From NCBI RefSeq assembly GCF_001046635.1, contig NZ_KQ130462.1, forward strand, positions 2,501-66,500: 64,000 nucleotides of DNA, read 5' to 3'. The translations under genes and the position numbers were made by a program. Numbering within the stretch: position 1 is the first letter of the stretch; every line of letters begins with the position of its first letter. This DNA comes from Novosphingobium barchaimii LL02 (GTDB taxonomy: Bacteria > Pseudomonadota > Alphaproteobacteria > Sphingomonadales > Sphingomonadaceae). The notes beneath the pieces are model-generated. The model worked only from the letters and a program-made list of their open reading frames with translations, searched no databases and was not told the DNA's origin. This document shows, piece by piece, positions 1 through 64,000 of the stretch.

Positions 1-1144
1 GGCAACTAAGATCGGCGCTGCCGCCGTATTTGAGTGCGTTATCGACCAGGTTTCCGAGCACACGTGCCAGTGCATTGGGCTTCACCCGCGCCTGAATGGC
101 GCAGCCTTGGGTGAAAGCAACGCGGTGACCGAATTCGGCGGCGTCCTCGGCCATGCTGGAGAGGATCGAGTCGATGTCGATCACGGACCATGGCTCGCGC
201 AGTTCGCTACTGCGAGCCAGATCGAGGCCGTCTCGAACCATCTGCTGGGTTATTTGCAGGTCGGCGACCAGGCGGTCGCGCAGGTCTTCGTCCTCGACCT
301 GTTCGAGGCGCAGGCGCAGGCGGGTGAGGGGGGTTTGCAGATCGTGCGTTACCGAGGCGAGGATCTGCGTGCGCTCACGCAGGCCTTCGCGAACGCGTTC
401 CTGCGCGAGGTTCAGCGTAGTGATCGCGGCGCGCACTTCGCTTGGGCCGGTGACCGGGATCGGTTCGAAGTCGCCAACCAGAGAGAAGGCACGCGCGGCA
501 CGCTCCATCCGGCGCAGCGGGGCGGTGGCAAGGCTGGCGGCGAGCAGGCCGAGCAGGGCGCCCGCGATGATGATAAGTTCAAAATACGGCGGGCCAACCG
601 CCGGGTGATGCAGCGAACGATCCGGCCACAGGTCCACCACGAAGCGGCGCTGGGCGCCGGGCCTTTGCGCGTACTGAATGAACCAGCAATCCGGTAGGGG
701 ATTGGTGTTCATTCCGGCAGCATGAGGATAGCGGGCAAACCGCGAGAAACACTCCACGTTCGAGAGCGGCATGACCTGCGCCGGATGGCCGAGCCGTTCG
801 GTGAGCAGGCGCGAGAATTGCGCATCGGGGGCGGTCATTCGCCAATTGGCATCGGCGCGGTGGGCGCCGAGGACCAGACCGTCGGAAAGGACGGCCTCGG
901 TGCTGCCGGGCTGTCGTTCATAGCGATGGGCGATATCGACAGCGCTCTTGAGGGCGGCTTCGGTTTGCTCCTTGCGGAAGACATGACTGCGCAGGGCGTC
1001 CGATGCCTGCAGCGCCAGCAAGGCCGAGATCGCCATGCCAAGCGATAGAACTAGGGTGAGCCGCCCGGCGAGCGAGCGCGGATAATCGCGCAGGCGTTTC
1101 AGTATGCCGCGCTTTGGCTCGGCGGCCATTTCCGGCACGGTCAT
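1..1144 (-). CDS. Sensor histidine kinase (C-terminus cut by window edge)
   Basis: Membrane-bound histidine kinase of a two-component system, about 381 codons visible. The N-terminus reads MTVPEMAAEPKRGILKRL, followed by a membrane helix, a periplasmic loop of about 110 residues, a second helix (ELIIIAGALLGLLAASLA), a HAMP-like linker, an H-box (SVTHDLQTPLTRLRLR) with the phospho-accepting His, and an N-box (NLVDNALKYGG) just before the edge. The ATP-binding G boxes lie outside the window. The ATG at 1144 overlaps the stop of the response-regulator gene (ATGA), so the two are translationally coupled. They lie divergent from an RND efflux operon and may control it; that is an inference from position. 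Confidence 0.9.
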   Translation of the reverse strand, partial: MTVPEMAAEPKRGILKRLRDYPRSLAGRLTLVLSLGMAISALLALQASDALRSHVFRKEQTEAALKSAVDIAHRYERQPGSTEAVLSDGLVLGAHRADANWRMTAPDAQFSRLLTERLGHPAQVMPLSNVECFSRFARYPHAAGMNTNPLPDCWFIQYAQRPGAQRRFVVDLWPDRSLHHPAVGPPYFELIIIAGALLGLLAASLATAPLRRMERAARAFSLVGDFEPIPVTGPSEVRAAITTLNLAQERVREGLRERTQILASVTHDLQTPLTRLRLRLEQVEDEDLRDRLVADLQITQQMVRDGLDLARSSELREPWSVIDIDSILSSMAEDAAEFGHRVAFTQGCAIQARVKPNALARVLGNLVDNALKYGGSADLSC

Positions 1145-1887
1145 TCGAACTTTACGGGGCCGGGCAGCACGTAACCTTCGCTGCGGACTGTCAGGATCAG
1201 ATCATCGCCGCCCGGCTCGCTCGCCAGTTTGTGGCGCAGGCGGCTGATCTGGATGTCGATGGTGCGATCGAAGGCAACCGTGGCGCTGCGTTCGGGTAGC
1301 AGTTCCTCGCGCGACAGCACTTGGTTGGGGGCCTCGATGAAGCGGGTGAGCAGGCGGTATTCGGCCGAGGAGAGCATCACCAGTCGCTCGTCAGCAGTTA
1401 CCAGCCGGCGTTGGTGCAGGTCCAGCCGCCATGGGCCGACGCGCGCGAAGCGGGCGACGCGGGGGCGGCTCTGCGGTTGTCCGGGAGCCTGATCGAACAC
1501 CCGCGATCGGCGCAGGAGGTTGCGTACCCGAGCCAGCAGTTCACGCGGCTCGAAAGGCTTTGTCAGATAATCGTCCGCGCCCAGTTCGAGGCCCAGCACG
1601 CGGTCGATCGGGCCTTCGCGCGCGGTCACCATCATGATCGCGCCTTCGTGGCCGGCTGCCCGCAGTTCGCGGCACAGGTCGAGGCCGTCGCCGTCGGGCA
1701 GGTTGAGGTCGAGGATGAGGAGATCCACCGGGCCGAGGGCAATGCTGGCACGAAGCTGCGCGATGGTGCCTACGGGGTCCACGCGCTGCGGTTCGCGCGA
1801 AAGCTGCGCGGTGATGAGTTCACGAATGTCTGGGTCGTCCTCAAGGACGACGATGCGCCCATCGGGGGCGGTTTCCGGCGCGGTCAT
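1141..1887 (-). CDS. OmpR-family response regulator
   Basis: DNA-binding response regulator of about 248 residues. The receiver domain shows the acidic pair (VLEDDPDIREL), the phospho-acceptor Asp in LLILDLNLPDGDGLD, the Thr switch (MMVTAREG) and the Lys of DDYLTKPFEPREL. It is followed by a C-terminal winged helix (SSAEYRLLTRFIEAPNQVLSREELL; DIQISRLRHKL; VRSEGYVLPG). I start it at the ATG at 1887 (MTAPETAPDG), which gives normal family length. An ATG four codons upstream, with GAG nearby, is an alternative. It is the partner of the overlapping kinase gene. The gene faces away from the RND operon across about 170 bp, the usual layout for a local efflux regulator. Confidence 0.93.
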   Translation of the reverse strand: MTAPETAPDGRIVVLEDDPDIRELITAQLSREPQRVDPVGTIAQLRASIALGPVDLLILDLNLPDGDGLDLCRELRAAGHEGAIMMVTAREGPIDRVLGLELGADDYLTKPFEPRELLARVRNLLRRSRVFDQAPGQPQSRPRVARFARVGPWRLDLHQRRLVTADERLVMLSSAEYRLLTRFIEAPNQVLSREELLPERSATVAFDRTIDIQISRLRHKLASEPGGDDLILTVRSEGYVLPGPVKFE

Positions 1888-2055
1888 GGCACAGGACATA
1901 CTCGCACAGCAGGGCCAAGTCTTCCCCGTTGATACACAACGAAACACCCTGCTTCACGCGGCAACGCAGGGATACCGGACGTTCCTTGCCGCCCGATGTT
2001 GCACCGCACAAAGCGGCTCCCAATCACGTACTTCCGTGCAGAAGGATACTTGGCT

Positions 2056-3189
2056 TTGCGCCTTACCATTCATCATTTCGCCATGGTCTCGGTGCTTGCG
2101 CTTGCCAGCGTCACGGCCGCCGGGTGCGGGCAGCAACCAGCCATGCAGGCAAGGGACGTCGAGGTCGGCGTGGTTACGCTCAAGGCTGAGCCGGTGACGG
2201 TTTCCACTTCGCTATCGGGCCGTACTGCCGCCACTGCCGTCGCCGAAGTGCGGCCGCAGGTGGATGGGATTGTTCAGTCCCGCCTGTTTGCCGAAGGTTC
2301 GCTGGTGCGGGCCGGGCAGCCGCTCTACCAGATCGACCAGCGCCTTTATAAGGCCTCTCTGGATACCTCGCAGGCGCAGTTGGAGAACGCACGGGCGGAC
2401 CTCTACAGCGCCGAGGCCAAGGCGCGCCGCTATCGCACGCTGGGCGACAGCCAGGCGGTGAGCGGGCAGGACATGGACGAAACCATCGCCGCCGCCCGCG
2501 CCGCCAAGGCTGCCGTCCACCAGTATCAGGCCGCCACCCGCAGCGCGCAGGTCAACCTGGGTTTCACCCGTGTCTTCGCGCCGATCGGCGGGCGCATCGG
2601 GCGCTCGTCCGTCACCCGGGGCGCGCTGGTCACGGCCAGCCAGACAGACGCGATGGCGACGATCCAGCAGCTTGATCCGATCTTCGTGGACATCACCCAG
2701 TCCTCCGCCGACCTGCTGCGCCTGCGCAGCGCGCTGGCCCGGGGCGCCATGGTGCCCGCCAGCACCGCCGTGACCCTGAGGCTGGAGGACGGGACGAAAT
2801 ACCCGGCCCCCGGCACCATCGAGTTCAGCGAAGTCAACGTCGATCCTGAAGCCGGGACCGTCACCATCCGGGCCAGGTTTCCCAACCCGGACGGCCTGCT
2901 GCTGCCCGGCATGTTCGTGAATGTCGATGCGCCGCAGGGCGTGATCCAGCGCGGCGTGCTTGCGCCCCAGCAGGGTATCTCCCGCGATGCCAAGGGCAAT
3001 GGGACGGCGCTGGTCGTCGATGCGCAGGGCAAGGTGGAGCAGCGCACGGTGGTCACCGGGCAGGCAGTGGGCAGCAAGTGGCTCATCACCAGCGGGCTCA
3101 AGGCGGGCGACCGGCTGATCGTGGAGGGCACCGACAAGGCCCGCGTCGGCGCCAGGGTCAAGGCCGTCGCGGCAAAGCTGGGCGACTGA
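2056..3189 (+). CDS. RND efflux periplasmic adaptor lipoprotein (AcrA/MexA type)
   Basis: Membrane fusion protein linking the inner-membrane RND pump to the outer-membrane channel. After a lipobox (VTAAGC) come a barrel-sandwich/lipoyl half-motif (AEVRPQVDGIVQSRLFAEGSLVRAGQ region), an alpha-hairpin with coiled coil (about residues 85-160), the second half-motif (TRVFAPIGGRIGRSSVTRGALV) and a beta-barrel. I favour the TTG at 2056: an AGAAGGA lies 9 nt upstream and it gives a proper signal peptide (LRLTIHHFAMVSVLAL). The ATG at 2083 has no clear ribosome binding site and leaves almost no n-region. The next gene starts 4 nt after the stop. Confidence 0.92.
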   Translation: MRLTIHHFAMVSVLALASVTAAGCGQQPAMQARDVEVGVVTLKAEPVTVSTSLSGRTAATAVAEVRPQVDGIVQSRLFAEGSLVRAGQPLYQIDQRLYKASLDTSQAQLENARADLYSAEAKARRYRTLGDSQAVSGQDMDETIAAARAAKAAVHQYQAATRSAQVNLGFTRVFAPIGGRIGRSSVTRGALVTASQTDAMATIQQLDPIFVDITQSSADLLRLRSALARGAMVPASTAVTLRLEDGTKYPAPGTIEFSEVNVDPEAGTVTIRARFPNPDGLLLPGMFVNVDAPQGVIQRGVLAPQQGISRDAKGNGTALVVDAQGKVEQRTVVTGQAVGSKWLITSGLKAGDRLIVEGTDKARVGARVKAVAAKLGD

Positions 3190-3193
3190 TCTC

Positions 3194-6100
3194 ATGAACC
3201 TTAGCCGCTATTTCGTCGACCGGCCGATCTTCGCCTGGGTCCTTTCGATCATCGTCATGATGGCCGGCATCGCCGGTATCCTGAGCCTTCCCGTTGCGCA
3301 GTACCCCGATGTCGCCCCGCCATCGGTGACGATCAGCGCCACTTATCCGGGCGCCTCGGCGCAGACGCTGGAGAATTCGGTCACGCAGGTGATCGAGCAG
3401 CAACTGACCGGTATCGACAACCTGCTTTACTTCTCATCCAGTTCGGACAGCTCCGGCTCGGCCTCGGTCACCGCGACATTCGCCAAGGGCACCGATCCCG
3501 ACGTGGCGCAGGTGCAGGTGCAGAACAAGGTGCAGCAGGCCAATTCGCGCCTACCCACCGAAGTGCAGCAGCAGGGCCTGACCGTCACCAAGGCGGGCGC
3601 GGACATGCTGATGGTCGTCGGCCTTTACGACGAAACCGACAGGACCAGCGCCAGCGATGTTGCCGATTACTTCGTCTCGAATTTCCAGGACGACCTGGCC
3701 CGCGTAAACGGCGTGGGCGGCGTGCGGGTGCTGGGTTCGCAATATGCCATGCGCATCTGGCTGGACCCGGCCCGCCTGATGGCGCGCCAGCTGATGCCAT
3801 CGGATGTGGAAAGCGCGATTTCCTCGCAGAACGTCGATCTTTCCGCCGGTCAGCTTGGCGCGCAGCCGCTGGCCAAGGGACAGATGCTGAATGCCGTGGT
3901 GAAAGCGAAGTCGCGCCTGCAGACCCCGGACCAGTTCCGCGCCATCGTCGTCAAATCGCTCAGCGATGGTTCGGTGGTGCGGCTTTCCGATGTCGCGACG
4001 GTCGAAATGGGCCAGGAAAGCTACGACGTGTCCGGCCGCATGGACGGCCACCCCGGCGCCGGCATCGCCATCGAGCTGGCGTCGGGCGCGGATGCGCTCA
4101 AGACGGTCGCACTGGTGAAGGCGCAGGTCGAGCAGATATCCAGGAGCCTGCCCGCCGGTTACAAGATCGCCTATCCGCGCGACACCAGCGAGTTCGTGAA
4201 ACTTTCCATCCACGAAGTGATCGAAACGCTGGTCATCGCGATCCTGCTCGTCGTGCTGGTGATGTACGCCTTCCTGCAAAGCTGGCGGGCAACTCTGGTG
4301 CCCGCGATCGCGGTTCCGGTGGTGCTGCTCGGCACGTTCGGCATGTTGGCGGTGCTGGGCTATTCGATCAACACATTGACGCTGTTCGCAATGGTGCTGG
4401 CGATCGGCCTGCTCGTCGACGACGCCATCGTCGTGGTCGAGAACGTCGAGCGCCTGATGCATGATGACAAGCTGAGCCCCTACCGCGCCACCGTGCGTTC
4501 GATGGAGGAGATCGGCTCGGCGCTTGTCGGCATCGCGCTGGTGCTTTCCGCCGTGCTGCTGCCGATGGCCTTCTTCGGCGGGTCCACCGGCGTCATCTAC
4601 CGCCAGTTCTCCGTCACCATCGTGGTGGCCATGGCGCTGTCGGTGCTGACCGCGCTGATCCTCTCGCCCGCGCTGTGTTCCACGCTGCTCAAAGCCCGCG
4701 ACCATGACGGTCATGATGCGCCGCCGGCAACCGGCCTGCGCGGCGCGGGACAGCGGCTCAAGACCCGGCTCGATGGCTGGTTCGGCGCCTTCAACCGCTG
4801 GTTCGACCGCATGACCGAGCGCTACGTCGATGCGACCGCCAGGGTCATCGCGCGGCGGCGGCTGTGGCTGGCGGTCTACGGCGTCATCATTGCCGCCGTG
4901 GTCGTGCTGTTCGTGCGCCTGCCCACCGGCTTCCTGCCCACCGAGGACCAGGGCGAGGTGATGATCGTCTACCAGCTGCCCGCAGGCGCCACGGCCGAGC
5001 GCACCGAGAAGGTCCGCAGCGAGATCGAGGCCGCGTTCAGGAGCGAAGGCGCCAACGTGGCCCATCTTTTCACCGTTGCCGGCTTCAGCTTCAACGGTTC
5101 GGGGCAGAACGCGGGCATGGGTTTTGCCAGCCTTGCTCCGTTCGAGGAGCGTTCTTCTTCCGATCAGTCCGCCACGGCCATTTCCGGGCGGCTGATGGGC
5201 AAGCTGTCGAAGATCCGCGACGCGCAGGTCTTCGTCATGACGCCGCCGGCGATCCAGGGGCTGGGCCAGTCTAACGGCTTCACCTTCCAGCTGCTCAATG
5301 CAAACAACATGGACCGCACGAAGTTCGTGGAACTGCGCGACAAGCTGATCGCCGCCGCCAATGGCGACGCCGCGCTCTCGCAGGTCCGCGCGTCGAGCCT
5401 GCCGGATACGCCGCAGTTCGACATCACGTTCGAAGATGCCAAGCTATCCGTCCTGGGCCTTACCGTGGCAAATGCCACCGACACGCTCAGTTCGGCTTGG
5501 GGCGGTACATACGTCAACGACTTCATCGACCGGGGCCGCGTGAAGAAGGTCTACATGCAAGGCGAGGCGTCCTCGCGAATGCTGCCTAGCGACCTCGACA
5601 AGTGGTTCGTGCGCTCCACTTCGGCGACGAATGCCGATGGCACGGGCAAGATGGTGCCGTTCTCGGCGTTCACCGCGATGAACTGGGAGACGGGGCCCAG
5701 CAGCCTTTCGCGCTTCAACGGACGCTCGTCCTTCGAACTGCAGGGCGACGCCGGTTCGGGCTACAGTTCGGGCGATGCGATGAAGGCAATGATCGCGCTC
5801 CAGCAGAAGATCGCGCCCGGCGCGGGCTATGCCTGGAGCGGGCTGTCCTACCAGCAGAACCAGTCCAGCGGGCAGGCGCTGTACCTTTATATCCTCTCGG
5901 TCGCCGTCGTGTTCCTGTGCCTTGCCGCGCTTTATGAAAGCTGGTCGGTGCCGCTGGCGGTGCTGCTGGTGATCCCGCTGGGCGTGATCGGCGCGGTGCT
6001 GGCGGTGGCGGTGCGCGGGCTGGAGAACGACATCTACTTCCAGGTCGGCCTGCTCACCACCATCGGCCTTGCCGCGAAAAACGCGATCCTCATCGTCGAA

Positions 6101-6409
6101 TTCGCCGAAATGGCCCGGCGGGACGGGCGCGACATGATCGAGGCCGCGCTTGAGGCTGCCCGCGTGCGCCTCAGGCCGATCATGATGACCTCGATCGCCT
6201 TTATCGCCGGCGTCGTGCCGCTGGCGATCGCGAGCGGGGCGGGCGCACAGGGACGTATCGCCATCGGCACCGCGGTGCTGGGCGGGATGCTGACCGCCAC
6301 GGTGCTCGCCATCTTCTACGTGCCGCTGTTCTTCGTCATCGTCGCCCGCGTGTTCCATCTTGGCGATGGCAAGACGGCTGCTCCCACCATGCCCGAGGAC
6401 AACGCCTGA
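3194..6409 (+). CDS. RND efflux inner-membrane transporter (AcrB/MexB, HAE1 family)
   Basis: Proton-driven multidrug pump of 1071 residues, close to the family length of 1030-1050. It starts with the typical MNLSRYFVDRPIFAWVLS and has the periplasmic PN/PC pore repeats. The proton-relay Asp pair of TM4 is in GLLVDDAIVVVENVERLM, and TM10-12 include GLAAKNAILIVEFA. A slightly longer loop (about residues 505-525, HDGHDAPPATGLRG) sits between the two halves. The gene lies between adaptor and outer-membrane factor with almost no gaps (4 nt before, 1 nt overlap after), so all three components come from one mRNA. The substrate cannot be read from the sequence. Confidence 0.96.
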   Translation: MNLSRYFVDRPIFAWVLSIIVMMAGIAGILSLPVAQYPDVAPPSVTISATYPGASAQTLENSVTQVIEQQLTGIDNLLYFSSSSDSSGSASVTATFAKGTDPDVAQVQVQNKVQQANSRLPTEVQQQGLTVTKAGADMLMVVGLYDETDRTSASDVADYFVSNFQDDLARVNGVGGVRVLGSQYAMRIWLDPARLMARQLMPSDVESAISSQNVDLSAGQLGAQPLAKGQMLNAVVKAKSRLQTPDQFRAIVVKSLSDGSVVRLSDVATVEMGQESYDVSGRMDGHPGAGIAIELASGADALKTVALVKAQVEQISRSLPAGYKIAYPRDTSEFVKLSIHEVIETLVIAILLVVLVMYAFLQSWRATLVPAIAVPVVLLGTFGMLAVLGYSINTLTLFAMVLAIGLLVDDAIVVVENVERLMHDDKLSPYRATVRSMEEIGSALVGIALVLSAVLLPMAFFGGSTGVIYRQFSVTIVVAMALSVLTALILSPALCSTLLKARDHDGHDAPPATGLRGAGQRLKTRLDGWFGAFNRWFDRMTERYVDATARVIARRRLWLAVYGVIIAAVVVLFVRLPTGFLPTEDQGEVMIVYQLPAGATAERTEKVRSEIEAAFRSEGANVAHLFTVAGFSFNGSGQNAGMGFASLAPFEERSSSDQSATAISGRLMGKLSKIRDAQVFVMTPPAIQGLGQSNGFTFQLLNANNMDRTKFVELRDKLIAAANGDAALSQVRASSLPDTPQFDITFEDAKLSVLGLTVANATDTLSSAWGGTYVNDFIDRGRVKKVYMQGEASSRMLPSDLDKWFVRSTSATNADGTGKMVPFSAFTAMNWETGPSSLSRFNGRSSFELQGDAGSGYSSGDAMKAMIALQQKIAPGAGYAWSGLSYQQNQSSGQALYLYILSVAVVFLCLAALYESWSVPLAVLLVIPLGVIGAVLAVAVRGLENDIYFQVGLLTTIGLAAKNAILIVEFAEMARRDGRDMIEAALEAARVRLRPIMMTSIAFIAGVVPLAIASGAGAQGRIAIGTAVLGGMLTATVLAIFYVPLFFVIVARVFHLGDGKTAAPTMPEDNA

Positions 6410-7815
6410 TGCGCCGTTCCCTGATCTCTCTCACAGCGCTCGCCGTTGCCCTTGCCGGCTGCAACATGGCGCCCAAATACATCCGTCCCGAAGCGGCCGC
6501 CCCGGCGGCATGGCCGCAAGGTGCAGCTTATGCCCCGGCTGAAGCGGGGGAGGCGGGGATGCCCTGGCGTACCTTGTTCGCCGATCCGCGCCTTCAGGCG
6601 GTGATCGAGACGGCGCTGGCGAACAACCAGAACCTTGCGGCCAGCCTGGCCAATGTCGCCTCGGCGCGGGCTCAGTACCATGTCGAGCGCTCGTACCAGT
6701 TGCCAACCATAGCCGCAGGCGCTGATGCCAGCGCGGTGCGGGGCCTCAAGTCCTCGGTGGGCGATACGCAGAGCTACAGCGCCAACGCCGGCTTCAGTGC
6801 GTTCGAACTGGACCTGTTCGGCCGCCTCAAGAACCAGAGCCGCGAGCAGCTCGAAACCTATCTCGCCACCGAGTCCGGCTATCGGTCTGCCCGGCTGACT
6901 CTGGTCGCAAATGCGGCCACGGCTTACGTCACGCTGGCCGCCGACCGCGATCTGCTGGCGATTGCCGAACAGACCCGGGCCAGCGGCCAGCGCTCGGTCG
7001 ACCTGACGCAGTCGCTTTTCAAGGCGGGACTGGCCGCTGCCGGAGACGTGGCTTCGGCGCGGACGGTGCTGGAGCAGGCCAACTCCGACGTCGCCTCCCA
7101 GACGACTCTGGTAGCGCAGGACCGCAATGCGCTGGAACTGCTTGTTGGCGCTCCGGTTGCGGATGCGCAGCTGCCCACCTCCATGGCGCAGCTGGAGACG
7201 GGCATCGGGCAAGTGCCGGCGGGGCTATCGTCGCAGGTGCTGCTGCAACGGCCCGACGTGGTCGAGGCAGAGCATGAGCTGCAGGCCACATACGCCCAGA
7301 TCGGCGCGGCGCGGGCAGCATTTTTCCCGCAGATATCGCTGACTTCTGCGCTGGGGCTTGCCAGCACCGCGCTTGCCAGCCTGTTCACCGGGGATGCCTT
7401 CAGTGCCAGCGGCACGGCGAGCGCCAGCCTGCCGCTGCTGGGAGGGGCCAACAAGGGCAATCTGGAATACGCCAGGGCGCAGCGCGAATACTACCTCGCC
7501 AGCTACCGGGGCACGGTGCAGTCGGCCTTCAGGGACGTGGCCGATGCGCTTGCCCGGCGCGGCACGATCACCGACCAGCGGGGCGCACAGGAGCGCCTCG
7601 TCGCCGCCGCCCGGAAAAGCTACAATCTGGCCGATGCGCAGTACCGCGCGGGCACCGATACCTTCATCAACGCCCTTGTCGCCCAGCGCTCGCTCTACGC
7701 CTACCAGCAGACCCGGGTGGCGACCGTGCTGGCGGACCTGACAAATAGAGTCGCCGTCTACAGCGCCATCGGTGCCGACGAATCGCTGGGAGAGGGCGCC
7801 CGCCCGTTCGACTGA
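6409..7815 (+). CDS. Outer-membrane efflux lipoprotein, NodT family
   Basis: TolC-like outer-membrane channel of 468 residues, third component of the RND pump. The signal peptide ends in a lipobox (LAVALAGCN). The rest shows the two OEP repeats with long amphipathic helices typical of NodT/OprM proteins (AVIETALANNQNLAASLANVASARAQY; FSAFELDLFGRLKN; QRPDVVEAEHELQATYAQIGAARAAFFP). The ATG overlaps the stop of the RND transporter (TGATG), which shows translational coupling. It closes the operon; the next intact gene starts about 480 bp away. Confidence 0.95.
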   Translation: MRRSLISLTALAVALAGCNMAPKYIRPEAAAPAAWPQGAAYAPAEAGEAGMPWRTLFADPRLQAVIETALANNQNLAASLANVASARAQYHVERSYQLPTIAAGADASAVRGLKSSVGDTQSYSANAGFSAFELDLFGRLKNQSREQLETYLATESGYRSARLTLVANAATAYVTLAADRDLLAIAEQTRASGQRSVDLTQSLFKAGLAAAGDVASARTVLEQANSDVASQTTLVAQDRNALELLVGAPVADAQLPTSMAQLETGIGQVPAGLSSQVLLQRPDVVEAEHELQATYAQIGAARAAFFPQISLTSALGLASTALASLFTGDAFSASGTASASLPLLGGANKGNLEYARAQREYYLASYRGTVQSAFRDVADALARRGTITDQRGAQERLVAAARKSYNLADAQYRAGTDTFINALVAQRSLYAYQQTRVATVLADLTNRVAVYSAIGADESLGEGARPFD

Positions 7816-7929
7816 GAGCCTGCTTCGAAAGTCGCGATTCTCGCGCGAAGTGGTGGCCGATTGAACTGCGTTAACCGCGGCGATGTGTGCATCTACCGCA
7901 CTGAAGCCGACGCGTAGAGGGCGTTCAAT

Positions 7930-8232
7930 GACAAACACCCACGGCAGGGATACCGACGAGGACGCCTACCCCCAATTCCATCCCGCCGCTGCGCGGTATC
8001 GCCGGGGCGGGCTTCAAGCAGGAACGCTTCGGGGCAGCTGCGGCATCGTCGATGTCACCGCCTGGGTGAAGCCGACCGGTTCGGCGGCCTTCGCCTGCCG
8101 GGCGGCGTGTACAACCTGCTCGACAAGACGTATTACAACACCCTCGATATTCCTGACAGCTTCACCGTACCGCAGCTTTGCTACAGCCAGCCGGGACGGA
8201 CCTGAAAGGCATCGATGATCCTGTCGTACTAA
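7930..8232 (+). pseudogene. Remnant of a TonB-dependent (probably heme) receptor, C-terminal end
   Basis: Decayed barrel end of a TonB-dependent receptor. Read across at least one frame change, the DNA encodes TDEDAYP (from 7949), then NSIPPLRGIAGAGFKQERFG, then GVYNLLDKTYYNTLDIP (from 8104) and YSQPGRT. This last frame meets a TGA at 8203-8205 but continues KASMILSY to a TAA at 8230-8232, as a receptor's final strand would. The pattern of asparagine- and tyrosine-rich strands ending in YSQPGR is typical of hemin/hemoglobin receptors. The intact heme oxygenase directly downstream supports a former heme-uptake pair. The N-terminal plug is absent. The receptor class is inferred. Confidence 0.7.
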
Positions 8233-8299
8233 CGGCCGGTACGCGGGGCGGGCATCCGGTGCCCGCTTCCGGGCATCTATTCAAAGGACCGTATTTTCC

Positions 8300-8896
8300 A
8301 TGGATACCACCCTTCAGGCCCCGCTCGAAGCCAGCCGCGCCAAGAGGCTGAAGGCGGCGACGAACGACACGCACGACCGGCTCGACAAGCGCATAATGGC
8401 CGCCGAACCTTTCGCCAGCGTCGAGAATTACGGCCTGTTCCTGAGCGTGCAGTATCAGTTCCACCGCGATATCGACGCGCTTTATGGCGATGCGCAGCTG
8501 CGCGCGCTGCTGCCCGACCTCGCCGAGCGCCGCCGTCTCGACCAGATCCGCCAGGATATCGAGGATATTGGCCTGCCGCTGCCGGAATCGAATGGCGAAG
8601 TGGCTTTCGCGGCCGGCGAATCGGTCGACCTGCCCACGGCGCTGGGCTGGCTTTACGTGGCCGAAGGATCGAATCTGGGCGCCGCCTTTTTGTTCAAGAT
8701 GGCGCGGGCGCTGGGCCTCGACGAGAATCGCGGCGCCAGCCATCTGGCAGGGCACCCGGACGGCCGCGCCCAGCATTGGCGCGCGTTTACCGGCGCGCTC
8801 GATGCTCTGGTACTGGACAAAGACGAGGAACTGCGACTGGCTGACGGCGCAAGGGCGGCTTTCCGCCGCGTTCACGGCTTGGTGGAAGCCGCGTAA
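8300..8896 (+). CDS. Biliverdin-producing heme oxygenase
   Basis: Soluble enzyme of 198 residues that opens heme to biliverdin, CO and Fe2+. The proximal heme ligand should be His25 (ATNDTHDRLD). The distal glycine-rich helix is GWLYVAEGSNLGAAFLF, the most diagnostic stretch of the HemO/PigA group. It starts at an ATG preceded by AAAGGA. The gene follows a broken TonB receptor, so its ancestral job was probably iron release from imported heme. It could also supply chromophore to a bacteriophytochrome, but none is in this window. A hairpin follows the stop. Confidence 0.92.
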   Translation: MDTTLQAPLEASRAKRLKAATNDTHDRLDKRIMAAEPFASVENYGLFLSVQYQFHRDIDALYGDAQLRALLPDLAERRRLDQIRQDIEDIGLPLPESNGEVAFAAGESVDLPTALGWLYVAEGSNLGAAFLFKMARALGLDENRGASHLAGHPDGRAQHWRAFTGALDALVLDKDEELRLADGARAAFRRVHGLVEAA

Positions 8897-8906
8897 AGGC
8901 GTTTAG

Positions 8907-8944
8907 ACGGGCGCGAAAGGGATTGTCCGTCACGCCCGTTTTTC
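8907..8944 (+). terminator. Probable rho-independent terminator after heme oxygenase
   Basis: Seven-base-pair stem ACGGGCG (8907-8913) with CGCCCGT (8933-8939) around a 19-nt loop, followed by TTTTC. The long loop makes it only a moderate candidate. Confidence 0.5.
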
Positions 8945-9032
8945 GAAAAAAAGCAATCGCTCAAGAGCCTTAGGTCCGCGTTAACCAGTGGCAGCTAACT
9001 TCGCCCCGTTAATCCTAGGGGCGCTAGATTCG

Positions 9033-11858
9033 ATGTTCGACGTTCTGCTGTGCATTCATGACCAGCACAATGAGTGGTTTGTCCTGCTCGCTGCCGTGAT
9101 CTGCATCATTTCCACGATGAGCGCGGTCCAGCTTATCCGCCACGCTCGCCACCTTTCCGGCAAGGCTGCCGCACGGTGGATCACGGGCGCGGGTCTGGCC
9201 ATCGGCTTCGGCATCTGGGCGACTCACTTCGTGGCGATGCTTGGCTATGACCCTGGCGTCATCGCCGGATACCAGATCCCGGCGACAGCGCTTTCGCTGA
9301 TCGTGGCGATCGCGATGACGACGATGTCCTTCGCCATCGCCATGGCCCGGCCTAACGTCAGCGGACTGGCGGTGGCCAGCCTGCTCGGCGGTGGCGGCAT
9401 CGCGGCAATGCATTATCTGGGCATGTCGGCGCTGGAACTTCCAGCGCAAATCCACTGGCGCAGCGGATATGTGATCGCCTCGTTTATCGCTGTGGTTATG
9501 CCGACTTACCCGGCGCTGGTGCTTGCGGTGCGGGGGCGCACCGTACGCGGCGGCGTCGCCGCTGGCGTGCTGTTGACGCTGTCGGTCGTGCTGCTCCACT
9601 TCATCGGCATGACCGCGGTTGAACTGGTGCCGACCCCGCTGGACCTGCGCACCGGCGTGCTGCTTTCGCGCGACAGCATGGCGACGATGATCACGGCAGG
9701 CTCGCTCTGCCTGCTCACTACCTGCATCGCGGTGCTGGCCATGGCCCGCCGCGCGCGGCTTACCCTTCATGCGACCGAGCGTGACATGTCCATCCTGGTG
9801 AAGGGCATCACCGACTGCGCCATCTACATGCTGGACCGCGACGGCAAGGTCGCCAACTGGAACGCGGGCGCCCAGCGCCTCAAGGGTTACGCGGCGAGCG
9901 AAGTCATCGGCATGCCGCTGCAACGCTTCTACACGCCGGAGGACCGCGCCGAAGGCCTGCCAGAGCGGGCGATGACAACCGCGATGCGAACCGGCAAGTA
10001 CAGCGGCGAGGGCTGGCGGATGCGCCGAGACGGAACCCGTTTCTGGGCCCACGTCACGATCGAGAAGATTGCCGACGAGCACGGCGAGCACATCGGTTTC
10101 GCCAAGATCACCCGCGACATGGACCGCTTCAAGGAAGACGCCGACCGCTTGAAGGAAATGACCGGGCACCTCGACGCGGCGCTGGGCAACATGCACCAGG
10201 GCCTGTGCCTGTTCGGCGCGGACAAGCGCCTGCTGCTGGTCAACGCCCGCTTCACGGAAATCTGGAAGATCGACTTCGACGTGCACCTGCCAGGCATGAC
10301 GATCGAACAGGTTGCCCGCACCGCGCTGAACGGCGTGACCTGCCCTGCCGGGGCGCAGCGTCCGATCGAAGAGATGCGCCGCCTTTTCGCGCGGCCAGCC
10401 GCCGATGCCGGTTCCACGCCCGAAATACTTGAGTTTGGCGATACGCTGGTCGTGTCGATGGTCAGCCGCGCCATGCCCGGCGGTGGCTGGGTGACGACCT
10501 TCGAAGACATTACAGAGCGTCGCCGCTCCGATGCCAAGATCGCGCATATGGCGATGCATGACAGCCTTACCGGCCTGCCCAACCGTTCCAGCTTCGCACA
10601 CTGGATCGACGCGGAGCTGGAGCAGGCCCGGCACTTCGGTCACCAGTTGACCTCGGTGATGATCGACCTCGACCGCTTCAAGGAAATCAACGACACGCGC
10701 GGCCACGGTGCCGGCGATGCGGCGCTGCAACACCTTTCGAAGCGCCTGCTCGACGTGCTGACCGAGGGTGAGGTCGTCGCCCGACTCGGCGGAGACGAGT
10801 TCGCTGCCGCCAAGCGCTTCAAGGACAAGGCCGAACTGGCTGGGTTCCTGGGCCGTCTGGAAAACTGCTTCGCGACCCCGTTCGGACCTGAAGACAACAG
10901 CTTCTACCTGGGCGCCAGCATAGGCGTGGCCGTGTTCCCGCAGGACGGCGATCAGCGCGAACAGCTGCTCAACAACGCGGATCTTGCGATGTACCGGGCC
11001 AAGGCCAACGTCGGCGAGCGGCTTGCCTACTACGAGCCGGAAATGGATGAAACGGCGCGTGCGCGCCGCCAGATCGCCAACGACCTTCGCCATGCCCTCG
11101 ATCGCAACGAACTGACGCTCGTCTATCAGCCGCAGCATGGCCTGGCGACCGGGGAGATGACCGGGTACGAGGCGCTTTTGCGCTGGGAACACCCGACGCG
11201 CGGCTTCATCGCGCCCGACGATTTTATCCCCATCGCCGAGGAAACCGGCGAAATCTTCCGCATCGGCGAATGGGTGCTGCGCGAAGCCTGCACCGAGGCA
11301 ATGGCCTGGGCCAATGACCTGAAGATCGCCGTGAACCTTTCCGCCGTCCAGCTTTCGCAAAGCGATCTGGTTCAGGTGGTGCACGGCATCCTGATCGAGA
11401 CCGGACTATCGCCCCGGCGGCTTGAACTGGAGATCACCGAAACCGCGATCATCGGCGACAAGCTGCGCGCGCTGCATCTGCTGCGCCAGATCAAGGCGCT
11501 GGGCATCAGCATCGCGATGGACGATTTCGGCACCGGCTATTCCTCGCTCGATACGCTCCATTCCTTCCCGTTCGACAAGATCAAGATCGACAAGTCGTTC
11601 CTTCTGCGCTCGCAGACCAGCAGTCAGGCGCGAGCGATCATCAAGGCGGTCCTCGCTCTTGGGCAAAGCCTCAACGTGCCGGTCCTGGCCGAAGGCGTCG
11701 AGACGCTCGACCAGGTCGCGCTGCTCAAGGAACAGGGCTGCGACGAAGCGCAAGGATACTATTTCGGACGGCCCGGCGCCTCGCCGAGCCTGTCTATCGG
11801 GCATGTCGTGATAACCGGATCCGCCGACGAGCTGCTGAGAGCCGCCTCGGCAGCTTGA
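9033..11858 (+). CDS. MHYT-PAS-GGDEF-EAL bifunctional c-di-GMP protein
   Basis: Membrane sensor of about 941 residues that can make and/or degrade cyclic di-GMP. The N-terminal part is a seven-helix MHYT domain with three related motifs: WATHFVAMLGY, MHYLGMSALEL and LLHFIGMTAVEL. These residues are proposed to bind copper in this family. Two PAS-like segments follow (ITDCAIYMLDRDGKVANWN..; LGNMHQGLCLFGADKRLLLVN..). Then come GGDEF (RLGGDEFA, near residue 586) and EAL (YEALLRW near residue 713, with TETAI, DDFGTGYSSL, DKIKIDKSF and AEGVET). Both catalytic signatures are intact; no RxxD inhibitory site precedes GGDEF. I chose ATG 9033 (AGGGG upstream) over a GTG at 8988. No partner gene is adjacent. 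Confidence 0.93.
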   Translation: MFDVLLCIHDQHNEWFVLLAAVICIISTMSAVQLIRHARHLSGKAAARWITGAGLAIGFGIWATHFVAMLGYDPGVIAGYQIPATALSLIVAIAMTTMSFAIAMARPNVSGLAVASLLGGGGIAAMHYLGMSALELPAQIHWRSGYVIASFIAVVMPTYPALVLAVRGRTVRGGVAAGVLLTLSVVLLHFIGMTAVELVPTPLDLRTGVLLSRDSMATMITAGSLCLLTTCIAVLAMARRARLTLHATERDMSILVKGITDCAIYMLDRDGKVANWNAGAQRLKGYAASEVIGMPLQRFYTPEDRAEGLPERAMTTAMRTGKYSGEGWRMRRDGTRFWAHVTIEKIADEHGEHIGFAKITRDMDRFKEDADRLKEMTGHLDAALGNMHQGLCLFGADKRLLLVNARFTEIWKIDFDVHLPGMTIEQVARTALNGVTCPAGAQRPIEEMRRLFARPAADAGSTPEILEFGDTLVVSMVSRAMPGGGWVTTFEDITERRRSDAKIAHMAMHDSLTGLPNRSSFAHWIDAELEQARHFGHQLTSVMIDLDRFKEINDTRGHGAGDAALQHLSKRLLDVLTEGEVVARLGGDEFAAAKRFKDKAELAGFLGRLENCFATPFGPEDNSFYLGASIGVAVFPQDGDQREQLLNNADLAMYRAKANVGERLAYYEPEMDETARARRQIANDLRHALDRNELTLVYQPQHGLATGEMTGYEALLRWEHPTRGFIAPDDFIPIAEETGEIFRIGEWVLREACTEAMAWANDLKIAVNLSAVQLSQSDLVQVVHGILIETGLSPRRLELEITETAIIGDKLRALHLLRQIKALGISIAMDDFGTGYSSLDTLHSFPFDKIKIDKSFLLRSQTSSQARAIIKAVLALGQSLNVPVLAEGVETLDQVALLKEQGCDEAQGYYFGRPGASPSLSIGHVVITGSADELLRAASAA

Positions 11859-12075
11859 CCGGGGCGACGCCGGACATCCGGCACCGGGGGCAGCGAGGTA
11901 GGGTAGTGCGGGAGAGCATGTTGGGCCCCGAATCCGGTGCGCCGACGATGGTGAGCATTGCTCACCGCTGCGTGCAATCCTGGTGACCTGACGATAGCCG
12001 TGTTCATGCACTATCTCGCATGTGCAACACGGCTATCGCCGTGCCTGTCCGTTTCAGCCATCCCGAGGATCATCC

Positions 12076-13140
12076 ATGCAAGTCAAAGCCTATGGCGTTG
12101 CCGCCAATGCCCGTCCGCTCGAACCGCTGCTGATCGAACGCCGTGAAACAGGCGCGCGCGATGTCGCGATCGACATCAGCTATTGCGGCGTCTGCCACTC
12201 GGACCTGCACACCGCGCGCGGTGAATGGGGTGAGACGCCTTACCCTTGCGTACCGGGCCATGAAATCGTCGGCACCGTCAGCGCCGTGGGCGACGAAGTT
12301 ACGCGCTTCAAGGTCGGCGATACCGTCGGCGTGGGCTGCCTCGTCGATAGCTGCGGGCACTGCGGTTCGTGCAAGGAAGACCTCGAAAACTACTGCACCA
12401 ACGGATGGACGGGCACTTACGGCGCCCCAACGCCGGATGCGCCGGGTCATACGCTGGGCGGTTATTCGCACGCCATTGTCGTCGACGAGCATTTCGTCCT
12501 GACCATCAGCCACCCCAAGGAACAGCTCGCCGCCGTTGCGCCGCTGCTCTGCGCGGGCATCACCACATATTCGCCGCTGCGCCACTGGAATGCGGGCCCC
12601 GGCAAGAAGGTTGGCGTCGTCGGCATCGGCGGGCTTGGCCACATGGCGATCAAGATCGCCCATGCCATGGGCGCGCATGTCGTCGCCTTCACCTCGACCC
12701 CGGGCAAGCGGCAGGACGCCAGGGATCTTGGCGCCGATGAAGCTGTGGTTTCGCGCGACGAGGCCGAGATGGCGGCCCATACCGGCAGCTTCGACCTGAT
12801 CATCGACACGGTCGCGGCAAGCCACAGCCTCGACACGTACGTCGACCTGCTGCAGCGCGACGGCACGCTGGTCCTGCTGGGCGTTCCCGACCAGCCGCAC
12901 CCGACCCCCAACGTCGGCGGCCTGATCTTCGGGCGCAAGACCATCGCCGGCTCGCTGATCGGCGGCATCGCCGAAACGCAGGAGATGCTGGATTTCTGCG
13001 CCGAGCACGGGATCGTCTCGGACGTCGAGATGATCGAAATGCAGCAGATCGACGAGGCTTACGACCGAATGCTTCGCAGCGACGTACGCTACCGCTTCGT
13101 GATCGACAGCGCTTCGCTTGCAAAGGACGTGGCGGCCTGA
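12076..13140 (+). CDS. Zinc-dependent NAD(P)H alcohol dehydrogenase (YahK/CAD type)
   Basis: Medium-chain dehydrogenase/reductase of 354 residues, probably an aldehyde reductase with NADPH. Catalytic zinc ligands lie in CGVCHSDLHT and GHE. The structural zinc is held by four Cys in CGHCGSCKEDLENYC, and the nucleotide-binding motif is GIGGLGHMAIK. The ATG at 12076 has GAGGATC upstream and gives the usual N-terminus (MQVKAYGV). It belongs to the cinnamyl-alcohol-dehydrogenase-like group seen in many soil bacteria. The substrate is unknown. It stands alone, followed by a hairpin, and is not obviously linked to the neighbouring two-component system. Confidence 0.93.
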   Translation: MQVKAYGVAANARPLEPLLIERRETGARDVAIDISYCGVCHSDLHTARGEWGETPYPCVPGHEIVGTVSAVGDEVTRFKVGDTVGVGCLVDSCGHCGSCKEDLENYCTNGWTGTYGAPTPDAPGHTLGGYSHAIVVDEHFVLTISHPKEQLAAVAPLLCAGITTYSPLRHWNAGPGKKVGVVGIGGLGHMAIKIAHAMGAHVVAFTSTPGKRQDARDLGADEAVVSRDEAEMAAHTGSFDLIIDTVAASHSLDTYVDLLQRDGTLVLLGVPDQPHPTPNVGGLIFGRKTIAGSLIGGIAETQEMLDFCAEHGIVSDVEMIEMQQIDEAYDRMLRSDVRYRFVIDSASLAKDVAA

Positions 13141-13166
13141 GGCTGCCGCGCCTTTAAAGTAGATAC

Positions 13167-13194
13167 CGGCGTTCCCGCTACGGCGGGGACGCCG
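13167..13194 (+). terminator. Hairpin after alcohol dehydrogenase
   Basis: Stem CGGCGTTCCCGC / GCGGGGACGCCG with a 4-nt loop and one wobble pair, followed by a pyrimidine-rich stretch rather than a clean T run. Likely a transcription terminator between the dehydrogenase and the two-component operon. Confidence 0.5.
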
Positions 13195-13242
13195 CTTGTT
13201 CTGCTCCCTTTTGCTCTCTGCATTGACAGGAGCGAGCGGGAG

Positions 13243-13998
13243 ATGATCATGGGGGCCATGCCTGCCACGATCCTGATCGTCGACGACGACCCTCACATAC
13301 GCCAGCTTCTGGTCTTTGCCTTCACCAAGGCGGGGTTTGCCACGATCGAAGCCGGCGACGGCGAGGAAGCGCTGGAAAAGGTGGAGGGCCACGGCCCGGA
13401 CCTTGTCATCCTCGACATCAACATGCCGCGCATGGACGGGCTGGAAGTGTGCCGCCGCCTGCGGGCGGGCGGCGATGTGCCGATCTTCTTCCTCTCCTCG
13501 CGCGATGACGAGAGCGACCGCGTGCTCGGCATCGAACTGGGCGGCGACGATTATGTGGTGAAGCCGTTCTCCCCGCGTGAAGTGGTGGCCCGCGCGATGG
13601 CGATCCTGCGGCGCACCGCCGCCCGGCCTGCGCAAGCCGGGTCGGAAACCGAAAAGTCGGCGGCGGCGCAAAGCGCCGGGGTGCTGCGCCAGGGCCTGCT
13701 CAGCCTCGATCCCGAAAGCTGGACCGCGCGGTGGCAGGGGCAGGAGGTGAGCCTGACCGCCACCGAGTTCACCATCCTGCGCACCTTGCTGGAAGCGCCC
13801 GCGCGGATATTCTCGCGCGACCAGATGATCGACCGTTTCCGGGGGCCGGGCTTCGCGATGACGGATCGGACCGTGGACAGCCACGTGCGCAACCTGCGGC
13901 GCAAGTTCGCCGACCTGGGCGGCAGCGACGTGATCGAGACACGCGCCGGCATCGGCTACCGCATGGGCGCATGTGCCGGAGCGGCGGCCTCTTCATGA
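13243..13998 (+). CDS. OmpR-family response regulator (CreB-like)
   Basis: Response regulator of 251 residues at the most upstream start. The receiver domain shows ILIVDDDPHIRQLL, the phospho-acceptor in LVILDINMPRMDGLEV and the Lys in DDYVVKPFSPREV. The DNA-binding winged helix includes LTATEFTILRTLLEAPARIFSRDQMIDRF, DRTVDSHVRNLRRKF and ETRAGIGYRMG. An Ala/Gln-rich linker joins the domains. Three in-frame ATGs (13243, 13249, 13258) compete; CGGGAG lies directly before the first. The kinase gene overlaps the stop by 4 nt. The pair resembles CreBC in arrangement and in the kinase's N-terminal sensor, but the signal is unknown. Confidence 0.92.
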   Translation: MIMGAMPATILIVDDDPHIRQLLVFAFTKAGFATIEAGDGEEALEKVEGHGPDLVILDINMPRMDGLEVCRRLRAGGDVPIFFLSSRDDESDRVLGIELGGDDYVVKPFSPREVVARAMAILRRTAARPAQAGSETEKSAAAQSAGVLRQGLLSLDPESWTARWQGQEVSLTATEFTILRTLLEAPARIFSRDQMIDRFRGPGFAMTDRTVDSHVRNLRRKFADLGGSDVIETRAGIGYRMGACAGAAASS

Positions 13999-15605
13999 TT
14001 CCTCGCCTCAAGGGCCTGGTCGGCCGGTTCTGGCCGGTCCTGCGCCTGCGCACCTTCCTGCTAGGCACGCTGCTGTTCGTGGCGGCCTTGCCTGGCCTTG
14101 GCGCGATCTTCCTGCGCGTCTACGAAAACGCGCTGGTGCGCCGGACCGAGGCGGAACTTGTGGCGCAGGGCGCCGCGCTGGCCGCCAGCGCTGCGATCGT
14201 GGCGCGGGGCATTCCGATGCAGGCCGTGCCGCTGGAGGACACCCAGCGCTATCACGAGCGCAAGACCGAGGTGGACTTGCGCTCATCCCCGATCCTGCCG
14301 CCCCGGCCGCGCGCGGCCATCACCAACAGGCTGCCGGACCCGGCGGCACTGGTGCTGGCGCGCCAGATGATGCCTGCGTTCCGGGAAACCAAAGTCACCA
14401 CGCTTGCCGCGATCCTGATGCTCGACCGGCACGGGGTGCTGCTCAACGGGCAGGCCGGCGGGCGCAGCTTTGCCATGCTGCCGGAAGTGCGTATCGCGCT
14501 GGGTGGCAGCGCGGTGACGGTGCTGCGCAAGAACGAAGGCTATGTGCGGCGCTATCCGCTGGAATGGCTGAGCCGGGCGGCGCAGATCCGCCTGCACCAT
14601 GCACGCCCGATCATGGTCGACGGCAAGGTGGTGGGCGTGCTGCTGTTATCACGCTCGCCGCGCGCCCTGTTCCTCGGCATCTACGAGGACCGGGGCAAGA
14701 TCGCGCTGGGCGGGGTGGTGATCCTGGGGCTGCTGTTCGCGCTGACGGCGGTGCTGTCGCGCGCGATCGTACGGCCGGTGGAGCGGCTTAGCCAGGCGAC
14801 GCGCGAGCTGGCCTCGGGCAGGCGGGTCACGGCGCGGCAGTCCTCGCTTCAGGTGGTTGAGATCAGGGCCCTGTTCCACGATTTCGAGCAGATGGCCGAC
14901 AGCATCGAGAAACGCTCGCGCTATCTGCGCGATTTCGCGGCCTCAGTCAGCCATGAGTTCAAGACCCCGCTGGCCGCGATGTCGGGTGCCATCGAACTGC
15001 TGCAGGACCACGGCGGCGACATGGCCTCGGCCGACCGCGAGCGGTTCCTCGCCAACATGGCCGCCGATGCGCGCCGCCTCTCTCGCCTTGTCGGGCGGCT
15101 GATGGAACTCGCGCGGGCCGACGTTCTGGTGGGAGAGCCCGGTGCCAGCGCCCCGGTTCACGGTATCCTCGCCTCCATGGCCGATGCCATGACGCGGGAT
15201 CGGTTCCGCGTGAACCTCTTGCTGTCCGAGGCATCCTCGGCTCTGGTTCCGGCGGTTGCCATGGACCCCGGCGCGCTGGAGGCGGTCCTGACCACGCTGG
15301 CCGAGAACGCCCGGCAGGCAGGGGCATCCCGGCTGGAGGTGACATTGACGGTGCAGGATGACGACTGGGTGCGCCTCGATCTTGTCGACGACGGGCCGGG
15401 CATTCCTGAAGGCGACCGGGAACGCGTGTTCGCCCCTTTCTTCACCAGCAAGCGCGAGGCAGGCGGCACGGGGCTGGGCCTCGCCATCGCCCGCTCGCTG
15501 CTGGATGCCTATGGCGGCGTACTGGAACTGCTGCGCTCGCCGAATGGCGCGCATTTTCGCGTGCTGTGCCCCAGGGCAATGGAGTATTCGGCAAATATGC
15601 TTTGA
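13995..15605 (+). CDS. Sensor histidine kinase (CreC-like)
   Basis: Transmembrane kinase of 536 residues, partner of the preceding regulator (ATGA overlap at 13995-13998). Helix 1 is LRTFLLGTLLFVAALPGLGAIFL. A periplasmic sensor region of about 230 residues follows, then helix 2 (IALGGVVILGLLFALTAVLS), a HAMP linker (IVRPVERLSQATRELASGRR), an H-box (FAASVSHEFKTPLAAMSGAIELL) with the active His, an N-box (LTTLAENARQAG) and G boxes (DDGPGIP, FTSKREAGGTGLGL). All catalytic motifs look intact. Longer in-frame ORFs start further upstream inside the regulator gene but lack a sensible N-terminus. Confidence 0.93.
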   Translation: MIPRLKGLVGRFWPVLRLRTFLLGTLLFVAALPGLGAIFLRVYENALVRRTEAELVAQGAALAASAAIVARGIPMQAVPLEDTQRYHERKTEVDLRSSPILPPRPRAAITNRLPDPAALVLARQMMPAFRETKVTTLAAILMLDRHGVLLNGQAGGRSFAMLPEVRIALGGSAVTVLRKNEGYVRRYPLEWLSRAAQIRLHHARPIMVDGKVVGVLLLSRSPRALFLGIYEDRGKIALGGVVILGLLFALTAVLSRAIVRPVERLSQATRELASGRRVTARQSSLQVVEIRALFHDFEQMADSIEKRSRYLRDFAASVSHEFKTPLAAMSGAIELLQDHGGDMASADRERFLANMAADARRLSRLVGRLMELARADVLVGEPGASAPVHGILASMADAMTRDRFRVNLLLSEASSALVPAVAMDPGALEAVLTTLAENARQAGASRLEVTLTVQDDDWVRLDLVDDGPGIPEGDRERVFAPFFTSKREAGGTGLGLAIARSLLDAYGGVLELLRSPNGAHFRVLCPRAMEYSANML

Positions 15606-16158
15606 CAAATATAACCATATAGGTTACATGCTGCACCGTCGATTTCGATCGGCAAAAGCGGCGGGACGGGAAGCGCGTAGCTGACGCTTTTCGCTTTCCC
15701 GTGCATGGTCGGCGCCCGGTACTGGACCGGACAAGCCGCAATACCGGATGCGTGGATGAACATGAGGGTGTGCCCTCAGGACCGGCGGCAGGGGAGCGAG
15801 CCCGACCCGCCATCCCCGCGCACCACAGGGCCGAGTCGGTGAGTACCTTGAGGTTTGCCCCTCTCCGGCCGTTCGCGATTTACAGGCAGATCCATAAGCA
15901 TGTCGCCTGATGCTGGCGGCCCCAGCGCCGGCCATACCCGTCCGCCAGGTTTTTCCATCGGCGTACTCTCCGCACTCGCCCGCGGAGGTTGAGGCTTGCC
16001 CTTTTCGCCCTCTCCGGGCGGCATCAAGGTGCGAAGAAAACCGCCGCATCGATCCCGTGCTTCAACGCGTTACCCTGACATTGCCGATATTTCATCTGCC
16101 CGTGAGGGCGGTGCAATCCAGGCATGCGTACTGCGATGGTAACCCCACGGAGTCCGCC
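15606..16158. other. Gene-free stretch with a degenerate internal repeat
   Basis: About 550 bp without a convincing gene. On the plus strand TTGAGGTTTGCCCCTCTCCGG (15848-15868) recurs in altered form at 15989-16018 (TTGAGGCTTGCC, then CTCTCCGGG). The repeat shows on the minus strand as two purine-rich GGAGAGGG(G)C blocks about 150 bp apart. Short ORFs on both strands cross it, but none resembles a known family and all could be products of the base composition. An untranslated structured RNA or an mRNA leader for the downstream DUF2147-mprF operon is possible. I could not match it to a known riboswitch. Confidence 0.4.
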
Positions 16159-16593
16159 ATGCGATATGCCCTGTTCATCCCCCTCCTCGTCGCCTTGGCC
16201 GCGCCTGCCTTCGCGAGCGAGGGACATGCCGCGGCCGATGCCGAAGGCATCTGGTTGAACCCGAAACACACCGTCGCCGTTCATACCGACGTTTGCGCAC
16301 AGAACCGGACGCAAAGCCTGTGCGGCCGCATCGTGTGGGCCAGTACCCAGGCCCAGGCCGATGCGCGTGATAGCGATGTGCCCCGTCTGCTCGGCACTGA
16401 AATCCTCGAGGACTACCGCTTTCGCGGCCATGGCACCTGGAGTGGCACCGTGTTCGTGCCCGACATGGGCCGCCGTTTCACTTCCGAGATCGACCAGCTT
16501 TCGCCCACGCAGTTGAAGGTCAAGGGCTGCATTCTGGGCGGGCTCCTGTGCAAGTCGCAGGTCTGGACCCGTATCGGGCAAGTGCCGGCATGA
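16159..16593 (+). CDS. Secreted DUF2147 protein
   Basis: Small exported protein of 144 residues with a signal peptide (MRYALFIPLLVALAAPAFAS, cleavage after AFA). The mature part shows the DUF2147 pattern: EGIWLNPKH, then LCGRIVW, then a mid-region ending in the conserved C-terminal LKVKGCILGGLLCKSQVWTRI. The family is periplasmic and of unknown function, often a beta-barrel-like domain with paired cysteines. The start is set by CGGAG 6 nt before the ATG. The stop overlaps the mprF start (ATGA), so it is the first gene of the lipid-modification operon. A role near the envelope is inferred from that. Confidence 0.85.
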   Translation: MRYALFIPLLVALAAPAFASEGHAAADAEGIWLNPKHTVAVHTDVCAQNRTQSLCGRIVWASTQAQADARDSDVPRLLGTEILEDYRFRGHGTWSGTVFVPDMGRRFTSEIDQLSPTQLKVKGCILGGLLCKSQVWTRIGQVPA

Positions 16594-19241
16594 AACCCCT
16601 GCGCGGCCTTGTTGGCCTGATCGAACGGCGGCGGCGGCTGGTTACGCTGGGCGTGGTGCTGGCGGTGATCGCGCTGGGCTTTGCGGCGCTCGATGCCCTG
16701 ACGCACGAGATCCGCTATTCGCAGGTTCGCGCCGCAGTCCATGCGCTGACACCCGCGCAGATCGTACTGGCGCTGGGGTTCACCGCCGCAAGCTACCTTG
16801 CGCTGACATTCTACGATTACCTTGCGCTGCGCATCGTCGGGCGCCCGCTGCCCTGGCGGACGGCGGCACTGGCCTCGTTCACCAGCTATACCCTCAGCCA
16901 CAATCTGGGCCTTTCGCTGTTGACCGGCGGCTCGGCCCGTTATCGCATCTACGTCGCGGCGGGGCTTGACGGGCCGGATGTCGCGCGGGTGGTCGCGCTG
17001 GCGGCGGGCAATTTCTGGGCCGGTATCATCACCATCGCGGGCGCTGCCATGCTGCTCCACCCCGGCAGGCTGGACCTGCCCGGCGTGTCGCTGGGGGCGG
17101 GCCCGACTCACCTTGCCGGAGCGGCGATGATGGCGTTCATGGCGGCGCTGGTGATCGCGGCGGCGCGGGCGAAAGGCCCGCTGCGGGTTCTGGGCATAAG
17201 CCTGCCGGTGCCGCGTCCGGGCCAGATCATGGCGCAGATCGGTATCGGCTTCGTCGACTTGTCCTGCGCGGCGGCGGCGCTGTTCGTGCTGCTGCCCGGC
17301 GCTGCTCCGGCACTTCTGCCCGCCTTCGTGCTTGCTTATGCGCTGGGCATCGTCGTTGCGCTGATAAGCCACGTCCCCGGCGGGCTGGGCGTGTTTGAGG
17401 CAGTGGTCCTTGCCATCGTGCCGGGAGACCGCACGGCGCTGTTCGCAGCTCTCATCGCCTATCGCCTCGTCTATTACCTGCTGCCCCTGGTGCTGGCGGC
17501 ATTGCTGCTCGCTTGGCACGAGAGCCGCCGCAGCCGCCGGCTCGCTCAACTGGTGGGCGGCATGCAGACGTTGGCCACCAGCCTGTCGCCGCTGCTGCTG
17601 AGCTGCTCGGCATTCCTGGGCGGCGGGATGCTGCTGCTGTCGGGCTCGCTGCCCGCGATCCACGCGCGGATGGGCCTGCTTGCCGATTTCCTGCCGCTGC
17701 CCTTCATCGAGGCGAGCCACATCGCCGCCAGTCTTGTGGGCACGGCGCTGCTGCTGCTGGCGCCGGGGCTTTACCGCCGGCTGGACGGAGCCTGCCTGGC
17801 GACGCGGCTGCTGCTGGTGGCGGGGGCCTTCTTCTCGCTGACCAAGGGTATCGACTATGAGGAGGCGGCGGCCTGCCTTGGCCTTGCCGGCCTGCTCCAG
17901 CTGACGCGCGGCGCCTTCTATCGCCGCACCGCGCTGACCGAGACACCGTTGACGGCCGGCTGGCTGGCCGCGGTCGGGATGGTCGGCGGACTGGCGCTCT
18001 GGGCCGGGATGTTCGCCTACCGCCACATTCCCTACGACGACGACCTGTGGTGGAAGTTCGCGCTGCAGGCCAATGCCCCGCGCTACTTGCGCGCCGCGCT
18101 GGCCTGCGCCGTGTTCCTCGCCGGGTTTGCCCTGTGGCGGCTATTCGCGCCTTCAGCCTCGCGCCCTCACGGCGAAAGCGTGGAGGAGGCGGGGCCGGCG
18201 ATCCGCGCCATCATGGCCACCAGCGGTCGGACCGAAGCGATGCTGGCGCTGACCGGCGACAAGCGGTTCCTGGTTTCCGCCGCCCGCGATGCCTTCATCA
18301 TGTATCAGGTCAAGGGATCGAGCTGGGTCGTCATGGGCGATCCGGTCGGCGCGGAGCAATCCTGGGGCGAACTGCTCTGGGCGATCCGCGACCTGTCGCA
18401 CCGCCAGCAGGGCCGGTTGATGCTGTATGAAGTATCGCCCGCCGCACTCGACCTTGCGATCGGCATGGGCCTGCAGATCGTGAAATACGGCGAGGAAGCG
18501 ATCGTCGATCTCCCCGCTTTCGAACTGGGCACGCCGCAGCTGCGCAGCGTGCGCAAGTCCGAGCGCGTCGCCGCCAAGGCCGGGGCAACCCTGCGCGTGG
18601 TTCCCGCCGGCGCCGTGCCGGTGATCCTCGATGAACTGGAAGCCATTTCGGCAGAGTGGATGGCCGCCAAGGGCCACCGCGAAAAAGGCTTCAGCCTCGG
18701 CAGTTTCGAGCGCGAATACTTGTGCAACTTCGACGTGGCGCTGGTCATGGTGGAGGGCCGCATCGTCGCCTTCGCCAACCTTTGGCTGACGCGGGACAAG
18801 GCCGAAGCCTCGGTCGACCTCATGCGCCACCGCGCCGATGCCCCGCGCGGGACCATGGACTTTCTTTTCGCCAACCTGCTGGTCTGGGCCAAGGCGCGTG
18901 GATATCGGCGCTTCACGCTGGGCCAGGTGCCTTTGTCGGGGATCGACGGGCGCCACCTCGCGCCCGCCTGGGCCAAGGCCGCCGCGCTTGTCTTCCGGCA
19001 TGGCGAGAGCTTCTACGGCTTTCGCGGCCTACGCGGCTACAAGGAGAAGTTCGCGCCTCGCTGGGAGCCTCGCTACGTCGCCGGGCCGCACGGCATCGGC
19101 CTGATCCAGGGCCTGCATGACGTATCGCGCCTGATCGGCAGCGGCCCTGCCGCCGGGCCCGCCGCCGTACGGCACGCGGCGCAGGTGTCCGTATCCTTTC
19201 CAGTTCACACCCGCCCCCTCGAAAGAATGCTGCCGGCATGA
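16590..19241 (+). CDS. mprF: Bifunctional lysylphosphatidylglycerol synthetase/flippase
   Basis: Integral membrane protein of 883 residues. The N-terminal flippase half (residues about 20-540) has some 13-14 hydrophobic helices, including the conserved region SFTSYTLSHNLGLSLLTGGSARYR and HVPGGLGVFEAVVLAIVPG. The cytosolic C-terminal half is the GNAT-like DUF2156 synthetase (KRFLVSAARDAFIMYQVKG, SVDLMRHRADAPRGTMDFLF, FYGFRGLRGYKEKFAPRWEPRY). It moves lysine, or another amino acid, from aminoacyl-tRNA to phosphatidylglycerol and flips the product. This lowers surface charge and protects against cationic peptides. It overlaps the genes on both sides by 4 nt. Confidence 0.95.
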   Translation: MKPLRGLVGLIERRRRLVTLGVVLAVIALGFAALDALTHEIRYSQVRAAVHALTPAQIVLALGFTAASYLALTFYDYLALRIVGRPLPWRTAALASFTSYTLSHNLGLSLLTGGSARYRIYVAAGLDGPDVARVVALAAGNFWAGIITIAGAAMLLHPGRLDLPGVSLGAGPTHLAGAAMMAFMAALVIAAARAKGPLRVLGISLPVPRPGQIMAQIGIGFVDLSCAAAALFVLLPGAAPALLPAFVLAYALGIVVALISHVPGGLGVFEAVVLAIVPGDRTALFAALIAYRLVYYLLPLVLAALLLAWHESRRSRRLAQLVGGMQTLATSLSPLLLSCSAFLGGGMLLLSGSLPAIHARMGLLADFLPLPFIEASHIAASLVGTALLLLAPGLYRRLDGACLATRLLLVAGAFFSLTKGIDYEEAAACLGLAGLLQLTRGAFYRRTALTETPLTAGWLAAVGMVGGLALWAGMFAYRHIPYDDDLWWKFALQANAPRYLRAALACAVFLAGFALWRLFAPSASRPHGESVEEAGPAIRAIMATSGRTEAMLALTGDKRFLVSAARDAFIMYQVKGSSWVVMGDPVGAEQSWGELLWAIRDLSHRQQGRLMLYEVSPAALDLAIGMGLQIVKYGEEAIVDLPAFELGTPQLRSVRKSERVAAKAGATLRVVPAGAVPVILDELEAISAEWMAAKGHREKGFSLGSFEREYLCNFDVALVMVEGRIVAFANLWLTRDKAEASVDLMRHRADAPRGTMDFLFANLLVWAKARGYRRFTLGQVPLSGIDGRHLAPAWAKAAALVFRHGESFYGFRGLRGYKEKFAPRWEPRYVAGPHGIGLIQGLHDVSRLIGSGPAAGPAAVRHAAQVSVSFPVHTRPLERMLPA

Positions 19242-20005
19242 CAAATCCGTTTTCCCGCCTCTTGGCGCGCCCGCTCCATCGCTGCCTGCTGCTGTGGCTG
19301 CTGGTGCTGGCGGCGTTGGCCATCGCGGTGACAAATGCTCCGGCGCTTCACTTGCTGGGGTCCGAGCCGGTCAGGATGTTCGCGGCGTCGGGGCCTGTAC
19401 GTGCGGGGCGTCCCCGGCTGGCGGCGGTGTTCCTCTCGGGCGACATGGGTTTCAACTTCGGCATGAGCGCCCCCATCGCGCAGGCCGTTGCGGACAGGGG
19501 GATACCCGTCGTCGGGATCAGCTCCCCCGTCGTCTTCGCCCGTCATCATTCACGGGGAGAGGCGCAGGCCGTCGTCGCCGGTGCGATCCGCCTTGCGCTT
19601 TCCCGCACCGGAGCCGAGCGGATATTGCTGATGGGCCAGTCCTACGGAGCGGACATCATCGCCACCGCCGCGCCCGACCTGCCGCCGGACCTTCGCGCGC
19701 GCATCCTGGCAATCGACCTGACGGTGCCCGCGCAGGACGTCTACTTCCGCGCCGATCCCAGCACACTGGCCTACCTGGGCACCCCCGATGCCCGCCCGCT
19801 GCAGGCATTACGAGGAGTGCGCTGGGCCCCGGTGGTCTGCGTCTACGGGCGCGAGGAGACGGACAGCCTCTGCCCCGGCATGACAGGCTCTGGCGCCCGC
19901 GTCATCGGTCTGCCCGGCAACCATCACCTTGACCACGACCGCGCGGGCGTCATCGCCGCAACGCTTGGCGCGCTGCGGGCCGCCGTGCCCGAAGCGGAGA
20001 TCTGA
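19238..20005 (+). CDS. AcvB/VirJ-family hydrolase (putative lysyl-phosphatidylglycerol hydrolase)
   Basis: Exported or membrane-anchored alpha/beta hydrolase of 255 residues. It has an N-terminal hydrophobic helix (LLLWLLVLAALAIAVTNAP), VFLSGDMGFNF as the early strand-loop, the nucleophile elbow GQSYGAD with Ser135, and a late His in GNHHLDHD. VirJ/AcvB proteins of Agrobacterium and AtvA of Rhizobium hydrolyse lysyl-phosphatidylglycerol in the periplasm. Coupling to mprF (ATGA at 19238-19241) makes that the likely job here: removing the lipid that MprF makes. Family knowledge plus operon context; the activity itself is inferred. Confidence 0.87.
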   Translation: MTNPFSRLLARPLHRCLLLWLLVLAALAIAVTNAPALHLLGSEPVRMFAASGPVRAGRPRLAAVFLSGDMGFNFGMSAPIAQAVADRGIPVVGISSPVVFARHHSRGEAQAVVAGAIRLALSRTGAERILLMGQSYGADIIATAAPDLPPDLRARILAIDLTVPAQDVYFRADPSTLAYLGTPDARPLQALRGVRWAPVVCVYGREETDSLCPGMTGSGARVIGLPGNHHLDHDRAGVIAATLGALRAAVPEAEI

Positions 20006-20007
20006 GC

Positions 20008-20205
20008 ATGGCGAGCAATCCCGCCCGCCCCGCCCGCCGCGCGCAGGGAACCCTGGTAGACTGCCGGGCCGAACGCCACGTCGCTGCTTCGAAGATCACG
20101 GTCGACGCCTCGGGCATCCAGAGCTGCCGCTGCCGGGTCTGCGGCTGCCAATTGCGGCGCCTGCCCTCGCTGCGGCGCTGGTTCCGTTCCGGCATGATGG
20201 GCTGA
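20008..20205 (+). CDS. Small basic Cys-rich protein (hypothetical)
   Basis: Possible 65-residue protein starting 2 nt after the hydrolase stop. It is strongly basic (many Arg) and carries a Cys cluster CRCRVCGC plus an earlier DCRAE, which could bind a metal. I do not recognise the family. Its position as a fourth, tightly spaced gene of the mprF operon and the balanced composition favour a real gene, but the GC bias makes small ORFs common here, and GATCTGAGC offers no strong ribosome binding site. Confidence 0.45.
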   Translation: MASNPARPARRAQGTLVDCRAERHVAASKITVDASGIQSCRCRVCGCQLRRLPSLRRWFRSGMMG

Positions 20206-20333
20206 TCCTGCGGCGTGCCGGGGAACGGGGCGGGCTGAACATGACGAAAATTTAAGGCGGCGCTCAGGTCGCCCTCATGACGAGGGGCCTATCCGGCAGG
20301 TCGTAATCCCTCGCGCATCGCCGGAAAGCCGTC

Positions 20334-23300
20334 ATGTCCAAGCCCATCTTCTACGATCCCACCGGACGCCGCAGCCGCTGGGCGCGGCGTGTCCTGTCGC
20401 TGCTGCTCATGGCAGTCATCATCGGCGCGGTGGCCTTTGCGACCACGCTGGTCGCGGTGCCGGTCCAGCGCGAGCTTGAACTGCCCCTTCAGCGCCTGCA
20501 CGCCTCCACCCTGCATGGGTCGCCGCTCAAGCACCGGCTGACATCGTGGCTGCCCAAACTGCACCCCGCCGGGCAGCAGAAACCGCTGAGCATCGGCTTC
20601 TACGTACCGAACAACGATGCCAGCTTCCTTTCGCTGGTCCACCACGGCAACGACCTCGACTGGGTGGTGCCGGCGGTGGTCAGTGTGTCCGGGCCAACCC
20701 ACGATGTGCAGATCGAAAGCGATGCCCGCTTCGACCACCTCGTCGTCGGGGAGGCGCATCGCTTCAAGGTGCTGCCGATGGTCCAGAACTTCGGGCAGGC
20801 CGAGTGGGACGGTGCAGGCGCCGCCTCGCTGATGCACGACAAGGTCCAGCGCCGCGCTTTCGAACAAAGCATGGGCGCAATGGTCGCCCAGCGCGGCGAG
20901 AAGGGGCTTGTCATGGACTTCGAGGCGCTGCCCACCAGCGCCATGCCGGACTATGTCGCCTTCCTGAGCGAACTTCGCGCCGCCCTGCCGCAAGGCTCGC
21001 ATCTGGCGGTGACGGTGCCTGCGGATACCGAAGGTTGGCCGCTCGAAGCGCTGGCGAAGGTTTCCGACAAGCTCATCTTCATGGCTTACGACCAGCACTG
21101 GGAAGGCGGCGAGGCTGGTCCGATCGCGCCGCAGGACTGGTTCCTGCGCGAAGTGCAGGGCGCCCTGAAGCGCATCGGCCCCGACCGGATCGTGGTGGCG
21201 CTGGGCAGCTATGCCTACGACTGGCACGGCGACGACACGGACGCCCTCTCGATCGAGGACGCATGGCTGGCCGCGCATGATAGCGGCGCGAAGGTTTCTT
21301 TCGATCCCGCCAGCGGCAACGCGGCCTTCGCTTATGACGATGACGCGGGCACCGGGGGAGGAGGACATCACACGATCTGGATGCTGGACGCCGCCACCAA
21401 CTGGAACGAACTGGCCGCCCTGAAGCGGCTGGGCATCCAGGACATGGCGATGTGGCGGCTGGGCACCGAAGATTCGGGTTTCTGGGCCGACCTTGCCGCA
21501 TTCCGCAAGGGCGGCACGCCGGACCTCTCCACCCCCAAGGCGCTCAGCAGCGCGGACATCGAAGGCTCGGGCGAAATCCTGCGCATCACCGCCACGCCGC
21601 GCGACGGCCACCGCGCCGTCCGGTTCGACGCCGATGGCATGATCCGGGACGAACAGTACCAGTCCCTGCCCACGCCTTACGTCGTCCAGCGCGCCGGCGG
21701 CTCCAACCCCAAGGTGCTGGCGCTGACCTTCGACGATGGACCCGATCCCACATGGACCCCTTTGATCCTGAAGGAACTGGAAGCAGCGCACGTCCCCGGC
21801 ACTTTCTTCGTCATCGGAGAGAACGCGCTTGGCAGCCCCGGACTGCTCAAGCGCATCGTCGCCGACGGGGACGAACTGGGCAACCACACGTACACGCACC
21901 CGAACCTCGCCAATGCCGGCGGCGGGCAGACGCGCCTTGAGCTGAACGCCACGCAGCGTTTGGTCGAAGCCTATACCGGGCGCAGCATGACCTTGTTCCG
22001 CGCCCCCTATTTCGGGGACGCCGAGCCGACCACGCCCGACGAACTGGGGCCGGCACTGGAAGCGCAGAAGGCGGGCTATACCGTCGTCGGCCTCCACGTG
22101 GATCCGAACGACTGGCAGCGGCCGGGAACCGAGTCGATCATCCGGCAGGTCCTCGATCAGGTCCATTCCGCGTCGAGTACCAACGCGATGAACGTGATCC
22201 TCCTCCACGATGGCGGCGGCAACCGGGCCGAGACGGTGGCGGCGCTGCCGCGCATCATCGAGACGCTCAAGGGTGAAGGGTACAGCTTCGTCACCGCCTC
22301 GCAGCTGGTCGGCATTCCGCAGGCCCGCGCGATGCCGGTGATCTCATCCCCCGATCTGGCCGCGGTGCGGGTCGACGTTGCGGCCTTCGTCCTGCTGATG
22401 ACGGTGGCCGCGATCCTGGCCTGGGTGTTCTATGTCGCGATCTCGCTGGGCATGGCGCGCGCTGTCATCATGGCCGGTCTCGCCTGGTTCCAGAGCCGCC
22501 GCCAGCGCGCCGAGCCGCCGCATTACGAGCCCACCGTCTCGGTCATCATCCCCGCCTTCAACGAGGAGCGGGTGATCGCCGGTTCGATCGCGCGGGTCCT
22601 GGCGAGCGACTATTCCGGTCAGGGGGGCCCTGCCTTGCAGGTGATCGTTGCCGACGATGGCTCCAAGGACGCCACCAGCACGATCGTGCGCGAGATATTC
22701 GGCGATGACCCGCGCGTGACGTTGCTGACGCTGCGCAACGGCGGCAAGGCTGCGGCGCTGAACCGGGCGCTGAAGGATGCCACCGGCGATGTCGTCATCG
22801 CGCTGGACGCCGACACACAGTTCGAGCCGGAGACGATCCGCCGCCTCGCCCGCTGGTTCGCCGACCCCGAGATCGGCGCGGTTGCCGGCGATGCGCGGGT
22901 GGGCAACCGGGTAAACCTCGTCACCCGCTGGCAGGCCGTGGAATACATCACCGCGCAGAACCTCGAACGCCGCGCTCTTGCCGGTTTCGATGCGATGACC
23001 GTGGTGCCGGGCGCAGTGGGTGCATGGCGGCGCGCGGCGCTGGATTCAGTCGGCGGCTATCCTGAAGACACGCTGGCGGAGGACCAGGATCTCACCATCG
23101 CCATCCAGCGCGCGGGCTGGCGCGTCACGTACGATCCACGCGCCGTCGCCTGGACCGAGGCGCCTGAAACCTTCGCCGCTCTGGCCAAGCAGCGCTTCCG
23201 CTGGGCCTTCGGGACGCTGCAATGCCTGTGGAAGCACCGCGAGGTGATCTCGCGCCGCAAGCCTTCCGGGCTGGGCCTTGTGGGTCTGCCGCAGGCGTGG

Positions 23301-23666
23301 CTGTTCCAGATCGGCTTCGCGGCGATCTCGCCCCTGATCGATCTGGCGCTGGTGCTGTCGATCATCGGGACGGCGTTGCGTGTCGCTGCCCACGGCTGGG
23401 CGCAGACGCGCGGCGATGTGGGCACGATGGCGGTCTACTGGACGGTCTTCACCGCGATCGACGTGCTGTGCGGCTGGGTCGCCTACCGTCTCGACGGGCA
23501 CAAGGTGCCTTATCCGGCTCACCTGCTGGTGGCCCAGCGGCTGGTCTACCGGCAGATCATGTATTGGGTGGTGCTGCGCGCGATCGCTTCCGCCGTGGCG
23601 GGCTGGGTGGTCGGCTGGGGCAAGCTGGAGCGCACGGGCCGCGTGACATCGCCGCATCCGGCGTGA
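20334..23666 (+). CDS. Fusion: GH18-like domain, NodB polysaccharide deacetylase and GT2 glycosyltransferase
   Basis: Membrane protein of 1110 residues with three enzyme-like units. After one N-terminal helix (VLSLLLMAVIIGAVAFATTLV) lies a GH18-like barrel, about residues 80-390, with LVMDFEALP (Asp195, Glu197) and LIFMAYDQHWEGG. Next is a NodB deacetylase, about 460-650, with LTFDDGPD (second Asp467), ELGNHTYTHPNL, FRAPYFG and LLHDGGG. After another helix comes a processive GT2, about 720-1090, with SVIIPAFNEERV, VADDGSKD, ALDADTQ, EDQDL and QRFRW (from residue 953), flanked by C-terminal helices. This suggests synthesis of a beta-linked amino-sugar polymer with deacetylation and trimming on the outer side. 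The product is unknown. Confidence 0.9.
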   Translation: MSKPIFYDPTGRRSRWARRVLSLLLMAVIIGAVAFATTLVAVPVQRELELPLQRLHASTLHGSPLKHRLTSWLPKLHPAGQQKPLSIGFYVPNNDASFLSLVHHGNDLDWVVPAVVSVSGPTHDVQIESDARFDHLVVGEAHRFKVLPMVQNFGQAEWDGAGAASLMHDKVQRRAFEQSMGAMVAQRGEKGLVMDFEALPTSAMPDYVAFLSELRAALPQGSHLAVTVPADTEGWPLEALAKVSDKLIFMAYDQHWEGGEAGPIAPQDWFLREVQGALKRIGPDRIVVALGSYAYDWHGDDTDALSIEDAWLAAHDSGAKVSFDPASGNAAFAYDDDAGTGGGGHHTIWMLDAATNWNELAALKRLGIQDMAMWRLGTEDSGFWADLAAFRKGGTPDLSTPKALSSADIEGSGEILRITATPRDGHRAVRFDADGMIRDEQYQSLPTPYVVQRAGGSNPKVLALTFDDGPDPTWTPLILKELEAAHVPGTFFVIGENALGSPGLLKRIVADGDELGNHTYTHPNLANAGGGQTRLELNATQRLVEAYTGRSMTLFRAPYFGDAEPTTPDELGPALEAQKAGYTVVGLHVDPNDWQRPGTESIIRQVLDQVHSASSTNAMNVILLHDGGGNRAETVAALPRIIETLKGEGYSFVTASQLVGIPQARAMPVISSPDLAAVRVDVAAFVLLMTVAAILAWVFYVAISLGMARAVIMAGLAWFQSRRQRAEPPHYEPTVSVIIPAFNEERVIAGSIARVLASDYSGQGGPALQVIVADDGSKDATSTIVREIFGDDPRVTLLTLRNGGKAAALNRALKDATGDVVIALDADTQFEPETIRRLARWFADPEIGAVAGDARVGNRVNLVTRWQAVEYITAQNLERRALAGFDAMTVVPGAVGAWRRAALDSVGGYPEDTLAEDQDLTIAIQRAGWRVTYDPRAVAWTEAPETFAALAKQRFRWAFGTLQCLWKHREVISRRKPSGLGLVGLPQAWLFQIGFAAISPLIDLALVLSIIGTALRVAAHGWAQTRGDVGTMAVYWTVFTAIDVLCGWVAYRLDGHKVPYPAHLLVAQRLVYRQIMYWVVLRAIASAVAGWVVGWGKLERTGRVTSPHPA

Positions 23667-23708
23667 GATCAATCGCCGTCCCGGATCTGATCCGGGGCGG
23701 CGATCGGT

Positions 23709-24563
23709 TCAGCCCAGGTAAGTGCCAGCGGGGTTGCCGACCACGCCGGCATCCACCTCGAACAGGGCGCCGTCGAACTCCGATTCCGGCAGTCCCTTCG
23801 ATGCCGAAGTCACGAACATGCGGTCCAGCTTCTCGCCGGCGAAGGCGATGTTGGTGATCCGCCGGGCCGGCAGTTCGATCGAGCGTTCGCGCGTGCCGTC
23901 CGGGGCGAAGCGGCTGATCCGCCCGCCGTCCCAGTGCGCGACCCAGAGAAAGCCTTCCGCGTCGGTGGTCATTCCGTCGGGATAGCCATCTTCGTCGGAG
24001 AAGCGGATGAACTCCTCGCGCGGGCCTACGCCGTTCGCATCGAACGGAAAGCGGTAGATCGTGCGGCGGCCGGAATCGGTGTGGTACAGCCAGTTCCCGC
24101 AAGGCGAAAACGCGGGGCCGTTGGTCACGGTATAGCCGGTGTCGATCACCTGCCAATCGCCCTCCGGCGAAAGCCGGTAGAACGAACCTGTGGCGTTCTC
24201 TTCGGCCATTTCCATGGTGCCGCACCAGATCGCGCCGTGGTGGTCCGCCTTGCCGTCGTTCATGCGGTTGCCGGGCAGATGGGGCTCGGGGTCATGACGC
24301 GGGGCGATGTCCAGCGGATCGAGCGAGATGGCGGCTACACCATCGCGAAAGCCGCCGATCAGCCCGCCCGAGGCACGCTGCGCGACCCAGCCGAGCGGGG
24401 CCGGCATATCCCACCGCGTGATCTCGCCGTCGGCCAGCGTCATGCGGTTGAGGGCGGGTGCGAGGATGTCGACCCAGTAGAACGCCGCATCGCGTTCGCA
24501 CCACAGGGCGCCTTCGCCCAGAGTATCGCGGACGCCGCGTTCGATCTTGCGCCAAAGCGTCAT
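23709..24563 (-). CDS. SMP-30/gluconolactonase-family lactonase (likely L-arabinono-lactonase)
   Basis: Six-bladed beta-propeller lactonase of about 284 residues. Family marks are LGEGALWCERDAAFYWVDI at the N-terminus (metal-binding Glu), the central MNDGKADHHGAIWCGTM (Asn/Asp ligands), TVTNGPAFSPCGNWLYHTDS, and DGMTTDAEGFLWVAHWDGG. The ATG at 24563 has GGGAGAGAAG just upstream. It would open the lactone that the L-arabinose dehydrogenase of this locus makes, giving L-arabinonate. The substrate is inferred from neighbours: the arabinonate dehydratase gene lies 88 nt upstream in the same direction. Confidence 0.9.
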   Translation of the reverse strand: MTLWRKIERGVRDTLGEGALWCERDAAFYWVDILAPALNRMTLADGEITRWDMPAPLGWVAQRASGGLIGGFRDGVAAISLDPLDIAPRHDPEPHLPGNRMNDGKADHHGAIWCGTMEMAEENATGSFYRLSPEGDWQVIDTGYTVTNGPAFSPCGNWLYHTDSGRRTIYRFPFDANGVGPREEFIRFSDEDGYPDGMTTDAEGFLWVAHWDGGRISRFAPDGTRERSIELPARRITNIAFAGEKLDRMFVTSASKGLPESEFDGALFEVDAGVVGNPAGTYLG

Positions 24564-24610
24564 CGCTTCTCTCCCGTTTTTGGGGACCGCCGGGGTCCCT
24601 TCGTGCAATG

Positions 24611-24640
24611 CCGTCATCCCCGCTTGCGCGGGAATGACGG
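24611..24640. repeat. REP-like palindrome
   Basis: Near-perfect inverted repeat CCGTCATCCCCGC / GCGGGAATGACGG around TTGC in the gap between the dehydratase and lactonase genes. This TCATCCCCGC...GCGGGAATGA form is a common dispersed intergenic palindrome in alphaproteobacteria. Here it could also slow or stop transcription between the two genes. Confidence 0.75.
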
Positions 24641-24651
24641 GTGTAGTGCGC

Positions 24652-26448
24652 TTAGTGGTTGTCGCGCGGCAAGCCCATGGTCTGGGCGATCCGCTGATAC
24701 TTTTCCGAACCTTCCAGGATCGCGCCGGTATCCATCTGGCCCACGAGGGCGCGCTGGATTTCCTGCCAAGGGGTCTGCGAGGCCGGGTAGGGGTAGCCGC
24801 CCTTGGCTTCCAGATCGGCGCGGCGTGCGGCCAGTTCCTCGTCCGAGATGAGCACGTCGACAGTGCCCTTCTTGAGGTCCATGCGCACGCGGTCGCCGGT
24901 TTGCAGCAGCGCCAGGCCCCCCATCGCCGCCGCTTCGGGCGAGGCGTTGAGGATCGAGGGGCTGCCCGAAGTACCGGACTGGCGGCCGTCGCCGATGCAG
25001 GGAAGGGCGCTCACGCCTTCGGTGATGAGGTACGAAGGCGGACGCATGTTCACCACTTCCGCCGCGCCCGGATAGCCGATCGGGCCCGCGCCGCGCATGA
25101 ACATCAGCGTTTCAGGCGTGATGCCCACCGAGGGATCGTCGATCCGGTGGTGGTAGTCTTCGGGACCGTCGAACACCACGGCGGGGCCTTCGAAAGCCTC
25201 GGGATCGTCGGGATTGGAGAGGTAACGCGCGCGAAACTCATCCGAGATCACGCTGGTCTTCATGATCGCCGCGTCGAACAGGTTGCCCGACAGGACCAGG
25301 AAGCCGGCTTCCTCCACCAGAGGCTGGTCGAAGGTCTTGATGACCTTGTCGTCCTCAATGGTCGCATCGCGGCAGTTGTCGCCGATGGTCAGGCCGTTGA
25401 CGGTCATCGCGCTCTCGGCGATCAGCCCTTGGCCGATCAGCTGCGCGACCACGGCGGGTACGCCGCCCGCACGGTAGTAATCCTCGCCCAGATATTCACC
25501 GGCGGGCTGCAGGTTCACCAGCAGCGGCACCTTGTGGCCAAGGCGTTCCCAGTCCTTGAGCGGGAGGTCGACGCCGATGTGGCGGGCGATCGCGGCAAGG
25601 TGGATCGGCGCGTTGGTCGACCCGCCGATGGCGGCGTTGACGACGATGGCGTTGTGGAACGCATCCAGCGTCAGGATGTCCGAGGGCTTGAGGTCCTCGT
25701 GCACCATGTCGACGATGCGCTTGCCGGTGCGCCATGCACATTCCTGGCGATCGCGGTAGGGCGCGGGGATCGCGGCGGAGCCGGGCAGCATCATGCCCAG
25801 CGCTTCGGCCAGCGAGTTCATCGTCGTCGCCGTGCCCATCGTGTTGCAATAGCCGGTCGAAGGCGCCGAGGACGCGACGAGCTTGATGAAGCCGTCCGCG
25901 TCCAGTTCGCCCGCCGCCATCATCTGGCGGCCCTTCCACACGATCGTGCCCGAACCGGTACGCTCGCCCTTGTGCCAGCCGTTGAGCATCGGGCCGACCG
26001 ACAGGGCGATCGCCGGGATGTTCACCGTGGCGGCCGCCATCAGCAGCGCCGGGGTGGTCTTGTCGCAGCCGGTCGTCAGCACCACGCCGTCGAGCGGGTA
26101 GCCGTAGATCGCCTCGACCAGCGCGAGGTAGGCCAGGTTGCGGTCGAGGCCCGCGGTGGGGCGCTTGCCGGTTTCCTGGATCGGGTGGACCGGGAATTCC
26201 AGCGCGATGCCGCCCTGTTCGCGGATGCCTTCTCGGATACGCTCGGCCAGCACCAGATGGTGGCGGTTGCACGGCGACAGGTCACTGCCGGTCTGGGCGA
26301 TACCGATGATCGGCTTGCCCGAACGCAGTTCCTCAAGGCTGAGGCCGAAGTTCAGGTATCGCTCCAGATAGAGCGAGGTCATGTCGATGTTGTCGGGATT
26401 GTCGAACCAGGCGCGTGAACGCAGCTTCGGAGTAGTGTTTTCGGTCAT
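24652..26448 (-). CDS. IlvD/Edd-family sugar-acid dehydratase (likely L-arabinonate dehydratase)
   Basis: Iron-sulfur dehydratase of 598 residues, usual for the pentonate branch. The start [30 protein letters not shown] matches the pentonate group rather than IlvD. Conserved points include [29 protein letters not shown] (cluster Cys), [14 protein letters not shown] (cluster Cys and Thr) and [22 protein letters not shown]. It would turn L-arabinonate into 2-keto-3-deoxy-L-arabinonate in the cytoplasm. D-xylonate or D-fuconate dehydratases belong to the same group. The choice of L-arabinonate rests on the surrounding arabinan genes. The mutarotase gene lies 59 nt upstream on the same strand. 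Confidence 0.92.
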
Positions 26449-26507
26449 GGAGCGGTTTCGTTTCGTTCGTTCAGCGAAGAATGGCGGCCAGCGTGAAGGG
26501 TCGGCGA

Positions 26508-27662
26508 TCAGCGCGGCGAAGTGGTGAGGCGGTAGATCATGACATGCCTGTAGGCCTTGCCGGGATCGACGCGGGTCGAGGGGAAGCTGGGCTGGTTGGG
26601 CGAATCGGGGAACTTCTGCGGTTCCAGCGCGATGCCGTCGCCCATACGGTAAAGATGGCCCTGCTTGCCCAGGAACGTCCCGTCGAGGAAGTTGCCGGAA
26701 TAGAACTGAACGCCCGGCTCGGTCGTCAGCAGTTCCAGTACGCGGCCCGAAACCGGGTCTTCCAGTCTTGCGGCAAGTTCCGGGGTCTTGGTCTGGCCCT
26801 TGTCGAGCGCGAAGTTGTGATCGAAACCGCGGCCGTAGAGGATCTGCTGGTCACGTCCGTCGCGGATGTCGCCGGCAAGCGCCTTGGGCTTGCGAAAGTC
26901 GAACGGGGTGCCTTCGACCGCGCGCAGTTCGCCGGTGGGGATCAGCTTCTCGTTCACGGGGGTATAGCGGCTGGCCGGGATCGTCAGCACATTCTGCGTG
27001 GCGTCGCGGGGCGAGCCTTCGCCGGCCATGTTGAAGATGGCGTGGTTGGTCATGTTGAGCACGGTCGGCTTGTCGGTCACCGCGTCGAACACGATCTGCA
27101 GGTTGCCTGCTTCGTCCAGCGAGTAGGTGACCTTGGTCTTCACCGTGCCGGGGTAACCCGAATCGCCGTCAGGGCTGACGAGCGAGAACACCGCCGTCGC
27201 GACCTTGCCCGACTTGATCGATTCGAGCTTCCAGTTCTGGACGTCGAAACCCTTGCCGCCGCCGTGTAGCGACTGGCCGTGGTCGTTCTGGCGAAGCTGG
27301 TAGGTCTTGCCGTCCAGCGTGAACTTGCCGTCGGCGATGCGGTTGCCGTAACGGCCGATGGTCGCGCCCCAGAAGTTCGGGGTCTTCTCGAAGGAGGCGA
27401 GGTCGTCATAGGCGAGCAGGACGTCGGCGACCTTGCCGTCGCGGTCGGGGGCCATCAGCTTCCACAGCGTGGCGCCGTAAGTCAGGATCGTCGCCGAAAC
27501 GCCGTTGGCGGCCTTGAGCGTAACCGCATCGACCTGCCTGCCATCGGTCAGCTTGCCCGCAGGCGCCTGCGACGCATCGGCGGCCAACGCCGGATTTGCG
27601 GCAAGTACGACTGCCAGCACGGATGCTGCCGTGGCCAAGATGCCTTTGCCCGAATTCCTCAT
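26508..27662 (-). CDS. galM: Aldose 1-epimerase (mutarotase), exported
   Basis: Mutarotase of 384 residues that interconverts alpha and beta anomers of free sugars. It has a signal peptide ([18 protein letters not shown]), so it should act in the periplasm. The GalM core shows [56 protein letters not shown] (catalytic His region), NLTNH-type [11 protein letters not shown] and the late Glu in [16 protein letters not shown] start at ATG 27662, which gives the signal peptide; longer versions add a non-homologous tail. It is the first gene of the minus-strand arabinose group and is divergent from the sugar porter. Confidence 0.92.
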
Positions 27663-27746
27663 GCCCTGATCCCGCCTCTCTTGTGTGGGTGTCGTTTCTG
27701 TAAGATGCCTGGGTCGCTGACCATTGACGACATCGTTCAGCGCATA

Positions 27747-27758
27747 TAGTCCGACAAA
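27747..27758. promoter_or_regulatory. Putative GntR/FadR-type operator between galM and the sugar porter
   Basis: TAGTCCGACAAA fits the general TNGTNNNACNA form of FadR-type operators. It sits in the middle of the divergent promoter region and resembles sites before the semialdehyde dehydrogenase (30349) and the TonB receptor (38175). Likely target of the local GntR regulator. Confidence 0.6.
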
Positions 27759-27841
27759 TAGAAACAGTGCAAGCCGGTTTGCCACAAAGGTCCGGGTCGG
27801 TTCCGGTTTGAGGGGCCGGTATTTGCTTTGAGAGGATAGTC

Positions 27842-29152
27842 ATGCCGCCAGTGGTCTCGTCTGGAGATACCCCCGTGGTTCACGCAACGCCCGATGGCGT
27901 GCGCTACGGCCCCGCGCTCACGCTGCTTGCCAGCCTGTTCTTCATGTGGGGTTTCATCACCGTCATCAACAATACGCTGCTGCCGCATCTGCGCAGTGTG
28001 TTCGACCTTAGTTACACCCAGACGACACTGATCGAATCGGTGTGGTTCATCGCCTACTTCGTGGCCTCGATCCCCTCGGCAAAGCTGATCGAACGGGTCG
28101 GCTATCAGAAGTCGCTTGTCGTGGGCCTGCTCATCATGGCTGCCGGCGCGCTGGGCATGATGCTGGCCGCCAGCATCCCGTCCTACGGCGTGACCCTGGT
28201 GATGCTCTTCGTCATCGCCAGCGGCATCACCCTGCTGCAGGTCGCGGCCAACCCCTATGTCGCCGTCGTCGGCAACCCGGCTACCGCATCTTCACGCCTC
28301 AACCTCGTGCAGGCGCTGAACTCGGCCGGCACCATGCTGGCGCCCCTGTTCGGTGCCTACCTGATCCTGGGCCGGTCCAAGAGCGGCACGTCCGCCGCCG
28401 GCACCGTCCTCACCGACGCAGAGCGCATTGCCGACGCGCACTCCGTGATCCTGCCCTATGCGCTCGTCGCGGCGGTGCTGGTCATCCTCGCCGTGGTCAT
28501 CGCCAAGTTCCCGCTGCCCGCCATGGGCTCTGCCGGATCGCGCGTGGCCAAGGCGGACCGCAAGAACCTGTCGCTGTGGAACCACCGCAACCTGGTCTTC
28601 GGCATTCCCGCGATCTTCATCTACCTGATTGCGGAAATCGGCGTCGCCAACCTCTTCGTGAACTTCGTCAGCCAGCCCGACATCGCCAATACCACGCACG
28701 AGCAGGCAGGCCGCTACCTTGCCTTCCTGTGGGGCGGCATGATGGTCGGCCGCTTCGTCGGCTCCGCCGTGATGCAACGCTTCGATGCCAGCAAGGTGCT
28801 CGCCCTGTTCTCCATCGGCGCCTTCATCGTGATGATGATCACCGTCTTCGCCCACGGCCCGATCGCCATGTGGTCGCTGATCCTCGTCGGCCTGTTCCAC
28901 TCGATCATGTTCCCCACGATCTTCACGCTGGGCATCAAGGGTCTCGGCCCGCTGACCGAAGAAGGCTCGGGCCTGCTGGTCATGGCCATCGCCGGCGGCG
29001 CATTGGTGATCGTCCAGGGCTGGATTGCGGACAACTATGGCCTGCAAACCTCGTTCCTGCTGACGGCGGCATGCGAACTCTACGTGCTGTTCTACGCACT
29101 GTGGGGGAGCAAGGTGACCCACGCGGAAGCGGACCCCAAAGTCGTTTTCTAA
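27842..29152 (+). CDS. MFS sugar:proton symporter, FucP/GluP family (likely L-arabinose)
   Basis: Twelve-helix transporter of 436 residues in the inner membrane. The opening LASLFFMWGFITVINNTLLPHL is the signature of the L-fucose/glucose/galactose permease family, followed by FVASIPSAKLIERVGYQKSL (MFS loop 2-3), LLQVAANPYVAVVG and a second half with GGMMVGRFVGSAVM. The ATG at 27842 follows GAGAGGATAG. Position between the arabinonate genes and the GntR regulator makes L-arabinose, or small arabinosides, the most likely substrate. The family signature is seen; the substrate is inferred. A strong terminator follows. Confidence 0.92.
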   Translation: MPPVVSSGDTPVVHATPDGVRYGPALTLLASLFFMWGFITVINNTLLPHLRSVFDLSYTQTTLIESVWFIAYFVASIPSAKLIERVGYQKSLVVGLLIMAAGALGMMLAASIPSYGVTLVMLFVIASGITLLQVAANPYVAVVGNPATASSRLNLVQALNSAGTMLAPLFGAYLILGRSKSGTSAAGTVLTDAERIADAHSVILPYALVAAVLVILAVVIAKFPLPAMGSAGSRVAKADRKNLSLWNHRNLVFGIPAIFIYLIAEIGVANLFVNFVSQPDIANTTHEQAGRYLAFLWGGMMVGRFVGSAVMQRFDASKVLALFSIGAFIVMMITVFAHGPIAMWSLILVGLFHSIMFPTIFTLGIKGLGPLTEEGSGLLVMAIAGGALVIVQGWIADNYGLQTSFLLTAACELYVLFYALWGSKVTHAEADPKVVF

Positions 29153-29178
29153 TAACGGTTCTCAGACGAAACAACAGG

Positions 29179-29208
29179 GCCTCGGAGATTAGTCTCCGGG
29201 GCTTTTTT
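29179..29208 (+). terminator. Rho-independent terminator after the sugar porter
   Basis: Ten-base-pair stem GCCTCGGAGA / TCTCCGGGGC with loop TTAG, followed directly by TTTTTT. A clear intrinsic terminator 27 nt after the stop codon. Confidence 0.88.
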
Positions 29209-29286
29209 GTGTTTGAAGGGGAGGGAGGGGAGACCTGGGGCCATCGCCCCGGAATCCTTAAAGCGCAGGTTCTACCGCGCAGACAT

Positions 29287-29377
29287 CGTCATCCTGAACT
29301 TGTTTCAGGATCCATTTATCCGATCTGGCGGCGGTTAGAATGGCGAAATGGACCCTGAAACAAGTTCAGGGTGACGG
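29287..29377. repeat. Long inverted repeat (dispersed intergenic element)
   Basis: Left arm CGTCATCCTGAACTTGTTTC (from 29287, running on to CAGGATCCATTT near 29317) and right arm AAATGGACCCTGAAACAAGT (from 29346, on to TCAGGGTGACGG at 29377) pair over about 30 bases with a 28-nt spacer. The CATCCTGAACTTGTTTCAGGATC form is typical of repeated intergenic elements in sphingomonads. It fills most of the gap between the porter terminator and the convergent regulator gene (29153-29505), which holds no gene. Confidence 0.8.
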
Positions 29378-29505
29378 CATGGAATATAGTCCGCGTCGAA
29401 ATGCCAAGCATCTCGCAAGCCATGTGGCTTCCCAAGACTCGCAACCAAGCTGCACGAACCGCGCCAAGGTAAAGGGGTCTGGGGCGCTGGGCCCAGGTCT
29501 TTCCT

Positions 29506-30264
29506 TTATTTTGCCACCATGGAACTGTGCGTATCCTCAAGCGCCAGATCGACCAGCACGTTCATCGCCTCCGCAGCTCCTGCGGCATCACCGGCGGCAA
29601 TCGCATCGTACACCCGCACATGATCGGGGATAGGATTGCGCGGCAGGGCTCGGGCGCGTTGTTTGAACTGGGTGGTCCAGTTCACTGCGGCGCCGATCGA
29701 GGCGCTCAGGACCAGCAGGGCGTCGTTGCGGGTGGCCTGGAGGATGGCTTTGTGAAAGTCTCGGTCTGCCGCGCGCCCAGCCTCGGTGGTGAGGGTGTGG
29801 CGGCGCATGGCGGCGAGGGCGTCTTTCATCGTCTTGAGGTCTTCCTTGTCGCGGCGCTGGGCGGCGAGGCGGGCGGCGGCGGGTTCGACGATGGCGCGCA
29901 GTTCGAACAGGCTGCGCACGAATTCGATGTCTGGTTCGCCGGCGAAGGCCCAGCCCAACACTTCAGGGTCGAGCAGGTTCCAGCGGTCGCGGGGGAGGAC
30001 GCGGGTGCCAGCTTTGGGGCGGCTTGCGACGAGGCCCTTGGCGGTAAGCACCTGTATCGCTTCGCGGTAGGCGCTGCGTGAGACCTGTAGTTCCTCGGCG
30101 AAGGCAACTTCGCCTGAAAGGATGTCGCCCGGTACATATTTGCCTGACAAGATGGCTGTGCCGAGCTTGTGGGCGATGGCTCCGTGGAGGCGTCTTCCGG
30201 GTCCGCGAGCCTCGTCGCCGGATTTGGCAATGGCGTCTTCATTCATAAAACCGGCTTCTGGCAC
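29506..30264 (-). CDS. FadR-type GntR regulator of the arabinose locus
   Basis: DNA-binding regulator of 252 residues. The winged helix (about residues 20-90: AHKLGTAILSGKYVPGDIL, VSRSAYREAIQVLTAKGLV, RPKAGTRVLPRDRWNLLDPEVLGW) is followed by an all-helical FCD domain that usually binds a sugar acid, with Asp/His metal ligands (FELRAIVEPAA, DRDFHKAIL, PDHVRVYDAI). The RDRWNLLDPEVLGW join is typical of DgoR-like regulators of sugar-acid pathways. I start it at GTG 30264: AGGAGGAG lies 9 nt upstream, while the ATG at 30246 has no good site. Divergent from the semialdehyde dehydrogenase. Probable repressor released by a pathway intermediate such as arabinonate. Confidence 0.9.
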   Translation of the reverse strand: MPEAGFMNEDAIAKSGDEARGPGRRLHGAIAHKLGTAILSGKYVPGDILSGEVAFAEELQVSRSAYREAIQVLTAKGLVASRPKAGTRVLPRDRWNLLDPEVLGWAFAGEPDIEFVRSLFELRAIVEPAAARLAAQRRDKEDLKTMKDALAAMRRHTLTTEAGRAADRDFHKAILQATRNDALLVLSASIGAAVNWTTQFKQRARALPRNPIPDHVRVYDAIAAGDAAGAAEAMNVLVDLALEDTHSSMVAK

Positions 30265-30348
30265 TGCTATGGGCTCCTCCTGATCTGAAACTAACAGTCC
30301 TTCTTGCCAGAAGGAACGACAAACATTGCGTTTCGCGTCCGCTCCTAA

Positions 30349-30361
30349 TATGTCGGAGTAA
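30349..30361. promoter_or_regulatory. Putative GntR operator before the semialdehyde dehydrogenase
   Basis: TATGTCGGAGTAA; its complement TTACTCCGACATA shares the TCCGAC core with the sites at 27747 and 38175. It lies 15 nt before the ATG of the dehydrogenase, in the divergent gap with the regulator gene, so it could control both. Confidence 0.5.
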
Positions 30362-30376
30362 ATAGGGAGACCCCGA

Positions 30377-31903
30377 ATGACTGAATTTCGTTCCATCGTC
30401 GCTGCAACCGGCGAGCCTCAGGGCGAGCCGCTTGCTGTCAGCACCCCCGCAGATGTCGCCGCGGCCTGCGCTGCCGCAGCTGCCGCATTCGACACCTACC
30501 GCGCGACCAGCCGCGAGGAGCGCGCATCGTTCCTTGAGCGAATCGCTGACGAAATCCTCGCGATCGGCGATTCGCTGCTCGACGCCTACACGGCCGAAAG
30601 CGGTTTGCCGCGTGGTCGCAGCGAAGGCGAGCGTGGCCGTACCATGGGCCAGTTGCGTCTCTTCGCCGACGTCGTGCGCAAGGGCCAGTGGCAGCAGCTG
30701 CGCATCGACCCCGCCCTGCCCGAGCGTGCGCTTCCCCGCCCCGATCTGCGCCTGCGCATGATCCCGGTCGGCCCGGTTGCCGTGTTCGGTGCCTCGAACT
30801 TCCCGCTCGCCTTCTCGACTGCCGGCGGTGACACCGCATCGGCGCTGGCCGCTGGTTGCCCGGTCGTCGTTAAGGGCCACCCGGCGCACCCGATCACCGG
30901 CGGTCTGATCGCCGGCGCCATTGCCAAGGCTGTCAAGGATGCGGGCCTGCCGGAAGGCGTGTTCCAGCACCTTGCCGGCCCGTCGAACGAACTGGGCGCG
31001 GCGCTCGTGCAGGACCCGCGCATCGCGGCGGTCGGTTTCACCGGCTCGCGCGGCGGCGGCCTTGCCCTCGTCAAGCTGGCGCAGGCGCGCGAAGTGCCGA
31101 TCCCGGTCTATGCCGAAATGTCGAGCATCAACCCCGTCCTGCTCCTGCCCGAAGCGCTGAAGGCGCGCGGCGAAGCGCTGGGCACGGCTTTCGTCGGTTC
31201 GCTGACGATGGGCGCAGGCCAGTTCTGCACCAACCCTGGCCTGCTGCTGGCGATCGAGGGTGAAGGTCTCGACGCGTTCGTTGCTGCCGCCAGCACCGGC
31301 GTCGGCGCTGCCAAGCCGCAGACCATGCTGACCACCGGCATCGCCGCCGCCTATGCCAAGGGCGTCGAGACGCTGACCGGCCTGCCGGGCGTTGAAACGC
31401 TCGCCAAGGGTGAGGAAGGCAGCCGTACCACGGGCGGTGCCGTGCTGTTCCAGACCACCGCCGCGCAGTTCCTGGCTGACAAGGCTGCTGGCGACGAAGT
31501 GTTTGGTGCGGCCTCGATCCTGGTGCGCTGCAAGGACGAGGCGGAACTCGCTCTCCTCCTCGAAGGCCTGGAAGGCCAGCTCACCGCCACGATCCACATG
31601 GACGATGCGGACGAGGGCGCCGCTGCCCGTATCCTGCCCGTGCTGGAGCGCAAGGTTGGCCGCATTCTGGTCAACGGCTGGCCGACCGGCGTCGAAGTGT
31701 GCCACGCGATGGTTCACGGCGGCCCGTTCCCGTCCACCACCGACCCGCGCACCACGTCGGTCGGCAGCCTTGCCATCGACCGTTTCCTTCGTCCGGTCAG
31801 CTACCAGAACCTCGCGCAGGGCCTGCTTCCGCCCGAACTGCGTGACGATGCTTTCGGTGACGGCGCCCCGCGCCTGATCGACGGTACGCTTACCCTCAAC
31901 TGA
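30377..31903 (+). CDS. 2-oxoglutarate semialdehyde (2,5-dioxovalerate) dehydrogenase, NADP+
   Basis: Aldehyde dehydrogenase of 508 residues in the ketoglutarate-semialdehyde group. It has the fold pattern VGPVAVFGASNFPLAFSTAGGDTASALAAGCPVVVKGHPAHP (group-typical GHPAHP), the general base Glu in YAEMSSINPV and the nucleophile Cys in GAGQFCTNPGL. It oxidises the semialdehyde to 2-oxoglutarate, the last step of non-phosphorylating pentose degradation. It starts after GGGAGA. It heads a plus-strand run of catabolic and hydrolase genes. A stem-loop follows the stop. The same enzyme also serves sugar-acid or proline routes in other bacteria; context decides here. Confidence 0.92.
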   Translation: MTEFRSIVAATGEPQGEPLAVSTPADVAAACAAAAAAFDTYRATSREERASFLERIADEILAIGDSLLDAYTAESGLPRGRSEGERGRTMGQLRLFADVVRKGQWQQLRIDPALPERALPRPDLRLRMIPVGPVAVFGASNFPLAFSTAGGDTASALAAGCPVVVKGHPAHPITGGLIAGAIAKAVKDAGLPEGVFQHLAGPSNELGAALVQDPRIAAVGFTGSRGGGLALVKLAQAREVPIPVYAEMSSINPVLLLPEALKARGEALGTAFVGSLTMGAGQFCTNPGLLLAIEGEGLDAFVAAASTGVGAAKPQTMLTTGIAAAYAKGVETLTGLPGVETLAKGEEGSRTTGGAVLFQTTAAQFLADKAAGDEVFGAASILVRCKDEAELALLLEGLEGQLTATIHMDDADEGAAARILPVLERKVGRILVNGWPTGVEVCHAMVHGGPFPSTTDPRTTSVGSLAIDRFLRPVSYQNLAQGLLPPELRDDAFGDGAPRLIDGTLTLN

Positions 31904-31918
31904 TCCTGCACCGATCCC

Positions 31919-31951
31919 CCGCGGCGCGCCTCACAAGAAGGTGCGCCGCGG
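31919..31951 (+). promoter_or_regulatory. Intercistronic stem-loop
   Basis: CCGCGGCGC (31919-31927) pairs perfectly with GCGCCGCGG (31943-31951), without a T run. It lies between the semialdehyde dehydrogenase and AraD1 genes and more likely sets mRNA stability or relative expression than full termination. Confidence 0.5.
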
Positions 31952-31980
31952 CAGCGCAAAAACTCTCTGGGAGAGACCCC

Positions 31981-32976
31981 ATGACCTACCTTCGCCTGCT
32001 CCAGCACCGCGCCGCCGATGGCGCACGTTCCGTCATCCTGGCCGAGGGCGATGCCGCTCACGTCCTGCCCGGCGTCACTTCGATCCGCGAACTCGCGCTG
32101 CGCGCCATCGCTGACGGCGTGTCGCTGGCCGATGCCGCCAGGGCCTGCGGGCAGGGCGAAGCGATCGACATCGCCGCCGAACATGCAGCCGGCCGCCTGA
32201 TCGCGCCGATCGACCATGAAGATCCCGCGCACCTGCTGATGACGGGCACTGGGCTCACCCACCTCGGCTCCGCCGAAGGCCGCGACAAGATGCATGCAGC
32301 TGCCATCGCGAACGAGCAGCAGACCGATTCCATGCGCATGTTCCTCGAAGGCCTCGAAGGCGGCAAGCCGGCAGCCGGCGAAGTCGGCCAGCAGCCTGAG
32401 TGGTTCTACAAGGGCGACGGCTCGCAGCTCGTCGGCCCGGGCGATACGTTGACCATGCCTGCCTTCTCGCAGGACGGCGGCGAGGAGCCGGAACTGGCTG
32501 GGATTTACCTCGTGGGCGAAGACGGCACTGTTTACCGCCTCGGGCTCGCGCTCGCCAACGAGTTTTCGGACCACGTCACCGAGCGCCACAACTACCTGTG
32601 GCTGGCCCACTCCAAGCTGCGCCAGGCAGCGCTTGGCCCTGAGCTGCTGATCGGCACTCCGCCCACCCACATCGAAGGCACGAGCAAGATCGTGCGCGCG
32701 GGCGAGACGATCTGGGAAAAGCCCTTCCTTTCGGGTGAGGGCAACATGTCGCACAGCTTCGACAACCTTGAGCATCACCACTTCAAGTACGACTTGTTCC
32801 GCCGCGCGGGCGATGTGCACGTTCACTTCTTCGGCACCGCCACGCTCTCGTTCAGCGACGCTGTGCAGACCGAAGAAGGCGACGTGTTCGAGATTTCTGC
32901 AGCGCCCTTCACGCTGCCGGTATCCAACCCGCTGGCGCGCGCCGAAGTCCAGACTGCTACCGTCAAGGCGCTCTGA
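31981..32976 (+). CDS. AraD1-family protein, fumarylacetoacetase fold (likely 2-keto-3-deoxy-L-arabinonate dehydratase)
   Basis: Protein of 331 residues of the GguC/AraD1 group in the fumarylacetoacetate hydrolase superfamily. The N-terminal cap reads LRLLQHRAADGARSVI. The core has HLLMTGTGLTHLGSAEGRDKMH, the metal-binding Glu-x-Glu surroundings EEPELAGIYLVGEDGTVYRLG, ANEFSDHVTERHNYLWLAHSKLRQAALGPELL and a C-terminal EGDVFEISA. It would remove water from 2-keto-3-deoxy-L-arabinonate to give 2-oxoglutarate semialdehyde, the substrate of the gene just upstream. In Azospirillum that step is done by an unrelated DHDPS-fold enzyme. The assignment rests on the family name and the missing step in the pathway. 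Confidence 0.85.
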   Translation: MTYLRLLQHRAADGARSVILAEGDAAHVLPGVTSIRELALRAIADGVSLADAARACGQGEAIDIAAEHAAGRLIAPIDHEDPAHLLMTGTGLTHLGSAEGRDKMHAAAIANEQQTDSMRMFLEGLEGGKPAAGEVGQQPEWFYKGDGSQLVGPGDTLTMPAFSQDGGEEPELAGIYLVGEDGTVYRLGLALANEFSDHVTERHNYLWLAHSKLRQAALGPELLIGTPPTHIEGTSKIVRAGETIWEKPFLSGEGNMSHSFDNLEHHHFKYDLFRRAGDVHVHFFGTATLSFSDAVQTEEGDVFEISAAPFTLPVSNPLARAEVQTATVKAL

Positions 32977-32979
32977 TCG

Positions 32980-33906
32980 ATGGACCCGATCCGGATCGCG
33001 GTGGTGGGCGTGGGCAAGATCGCCCGCGACCAGCACTTGCCGGCGATTGCCGGGAACAAGGCGTTCAGCCTTGCGGCCACGGTCAGCCCGCATGACGCAG
33101 GCGTGGAGGGCGTGTCCCACCACAAGAGCCTCGACGAGCTGATCGAAAACGGCCCGGCGGTCGATGCGGTGGCGCTCTGCACGCCGCCGCAGGTCCGCTA
33201 TGATCTTGCGGTGCAGGCGCTGAACAAGGGGATGCATGTCTTCCTTGAGAAGCCGCCGGGGGCGACCCTGTCGGAATGCGTCGCACTGTCCAGCCGCGCC
33301 GAAAAGGTCGGCACGACGCTGTTCGCGGCCTGGCACTCGCGCTTTGCGGCGGGCGTGGCGCCTGCCCGCGCGTGGCTGGCAGAGCGCCGGATCGAGAGCG
33401 TGAAGATCGTCTGGCGCGAGGACGTGCGCGTCTGGCATCCGGGTCAGGCATGGATCTGGGAGCCGGGCGGGCTCGGCGTGTTCGATCCGGGCATCAACGC
33501 CCTTTCGATCCTGACCCACATCCTGCCGCGCCCGGTCTTCCTGAAGACCGCGACGCTGGAAATCCCCGCCAACCGCGCCGCGCCGATCGCTGCGGACATC
33601 CAGTTCCGCGACACGGCAGGCGCGCCGATCCACATGGACCTCGACTGGCGCCAGACCGGCCCGCAGTCCTGGGATATCGTGGTCGAGACCGACGCGGGTA
33701 CGCTGAAACTCTCCAATGGCGGCGCGGTCCTCACCCTGCCCACCGGCGCGGAGCATAGTGAGGACCTGGAGTATCCCGGCCTCTACGCCCGCTTCGCCAA
33801 CCTCATCCGGGGCGGGCGCAGCGATGTCGATATCGCGCCCCTGCGCCTTGTCGCCGACGCGTTCCTGCGCGGCAATCGCCAGACCGTCGACGCATTCCAC
33901 GATTGA
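32980..33906 (+). CDS. L-arabinose 1-dehydrogenase, Gfo/Idh/MocA family
   Basis: NAD(P)-dependent oxidoreductase of 308 residues, the length of Azospirillum AraA. It has a Rossmann start (RIAVVGVGKIARDQHLPAIAGN), the substrate/cofactor motif EKPPGATLSECV, and the region WHPGQAWIWEPGGLGVFDPGINALSI, which I recognise as nearly the same in characterised L-arabinose and D-galactose 1-dehydrogenases. It oxidises L-arabinose to L-arabinono-1,4-lactone in the cytoplasm. It starts 3 nt after the AraD1 stop. D-galactose is the usual side substrate. No L-ribulokinase or isomerase gene is present, in keeping with oxidative rather than phosphorylating use. Confidence 0.9.
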   Translation: MDPIRIAVVGVGKIARDQHLPAIAGNKAFSLAATVSPHDAGVEGVSHHKSLDELIENGPAVDAVALCTPPQVRYDLAVQALNKGMHVFLEKPPGATLSECVALSSRAEKVGTTLFAAWHSRFAAGVAPARAWLAERRIESVKIVWREDVRVWHPGQAWIWEPGGLGVFDPGINALSILTHILPRPVFLKTATLEIPANRAAPIAADIQFRDTAGAPIHMDLDWRQTGPQSWDIVVETDAGTLKLSNGGAVLTLPTGAEHSEDLEYPGLYARFANLIRGGRSDVDIAPLRLVADAFLRGNRQTVDAFHD

Positions 33907-33929
33907 TTTTCCCTGGGAGGGGACACACC

Positions 33930-35507
33930 ATGATGAAAGCATTTAGCCGCACGACACTGGCCCTGCTGCTGGGCGGGGCCGCGCTCACCGGCCCATTGGC
34001 TACGACCGCCAATGCCGATACGGGCGGCCAGCCGACCACCGCGACGATCGAAGCGGACAAGCCCGGTCCGGTCTACCACAAGGAAATCTTCACCCAGTTC
34101 GCCGAGCATCTTGGCACGGGTATCTATGGCGGCCTGTGGGTCGGCAAGAACAGCAAGATCCCCAATACCAACGGCTTCCGCAACGACGTGGTGCAGGCCC
34201 TGCGCGACCTTTCGGTACCGGTGATCCGCTGGCCGGGCGGCTGCTTCGCCGACGAGTACAACTGGCGTGAAGGCATCGGCCCGCAGAACAAGCGTCCGGT
34301 GAAGATCAACACGCACTGGGGCGGCGTCACCGAGCCGAACACCGTGGGCACGCACGAGTTCTTCGAGCTGATCCGCCAGGTCGGCGCAGAGGCCTATGTC
34401 GCGGGCAACGTCGGCAACGGCACCCCGCGCGAGATGGCGGAATGGGTCGAATACATGACCTCGCCCGCCGGCAGCCTTGCTGACGAGCGCGCCAAGAATG
34501 GCCACAAGGCGCCGTGGAAGGTCGAGTTCTTCGGTGTCGGCAACGAGCTGTGGGGCTGCGGCGGCAACATGCGTCCCGAATTCGCGGCGGACGAAACGCG
34601 CCGCTATGCCACCTTCATCAAGGCGCCCGCCGGCACCAAGATCCAGAAGATCGCCGCCGGCGCCAACGTCGACGACTACACTTGGACCGACACGATGATG
34701 CGTGTCGCTGCAGGCCAGCTCGACGGCGTTTCGCTGCACTATTACGTCCACCCCGCCGGTGGCTGGCCGCCGCGCGCGCCTGCCGTCGCGTTCGACGAGC
34801 ACGGCTGGGCCGATGCGCTGAACGGCGCGCGCAAGATGGACGAGCTGATCACCAAGCACTCGGCGATCATGGACAAGTACGACCCCGAAAAGCGGGTCTT
34901 CCTGGCCGTGGACGAATGGGGTTCGTGGTATGCGCAGGACGAGGGCACGCACCCCGGATTCCTGCGGCAGCAGAACACCTTGCGCGATGCGCTGATCGCC
35001 TCGATCCACCTCGACATCTTCGCCAAGCACGCCGACCGCGTGCGCATGACCGCCATCGCGCAGATGGTGAACGTGCTTCAGGCGATGATCTTCACGGACG
35101 GCGACAAGATGGTGTTGACGCCCACCTATCACGTCTTCGAGATGTACAAGCCGTGGCAGGATGCCACCGTGTTGCCGATCGAGATCAAGTCCCCCTGGTA
35201 TGCCAAGGACGAGTTCACAATGCCGGCGGTGAGCGGCTCGGCGGTGAAGGCCAAGGACGGCACGATTCACGTCGGCCTCTCAAACCTCGACCCCAACCAG
35301 CCCAACACGGTGACGATCAAGCTGGACGGCGTGAGCGCTTCGGCGGTGACGGGACGTATTCTGACAGCCTCCGCGATCAATTCGCACAACACCTTCGATG
35401 CGCCCGAAGTGGTCAAGCCTGCGGCCTTCACCGGCGCCAGCGTGCAGGGCGGCCAGCTTGTCGTGACACTTCCGGCCAAGTCGGTCGTCGTGCTCGAACT
35501 GAAATGA
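33930..35507 (+). CDS. Alpha-L-arabinofuranosidase, GH51
   Basis: Exported glycosidase of 525 residues that removes terminal alpha-L-arabinofuranosyl units from arabinan or arabinoxylan. Signal peptide: MMKAFSRTTLALLLGGAAL..ANA. The catalytic barrel shows VIRWPGGCFADEYNWREGIGP, the acid/base Glu206 in FGVGNELWGCGG and the nucleophile Glu329 in AVDEWGSWYA. The C-terminal beta-sandwich reads LSNLDPNQPNTVTIKLDG. Length matches family. GGGAGGGG lies before two adjacent ATGs (33930, 33933). Retaining mechanism is family knowledge. It overlaps the GH43 gene by 4 nt. Many GH51 enzymes are cytosolic, so the signal peptide points to periplasmic work on imported oligosaccharides. Confidence 0.93.
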   Translation: MMKAFSRTTLALLLGGAALTGPLATTANADTGGQPTTATIEADKPGPVYHKEIFTQFAEHLGTGIYGGLWVGKNSKIPNTNGFRNDVVQALRDLSVPVIRWPGGCFADEYNWREGIGPQNKRPVKINTHWGGVTEPNTVGTHEFFELIRQVGAEAYVAGNVGNGTPREMAEWVEYMTSPAGSLADERAKNGHKAPWKVEFFGVGNELWGCGGNMRPEFAADETRRYATFIKAPAGTKIQKIAAGANVDDYTWTDTMMRVAAGQLDGVSLHYYVHPAGGWPPRAPAVAFDEHGWADALNGARKMDELITKHSAIMDKYDPEKRVFLAVDEWGSWYAQDEGTHPGFLRQQNTLRDALIASIHLDIFAKHADRVRMTAIAQMVNVLQAMIFTDGDKMVLTPTYHVFEMYKPWQDATVLPIEIKSPWYAKDEFTMPAVSGSAVKAKDGTIHVGLSNLDPNQPNTVTIKLDGVSASAVTGRILTASAINSHNTFDAPEVVKPAAFTGASVQGGQLVVTLPAKSVVVLELK

Positions 35508-36511
35508 AGGGCTGGATTCTCGCTCTTGCCGCGCTGGGACTTCCCGGCGCGGCGCCTGCTCAGGTAGTAGGGGGCCAGGACGCCGGAAAGTCCCTGAACT
35601 CCCAGCTTTCCGGCGATCTCACCGTGCACGATCCGGTCATCATCCGCGAGGGTGACACCTATTACGTGTTCAGCACCGTGGGCAAATACATCGGCATCAA
35701 GACCTCGAAGGACCTGAAGACCTGGACCGACGCCGGTTCGGTCTTTGCGCAGATGCCGGCGTGGACCAAGGAAGCCGTGCCCGGCACCGAAGGCATCTGG
35801 GCGCCCGACATTTCCTACGTGAACGGTGAATACCGGCTCTATTATTCGGTTTCGACCTTCGGCTCGAACCGTTCCGCCATCGGTCTCGCCACCAGCCCCG
35901 CGCTGGGCGCGAAGGCGAAGTGGAAGGATCACGGCCTTGTCGTCATGTCCACGAAGGAGGACGACTTCAACGCCATCGACCCGAACTTCGTGGTCGATGC
36001 GCAGGGCCGCCAGTGGCTGTCGCTGGGCAGTTTCTGGAGCGGCCTGAAGCTGTTCCCGCTCGATGCGAAGACCGGCAAGGTCGCCCCTGGTACCGAGCCT
36101 TATTCGATCGCCCGCCGCCTTGCTCCGGCGGGCGGGCCCGCTCCGGTGGAGGCGCCGTTCATCATCCCGCATGGCGGCTGGTACTACCTGCTCGCGTCCT
36201 ACGACTACTGCTGCAAGGGTGTGAACAGCACGTATTACACGGTTGTAGGCCGCGCGAAGAAGGTCACTGGGCCCTACCTCGGCAAGGACGGGAGCGAGAT
36301 GATGCAGGGCGGCGGCACGATCTTCCTGCGTGCCGATCTGCAGGAGCAGCAGCGCTTTCGCGGACCGGGCCACGCCGGCGCATTCACCGACAGCGACGGC
36401 ACGACGTACGTCGTCTATCACGCCTACGACAAGCAGGCCGACGGTGCGCCGAAACTGCGCATCGCGCCGATCCGCTGGGATGCGGACGGCTGGCCCACGG
36501 CTGAATACTGA
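35504..36511 (+). CDS. Arabinan endo-1,5-alpha-L-arabinanase, GH43
   Basis: Exported five-bladed beta-propeller hydrolase of 335 residues with signal peptide MKGWILALAALGLPGAAPAQ. Catalytic residues of the clan are visible: base Asp43 in VHDPVIIREGDTYYVFST, pKa-tuning Asp159 in NAIDPNF and acid Glu216 in VEAPFIIP. GIWAPDISYVNGEYRLYYS, LASYDYCCKGVNSTYY and the late His of GPGHAGAF are typical of endo-arabinanases. It cuts inside alpha-1,5-arabinan. It starts inside the GH51 stop (ATGA), so the two are co-translated. A very strong terminator follows. Confidence 0.93.
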   Translation: MKGWILALAALGLPGAAPAQVVGGQDAGKSLNSQLSGDLTVHDPVIIREGDTYYVFSTVGKYIGIKTSKDLKTWTDAGSVFAQMPAWTKEAVPGTEGIWAPDISYVNGEYRLYYSVSTFGSNRSAIGLATSPALGAKAKWKDHGLVVMSTKEDDFNAIDPNFVVDAQGRQWLSLGSFWSGLKLFPLDAKTGKVAPGTEPYSIARRLAPAGGPAPVEAPFIIPHGGWYYLLASYDYCCKGVNSTYYTVVGRAKKVTGPYLGKDGSEMMQGGGTIFLRADLQEQQRFRGPGHAGAFTDSDGTTYVVYHAYDKQADGAPKLRIAPIRWDADGWPTAEY

Positions 36512-36522
36512 ACCCACCTGAC

Positions 36523-36564
36523 GGCGCCCCGGCCGGGTCTCGGCCCGGCCGGGGCGCCTTTTTT
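36523..36564 (+). terminator. Strong intrinsic terminator after the GH51-GH43 operon
   Basis: Fifteen perfect base pairs (GGCGCCCCGGCCGGG, 36523-36537, with 36544-36558), loop TCTCGG, then TTTTTT. It separates the dehydrogenase-to-arabinanase run from the next GH43 gene. Confidence 0.95.
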
Positions 36565-36627
36565 CGGGTCGTACCTGAACGACGCTTAAAGCCACCTGAC
36601 CGAACAAGAACACCCGGAGAGGACGAC

Positions 36628-38058
36628 ATGACGATGCTTCTTTCGCGCCGCGCTTTCGCCGCCGCCACCTCGCTGCTTCCGCTCGCCTGCACGGCCCCCG
36701 GCAAGACTGCTTTGAACACGCCGACGGCCGCGCCCGCTCCCATGCCGAGCAACCCGCTGGTGCGTCAGCGCGCCGATACGCAGATTTTCCTGCACACCGA
36801 TGGCTGGTACTATCTGATGGGTTCCGTGCCCGAGTACGACCGCCTTGCCCTGCGCCGCGCAAAAACGCTGGCCGGCCTGGCCACCGCCGAGGAGCGGGTG
36901 CTGTGGCGCCATGAAGCCAGCGGTCCGATGTCAGGCTTCCTCTGGGCGCCGGAACTGCACTTCGTCGATGGCCGCTGGATCGTCTATTTCGCAGCCGGCC
37001 CCAGCGGCGGCGGCGAGGACGTGTTCCGCATCCGCACTTTCGCCGTGGTCTGTGACGGACCCGATCCGATGACCGGCAACTGGTCCGTGCTCGGCCAGTT
37101 CAAGGCGCCGTGGGACAGCTTCAACCTCGACTCGACGATCTTTACGCACCGCGGCGTGCGCTACTTCTCCTGGGCGCAGCGCGAGGCGGGGATCGACACC
37201 AATTCCAACGTCTACATCGCGCCAATGAAGGATGCGCTGACACTGGCGGCCGCGCCTGCGCGCCTGACGGTGCCGACGCTCGACTGGGAAGTGCGCGGGT
37301 ACAAGGTCAACGAAGGGTCCGCCTTCATCGGCCACAATGGCCGCCTGTTCATGACCTATTCCGCCAGCGCCACCGACGCGCGGTACTGCATGGGCCTGCT
37401 GACGATCGACGAGAACGCGAACCTGATGGACCCGCGCGCCTGGACAAAATCGCAGGAGCCGGTCTTCGTCACCTGCCGCGAAACTTCGGTCTACGGGCCG
37501 GGCCACAACAGCTTTACCGTGGACGAAAAGGGCAACCCCATCCTCGTCTACCATGGCCGCGATTACGAGGCGATCGAAGGCGATCCGCTTTACAACCCGG
37601 ATCGCCACACCCGCATCCAGCGCCTCTATTTCGATGCGGCCGGCAATCCCGACTTCGGCGTGCCGGTCGGAAACGGCCCGCTGCCCGAACGTTTTGCCCC
37701 TGCCGTGCGGCGCGGCGCACACCTCTCGCATGAGGGAGACCGCCTGACCGTCGGCAATGCGCCGATCGCGCAGACCCAGTTCCGCTCGCTGCCTGCCGAG
37801 GATGGCACGGTGCAGCTTTCGCCGATCCTGAAGCCGGATCATGTCCTTGTTGCCGCTGCGGACGGGTCTGTAGCCTTGGCCCCCGCCGCCGCGACCGGCG
37901 CTGCACCCGGCGCCGACCGCTTCCGCCGCGAGGAAGCGAAAGGCGGGTCCGTCCGGTTCGTATCGCAGGCCTACACGGGCAGGGCGCTCGCCCATTCCTC
38001 AGACAATGTACGACTCGCAAATGCAACCGACGCCTCAAGCGCATGGCTGCCGGACTAA
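36628..38058 (+). CDS. GH43 exo-arabinanase/arabinofuranosidase with C-terminal domain, Tat-type lipoprotein
   Basis: Exported GH43 enzyme of 476 residues. The N-terminus MTMLLSRRAFAAATSLLPLACT joins a twin-arginine motif (SRRAF) to a lipobox (LPLAC), so it is likely folded before export and lipid-anchored. The propeller lacks the common N-terminal HDP; candidates are Asp in ADTQIFLHTDGWYYLMG, Asp in NLDSTIF and Glu in NEGSAFI, with FLWAPELHFVDGRWIVYFAA. This fits the GH43_26 group of exo-1,5-arabinanases. The last 90 residues (TQFRSLPAEDG to the end) resemble an AbfB-like sugar-binding module, perhaps shortened. GGAGAGGA lies before the start. Confidence 0.85.
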   Translation: MTMLLSRRAFAAATSLLPLACTAPGKTALNTPTAAPAPMPSNPLVRQRADTQIFLHTDGWYYLMGSVPEYDRLALRRAKTLAGLATAEERVLWRHEASGPMSGFLWAPELHFVDGRWIVYFAAGPSGGGEDVFRIRTFAVVCDGPDPMTGNWSVLGQFKAPWDSFNLDSTIFTHRGVRYFSWAQREAGIDTNSNVYIAPMKDALTLAAAPARLTVPTLDWEVRGYKVNEGSAFIGHNGRLFMTYSASATDARYCMGLLTIDENANLMDPRAWTKSQEPVFVTCRETSVYGPGHNSFTVDEKGNPILVYHGRDYEAIEGDPLYNPDRHTRIQRLYFDAAGNPDFGVPVGNGPLPERFAPAVRRGAHLSHEGDRLTVGNAPIAQTQFRSLPAEDGTVQLSPILKPDHVLVAAADGSVALAPAAATGAAPGADRFRREEAKGGSVRFVSQAYTGRALAHSSDNVRLANATDASSAWLPD

Positions 38059-38140
38059 CCTGATAAATCCGCCGAAACCGCCAGAAACATAGTGTTTCCG
38101 GGCGGTCCTGCGGCGAAATGGCAACACTCCTGAGAGCAAT

Positions 38141-38146
38141 TTGACA
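38141..38146 (+). promoter_or_regulatory. Possible -35 box of the TonB-receptor promoter
   Basis: TTGACA about 100 nt before the receptor ATG. The -10 region some 17 nt on (around 38164-38170) is poor, and the two putative GntR sites lie directly downstream, where bound regulator would block transcription. Confidence 0.4.
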
Positions 38147-38174
38147 GCTTCGACGCTTTTTCCCTTGCAACGAA

Positions 38175-38203
38175 TTAGTCCGACTAATAACTAGTCCGAG
38201 TAA
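38175..38203. promoter_or_regulatory. Tandem putative GntR operators before the TonB receptor
   Basis: TTAGTCCGACTAA (38175-38187) is a palindrome apart from its central base. CTAGTCCGAGTAA (38191-38203) repeats it 16 bp further, about one and a half helix turns. These are the best matches to the motif also found at 27747 and 30349. Confidence 0.7.
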
Positions 38204-38248
38204 TTGGAGGGGCATGGTATCGGCCAGCCCCATTGGGAGGGTTGAAAC

Positions 38249-41149
38249 ATGGCGCTCAAGCCATTCGCATTCTGCACTGCATCCGTTTTTGCTCTGGCTC
38301 TGTCAGGCATCGCCCATGCGCAGGACACCGCGCCGCAGGACTCGGTCGGAGACGGCACCGCGTCGGCTGAAGATATCATCGTCACGGGTGTGCGTGCCTC
38401 GATCGTGGGCGCCATCAATGCCCGCAAGAACAACGTCCAGATCGTCGACTCGATCGTGGCCGAGGACGTCGGCAAGCTGCCCGACAACAACGTGGTCGAG
38501 GCGCTGCAACGCGTCACCGGCATTCAGGTGACGGATCGTGCCGGCGGTGAAGCTGCAACGATCACTATTCGCGGCCTGACCGATCCGCTGACCACGCTGA
38601 ACGGCCGCAACATCTTCACCGCAGCCGGCACTTCGTTCGCGCTGCAGGATATCTCGGCAAACCTCGTCAAAAAGATCGACGTCTACAAGACGCGCTCTGC
38701 CGACCAGATCGAAACCGGCCTTGCCGGCCAGATCGACGTGCAGACCCGCCGCCCGCTCGACTTCGACGGCTTCACCATTTCGGGTCTGGCGCGCGGCGTC
38801 TATTCCGAGCTGGCCGACAAGGCGAACCCCAACGTCGCGCTGCTCGTGGCGGACAAGTGGGACACCGGCATCGGCGAGATCGGTTTCCTGGTGAACGCCA
38901 GCTACACCCGCGCCGAATACCGCAACCAGAACCTGCAGGCAGGCGCGATGGTGCCTTTCCTGACCACCGATGGCGCGCGGCCTGCGGTCACCACCAGCAA
39001 CATGCCCGGCGCATGCCCGGGCGGCGCCCCTTTCGGTGCGCTGGAGCGCCTGTTCACCACTGACTGCCGCGCGGTCACGGCCGGCAACCCGCAGGGCAAT
39101 CTGTGGACGCCCGGCCTTGATGCCGGTCTTCCGGCCAAGGCTGGCTCCACGCTGAACATCAACGGCGTCGAGGTTCCTTACTACCTCTCGCGCGATGCGG
39201 TGATCGCGTCCGACCTTTACGGCAAGCGCACCCGCCCGGCAGTGAACGCCGCGCTGCAGTGGGCGCCCAATGAGCGTTCGGTCTACACTGCCGAAGTGTT
39301 CTACACCGGCTTTCGCGGCAAAACGTACAACAGCCTGAACTTCAGCTTCGTCGATTGGTGGGGCAACCTGCCTGCCGATGCGGCGAACAGCTTCGAGCTG
39401 TATGACGGCACCAACATCATCAAATCGCGCCAGGTCGGACAGGTTGCGGGCTTCAACAGCGGCGACTATTCCACCAACAAGACCGACAGCTACGTCTACG
39501 CCTTCAACGCCAAGTGGGACGTGGCGGATCGCGGCAAGATCGTCGCCGACGTCGCTTATCAGGACAGCAAGAACGAAACCTCGTTCTTCGCCATCCGCAC
39601 CGATCGCGCCCCGCTCGACATCAATGTGGATTTCAACGCCGGTGGCGGCCTGCCCTCTTACAATTTCGCCAACCAGGGCGTCCTGACCGACGCTTCGGCA
39701 TGGAGCGTGGGCAACCTGTTCGACAGCGGCACGAAGAACACCGGCAGCGCGCTGACGGTGATGCTCGACGGCGAGTACGAATGGGACGAAGGCTTCCTGC
39801 GCCGCATCAAGGCGGGCTTCCGCTACGATGACCGCAAGGCCGACAACTATGTGCGCGATCAGGGCGCCGGCGGTTTGCCGGGCGTGACGCTGGCGCAGTT
39901 CGGTCAGGGCACGCCCTTCACCAACAGCGGCTTCTTCGATGGACGCGCGGATATCCCCACCAGCTGGGTTTTGGCCGATCCGCGCAGCATGGATAAGGAT
40001 GCTGTTCGCACCCTGTACCAGTCGGTGAATCCGGGCCTGCTGCTTTCGAACCAGCTGACCTTCGGCCACGTCTTCGGCATCGGCGAGATCAACACCGCCG
40101 CCTACATCATGGCCGATGGCGAGATCGAACTCTTCGGCCGTCCGCTGCAGCTGCAGGCAGGCGTGCGCTATGTGGCGATCGATACCGATTACGACTACTT
40201 CGATCGCGGCAACAACTTCGCCCGCACCACCGTCTCGACCGGCTCGTCCAAGTGGCTGCCGTCGTTCACCGCGCGCTATGGCATCACCGACAACCTGCGT
40301 ATCCGCTTCAACTATGGCGAGACGCTGCGCCGTCCGGCCTTCGGCGACCTGAACCCGAACGTCTCGCTCACGGGCGATCTGTCGCGCATCGGCTTCGGTT
40401 CGGGCAGCGCGGGCAACGCAAACCTGAGCGCAACGCATTCGAAGAACATCGACGTTGCCGTTGAATGGTACTTCGAACGCAACAGCGCGATCTACGCGAC
40501 GGCCTTCCGCCGCGAGATCAACGGTCTGGTCGTGCCGCTTACCGCGCGTGAGATCATTCCCAACAACTACCTGCCGCGTAACGAGACCTATACCGAGATC
40601 TTCAACATCACCCGTCCGGTGAATGCTTCGGACGGTGTGTTGAAGGGTGTGGAACTGGGCCTGACTTACTTCCCGACGTATCTGCCTGGCCCGCTCAACG
40701 GCCTCGGCTTCGTCGGCAGCGCCACGATCCTCGACTCCGAACAGACGATCCCGGTCGTCGACACCAATGGCGCGATCACCGGATCGACCAAGTCGGCGTT
40801 CTTCGGCGTGTCGAAGCTCTCGTACAACGCTACGCTCGCTTACGATAACGGCCCGATCGGCGCCCGCCTGTCGTATGTGTGGCGCAAGGGCTTCCTCCAG
40901 AGCAACGAGGGCCGCTCCTTCGCGAACCCGATCGGCTTCTGGCGCGCGCCTGAAAAGAGCCTTGACCTTCAGCTTACCCTGAACGTCAACGACGATATCG
41001 GCATCACCTTCGACGCGGTGAACCTCACCAAGGCGAAGCAGCAGAACTACTACAAGTTCGGCGATGTCGGTAACCCGCAGCAGTTCAATTCCAGCACGCT
41101 GCTGATCGACCGCACTTTCGCGGTGGGCGTGCGCTTCAAGTTCGACTGA
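38249..41149 (+). CDS. TonB-dependent receptor (likely arabino-oligosaccharide uptake)
   Basis: Outer-membrane active transporter of 966 residues. It has signal peptide MALKPFAFCTASVFALALSGIAHAQ and a TonB box-like EDIIVTGVRAS. The plug (about residues 45-165) has VAEDVGKLPDNNVVEALQRVTGIQVTDR, TIRGL, NGRNIFTAAG and DVYKTRSADQIETGLAGQIDVQTRRP. A 22-strand barrel follows with late features FNYGETLRRPAFGDLNP, LSATHSKNIDVAVEWYFERNSAIYATAF and a final FAVGVRFKFD. The style is that of sugar receptors common in Caulobacter and sphingomonads. GGGAGGG precedes the start. Placement between arabinanases and the tandem operators points to arabinan fragments as cargo; the substrate is inferred. Confidence 0.93.
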   Translation: MALKPFAFCTASVFALALSGIAHAQDTAPQDSVGDGTASAEDIIVTGVRASIVGAINARKNNVQIVDSIVAEDVGKLPDNNVVEALQRVTGIQVTDRAGGEAATITIRGLTDPLTTLNGRNIFTAAGTSFALQDISANLVKKIDVYKTRSADQIETGLAGQIDVQTRRPLDFDGFTISGLARGVYSELADKANPNVALLVADKWDTGIGEIGFLVNASYTRAEYRNQNLQAGAMVPFLTTDGARPAVTTSNMPGACPGGAPFGALERLFTTDCRAVTAGNPQGNLWTPGLDAGLPAKAGSTLNINGVEVPYYLSRDAVIASDLYGKRTRPAVNAALQWAPNERSVYTAEVFYTGFRGKTYNSLNFSFVDWWGNLPADAANSFELYDGTNIIKSRQVGQVAGFNSGDYSTNKTDSYVYAFNAKWDVADRGKIVADVAYQDSKNETSFFAIRTDRAPLDINVDFNAGGGLPSYNFANQGVLTDASAWSVGNLFDSGTKNTGSALTVMLDGEYEWDEGFLRRIKAGFRYDDRKADNYVRDQGAGGLPGVTLAQFGQGTPFTNSGFFDGRADIPTSWVLADPRSMDKDAVRTLYQSVNPGLLLSNQLTFGHVFGIGEINTAAYIMADGEIELFGRPLQLQAGVRYVAIDTDYDYFDRGNNFARTTVSTGSSKWLPSFTARYGITDNLRIRFNYGETLRRPAFGDLNPNVSLTGDLSRIGFGSGSAGNANLSATHSKNIDVAVEWYFERNSAIYATAFRREINGLVVPLTAREIIPNNYLPRNETYTEIFNITRPVNASDGVLKGVELGLTYFPTYLPGPLNGLGFVGSATILDSEQTIPVVDTNGAITGSTKSAFFGVSKLSYNATLAYDNGPIGARLSYVWRKGFLQSNEGRSFANPIGFWRAPEKSLDLQLTLNVNDDIGITFDAVNLTKAKQQNYYKFGDVGNPQQFNSSTLLIDRTFAVGVRFKFD

Positions 41150-41285
41150 TCGGGGCAGGCTGCGGCGTTATTGCCATTCCGTTTGCAGCCTGACCCATGG
41201 GCGGCCGTTTCTTCGGGGTTCCTTCCTCTCCCAACACCCCCGGGGCCGGCCGCCCCACTCTCGCCGCTCACCTGAAGGGGTAATG

Positions 41286-43337
41286 ATGCGCGGAAAAATG
41301 CGGAAATATCTTGCCGTCGCCGCGCTTCTTGGAACGGCGGGCAGTCCGCCCGTTTCCGCGTCCGAAAGAGCGCCCGCAGTGGCAAAGCACGCCGCGCTCG
41401 ATATCCCCGCCATTGCCAAGGCGCGCTACGGCAACGACGCGCCGTGGTATGAAGGCCGCATCCCCTTCTTCGAATCTGCTGATGCGAAGATCGACGCCGT
41501 TTATTACTACCGCTGGGGCCTGTTTCGCGCCCACCAGCGTGATCTCGGCGCGCAGGGATACGTCACCACTGAATTCGCCGACGATGTCGACTGGCAGCGC
41601 GAACCTTACGCCAGCCTCAACGACGCCAGCGGTTTTCACATCGCCGAGGGACGCTGGCTGAACGACCGGCGTTTCACCGACGACTACGTGAATTTCATGT
41701 ACGAGGGCGGCAACGATCGCCACTTCACCGACCACATGGCGGACTCGGTCTGGGGCCGCTACCTCGTCGACGGCGACCGCGATGCACTGCTCGCGCATCT
41801 CAAGACGATGCGCCACATCTACCGCCTGTGGGACGAGAAGTTCGACTTCGACAAAGGGCTATACTTCGTCGAGCCGCTGCTGGACGCGACCGAGTACACC
41901 GTATCTTCGATCGACGCATCGGGCGGCAAGGACGGCTTCCGCGGCGGAGATGCATTCCGCCCTTCCGTCAACAGCTACATGTTCGCCAATGCCCGCGCGC
42001 TGTCGCGCATGGCGCAAATGGCGGGCGACGCGGCGATGGCTAAGGAATATGCCGCCCGCGCCGAGGCGCTGCGCACCCGTGTTCTGGCCGACTTGTGGAA
42101 CCCGGGGCTGGGCCACTTCACCGACCGCCACCAGATCACCAACGAGCACGTCAAATACTGGGACCCGGTCCGCAATCGCGAACTGGTCGGTTATCTGCCG
42201 TGGATGTTCGACCTTGTCCCGGACGAGGCGAAGTATTCGAAGGCGTGGAACCACCTGCTCGATCCACAGTCGCTTGCCGGCAAGGCCGGGATGCGTACGG
42301 TGGAAAAGAATTACGAATACTACATGCGCCAGTACCGCTATTTGGGCGATGCCCGCGAATGCCAGTGGAACGGGCCGATCTGGCCTTACCAGACCACGCA
42401 GGTGCTGACCGGCATGGCCAACCTGCTCGACCACTACGACGAGCGTGGCCCCGTCACCCGTAGCGACTGGATGCGGGAGCTGCGCCTCTACACGCAGATG
42501 CATTATCAGGGAGACCGCCTCGATCTGGAAGAGGACTACGATCCCGAAACCGGCAAGCCGATCGTCGGGCTGGACCGCAGTCACCACTATTTCCATTCGG
42601 GCTACAACGACCTGGTCCTGTCCGGCCTCGTGGGCATCCGCCCTCGCGCGGACGACGTGCTGGAAGTAAACCCGCTGCTCCCCGCCGCCGGCGACCCGCA
42701 GGCGCTGGCCTGGTTCCGAGCCGAGCGTGTGCCTTATCACGGCCACGAAGTTTCGGTGACGTGGGACATGGACGGCGCGCATTACGGCCGGGGCAAGGGC
42801 CTCGCCATTGAAGTGGACGGCCGGGAAGTCGCCCGCCGCGCCGATCTCGGCCGCCTCGAGGTCGCGGTCGCGCGCAAGGCCAATGCGCCTGTCGCGCGCG
42901 AGGAGAACCTTGCGGTACAACTGGTGCGCAGCGGCTTCCCCAAGCCCAGCGCCTCGTCCGGCACCGATCCTGAGAAACTGCACGATGCCGTCGACGGCCG
43001 CGCCTGGTTCTACCCTGAACTGCCCAACGGGTGGGATTCGGCCGGTTCGCGCGGGCCGCAGTGGTATGCGCTCGATTTCGGCAAAACGGTCACGCTGGGC
43101 CGAGCAGAACTGGCCTTTTTCGCGGACGGCAAGCAGTTCGCGGCGCCGCGCACCGTCACGGTGGAGGCATGGCGAGACGGCCGCTGGACCAAGCTCGGCT
43201 TGGCGGCGGCGGTGCTCGCAAACGGTATCACGCACGTCCGCTGGCCGGCGCTGGGCACCGACCGTATCCGCGTGACCATGACGCCGCAGCCGGGCCGGGC
43301 TATCCGATTGGCGGAACTGAAGGCTTTCGCCCGCTAA
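41286..43337 (+). CDS. (Alpha/alpha)6-barrel glycoside hydrolase with C-terminal F5/8-type domain, specificity unknown
   Basis: Exported protein of about 683 residues. After a signal peptide (KYLAVAALLGTAGSPPVSAS) comes a trehalase/GH63-like helical barrel (about residues 60-480). It includes DAVYYYRWGLFRAHQRD, WLNDRRFTDDYVNFMYEGG, EPLLDATEYTVSSIDASGG, SVNSYMFANARALSRMA, QWNGPIWPYQTTQ and YFHSGYNDLVLSGLVGIRP. A discoidin-like carbohydrate-binding sandwich forms the C-terminus (about 540-683: LHDAVDGRAWFYPELPNGWDS, WYALDFGKTVTLGRAELAFF). This matches the MGH1-like group without a settled activity. Start 41286 is 5 nt after AAGGGG; 41283 and 41298 are alternatives. It lies next to the arabinan receptor. 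Confidence 0.82.
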   Translation: MRGKMRKYLAVAALLGTAGSPPVSASERAPAVAKHAALDIPAIAKARYGNDAPWYEGRIPFFESADAKIDAVYYYRWGLFRAHQRDLGAQGYVTTEFADDVDWQREPYASLNDASGFHIAEGRWLNDRRFTDDYVNFMYEGGNDRHFTDHMADSVWGRYLVDGDRDALLAHLKTMRHIYRLWDEKFDFDKGLYFVEPLLDATEYTVSSIDASGGKDGFRGGDAFRPSVNSYMFANARALSRMAQMAGDAAMAKEYAARAEALRTRVLADLWNPGLGHFTDRHQITNEHVKYWDPVRNRELVGYLPWMFDLVPDEAKYSKAWNHLLDPQSLAGKAGMRTVEKNYEYYMRQYRYLGDARECQWNGPIWPYQTTQVLTGMANLLDHYDERGPVTRSDWMRELRLYTQMHYQGDRLDLEEDYDPETGKPIVGLDRSHHYFHSGYNDLVLSGLVGIRPRADDVLEVNPLLPAAGDPQALAWFRAERVPYHGHEVSVTWDMDGAHYGRGKGLAIEVDGREVARRADLGRLEVAVARKANAPVAREENLAVQLVRSGFPKPSASSGTDPEKLHDAVDGRAWFYPELPNGWDSAGSRGPQWYALDFGKTVTLGRAELAFFADGKQFAAPRTVTVEAWRDGRWTKLGLAAAVLANGITHVRWPALGTDRIRVTMTPQPGRAIRLAELKAFAR

Positions 43338-43650
43338 AGACAGTGTGGCCCTCTCGAACTCGCGCCGTTGACGCATGTAGCCGCGTGACCGGCCCTTGCT
43401 TTTCGAGCAACGGCCGTGGCTTTGCGTCGTGCCTCTCGCCGCCCAGGGGTCCGTCGATGAAGATTCGCAAATTCCGGTTCGAGAGGTACGAGACGCTCGA
43501 ACCAGGTCTGACAATTCTTCAGGACGTCAGGCTGACGCTGCTCCATCGCATGACCTGGCTTTTCGCGACGATCCATGGATAAGGAAAGAGCGCAACTGTC
43601 GTCACAGGGGCGGCGGATGCGCGTCGATCCCGATCAGCTGGAAAACCCCG
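43338..43650. other. Intergenic stretch; one doubtful small ORF
   Basis: About 310 bp between the glycosidase and the convergent catalase gene. A 41-codon ORF (ATG 43457 to TAA 43580-43582, starting MKIRKFRFERYETLEPG) is present on the plus strand, but it has no clear ribosome binding site and matches no family I know. I see no terminator with a T run. Confidence 0.3.
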
Positions 43651-45258
43651 TCATTTAGGAGGCGCGGACTGGTAATTGCCGGCGACTGCGTTCTTGCGCC
43701 CTTCGTCCTTGGCGATCGACGCCGTGGCGGGAATACCCTGATAGCCGGAAATTGATTCGGCGCTTGCCATGCCAGGAGCCTCAGAGGTACCCCCGATCAG
43801 ATCGCGGGTCGCTTTCTCGATGCGGTCGCCAATATCTTTATCGACATTGCGCCAATAATCGAAGGCGCGCTTGAGAATCGGTTCGCTGACGCCGTCCGCG
43901 AGATGTCCAGCCACGTTGTCGACGAAGCGTTCGCGCTGCGCATCATCCATTACCTCGCGGACAAGCGCTCCAGGCTGGCTCCAGTCGTCGTCATCCTGGC
44001 GCAAGGTGTAGGCTGCGCGAACCATGTCGCCGTCGGCCATCCATGTCGCTTCTCCTCCGACTTCCGGCTGCGCGCCCGGGCCGCCGTAGGAATTGGGAGC
44101 ATAAACCGGATCGACCGCATTCACCGTCCGCCCCTGGCCCGCGCGCGAATAGGAATTGACCTGCGCCGCCTTGGCCTGATTGACCGGGATCTGCTTGTAG
44201 TTCACTCCCAGCCTGGCGCGATGGGCATCCGAATAGGAAAATCCGCGTGCCAGCAGCATCTTGTCCGGGCTGAGTCCAATACCGGGCACCATGTTGTTAG
44301 GCTCGAATGCAAGTTGCTCGATCTGCGTGTCCCAGTCCACCGGGTTGGTGTCGAGCGTCAACTTGCCTACTTCAATCAGCGGATAATCGTCGTGCGGCCA
44401 AGTCTTGGTCAGGTCGAACGGATTGATCCGGTAGGTCTTGGCATCCTCGAAAGGCATGATCTGGAATTTCAACGTCCAGGTGGGGAATTCACCCTTGGCG
44501 ATGTGATTAAACAAGTCGCGGCGATGGTAGTCGCCGTCTTGCCCGGCCATCTTGTCGGCTGCGTCCTGCGTGAGGTGCGCATTTCCATCGCCCAGATCGG
44601 TGTGGAAGTGCCATTTGACCCAAAACTTTTCACCCGCCGCGTTGATGAGCATGTAGGTGTGGCTGGAATAGCCGTTCATTTCCCGCCAGTTCTTGGGCAC
44701 GCCGCGATCACCCATCAGGTAGGTGACCTGATGGGCGCTTTCGGGACTCAAAGTCCAGAAATCCCACTGCATGTCGTGGTCGCGTAGACCATTGTCGGCG
44801 CGGCGCTTTTGGCTGCGGATGAAGTGCTGGAACTTCATCGGGTCGCGGATGAAGAAGATGGGGGTGTTGTTGCCCACCATGTCGAAATTGCCGTCCTCGG
44901 TGTAAAACTTCACCGAGAACCCACGCGGATCGCGCCAGGTGTCGGGACTTCCGCGCTCACCTGCGACGGTGGAGAAGCGCATGGCGGTTTCCACTTTCGC
45001 GCCGGGCTGCAGAAATTTTGCCTTGGTGTATTTGGTAAGGTCCGCCGTCACCTCGAAATGGCCGAACGCGCCGCTGCCCTTCGCGTGCGGCTGCCGCTCC
45101 GGAATGCGTTCACGGTTGAAGTTGGCCATCTGCTCGATCAGGTAATGATCGTTCAAAACGATCGGACCGTCCCGCCCGATCGAAAGCGAATGTTCGTCGC
45201 TCTGAACCGGTATGCCGGCATCGTTGGTGGTGCGCGGAGCGGATTTTTCGTCGGTCAT
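43651..45258 (-). CDS. katA: Monofunctional heme catalase (clade 3 type)
   Basis: Catalase of 535 residues, somewhat longer than the usual 480-500 owing to its C-terminal tail. It decomposes hydrogen peroxide in the cytoplasm. Catalytic His58 lies in [19 protein letters not shown], the catalytic Asn in [18 protein letters not shown], and the proximal Tyr motif nearby is [43 protein letters not shown] is the classical catalase signature region. I chose ATG 45258 ([12 protein letters not shown]), with GAAGG 9 nt upstream, over upstream starts that add an unrelated basic tail. No OxyR-type gene is adjacent. Confidence 0.95.
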
Positions 45259-45819
45259 TTTCGGTACCTTCGGCATGTCTGTATGCGTGACGAATGTATA
45301 ACGGCGCTCGTAGCCCAACTGTTCCCCCCTGCCGGGCAGTCGTTTTGGGAAGCTGACTTCTGCCGATGCCCTTGTTCGCCGATTCGTGGCCACTCGGCCG
45401 CGAGCCGTCAGCCGCTCATACCAGGTGGTCATGCGCGGCGCTGCGGGTTATCGAAGTGCCTGCCGAGAGCCGCCTTCGCCTGTTCTTTCTTTGGACTGGA
45501 TAATCGGGGCGAGAAGAATGACCTGAACCCCTTATGCAATTTGGTCGAAATGTAGCCGAGCCCATTCGGGTCGTGCGTGCAAACACCCGAGCCCTGCCGC
45601 CTTCTTCTCCGCACTCACGTTGGCAGCAGCCGTGATCTTCTGACTATGAGCGGTGAATCATGAGGCTGGGGAGATCGAATCCTGTTCTGACACAGGGTCA
45701 AAGTGATAAGACATTGTACTTAATAAAAATGGGAATATCATTAAACACATCGACTCGGGGCGCTCGCAAGAAAAGAAGGATTAGGCCGCATCTGGCGGCC
45801 AGCAGAGCAGGGGATTTCT
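45259..45819. other. Catalase upstream region, increasingly AT-rich
   Basis: About 560 bp. It holds the catalase promoter region on the minus strand and, from about 45700, AT-rich DNA (e.g. TTAATAAAAATGGG) leading to the small LuxR-type gene. I find no convincing gene or transposon end. The drop in GC marks the left side of the atypical segment. Confidence 0.5.
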
Positions 45820-46065
45820 ATGTTTGGTGTTTCTGAAAGTCTCCGGCTTACAAGCCGGGAAGCCGAAGTCGTCACACTTGTTGCTCGCGGATTGTCGGCC
45901 AAGGAAGTTGCGCTGACATTAGCGATAGCGCCTTGCACAGTCGAACGGCACGTGGAAAATGTCCGGCTCAAGACCCAGACGCGTAATCGGGTTCACATGA
46001 TTGCCCATGTGCTTCAGAACGGCATGCTTTCGAGTGAAGCGCCGTCCATCGCGAAGGTGGCCTGA
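45820..46065 (+). CDS. Stand-alone LuxR-type helix-turn-helix protein
   Basis: Protein of 81 residues that is almost only a LuxR/GerE DNA-binding domain: LTSREAEVVTLVARGLSAKEVALTLAIAPCTVERHVENVRLKTQTRNRVHMIAHVL. The conserved SREAEV start, the KEVAL first helix and the TVERHV recognition helix are intact, but no sensory domain is present. A Cys replaces the usual Ser/Thr near the recognition helix (APCTVERH). It could act alone as a small regulator or be the tail of a lost gene. It lies in the AT-richer segment next to insertion-sequence debris. Confidence 0.75.
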   Translation: MFGVSESLRLTSREAEVVTLVARGLSAKEVALTLAIAPCTVERHVENVRLKTQTRNRVHMIAHVLQNGMLSSEAPSIAKVA

Positions 46066-46209
46066 ACTCAAGCATCTCGCAGAACCTCGTTGTGCATTGC
46101 ATCAACCATTTCATCGATTGTGGCTCGGACTGAGAATAATCATTTGTGAGGTGGTCCCGGTTTCCTGGACAGGATGCGAAGCCAATCCCGACGTGAGGAA
46201 CGGACGGGA

Positions 46210-46346
46210 ATGAAGACGACGAGACAGCGGTATTCTGCAGACTTCGAGGCGAAGGTGGCGTTGGAAGCGATCTGACGCTGGCGCGATTAGCGGGCAAGCA
46301 TGGTGTTCATCATACTATGATCGCGGCGTGGAACCGGCAGGCGATG
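46210..46346 (+). pseudogene. IS3-family transposase orfA remnant
   Basis: Broken N-terminus of an IS3-type OrfA. MKTTRQRYSADFEAKVALEAI ends at a TGA; the reading resumes in another frame as TLARLAGKHGVHHTMIAAWNRQAM, the helix-turn-helix of the same protein. A small deletion of about four codons (RGDL-like residues expected) caused the frame shift. No orfB is present. Upstream GGTGGTCCCGGTTTCCTGGACAGG (46151 on) may be what is left of the IS end. Confidence 0.75.
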
Positions 46347-46532
46347 ACTGTCTCAGGCGAGGCCACCGCAGTCGAATTGCATCTTTAAGATCCTAAGGAC
46401 ATCGCCGATCATTGCTGCTTTGCCTGGAACATGCTCGTCGAGCACCCCCGGGCGCATCATGTGCGTAGGTCTGCGCAAATGGGCGCATGCTTTCTGATCA
46501 ACGCTCGTTGGTATAGATCCCATAGTGTTAGC

Positions 46533-46596
46533 GACCGTTTGGGAATGGGCTGGTTCCGCATTCAAAATGCGCTCTTCTGCGCATTTTCAAACGGTC
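46533..46596. repeat. Nested inverted repeat (cruciform-forming)
   Basis: Outer arms GACCGTTTG (46533-46541) and CAAACGGTC (46588-46596) enclose inner arms AAAATGCGC (46564-46572) and GCGCATTTT (46579-46587). The 22 nt on the left between the arms (GGAATGGGCTGGTTCCGCATTC) can itself fold (GAATG/CATTC). The right arms abut exactly. This resembles the end of a mobile element or a REP/IS200-type hairpin. Confidence 0.65.
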
Positions 46597-46878
46597 TCTT
46601 AGTGGCCGCCCAAGAGACCGATGGCCGAGAGGCCTCCCCCAGTCTGGCGTGATTGACAGCCCGTCGGTGAATACAACCGAAAGCTGCGGCCGTTGCAGCA
46701 GGCCTCCATGCGTCTCGATCGTCCGACCAAGCTTCTCGGTGGGCATTTCTCACTACTTGCTTGAGATCATGAGCAGAAATACTCTTGGGAGTGCTGCATG
46801 GTCGCGCATTATCCCAATGGCTGATTCGTGCCGTATTCATCGCAATCGTCCCAGTGGCGATCAACACGGGGCTTCATA

Positions 46879-49398
46879 GTGCGGCAACAAAAGTTGAAAT
46901 CCGTAGCACTCGTTACGCGGAACTCTCTATCCTATCTAGAACACGTATTTGCGCTTAACGAAGCACGTAAGCCATTTGTAAACGTGCCTGATGATGATTA
47001 CGCGAATGCGTTGACCGGGCTGGATGTCGAGCGTTGTATTTCTCCGGATGAGGGAAGTGGGTGGTTTGCTGAAAATCACGCGTTGATCCACGACGAAATG
47101 CCAGCTCAAGTCACGTACACATCGGGTACAGAGGGAAAGCCTAAAGGCATCGTTCTCACTTACGCTAATATTGCGGATGCAGTGGAGCGGATCATCAGTC
47201 AAATGGAGCTGACCGCCGATGTCCGCGAGTATATCGGCGTACCGGTTACCTACAGTTTTGGTATTGGCCGTGTCCGTGCAGTCAGCGCGGTAGGAGGTCG
47301 ATCATATCTGCCGCCACGTGGGTTCGACCCTCTTGAGCTTTCACGAATGCTAGGATCAGGTGAGGTCAACGCCTTGTCTGCGGTCCCTACGCTTCTGCGG
47401 ATATTACTGAAAGCGCGGGCGGTCATCGGAGATGCCGGCAAGAATCTCCGATGGCTGGAAATCGGTTCGCAACACATGACGGGTGCCGAGAAGCGCGGCA
47501 TTCGCGAACTTTTCCCCAACGCGCGGATCGTTCAGCACTACGGCCTCACGGAAGCCTCCCGTAGTACCTTTCTGCAAATATCAGAAGCGGACGATGAAGT
47601 TCTCGAGTCCGTCGGCGTTACTGTCGGCGCGGGCGAGGTGGCCATATCGGCTGAGGGGAAGATCCGTATTCGTGGCCCACACGTTGCCCGTTGGCGTGTG
47701 GGCGCCGATGCGTTGATCGGCATGTGCGATCCCGATGGCTGGTTGGAAACCGGTGACGTGGGACACATCAAAGACGGCTATCTTTATTATGACGGCAGGG
47801 CGGACGACCTGATCAACACTGGAGGCGTGAAGATTAACCCTGACATGCTTGAGGCGCGTATTGGCGAACTTCTGGACCAAGCTGGCAGGATCGTGGTTAC
47901 CAAGGTGCCCGATACGCTTCGTGGTGAAGGTATTCTGGTTGCGACAGACGTGGCTGCCCTTAGCGTCAATCAGCTTTATTCCGCTTCGGCAGAGGCTCTG
48001 AAAGAGTTTGGGGTAGTTGTGGGCGACGCGCTGCACGTCAGGGTCCTCTCGACGCTTAAACGGACGGCCACTGGCAAACCAATGCGGCGCGTCCTGACCG
48101 ATGAATTTATCGAGGAGTCTAAAGCCGCTGGGGTTGGGACTGCGGCGGATCGGGCGGTTGAGGCATGGCCTTGTGACGTCGAGAACTTTTTCCGGGAATT
48201 TTTTCCCGGACGGCGTATCCGCAGAAGCGACAGCTTTGAAAGCATGGGAGGGGATTCCCTCAGCTACATCCAGTTTTCGCTTGGGTTTGAGGGGCGCTTT
48301 GGCACCCTGCCAGGAGGATGGGAATCACTGACGATCGAGCAATTGGAAGACAGTCCAGGAATTGGTCAAAAAGGGGGCTGGCTCAATCTGGATGCGGCCA
48401 TATTGACGCGCGCTTTCTTTATGATTTGTATAGTTGCTCTACACTTTGATACGTTTGTTTATAGCAAGAATTGGGGAGCCGCGTACTTCCTGTTCATGCT
48501 TTGTGGCTACAGCATCATGCGTTTTCAGTGGCCTGAAATCAGCCGGACCGGGAAAGTCAGCACGATATTTGGGACCGCACTGAATGTTGCTATTCCAACT
48601 GTGCTGGTGACTGGCGCAATGCAGATTTGGTCCAGGACTTTTGAGCTAAAACCATTACTTCTTATATCCAATTGGTTTGATCCGCATCAATACCAAGTGG
48701 CATATTATTATTTTGCGGAAATATATATACAATTAATCATCATTGTTTCTGCAATAATTTCATTTCCTGCCATAAGAAAATTTATCAAAATAAATCCTAT
48801 CACTTTCTGTGTCATCTTTCTAGTTTCGGCAACTGTAGTAAGCGCGGTAAGCGAAAAAATTTGGGATACGACTTACATCTATCATCGGACACCTATCTGG
48901 TATCTTTGGACGGTAGCCGCCGGTATGTTGATGGCGAGCGCGCACGATGTGAGAAGCCGTGTTCTGGCTATGGCGATTGTCAGCGTTGCTGTTGTAGAAC
49001 ATCATGGGTTCACCTCGGCTAGCGCCTATATATCGGGTGGCTCGGCACTACTGCTTTTTGGGACTTCGATTAGGGTGCCTTCTGCGGCAAAATTGATGAT
49101 ATCTGAGATCGCTGGCTCATCGATGTTCATGTATCTGAGCCATTGTCAGGTCTGGTCGCTGGTTATGCGGCTGTTTCACGGTCCAAGGCCGTGGATTGCT
49201 TTGAATGTTGCGATCGGGGTCGGAATTGTCTTTGCACACTCGTACCACTGGATCGAACGCAAGGTGCGGGCGTTCTTGATTAGCCGTGGCGAGGAGGGGG
49301 CCGCAGGCACTCTTCCGGACGCTCATCTGCACGAGCGGAGTATAGAGGGGCGGAAACGAGCAGTCGGCAATCAGCCTGCCCATGCTATACATTCATAG
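46879..49398 (+). CDS. Adenylation domain - carrier protein - membrane acyltransferase-3 fusion
   Basis: Unusual protein of about 839 residues. Residues 1-430 are an AMP-forming adenylation domain: P-loop-like TYTSGTEGKPKG (near 80-90), HYGLTEASRS, DGWLETGDVGH, DGRADDLINTGGVKINP and the C-terminal Lys region KRTATGKPMRR. The part before the P-loop is shorter than usual. Residues about 430-490 are an acyl/peptidyl carrier domain, with Ser460 in FESMGGDSLSYIQF as phosphopantetheine site. Residues about 505-810 are ten or so membrane helices with AT3 marks (RAFFMICIVALHFDTFV, FLFMLCGYSIMRF). It starts at GTG 46879, after an in-frame stop at 46822. AT-rich codon use unlike the flanks suggests transfer. 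It probably activates an acid, loads it on the carrier and passes it across or onto an envelope molecule. Confidence 0.85.
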   Translation: MRQQKLKSVALVTRNSLSYLEHVFALNEARKPFVNVPDDDYANALTGLDVERCISPDEGSGWFAENHALIHDEMPAQVTYTSGTEGKPKGIVLTYANIADAVERIISQMELTADVREYIGVPVTYSFGIGRVRAVSAVGGRSYLPPRGFDPLELSRMLGSGEVNALSAVPTLLRILLKARAVIGDAGKNLRWLEIGSQHMTGAEKRGIRELFPNARIVQHYGLTEASRSTFLQISEADDEVLESVGVTVGAGEVAISAEGKIRIRGPHVARWRVGADALIGMCDPDGWLETGDVGHIKDGYLYYDGRADDLINTGGVKINPDMLEARIGELLDQAGRIVVTKVPDTLRGEGILVATDVAALSVNQLYSASAEALKEFGVVVGDALHVRVLSTLKRTATGKPMRRVLTDEFIEESKAAGVGTAADRAVEAWPCDVENFFREFFPGRRIRRSDSFESMGGDSLSYIQFSLGFEGRFGTLPGGWESLTIEQLEDSPGIGQKGGWLNLDAAILTRAFFMICIVALHFDTFVYSKNWGAAYFLFMLCGYSIMRFQWPEISRTGKVSTIFGTALNVAIPTVLVTGAMQIWSRTFELKPLLLISNWFDPHQYQVAYYYFAEIYIQLIIIVSAIISFPAIRKFIKINPITFCVIFLVSATVVSAVSEKIWDTTYIYHRTPIWYLWTVAAGMLMASAHDVRSRVLAMAIVSVAVVEHHGFTSASAYISGGSALLLFGTSIRVPSAAKLMISEIAGSSMFMYLSHCQVWSLVMRLFHGPRPWIALNVAIGVGIVFAHSYHWIERKVRAFLISRGEEGAAGTLPDAHLHERSIEGRKRAVGNQPAHAIHS

Positions 49399-49832
49399 GC
49401 TAAGCATGCCCTTGAGGCGGGAAATGGCCCTCTCGATCGCAAATCGATGCGAACTTATGTCATGGACCCGCCGCGCTATAGCCACTGGAATAATCCGATG
49501 GTGGCCGGCCAGTTAAATGGAATGAGGAGTATGGATCCGGACAAAGCCGCCAGATAAGGCAAAAAGGCAGAGCGGATCACAGAGGCCGGCAGATCGGCGC
49601 TTGCCCCGTGACCGGACCAGCAAGCTACCAGGCACAAGCCTGATCGGCCTTCGGGCCGTTTCTGCGCAAATTTGTCAGGCGAAGAGTAATTGTTCGATAT
49701 GAACAGCTACTCGACGAGCAAATTTGCAGGGATCTTTCGGGCAGCGTCATGATAGCCATGATGCAGAGCTAAAAGCTACAACCTGCATTAAGCGACCGAG
49801 CAACTGGTGCCGCTCGGTCGCTTCACACCATC
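49399..49832. other. Gene-free stretch between the fusion gene and the cold-shock gene
   Basis: About 430 bp without a recognisable gene; scattered short ORFs only. It contains the hairpin that ends the cold-shock gene and marks the return to GC-rich DNA. Confidence 0.5.
49790..49823 (-). terminator. Hairpin after the cold-shock gene
   Basis: Eleven-base-pair perfect stem AAGCGACCGAG (49790-49800) with CTCGGTCGCTT (49813-49823), 10 nt beyond the minus-strand stop. Only a short T run follows on the minus strand, so terminator or stabiliser. Confidence 0.65.
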
Positions 49833-50549
49833 TTAACGCAGAACCAGATTGACGGCCGAGCTCTTGCCCCGACGATCAACCTCGATCTCGAACTCCAGCT
49901 TATCGCCTTCGTTCAAACCGTGGAGACCAGCACGCTCGACGGCGCTGATGTGCACGAATGCATCAGGCTGCCCATCATCGCGGTTGATGAAACCGAAGCC
50001 CTTCATCGAATTGAAGAACTTGACCGTGCCGGTAGCCTTCTCGCCGGTCAGTTCACGCTGCTGCTGGGCGGGCGCTTCCCGCTTGGTGACAGCGATCACA
50101 TCTCCGACGACCGAAAGATCCGAGGCAGAAACCTTTCCGCCCCGATCGACAAGCTGATACTCCAGCTGCTGACCTTCAGCCAGGCCATCAAGCCCGGCAC
50201 GCTGCACCGCACTGATGTGAACGAAGATGTCTTCGCTGCCGCTCTCAGGCTGAATGAAGCCGAAGCCCTTGTCCGAGTTGAAGAACTTCACGACACCGCG
50301 GCCCTGACCGACCACAGTCGACGGTGCGCCACCACCTCGGGGAGCGCCGCCGCCAAATCCGCCGCCGCTACGTCCGCCGCCGAAGCCACCGCCGCCGCGC
50401 TGGTCGCCGCCGAAACGGTCGCCGCCGCCGCCGAAGCGATCACCGCCGCCGAATCGGTCCTGTCCTCCGCCGAACGAACTGGAATCGCCGTCTCCAAAGC
50501 GATCCCACTTGTCGCGGCCCCTGCCGCGATTGCCTCTATCAAAACCCAT
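49833..50549 (-). CDS. Double cold-shock-domain protein with Gly/Arg-rich N-terminus
   Basis: RNA-binding protein of 238 residues. The first 80 residues are a low-complexity Gly/Arg/Phe/Asp region (MGFDRGNRGRGRDKW; repeated DRFGGG units and RGGGGFGGG). Two cold-shock domains follow, each with RNP1 and RNP2: GVVKFFNSDKGFGFI..DIFVHIS and GTVKFFNSMKGFGFI..AFVHIS. Alphaproteobacterial CSPs often have two domains; a repetitive RGG-like head of this kind is less common and resembles eukaryotic RNA-binding tails. It likely acts as an RNA chaperone. The head is encoded by repetitive GC-rich DNA that gives spurious ORFs on the other strand. Confidence 0.92.
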   Translation of the reverse strand: MGFDRGNRGRGRDKWDRFGDGDSSSFGGGQDRFGGGDRFGGGGDRFGGDQRGGGGFGGGRSGGGFGGGAPRGGGAPSTVVGQGRGVVKFFNSDKGFGFIQPESGSEDIFVHISAVQRAGLDGLAEGQQLEYQLVDRGGKVSASDLSVVGDVIAVTKREAPAQQQRELTGEKATGTVKFFNSMKGFGFINRDDGQPDAFVHISAVERAGLHGLNEGDKLEFEIEVDRRGKSSAVNLVLR

Positions 50550-51382
50550 GACTCAGAACGTACCTTCGCTGCGGCTCACACTAGCAATCCGTGCGCGTGG
50601 CCGCAGCACGCCGGACACAAGAAGAGGTAGCTGAAAAAAAGCCAATGCACTCTTGCAGCACAACCATGCCTGAAAAAGTGTCAAGATCAACCTTAGATCG
50701 CGTTGCGGATCGATCGGATCCAACGTCCGAGCACACTTTGCCAGCCAGATCGGCGCCGGCAAAGGGGTAACTCCTGCAGCTAAGAGCCTGATTCAATGCG
50801 ACTGGCAGCGATTCGGTAGCTGGATCGGGGCGATTAAAAAGCCGCGTTGCAACGGATATTGTTTCTTTAGAATCCTTATGCGGGACGCATGTTGGTTTGC
50901 TCGTGCCAGCCGTGTTCAATGCCCCGGCTCCTGGGGAGCATCTCGAAGTCCTGGAAGGTACACCGTTCGATTAGCGGCAAACTGCACAGGCTATTGCTGC
51001 GGCACGTTCCCAAACCCGCCTGGTCCCGATATGATGCGGGCTCCGGCAGCGCGGAGCAGCGGTCCACCTTCCGCAAGGCGCCGCCGCCTCAAGATGTCAG
51101 GTATGGCATAAGCAGCCGCCGAACGGATCGAGAGAGCCGTGCGCTGCGGCGCTTCCCTAGTAATTGCGATCCGGCGTCCTATTTTTATTGCTTAGGCCTC
51201 GCGATTGCGAAAACCGGCATGCCTTTCAGCTGCGCAATCCAGGCCAGAAGGAGTTCCAATCGCAATATGCAGAGAGATCGCTGGAATTTACAGGCTATGT
51301 CGGGCAAGGGCGCCGTCAGATTCAATTTTTGTCCTGGCGAAGCGACCGTCATGGGCTGCGCACATGAGACAACGGCATACGT
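50550..51382. other. Long divergent gap before rpoD
   Basis: About 830 bp between the divergent cold-shock and sigma-factor genes, so it should hold both promoters and any long cold-shock leader. Plus-strand ORFs at 50889-51386 and 51164-51367 overlap this gap, but they have no family resemblance that I recognise. No tRNA or clear terminator was seen. Confidence 0.45.
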
Positions 51383-53407
<2,025 letters not shown>

Positions 53408-53560
53408 ATCGCCGGGCGCTACCTTGGCAGAATGTAGCTGAAGGGTTTGAGCAGGGCGCGTCCGCAGTGCGGGCGACGCCCTGGCTTGCATGATCGCTTT
53501 GCGTGCCGAGTTGCGGCGCTCGCTCGACGACGCTGGCTTCTTCCCACTCAGATCAAACAC

Positions 53561-54007
53561 CTACAAATGGTCGTCGACAGTGATCAGGTCGCCTAGTTTC
53601 TCGAGTGCTGCCAGCATCATCGCCTGTTCCCACCGCGCCATATCCCCGAAGCCGCGCGTGAAGCGCATCTGCAACGGAAACGGCAGGTCGGCCAAACGGA
53701 GCGAGCCTTCGGGGGTGGCCTGAACCAGAATCTGACGCTTGTCGCTGTCGCTGCGGGTTCGGGTAACGAGCCCGGCATCGACCAGCTTGTCGACGATGTT
53801 GGTGATCGTCGCCTGCCCGAAACGTAGCGCGGCGGCGACAGCGCCCGGTGTGATGCCGTTATGCGCGCCGATCTGGCGCAGCACCAGCGCCTGAGACTGG
53901 GTCAGGCCGGTTGCCGCAGCCATTTTCCGGTTTTCCATTTCGGCGGCGTCGAGAATTTTTCTCAAGGCCGAAAGCGCGGCCGGCGTTAAGTCGGTGTCCA
54001 TGCCCAA
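53561..54007 (-). CDS. ectR: MarR-family regulator, EctR-like
   Basis: Winged-helix regulator of about 148 residues: LTQSQALVLRQIGAHNGITPGAVAAALRFGQATITNIVDKLVDAGLVTRTRSDSDKRQILVQATPEG is a textbook MarR core with recognition helix and wing. A TTG at 54007 has AGGAAAG 7 nt upstream; the ATG at 54001 is the alternative. It is divergent from ectA across about 260 bp. MarR-type EctR proteins repress ectoine genes in methylotrophs and others, so it likely controls the ectABCD-ask operon in response to salt. That role is inferred from position. Confidence 0.88.
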   Translation of the reverse strand: MGMDTDLTPAALSALRKILDAAEMENRKMAAATGLTQSQALVLRQIGAHNGITPGAVAAALRFGQATITNIVDKLVDAGLVTRTRSDSDKRQILVQATPEGSLRLADLPFPLQMRFTRGFGDMARWEQAMMLAALEKLGDLITVDDHL

Positions 54008-54112
54008 GAGCTAGCTTTCCTGCGGGGTTGCGCCAAGTTGCAACATCCTTCCAAGATAGAAGAATATCACATCTTTGGCGCAGTCGGCGGGAACCTCCAT
54101 GGCCTCGGGAGG

Positions 54113-54140
54113 TTGCAATAATCTGCACTATCCTTATGAT
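54113..54140 (+). promoter_or_regulatory. Candidate ectA promoter
   Basis: TTGCAA (54113-54118) and TATGAT (54135-54140) with a 16-nt spacer, about 125 nt before the ectA start. AATATCA (54063-54069) and TGATATT (54137-54143), the latter overlapping the -10, form an inverted pair that might be part of a regulator site. Confidence 0.45.
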
Positions 54141-54266
54141 ATTGAGCAGCAGCAACCACAAACAGGCAAATGCCAAGCACACGAAAGTGCTTCGGAGGGT
54201 GAAGTAATCTTAGATGCAGAAGTAAACGAAGTCGGCCTTCGGGAATATTCCGAGGGCATTGATCCT

Positions 54267-54776
54267 GTGAATCGCACTACCTCGCCGACCTTGCGCCGGC
54301 CCACTGCTGAAGACGGCCCGGCCGTCACCGCGCTGATCGCGGCCTCTGCGCCGCTCGATCCCAATTCGGCCTATTGCAACCTGCTTCAGTGCAGCGATTT
54401 CGCCGAAACCTGCGTGGTCGCCGAGCGTGGCGGAGCCATCGTCGGGTGGATTTCGGGGTACCGCCCGCCTTCGCACCCCGAGCGCATCTTTGTCTGGCAG
54501 GTTGCCGTTGCCGCTTCGGCACGCGGCGAAGGTCTGGGCGGACGGATGCTGGACGAACTGGCCGCGCGTCCGGCCGTTCAGGGCGCCACAACGCTGACTA
54601 CAACAATTACCGAGGCCAACCCGGCCTCCTGGGCGCTGTTTGGCGCCTTCGCGCGCCGCCACGGCGCCAGCCTCTCGAAATCCGGGCGCTTCGAGCGCGA
54701 TGCGCACTTCGCAGGGGCACACGACACGGAATGGCAGGCGAGCATCGCTCTGCGTCCGTCCGCCCCCACTACCTGA
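54267..54776 (+). CDS. ectA: L-2,4-diaminobutyrate N-acetyltransferase
   Basis: GNAT enzyme of 169 residues, second step of ectoine synthesis: acetyl-CoA + 2,4-diaminobutyrate to N-gamma-acetyl-diaminobutyrate. EctA marks are LRRPTAEDGPAV, the substrate region LDPNSAYCNLLQCSDFAETCVVAE, FVWQVAVAASARGEGLGGRML (acetyl-CoA loop) and TTTITEANPASWALFGAFARR. I take the GTG at 54267 (VNRTTSPTLRRP), with GAGGG 10 nt upstream, since longer versions add an unrelated head. ectB follows after 16 nt. Confidence 0.94.
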   Translation: MNRTTSPTLRRPTAEDGPAVTALIAASAPLDPNSAYCNLLQCSDFAETCVVAERGGAIVGWISGYRPPSHPERIFVWQVAVAASARGEGLGGRMLDELAARPAVQGATTLTTTITEANPASWALFGAFARRHGASLSKSGRFERDAHFAGAHDTEWQASIALRPSAPTT

Positions 54777-54792
54777 ACAGGGAAATTTCCAA

Positions 54793-56115
54793 ATGCTGAC
54801 GACCCCCATGCCGAGCGCCGCCGCGCCGGATACGAAGATTTATGACCGCCGCGAATCGCAGGTACGGACGTATTCGCGTTCGATGCCGCGCCAGTTCGGC
54901 AAGGCGCAAGGACCGTGGCTGCACGATAGCGAAGGCGGGCGCTATCTCGACTTCCTGTCGGGCTGCTCCTCGCTGAACTATGGCCATAACCATCCGGTGC
55001 TCAAGGCCGCGCTGATGGACTACATCGCCGCCGACGGCGTGACTCATGCGCTTGACCTGCACACCGATGCCAAGTCGGCATTCCTGCGCACGTTTGAGGA
55101 CGTGATCCTTGAGCCGCGCGGGCTGGACTACCGCGTCATGTTCACCGGACCGACCGGCACCAATGCCGTCGAGGCGGCGATCAAGCTGGCGCGCAAGGTG
55201 ACGGGGCGCGAACTGGTGGTGGCCTTCACCAATGGTTTTCACGGCATGACGCTGGGCGCGCTGGCCTGCACCGGCAACGCCGGCAAGCGCGGCGGCGCCG
55301 GGGTTCCGCTCAGCCATGTCAGCCACGAACCGTTCGACGGCTATTACGGCGAGGAGGTGGACACCGCCGATCTGCTGGAGCAGCGCCTGGCCGATCCCTC
55401 CAGCGGGCTCGATGCCCCTGCGGCTTTCCTGGTGGAGACAGTGCAGGGCGAGGGCGGCCTCAACGCCGCCCGGCCCGATTGGCTGCGCCGCATCGCCGCG
55501 CTGGCGAAGAAGCACGGCGCGCTGTTGATCGTCGACGACATCCAGGCCGGTTGCGGGCGCGCCGGCGGTTTCTTCAGTTTCGAAGGCATGGGCTTCACCC
55601 CGGATATCGTCACGCTGGCCAAGTCGCTTTCGGGCATGGGCCTGCCTTTCGCGCTGACGCTGATGCGGCCCGACCTCGATATCTGGTCGCCCGGTGAGCA
55701 CAACGGTACGTTCCGGGGCAACAACCACGCTTTCGTCACTGCTACGGCCTCCCTGCGTGAATTCTGGGCGGATCCGGCCTTTGCCGATGCGGTCGCCCGG
55801 CGCGGCGGTATTCTCGAACGGCGACTGGAACGCATGGCCGAGCGCCACGGGCTTTCCACGCGCGGCCGGGGCATGATGCGCGGCATCGACGTGGGCAGCG
55901 GTGAAGTGGCGTCGAAAATCACTTCGGCCTGTTTCGACGAAGGCCTCATCATCGAGACCAGCGGTGCGCATGACGAGATCGTCAAGGTGCTGGCGCCGCT
56001 GACGATCGAGGACGCCGTCCTCGAAGCCGGACTCGACATCCTGGAGGAAGCGGTCGCCGAAGCGATCGCGCCCGTCGTCAGGCCGGACCAGCGCAAGCTC
56101 GGCGTTGCCGCCTGA
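54793..56115 (+). CDS. ectB: Diaminobutyrate-2-oxoglutarate transaminase
   Basis: PLP-dependent class III aminotransferase of 440 residues, first step of the pathway: aspartate semialdehyde + glutamate to 2,4-diaminobutyrate. Motifs: [42 protein letters not shown] (phosphate binding), [41 protein letters not shown] and the PLP Lys277 in [11 protein letters not shown]. Length is normal (about 420-440). The start at 54793 follows AGGGAAAT. It feeds EctA in the same operon. Confidence 0.95.
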
Positions 56116-56149
56116 GCTACCTCTCCCTCAATTCAAGGAATTACATGAT

Positions 56150-56575
56150 ATGATCGTTCGCCAACTCAAGGAAATCCGCAAGTCCGACGCCCACGTCGAA
56201 TCGAAGGGCTGGCACTCCGACCGCCTGCTGCTGAAGGACGACGATATGGGCTTCTCGTTCCACGTCACGACGATGTTCGCGGGCGAGGAACTGCATATGC
56301 ACTACCAGAACCACCTTGAAGCCGTGCTGGTGCTCAAGGGGTCGGGAACCATCGAGGACCTCGGCACCGGCCTGACACACGAGCTGAAGGCAGGCGTGAT
56401 GTATGCCCTCAACAACAACGACAAGCACATCGTCCGCCCGACGGAGGACATCCTGTGCGCCTGCGTCTTCAACCCGCCGGTCACCGGGCGCGAAGTGCAT
56501 GACGAAAGCGGCGCCTATCCCGCCGATACCGGCACCGATGCCACTGACGCGCGCCAACCCGCGCTGGCGGGGTAA
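56150..56575 (+). CDS. ectC: L-ectoine synthase
   Basis: Cupin-fold enzyme of 141 residues that closes the ectoine ring. The start [66 protein letters not shown] is typical, with the metal ligands Glu/His in the [11 protein letters not shown] region and in [17 protein letters not shown], and the C-terminal [20 protein letters not shown]. Start ATG 56150 lies after AAGGAA. The last step of ectoine synthesis; the product is an osmoprotectant in the cytoplasm. Confidence 0.96.
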
Positions 56576-56594
56576 GGAGGCAGGGGGCTACTTG

Positions 56595-57533
56595 ATGCAG
56601 GACCATTATCCTACCCGCCGCACCGGCGAACCGCAGCTTTTCGCCCGCGCCGAGCCTGTCGCCCGGCGGGCATGGCAGCCCGGTGCTCCGCTCTCCGCCG
56701 AGCAGATCGCGCAGTTCGACCGCGATGGCTACCTCGTTTGGGAGGATGTGTTCTCCGAAGCCGAGATGACCGTGCTCCAGTCCGAAACCGGACGTCTGCT
56801 GGGCGATCCGGCGGGGCTGAAGGACGAAACCGTGATCGCCGAACCCGGCAGCCGTGAGATCCGTTCGATCTTCGAGATTCATTCGCAAAGCCCGCTGATG
56901 GCGCGCCTTGCCTCGGACGAAAGGCTGGCCGGGGTCGCCGGCTATCTGCTGGACGACGAGGTCTACCTTCACCAGTCGCGGCTGAACTACAAGCCGGGGT
57001 TCAAGGGCAAGGAGTTCTACTGGCACTCCGACTTCGAAACCTGGCACGCCGAGGACGGGATGCCGCATATGCGCGCGCTGTCGATGTCGGTGCTGCTGGC
57101 GGAGAACACGCCCAACAATGGCCCGCTGATGGTGATCCCCGGATCGCAGCATGTCTTCGTGGCCTGCGTGGGCGAGACGCCCGACGACCACTACAAGGCA
57201 TCGCTACGCCGCCAGGAATACGGCGTGCCGGACGAGAACACGCTGGCCGAACTGGCGCACCGCCAGGGCATCGTCGCACCGACCGGCAGGCCAGGCACGG
57301 TGATCGTGTTCGACTGCAACACGATGCACGGCTCCAACGGCAACATCACGCCGTTTCCGCGCGCCAATGCCTTCCTCGTCTACAACGCGGTGAGCAACCG
57401 GCTGGCAGCGCCCTTCGCGGCCGCTACGCCCCGCCCGGAATTCATCGCCGCGCGCGGAGCGGAGAGGGTCGTTCCCGTTTCCGGCCAGATTTGCGCCGCA
57501 GCGCCCGAAAGCCTTGAAGGAGTAGCCGCATGA
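56595..57533 (+). CDS. ectD: Ectoine 5-hydroxylase
   Basis: Fe(II)/2-oxoglutarate dioxygenase of 312 residues converting ectoine to 5-hydroxyectoine. Iron ligands are His144 and Asp146 (FYWHSDFETWHAEDGMP) and His245 (CNTMHGSNGNITPFPRAN). The stretch FYWHSDFETWHAEDGMPHMR is the EctD signature. QSRLNYKPGFKGKEF precedes it. Start 56595 comes 19 nt after ectC, with AGGGGG upstream. Its stop overlaps the aspartokinase gene (ATGA). So the strain should make hydroxyectoine, which also protects against heat and drying. Confidence 0.96.
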   Translation: MQDHYPTRRTGEPQLFARAEPVARRAWQPGAPLSAEQIAQFDRDGYLVWEDVFSEAEMTVLQSETGRLLGDPAGLKDETVIAEPGSREIRSIFEIHSQSPLMARLASDERLAGVAGYLLDDEVYLHQSRLNYKPGFKGKEFYWHSDFETWHAEDGMPHMRALSMSVLLAENTPNNGPLMVIPGSQHVFVACVGETPDDHYKASLRRQEYGVPDENTLAELAHRQGIVAPTGRPGTVIVFDCNTMHGSNGNITPFPRANAFLVYNAVSNRLAAPFAAATPRPEFIAARGAERVVPVSGQICAAAPESLEGVAA

Positions 57534-58984
57534 CCCGGACCCATTCCGTGGAAAAGATCGGCGGCACTTCGATGGCCGCCACCTCCACCGTCTTCGACAA
57601 CGTGCTGGTCGCGGGGCGGGAGGGGGCAGACCTCTACAACCGCATCTTCGTCGTTTCCGCTTATGCCGGGATGACGGATCTGCTGCTGGAGCACAAGAAA
57701 AGCGGCCGCGCCGGGGTCCACGCCCATTTCATCCGCAACGAGACGCCCGGCGCCTGGCGCGCCGCGCTTGGCGAAGTGATGGACGCGATGACGGTGCGCA
57801 ACGCCGAGATGTTCGCCCGCATCGAAAGCCGCGCCGAGGCGGATGCCTTCGTGACGAAGCGCATTGCCGCGCTGGAAACCTGCCTCGACGATCTGGACCG
57901 GCTGCGCGCCCATGGCCGCTTCTGCCTGAAAGAGCAGATGACCACCGTGCGCGAAATGCTGGCCGGGCTGGGCGAGGCCCATTCGGCGCACTCCACCGCG
58001 CTGATGCTGCGCGACCGGGGCGTCGACGCGGTGTTCGTCGACCTGACCTTGTGGGACAACGAGGACATGCGCAGCCTGGACGACCGGATCGTCGAGGCGC
58101 TGGCGCCGATCGACCTTGCACGCCAGATGCCCATCGTCACCGGCTATGCCGGGTGCGAGGGAGGGATGGTGCGCCGCTATGCCCGCGGCTATTCGGAGAT
58201 GACGTTTTCCCGCATCGCCGTACTGACGCAGGCGCGCGAGGCGATCATTCACAAGGAATTCCACCTCTCCAGCGCCGACCCGCGCCTTGTGGGCGAGGCG
58301 GTGGCCCGCAAGATCGGCCGCACCAACTACGATGTTGCCGATCAGCTCGCCAACCTCGGTATGGAGGCGATCCATCCGCGTGCCGGGCGGGGCCTGCGCC
58401 AGTCGGGCATTCCGCTGCGGGTGCGAAACACCTTCGACCGGCACGACGGCGGCACGCTGATCTGCGGCGACTATGTTTCCGAGCATCCGCGCGTGGAGAT
58501 CGTCACCGGGCTTTCTTCGGTTCAGGCGTTGCAGGTGTTCGAGCAGGACATGGTGGGCGAGAAGGGCTACGACGCTGCGATCCTCGACACGCTGACCCGG
58601 CATGGCGCCTGGATCGTCAGCAAAAGTTCAAACGCCAACACCATCACGCATTACCTGTCAGGCACGGATTCCGCGCAGATGGCGGGCATCGTCGCCGACA
58701 TAGAGGCGCATTGGCCCGGCGCTGCGGTGACGGTGCAGCCGGTGGCGATGGTCTCGGTGATCGGCAGTGATCTGGCCGAGCCGGGGCTGGTCCCCCGCGC
58801 GCTGATGGCCTTGGGCGGCGCAGGGATCGGCATGGCCGCGATGCAGCATCAGATCCGCAACGTCGACGTGCAGTTCGTCGTCGCGGTCGAGGACTTCGAT
58901 CCTGCCGTGCGGGTGCTCCACAAGGTTCTGGTCGAAGGCGCCGCGCTCACGGACGTGAAGGCCGAGGAACTGGTCGCGGCTTGA
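57530..58984 (+). CDS. ask: Ectoine-type aspartate kinase
   Basis: Specialised aspartokinase of 484 residues that supplies aspartyl phosphate for ectoine. It has VEKIGGTSMAA (catalytic Lys and nucleotide loop), IFVVSAYAGMTDLLLEHK, PIVTGYAGCEGGMVRRYARGYSEMTFSRIA, and two C-terminal ACT regions (VEIVTGLSSVQALQVFEQDM; AAMQHQIRNVDVQFVVAVEDFDPAVRVLHK). The length and the long insert after SAYAG mark the Ask_Ect group rather than LysC. In other bacteria this isozyme is less sensitive to feedback. It overlaps ectD by 4 nt. Confidence 0.95.
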   Translation: MTRTHSVEKIGGTSMAATSTVFDNVLVAGREGADLYNRIFVVSAYAGMTDLLLEHKKSGRAGVHAHFIRNETPGAWRAALGEVMDAMTVRNAEMFARIESRAEADAFVTKRIAALETCLDDLDRLRAHGRFCLKEQMTTVREMLAGLGEAHSAHSTALMLRDRGVDAVFVDLTLWDNEDMRSLDDRIVEALAPIDLARQMPIVTGYAGCEGGMVRRYARGYSEMTFSRIAVLTQAREAIIHKEFHLSSADPRLVGEAVARKIGRTNYDVADQLANLGMEAIHPRAGRGLRQSGIPLRVRNTFDRHDGGTLICGDYVSEHPRVEIVTGLSSVQALQVFEQDMVGEKGYDAAILDTLTRHGAWIVSKSSNANTITHYLSGTDSAQMAGIVADIEAHWPGAAVTVQPVAMVSVIGSDLAEPGLVPRALMALGGAGIGMAAMQHQIRNVDVQFVVAVEDFDPAVRVLHKVLVEGAALTDVKAEELVAA

Positions 58985-59001
58985 CCGTTTGACAGAGCGC
59001 C

Positions 59002-60234
59002 ATGCTGAACGCCATCCTTCCCGTCCGCAGCCTGCTGCTCGCCATCTTCATCCTGATGGCGGGCGGCGGCTTCATGAACACGTTGGTGAGCGTTCGGCTT
59101 GAACGCGCGGGCAGCGGGACGCTGGCGATCGGATTGGTCGGCACCGCCTATTTCGCCGGGCTGGTGGCGGGATCGCTGCGCGCGCCTGCGCTGCTGCGCA
59201 GGATCGGCCACATCCGCGCCTTTGCCGCCTTTGTCGCGGTGCTCAGTGCCAGCACTCTGGCTTATGCGATTCACCGCGATGCCCTGTTTTGGGGCGCCCT
59301 GCGCTTTGCCGATGGCATATGCCTTGCGGGGATCTACGTCTGCCTGGAAAGCTGGCTTAACGAGAGGGCCGAGGGCGCGGGGCGGGGCAGCGTGCTGGCG
59401 GGGTACATGATCGCCCTTTACGGCGGGCAGGCGATTGGCCAGTTCACCCTCAACCTGGGCGAGACTTCGCCGACGATGCCGCTGATGGTGGGCTCGATCC
59501 TGATCTCGCTGGCGGCAGTGCCGGTAGTGCTCACCCGCATCGCCGCGCCAGCGCCGGGAGAAGCCACCTCGCTATCGTTCCGCGAGCTTTACGCGGTTTC
59601 CCCGCTGGGCATCGTCGGCGCGTTCATGACCGGGGTGATGCTGGGCGCTTTCTATGCGATGGGCGCGGTCTATGCGCGCAGGTCCGGGCTGGACCTTGCG
59701 GGGACCGCGCTGTTCATCAGTGTCGTGATCATGGGCGGCGTTGCCTTGCAATGGCCGCTCGGCCGCCTGTCGGACAGAATGGACCGGCGCAAGGTCATCG
59801 TCATCGGCTTCGCCGGGACGCTTGCCGCCAGCCTTGCCATCGCGCTGACCACGGGCACCGCGCCGCTGATGGTCTTCGGCGCTCTGTTTGGGGGGCTGAG
59901 TTTCGCGCTTTATCCGCTGTGTGTGGCCCATACCAACGACCACCTTTCGCCGGAGCAGCGGGTCGCCGCCAGCGGCGGGCTGGTGCTGCTCTATTCGCTG
60001 GGCGCCGCGCTCGGGCCATCGCTAGGCGCGCTGGCGATGACCGTGGTCGGCACGGCGGGGCTGTTCCTGTTCGTGGCCGCCTGCGCCGGGGCGGCGCTAG
60101 CCTTCGGGTTGTGGCGGCAGGTCAGTTCCGAGCCGGTGCCCGCCCATCTTCAGGAAACCTACGTCGTGCTTCCGCGCACGACGCCCATGTCCGCCGCGCT
60201 CGATCCGGTCGCCTCGGAAGAAAGCACGCCATGA
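59002..60234 (+). CDS. MFS transporter (YcaD-like), ectoine operon
   Basis: Twelve-helix major facilitator of 410 residues. The second transmembrane region reads FMNTLVSVRLERAGSGTLAIGLVGTAYFAGLVAGSL, loop 2-3 is rewritten as APALLRRIGHIRAFA, and FADGICLAGIYVCLESWLNERAEGAGRG and WPLGRLSDRMDRRKVIVIG follow. This fits the YcaD-like drug/metabolite group. It starts 17 nt after ask and overlaps the next transporter by 4 nt, so it is likely expressed with the ectoine genes. A role in ectoine export, or in uptake of a precursor, is possible but only inferred. Confidence 0.85.
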   Translation: MLNAILPVRSLLLAIFILMAGGGFMNTLVSVRLERAGSGTLAIGLVGTAYFAGLVAGSLRAPALLRRIGHIRAFAAFVAVLSASTLAYAIHRDALFWGALRFADGICLAGIYVCLESWLNERAEGAGRGSVLAGYMIALYGGQAIGQFTLNLGETSPTMPLMVGSILISLAAVPVVLTRIAAPAPGEATSLSFRELYAVSPLGIVGAFMTGVMLGAFYAMGAVYARRSGLDLAGTALFISVVIMGGVALQWPLGRLSDRMDRRKVIVIGFAGTLAASLAIALTTGTAPLMVFGALFGGLSFALYPLCVAHTNDHLSPEQRVAASGGLVLLYSLGAALGPSLGALAMTVVGTAGLFLFVAACAGAALAFGLWRQVSSEPVPAHLQETYVVLPRTTPMSAALDPVASEESTP

Positions 60235-61535
60235 CTGCCTCCAATGCTCCATCCGGGACGTCTCCCGCCATCCTTCACCGCGCCATCGCCGCCTCCGCTA
60301 TCGGCAATGCGACTGAGTGGTTCGATTATGGCATCTATGCCTACGGCGTGAGCTACATTGCCGCAGCCCTGTTCCCCGGCGAAACGTCCGAGGCAACGCT
60401 GTTCGCCCTCGCCACGTTCGCGATCTCCTTTCTGGTGCGTCCGCTGGGCGGGTTTTTCTGGGGTCCGCTGGGCGACAGATACGGGCGCAAGGCGGTACTG
60501 GGCATCACCATCGTGATGATGGCCGCCGCCACGGTGGCTGTCGGGCTGATCCCTTCCTATGCTACCATCGGAATGTGGGCGCCGGTGTTGCTGATCATAC
60601 TGCGCATGGTGCAGGGGTTCTCGACCGGCGGAGAATACGGCGGCGCGGCGATCTTCATGGCCGAATATGCGCCCGATGCGAAACGCGGGTTTTACGGCAG
60701 CTTCCTCGAAGTCGGCACGCTGGCGGGTTTCTGCGGCGGAGCGCTGCTGATGCTGGGCTTCTCGCTGCTGCTGGGCGATGGTGCGATGCGCGATTGGGCC
60801 TGGCGCCTGCCGTTCCTGCTGGCCGGGCCGCTGGGCTTCGTGGGCGTTTACCTGCGTTCGCGCATGGCCGAGACGCCGCTGTTCCTCGAAGCCGAGAAGC
60901 GGGAGGAGGCCGCCGCCAGCGCTTCTCCTTTGCGCGACCTGTTCGCCCGTCACCGCATCGCGCTGCTGGCGATGGGCGGACTGGTGGTGGCGCTCAACGT
61001 CGTGAACTACACGCTGCTGAGCTATATGCCGACTTATCTGGAGCGCCGCCTGGGCCTTTCCACCGACGCGGCGCTGGCTGTGCCGATCGCGGGGATGGTG
61101 TTCATGATGCTGCTGCTGCCCTTCGCGGGCGCGCTGTCCGACCGGATCGGGCGCAAGCCTCTTTGGCGTTTTTCGCTGATCGGGCTGATCGTGGCGGTGG
61201 TGCCGCTCTATCACCTGATGGGGCTGGGCATGGCGGGCGCGGTGATCGGTTATGCACTGCTGGGCATGCTCTACGTGCCCCAGCTGGCGACGATATCGGC
61301 GACGTTTCCCGCATTTTTCCCCACCAGCGTGCGTTTCGCCGGGTTCGCTGTGGCCTATAATGTATCGACCTCTCTTTTCGGCGGCACGGCGCCGGCAGTC
61401 AATTCGGCGCTGATCGAGCTGACGGGTAACCCGCTGATGCCGGCCTGGGTGATGATCGCAGCCTGCCTCGTCGGCCTGCTGGCGCTGCGCTTCACGCCCG
61501 AGACGGCAGGCAAGCCACTTAGCGAGGGCCGCTGA
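60231..61535 (+). CDS. MFS transporter, ProP/MHS family (compatible-solute symporter)
   Basis: Metabolite:H+ symporter of 434 residues. Family marks: AASAIGNATEWFDYGIYAYGVSYIAAALFPG at TM1, RPLGGFFWGPLGDRYGRKAVLGITIVMMA, LRMVQGFSTGGEYGGAAIFMAEYAP and GSFLEVGTLAGFCGG. The ProP/MHS group takes up proline, betaine and ectoine as well as organic acids. Being the last gene of the ectoine operon, it probably recovers leaked (hydroxy)ectoine. The long osmosensing C-terminal coiled coil of E. coli ProP is missing. Confidence 0.9.
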   Translation: MTASNAPSGTSPAILHRAIAASAIGNATEWFDYGIYAYGVSYIAAALFPGETSEATLFALATFAISFLVRPLGGFFWGPLGDRYGRKAVLGITIVMMAAATVAVGLIPSYATIGMWAPVLLIILRMVQGFSTGGEYGGAAIFMAEYAPDAKRGFYGSFLEVGTLAGFCGGALLMLGFSLLLGDGAMRDWAWRLPFLLAGPLGFVGVYLRSRMAETPLFLEAEKREEAAASASPLRDLFARHRIALLAMGGLVVALNVVNYTLLSYMPTYLERRLGLSTDAALAVPIAGMVFMMLLLPFAGALSDRIGRKPLWRFSLIGLIVAVVPLYHLMGLGMAGAVIGYALLGMLYVPQLATISATFPAFFPTSVRFAGFAVAYNVSTSLFGGTAPAVNSALIELTGNPLMPAWVMIAACLVGLLALRFTPETAGKPLSEGR

Positions 61536-61585
61536 CGCCGGCAGCTGATGCGCTCAAATCGGCGATCCGAGCATGGTGACGGGTT

Positions 61586-62737
61586 CTAAACCGTCGCCAT
61601 GCTTCCCAGTATCACCGTTGCCTGGCTGGACAGGGTGCCGCCATTGCCGTGGGCCAAGGCGAGGTCGATGCCGGGCAACTGGTTCGCGGCCGACCCGCGT
61701 ATCTGCCGGGCGGCCTCGATCACGGCGAACAGTCCGTACATGCCGGGATGGCAGCATGACAGGCCGCCGCCATTGGTGTTGACCGGCAGGCTGCCACCCG
61801 GCGCGATGGCGCCGCTGCTCACGAAGCGGCCGCCTTCGCCCTTGGGGCAGAAGCCGAGGTCTTCGAGGAACAGCACCGTGTTGATCGTGAACGCATCGTA
61901 GAGCTGCGCCGTCTGGATATCCGGCGGCGTGACCCCCGCCATCGCCATTGCCCGCGCGCCGGACTCCTTGGCGGCGGTGACGGTCACGTCCTTCGACTGG
62001 GCAATGGAATTCCACCACGTCGCCGCCGCAGCGCCCAGCAGAGGCACAGGTGCCGCCGCCAGATCGCGCGCGCGGTCGGTGCGGGTCATCACGATCGCCG
62101 CCGCGCCGTCGGTGACGAGGCAGCAGTCGCGCACCGAGATGGGCGTGCTGATCATCCGCGCGGAAAGGCAGTCCTCCATCGTCAGCGGACCCTTGGCGAA
62201 GGCTTCCGGGTTGGTGTTCGCCCAGGCCCGCGCCGCCATTGCCACGGCGGCAAGGTCTTCGCGGGTCGTGCCGAATTCATGCATGTGCCGCGCCGCCGCC
62301 AGCGCGTAGGAGGTCAGCGGGAACAGCGGCGCATAAGGCGAGTCCCAGGCGTTGCTTGTGATCTTCGTCGCCAGCTTGCCGCCATTGCTGCGCTGGTTGG
62401 AGCCATAGGCGATCAGCGCGCAGTCGATATAGCCAGCTTCCAGCATCAGGGCCGCCACGGCCATATGGCTCATGAAGGCAGAGCCACCGGTTCGGTTGTT
62501 GTCGGTATAGCGCGGCTGGAGGCCCAGATATTCGGCGAAGGAGAGGCCCGCGAAGAAGTCGTCGGGCTGGCAGATGAACAGCGCGTCGACTTCGGGCAGG
62601 GTCAGCCCGGCATCCGCCACCGCCAGCAAGGCGGCCTTGGCGGTCAATTCCATAGAGCTGTAGCCCGGTGTCTCGCCCACGCCGAAGGTGGCGAGGCCGG
62701 CAATCGCAGTGCGGCCGCGCGGGAAAATATCGCCCAT
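61586..62737 (-). CDS. Thiolase-family protein (SCP-x type, acyl-CoA)
   Basis: Thiolase-like protein of 383 residues: MGDIFPRGRTAIAGLATFGVGETPGYSSMELTAKAALLAVADAGL, NRTGGSAFMSHMAVAALMLEAGYIDCALIAYG, SVRDCCLVTDGAAAIVMT, QLYDAFTINTVLFLEDLGFC, NTNGGGLSCCHPGMYGLF and HGNGGTLSSQATVILG. The SCP-x-like thiolases of this type act with a DUF35 partner in side-chain or aromatic/steroid degradation. The start at ATG 62737 is set by GGGAGGA 6 nt upstream. The DUF35 gene ends 2 nt before, and a CoA-transferase precedes it in one operon. The substrate is unknown. Confidence 0.9.
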   Translation of the reverse strand: MGDIFPRGRTAIAGLATFGVGETPGYSSMELTAKAALLAVADAGLTLPEVDALFICQPDDFFAGLSFAEYLGLQPRYTDNNRTGGSAFMSHMAVAALMLEAGYIDCALIAYGSNQRSNGGKLATKITSNAWDSPYAPLFPLTSYALAAARHMHEFGTTREDLAAVAMAARAWANTNPEAFAKGPLTMEDCLSARMISTPISVRDCCLVTDGAAAIVMTRTDRARDLAAAPVPLLGAAAATWWNSIAQSKDVTVTAAKESGARAMAMAGVTPPDIQTAQLYDAFTINTVLFLEDLGFCPKGEGGRFVSSGAIAPGGSLPVNTNGGGLSCCHPGMYGLFAVIEAARQIRGSAANQLPGIDLALAHGNGGTLSSQATVILGSMATV

Positions 62738-62739
62738 GG

Positions 62740-63102
62740 TCAATCCTCCCAGGCGCGGAAAAGCAGCACGGGTTGTTCGCCGCTGCTGTCGATGAAGGCG
62801 GATACCCGCTGGCCGATGCGCAGGGTTTCGGGCGTCATACCCTCCACCCGGCTCATCAGCCGGGCGCCTTCGTCGAGGTCAATCAACGCGACGTTGTAAG
62901 GCTCCGCCGGCGGTCTGCGCTGCACCCATGACAGGGTGTAGACGGTGCCCAGCCCGGACGCCTCGATCCATTCCAGATCGTCCGTCCCGCTGCCCGGAGC
63001 GGCAAGGCGCGGCGGAAAGATCGCGCTGCCATCGCCCGCGCGCTGGAGCAGGAACCGGCCCTGCGCCAAAGCCTCACGCCAGTGGCTTGCCGGGCTGGTC
63101 AT
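62740..63102 (-). CDS. DUF35 OB-fold protein, thiolase partner
   Basis: Protein of 120 residues with the DUF35 layout. It has an N-terminal helix (MTSPASHWREALAQGRFLLQRAGDG), a short rubredoxin-like knuckle position where Cys residues are replaced (SAIFPPRLAAPGSG, so no zinc site), and an OB fold (LEWIEASGLGTVYTLSWVQRRP, YNVALIDLDEGARLMSRVEG, IGQRVSAFI). Such proteins bind the thiolase and give it its acyl-CoA specificity. The ATG overlaps the CoA-transferase stop (ATGA at 63099-63102), and the thiolase gene follows directly. The loss of cysteines is seen in part of the family. Confidence 0.88.
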   Translation of the reverse strand: MTSPASHWREALAQGRFLLQRAGDGSAIFPPRLAAPGSGTDDLEWIEASGLGTVYTLSWVQRRPPAEPYNVALIDLDEGARLMSRVEGMTPETLRIGQRVSAFIDSSGEQPVLLFRAWED

Positions 63103-64000
63103 GCCGCCGCCTGCACTGCGCCGCGCGCCATGAGATCGGCGATCTCCTCGCCAGAGAACCCCGCCTCGCGCAGTACGGCTTCGCTCTCGCCGCCCAGCGC
63201 CGGGCCGGGGTCGCCGATGGCGCCGGGGGTTTCGGAAAAGGTCGTGGGAATGCCGGGGAAGCGCAGGGTGCCCTGATCCGTCTCGCGTTCCTGCCAGAAG
63301 CCGGTCTCGACCAGATGGGGGTCGTCCAGCAGTTCGGTCAGGCTCTTGATCGCGGTGGCCGGGATATGCGCCTGCCGCAGCAGGTCCACCCATTCGGCGG
63401 TGCTGCGCCCTTCGATCACCTCTGCGACCTTGGCCAGCACCGCCGTGATATTCTGCGTGCGCGAACGCATCGAGGCGAACATCGGGTCCTGCGACCATGC
63501 GGGATTGCCCAGCGCATCGAAGAAAGCGCGCCAGTGCTTGTCGTTGTAGATCATCACGCCAATGTAGCCGTCCGCCGTGCGATAGGGGCGCCGCGCTTCG
63601 GATGTGGCGCGGGGGTATTCGGGCGGACCTTCGGGCGGCACGAACAGCGATCCGCACAGATGTTCCACCATGGCGAAGGACACCAGCGTTTCGAACATCG
63701 GCACCTCGATCTCCTGGCCGACGCCGTTTTTCTCCCGCGCGAAAAGGGCCGCGATTACCGAGTAGGCGCCGGTCAGCCCGGCCACCTTGTCGGCGATCAC
63801 GGTTGCGGCATAAGTCGGCTCGCCGCCGGAAAGGCGCGCCTGCAAGTCGACGATGCCCGATGCGGCCTGCACGATGTCGTCATAGGCGGGATAGTCGCGG
63901 TAGGGACCGTTTCGCGCAAAGCCGTAGAGGTTGGCGTAGACGATCTTCGGGTTCGCATTCCGCAGCGCCGCATAGTCCAGCCCCAGCCGCCCGATCGCGC
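63099..64000 (-). CDS. CaiB/BaiF (class III) CoA-transferase, N-terminus outside the window
   Basis: About 300 codons of a family III CoA-transferase that runs off the right edge. The visible start reads AIGRLGLDYAALRNANPKIVYANLYGFARNGPYRDYPAYDDIVQAASG. The Asp in YDDIVQAASG corresponds to the catalytic Asp of the family. Then come DKVAGLTGAYSVIAALFAREKNGVGQEIEVPMFET, DGYIGVMIYNDKHWRAF and LVETGFWQERE. It moves CoA between acids without energy cost. It is coupled to DUF35 and thiolase genes, suggesting activation of a carboxylic acid that is then cleaved. Confidence 0.93.
   Translation of the reverse strand, partial: AIGRLGLDYAALRNANPKIVYANLYGFARNGPYRDYPAYDDIVQAASGIVDLQARLSGGEPTYAATVIADKVAGLTGAYSVIAALFAREKNGVGQEIEVPMFETLVSFAMVEHLCGSLFVPPEGPPEYPRATSEARRPYRTADGYIGVMIYNDKHWRAFFDALGNPAWSQDPMFASMRSRTQNITAVLAKVAEVIEGRSTAEWVDLLRQAHIPATAIKSLTELLDDPHLVETGFWQERETDQGTLRFPGIPTTFSETPGAIGDPGPALGGESEAVLREAGFSGEEIADLMARGAVQAAA

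Follow-up and report, generated by a model that had tools for sequence, protein, structure and literature searches.

A candidate one-chain acylation machine in Novosphingobium barchaimii LL02: adenylation domain, carrier and AT3-type membrane tail

Results

The gene and its surroundings

In the window, that is, the whole stretch of 64,000 nucleotides of Novosphingobium barchaimii LL02 analysed here, a frame at 46828-49398 (+) is open and measures 856 aa counted from its first possible start. The gene that we assign to it is shorter and begins with GTG (Table 1). A DNA-level alignment has GTG at this start column (46879) in the window gene and in seven relatives, and a more distant Paracoccus gene starts with ATG close to the position of the window GTG. 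An earlier note on this DNA had remarked on a shortened N-terminus of the adenylation (A) domain. The shortening is real, although it is common to the clade rather than private to the window copy: among the 32 clade loci with the frame uncut there, seven (L001, L003, L010, L021, L022, L030 and L037) leave no longer N-terminus possible in frame. With the conserved GTG column and these loci in hand, we rejected the idea that an N-terminus has been lost. By blastn, DNA similarity to the Novosphingobium copies L009 and L010 begins about 170 bp 5' of the start GTG, and the conserved upstream stretch is likely the promoter or 5' region of the gene. A search of the same stretch for an RNA element gave no Rfam family at the gathering cut-off.

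The surroundings had also been described as AT-rich, which holds only in relative terms, the gene having 52.4% G+C and its AT3 part 46.3% against 64.3% for the whole window; IS-like remnants around the gene were seen by eye only. The flanking genes that we tested encode a catalase, a LuxR-type regulator, a cold-shock protein, an rpoD-like gene and a glycoside hydrolase, types that bear out the previous description of a gene standing alone, outside any biosynthetic cluster. Among the 195 genomes of the genus of L009, the window rpoD-like gene is 94% identical to its match in G738, 91% in G001 and 88% in G757; since most genomes listed have two matches, the window gene could be an additional copy and might sit on a secondary replicon. 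All three of these nearest genomes carry the gene under study, not adjoining the rpoD match.

Table 1. Features of the gene and its upstream stretch (positions are those of the window).
Feature	Positions	Strand	Residues and description	Basis
Upstream stretch, DNA-conserved with Novosphingobium copies	46705..46878	+		blastn similarity from 46705 (L009) and 46710 (L010); DNA alignment
Whole gene	46879..49398	+	839 aa, GTG start, TAG stop	
Adenylation (A) domain	46879..48123	+	1-415, clade-typical short N-terminus	Pfam AMP-binding 3.6e-26; Foldseek
A3 P-loop TSGTEGKPKG	47119..47148	+	81-90	S82 G83 G86 invariant in 46 rows
Acid pocket span	47254..47565	+	S126 F127 G130 S167 E194 G196 H220 R228 S229	mapped on EntF of E. 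coli K-12
A10 lysine	48076..48078	+	K400	G399 K400 invariant in 46 rows
Carrier domain	48172..48351	+	about 432-491; model helices 434-441, 460-474, 486-491	Pfam PP-binding 0.007; model
Predicted phosphopantetheine site in GGDSL	48256..48258	+	Ser460	G457 G458 S460 L461 invariant in 46 rows
Short tether, carrier to first membrane helix	48352..48393	+		Ser-to-TMH1-Arg spacing across 46 rows
AT3-type membrane domain	48394..49299	+	506-807, about ten membrane helices	tail model, Foldseek, HHalign
AT3 motif of membrane helix 1, R-x10-H	48409..48444	+	R511-x10-H522	R511, H522 invariant in 46 rows
Helix 9 motif, SxxxY	49120..49134	+	S748xxxY752	conserved 90% or more

Adenylation domain and carrier

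The AMP-binding match of the window protein lies above the Pfam cut-off, and all the marks of ANL adenylation domains are present: the P-loop TSG, A5 YGxTEA, A7 TGD and the A10 lysine, with GLTEAS starting at residue 222 and ETGDVGH at residue 290. Besides the P-loop and A10 residues, Y221 G222, E225 A226, T291 D293, G306 R307 and others are invariant in the 46 aligned chains. The PP-binding match reaches 17 bits, under the cut-off of 20.8, and the same model scores above the cut-off in L093, L094, L041 and others, not in L095. F453 is invariant in the carrier together with the residues around the serine. The region around Ser460 is helical in the model, and with its GGxSL serine we assign it, from sequence and predicted fold, to the phosphopantetheine carrier domains. 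The distance from the carrier serine to the arginine of the first membrane helix (TMH1) is 48-59 residues in 46/46 rows and exactly 51 in 25 of them.

Membrane tail and predicted folds

The AT3 model of Pfam matches the window protein at 2.2e-4 and 20.9 bits, under its cut-off of 31. Two of five orthologues reach that value, those with neighbours in frame in G001 (31.6) and G738 (31.7), and three score below it (G757, 27.6; G002, 27.3; G143, 24.8). R511, H522, G543, F612, E614, G682 and other tail residues are invariant in the 46 aligned chains. An AlphaFold2 model of the whole chain from 46 rows has a pLDDT of 87.7 and a pTM of 0.53, so that the domains are well predicted but their mutual placing is not; the tail alone reaches 93.8 and 0.91. 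With the whole chain, Foldseek finds acid-activating enzymes such as McbA, MatB, oxalyl-CoA ligase and salicylate ligases, as well as fusions of EntE and EntB. With the tail, human HGSNAT takes the first two places among the PDB matches (probability 0.90-0.91, TMq 0.42-0.46, E 0.14-0.21) and no PDB match reaches E 0.001; HGSNAT comes from fold comparison only, as a profile of the tail against PDB sequences gave nothing at E up to 5. When the 46 family tails are compared by HHalign with a pair of firm AT3 tails (Pfam 5e-29 and 6e-30), the probability is 91.9 at E 6.8e-7 over 265 columns, with the R and the H in register, a result that depends on depth, a nine-row tail alignment giving 27.7% where 46 rows give 91.9%. 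Taken together, motifs and models assign the tail to the TmAT fold, AT3/HGSNAT-like and not of the MBOAT type found in Dlt. With the AT3/TmAT superfamily (OafB, OatA, OpgC, HGSNAT) the family shares the membrane fold, the R-x10-H (in AT3) and SxxxY; it differs from it in lacking the strict RxxR-P and the TMH1 Asp and in having its own A domain and carrier. The literature excerpts at hand name fusions of AT3 to SGNH, to alanine/serine racemase and to NRF.

Distribution and selection

Scanning genome contigs with a carrier-AT3 alignment returned at least 537 relatives among at least 594 candidate stretches, and the best 80 of these relatives were fetched for study. In 75 of the 80, an A domain and an AT3 domain share one open frame (query start at most 260 for the A domain, query end at least 690 for AT3); the five others have a frame starting right at the contig edge (L056, L059, L066), a split (L040) or a short match (L062). 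As judged from these best 80, the three-part architecture is not unique but widespread in Proteobacteria and Actinomycetota. In plasmid records, tblastn at E 1e-30 gave four matches: Novosphingobium resinovorum pSA1 (73%), Neorhizobium galegae (61%), Paracoccus (51%) and Rhodococcus fascians (24%). AMP-binding proteins of Rhodococcus and Mycolicibacterium plasmids (e.g. WP_230591409.1; L004-L008) have the same three-part order and differ from the window protein in a longer N-terminus, an identity of 22-24% and an ABC transporter nearby; in their records they are annotated simply as AMP-binding proteins.

At close range the distribution is patchy. The gene is present in 5/195 genomes of the genus of L009, and at family level (E 1e-40) 12 of 298 genomes have matches, of which those in G001, G143 and G061 align into the tail, as does that in G185, with a longer frame, and the others cover mainly the head. 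At class level, a strict search for unfused heads (1e-60) matched 1/385 genomes, the centre genome itself. Values of dN/dS from a Nei-Gojobori script are 0.136 (G738), 0.114 (L009), 0.125 (G757) and 0.09 (L010), with synonymous change high for G757 and L010 and the AT3 part saturated for L010. On these sequence comparisons the gene is intact and under purifying selection. Spread by viruses was considered and dropped, six peptide patterns having no match in viral contigs.

Acid pocket and combinations of heads and tails

To locate the pocket positions we used EntF and EntE of E. coli K-12 as references. The pocket of the window type, S-F-(G/A)-S-E-G-H-R-(S/T), recurs in 41 heads with one exception (L039, A at the fourth place); eight of the 41 are Sphingomonadaceae sister heads whose tails are different or have diverged. 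In the other clade, 12 of the 13 sampled members read (C/S)-Y-S-A-T-A-M-(A/P)-R and L077 deviates; three of L004-L008 were sampled and have CYSATAMAR. In a tree of the heads, a branch with 100/99 support sets the 13 other-clade members apart; the sister heads separate at another with moderate support (85/91), and L041 is a long branch of unsure placement. Position 235 is Ser, Cys or Ala in the heads examined. In activators of alpha-amino acids we take it to be Asp (D in EntF), and the window protein has Ser126 at this place, so an alpha-amino acid is an unlikely cargo; non-alpha amino acids and hydroxy acids may still fit. E194, H220 and R228 suggest a polar acid.

The tails on these heads vary. 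Among the sister proteins, L094 and L095 have firm AT3 tails, L096, L097, L098, L100 and L101 have a weak AT3 score or none but keep R/K-x10-H in the tail, and the tail of L093 can be aligned to that of the window at 36%. Nearly the same pocket thus occurs on differing tails. We interpret the combinations as a single charging module that has been coupled with a number of transferases.

Carrier or CoA as donor

Known AT3 proteins give a point of comparison for the donor. According to passages of PMC12423673, conserved TmAT residues, including DxxR of TMH1 and RxxR of TMH3, form the lining of the acyl-CoA site, chiefly near the adenosine and the pantothenate, and the TMH1 Asp is dispensable in OacB. 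In excerpts of that paper and of PMC9833829, the conserved Arg motifs are located at the acyl-CoA site or described as essential, and the Arg that holds the adenosine is not specified. As controls we used 34 AT3-type proteins judged by length and eye to have no fused carrier. Of these, 30 are PF01757 hits in five genomes; WecH, OpgC and neighbours in L023 and L075 complete the set. The 30 loci were each read by the best profile match, none being dropped, with a profile built on 18 rows that had been vetted by eye. The set includes several near-copies from different genomes and two long proteins, of 698 and 722 aa, that may be SGNH fusions.

In CoA-using AT3 proteins the RxxR lies at the cytosolic side of TMH3. 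The strict motif RxxR-x(1-3)-P occurs in 30/34 controls and in 0/46 family tails, 0/4 sister or NRPS AT3 tails and 0/5 other carrier-fused tails. The acidic residue at the place of the Asp of DxxR in TMH1 (D/E) is present in 25/34 controls, 0/46 family tails, 2/4 sister or NRPS AT3 tails and 0/5 other tails. R-x10-H is kept in 46/46 family rows and 31/34 controls, the three controls without it being scored as misses and the regular expression being misplaced in one more (L126). In the profile alignment, Arg stands at the two RxxR places in 33/34 and 34/34 controls and in 6/46 and 21/46 family rows, columns that align poorly in the family, with many gaps. Any RxxR within a 60-residue stretch was found in one of the 24 rows of the window's clade (L029), 12/22 distant rows, 30/31 controls, 1/4 sister AT3 tails and 0/5 other tails. 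With Lys allowed (basic-xx-basic), the count is 9/24 in the window's clade, the window included, and 13/22 in the distant rows. By sequence, then, the strict motif has clearly been lost, as have the Arg pairs of the window's clade, and outside that clade the loss is partial.

Priming enzyme and neighbouring genes

All seven genomes that carry the gene at an identity of 67% or more (G001, G002, G003, G143, G729, G738, G757) have two PF01648 matches each; G061 and G167, which carry sister-type genes, have one each, the tail in G061 being related at 36%. Of the 190 genus genomes that lack the gene, the first 20 in the list served as controls, and three of them have two matches. The association of the gene with two phosphopantetheinyl transferases (PPTases) has a Fisher p of 1.4e-4, or 0.001 when restricted to the five same-genus genomes, and genome size may confound it, the genomes with the gene being larger than most controls. 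G143 encodes its second PPTase, with ACPS and AASDHPPT_N domains, at 4135-4962 of L108, roughly 700 bp from the gene and following a glycosyltransferase and a polyketide synthase (PKS).

The proteobacterial loci have no fixed neighbour gene in common. Exopolysaccharide or sugar-nucleotide genes accompany the gene in 10 of the 43 proteobacterial loci with a called main gene (L011, L013-L015, L022, L045, L065, L069, L075, L086), 33 having none, and in no actinobacterial locus. This is a pattern rather than an unbiased test, since the Pfam probe families were taken from positive loci and L013-L015 and L065/L069/L086 are near relatives. L023 has a second AT3 only, and no exopolysaccharide neighbour.

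Discussion

The window protein is probably a one-chain acylation machine that combines activation of an acid, loading onto its own carrier and AT3-type transfer to an acceptor outside. In the mechanism that we propose, the cytosolic A domain would activate a small carboxylic acid with ATP, probably not an alpha-amino acid to judge from the pocket, and load it onto the phosphopantetheine arm at Ser460 of the fused carrier, which a host phosphopantetheinyl transferase would have primed. The carrier, sitting about 51 residues before the first-helix Arg, would then insert its loaded arm into the AT3-type pore at the cytosolic face, a topology taken from knowledge of AT3 proteins, and H522 would assist in passing the acyl group to an outer-face acceptor, for which a hydroxyl group on a glycan or glycolipid, either of the envelope or exported, is the likeliest candidate. 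Sequence and predicted fold show the three parts, the conservation of their active sites and purifying selection, and the proposed route is well supported by this anatomy up to the membrane transfer.

The earlier note had read the gene as a three-part chain, and this is borne out: the A-domain motifs are in place, Ser460 lies in GGDSL as an invariant serine, and an AT3-type tail of about ten helices follows. For the carrier and AT3 parts, whose Pfam matches in the window protein are under the cut-offs, the scores of some relatives, AlphaFold2, Foldseek and HHalign agree, and the survey for the same domain order found many intact homologues. The comparison with Dlt, made in the same note, is likewise supported, the logic being Dlt-like in one chain with an AT3-type tail in place of MBOAT. 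Dlt (DltA, DltC, DltB, DltD) shares with the window protein acid activation, carrier loading and a multi-pass membrane transferase; as excerpted from PMC3783018, it uses several proteins, D-alanine and the MBOAT-type DltB, whereas the window protein is one chain with probably no alpha-amino site and an AT3-type tail. The Alm system for lipid A glycylation also couples activation, carrier and acyltransferase in a Gram-negative bacterium, with separate proteins, glycine and the LPLAT-type AlmG (PMC3783018, in the part available). A-carrier pairs of the EntE-EntB type resemble the head and carrier fold and likewise lack Asp at position 235, and are unlike the window protein in being soluble, acting on an aryl acid, having no membrane tail and lining the pocket with different residues. 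In listings from the open-licence PMC literature we found no paper on an A-carrier-AT3 chain; the window protein belongs to a widespread kind of putative self-charging AT3-type acyltransferase, of which we met no description in those listings.

Two further proposals of the note fared less evenly. Of its amino or hydroxy acid cargo, the alpha-amino acid is weakened by Ser126, and hydroxy and non-alpha amino acids may still serve. An envelope glycan as acceptor is plausible from the exopolysaccharide neighbours of some relatives, although the window copy stands alone, with no functional neighbour.

Instead of a surface glycan, the AT3 tail could esterify a polyketide, peptide or lipid metabolite, as a natural-product tailoring or off-loading enzyme, a reading that we regard as unlikely but serious. 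It draws on relatives in which a condensation domain precedes the other three (C-A-carrier-AT3; L086, with all four domains over the cut-offs, and L102, by eye), on a type I PKS close to the gene in Hydrogenophaga L013 and, close to that in G143, a PKS that shares 49% identity with it across some 1300 aa and is accompanied by an NRPS-like protein, and on the ketosynthase, type III PKS and FAD enzyme that adjoin the gene in G757 and L009. However, the genes tested in the window and 14.5 kb of G738 viewed by eye contain none of these, the L013 PKS matched only L013-L015 among the ORFs of L001-L088, and it lies close to Wzy, Wzz and glycosyltransferase genes.

That the tail is an ordinary CoA-using AT3 fused by chance, with a head that serves another enzyme or makes CoA thioesters, seems to us improbable. 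A review, in the portion available, favours acyl-CoA over ACP as AT3 donor (PMC9558356), the heads resemble acyl-CoA ligases among other enzymes, and basic pairs persist in part of the family. Yet the strict RxxR-P and the TMH1 Asp are absent from the family tails, all active sites are conserved jointly and the tether is near-constant. Loss of the strict motif would be expected if the carrier had replaced CoA, and it adds support to the earlier idea of a carrier-bound donor; a carrier in place of CoA is thus supported, though not settled.

An uptake role is very unlikely. In the Actinomycetota the protein would make or modify a compound imported by a neighbouring ABC transporter, and ABC ATPase or binding-protein genes (two clusters) do lie within five genes in 25/36 actinobacterial loci, annotated as iron transporters in plasmid records. 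But 0/43 proteobacterial loci have them that close, the pocket of the actinobacterial clade differs from that of the window, and the iron label is an annotation, the binding proteins having hits in NCBIfam below the cut-off only, the best to 2-aminoethylphosphonate models. A decaying or chimeric gene, for which low-G+C surroundings with IS-like remnants (by eye) and the Neorhizobium galegae VafX2 copy, split into two open pieces, could be cited, is hardly credible given the open frame, the invariant active sites, dN/dS near 0.1 and orthologues without inner stops in G738, G001 and G757.

Returning to the one-chain acylation machine, it is tempting to speculate that a branch of transmembrane acyltransferases gave up CoA, a built-in ligase charging a built-in carrier whose pantetheine arm enters the pore, and that a conserved one-acid head on several tails makes up modular machines with differing acceptors. 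We think this slightly less likely than not, the basic-xx-basic count with Lys telling against it, and offer it tentatively. How AT3/TmAT proteins take up their donor from the cytosol and hand it over across the membrane is still being worked out, and a natural family with a covalently tethered donor, if true, would make the AT3 donor question testable. It would also allow surface molecules to be decorated with an acid by means of one gene. Moreover, the pocket code and the combinations of heads and tails may serve as a handle for mining genomes for envelope or metabolite decorations.

Relatives and surroundings of the three-part gene

The loci L086 and L102 encode proteins in which a condensation domain precedes the adenylation domain, carrier and AT3-type tail; these are NRPS-like modules with an AT3 domain at their end, and in L086 such a gene stands in tandem with a three-part gene. 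In seven Sphingomonadaceae loci (L094, L095, L096, L097, L098, L100 and L101), the adenylation-carrier head and its acid-pocket code are as in the window protein, while the membrane tails differ; Pfam finds two carrier stretches in the L098 protein.

Feature coordinates
Locus	Position	Feature	Remarks
L086	3846-7967	condensation-A-carrier-AT3 protein	domains by Pfam
L102		condensation-A-carrier-AT3 protein	domains by eye
L009	10662-14072	ketosynthase, type III PKS, FAD enzyme	adjoin three-part gene
L109	5900-9301	ketosynthase, type III PKS, FAD enzyme	adjoin three-part gene
window	46180-46560	transposase reading-frame remnant with stops	upstream of main gene; by eye
window	46705-46878	conserved upstream stretch, ~170 bp	kept in Novosphingobium orthologues
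window	51383-53407	rpoD-like gene	

L009 and L109, both from Novosphingobium-type genomes, differ in the relative orientation of the ketosynthase, type III PKS and FAD enzyme genes beside the three-part gene. In the window, the conserved upstream stretch had no match in Rfam. The rpoD-like gene may be a second sigma-70 copy, because most of the listed genomes of the genus give two matches, and perhaps lies on a secondary replicon.

Among actinobacteria, an ABC transporter lies close to distant three-part proteins in L004-L008 and further loci, its binding protein being 2-aminoethylphosphonate- or iron-like. An uptake-linked role of these actinobacterial proteins is possible.
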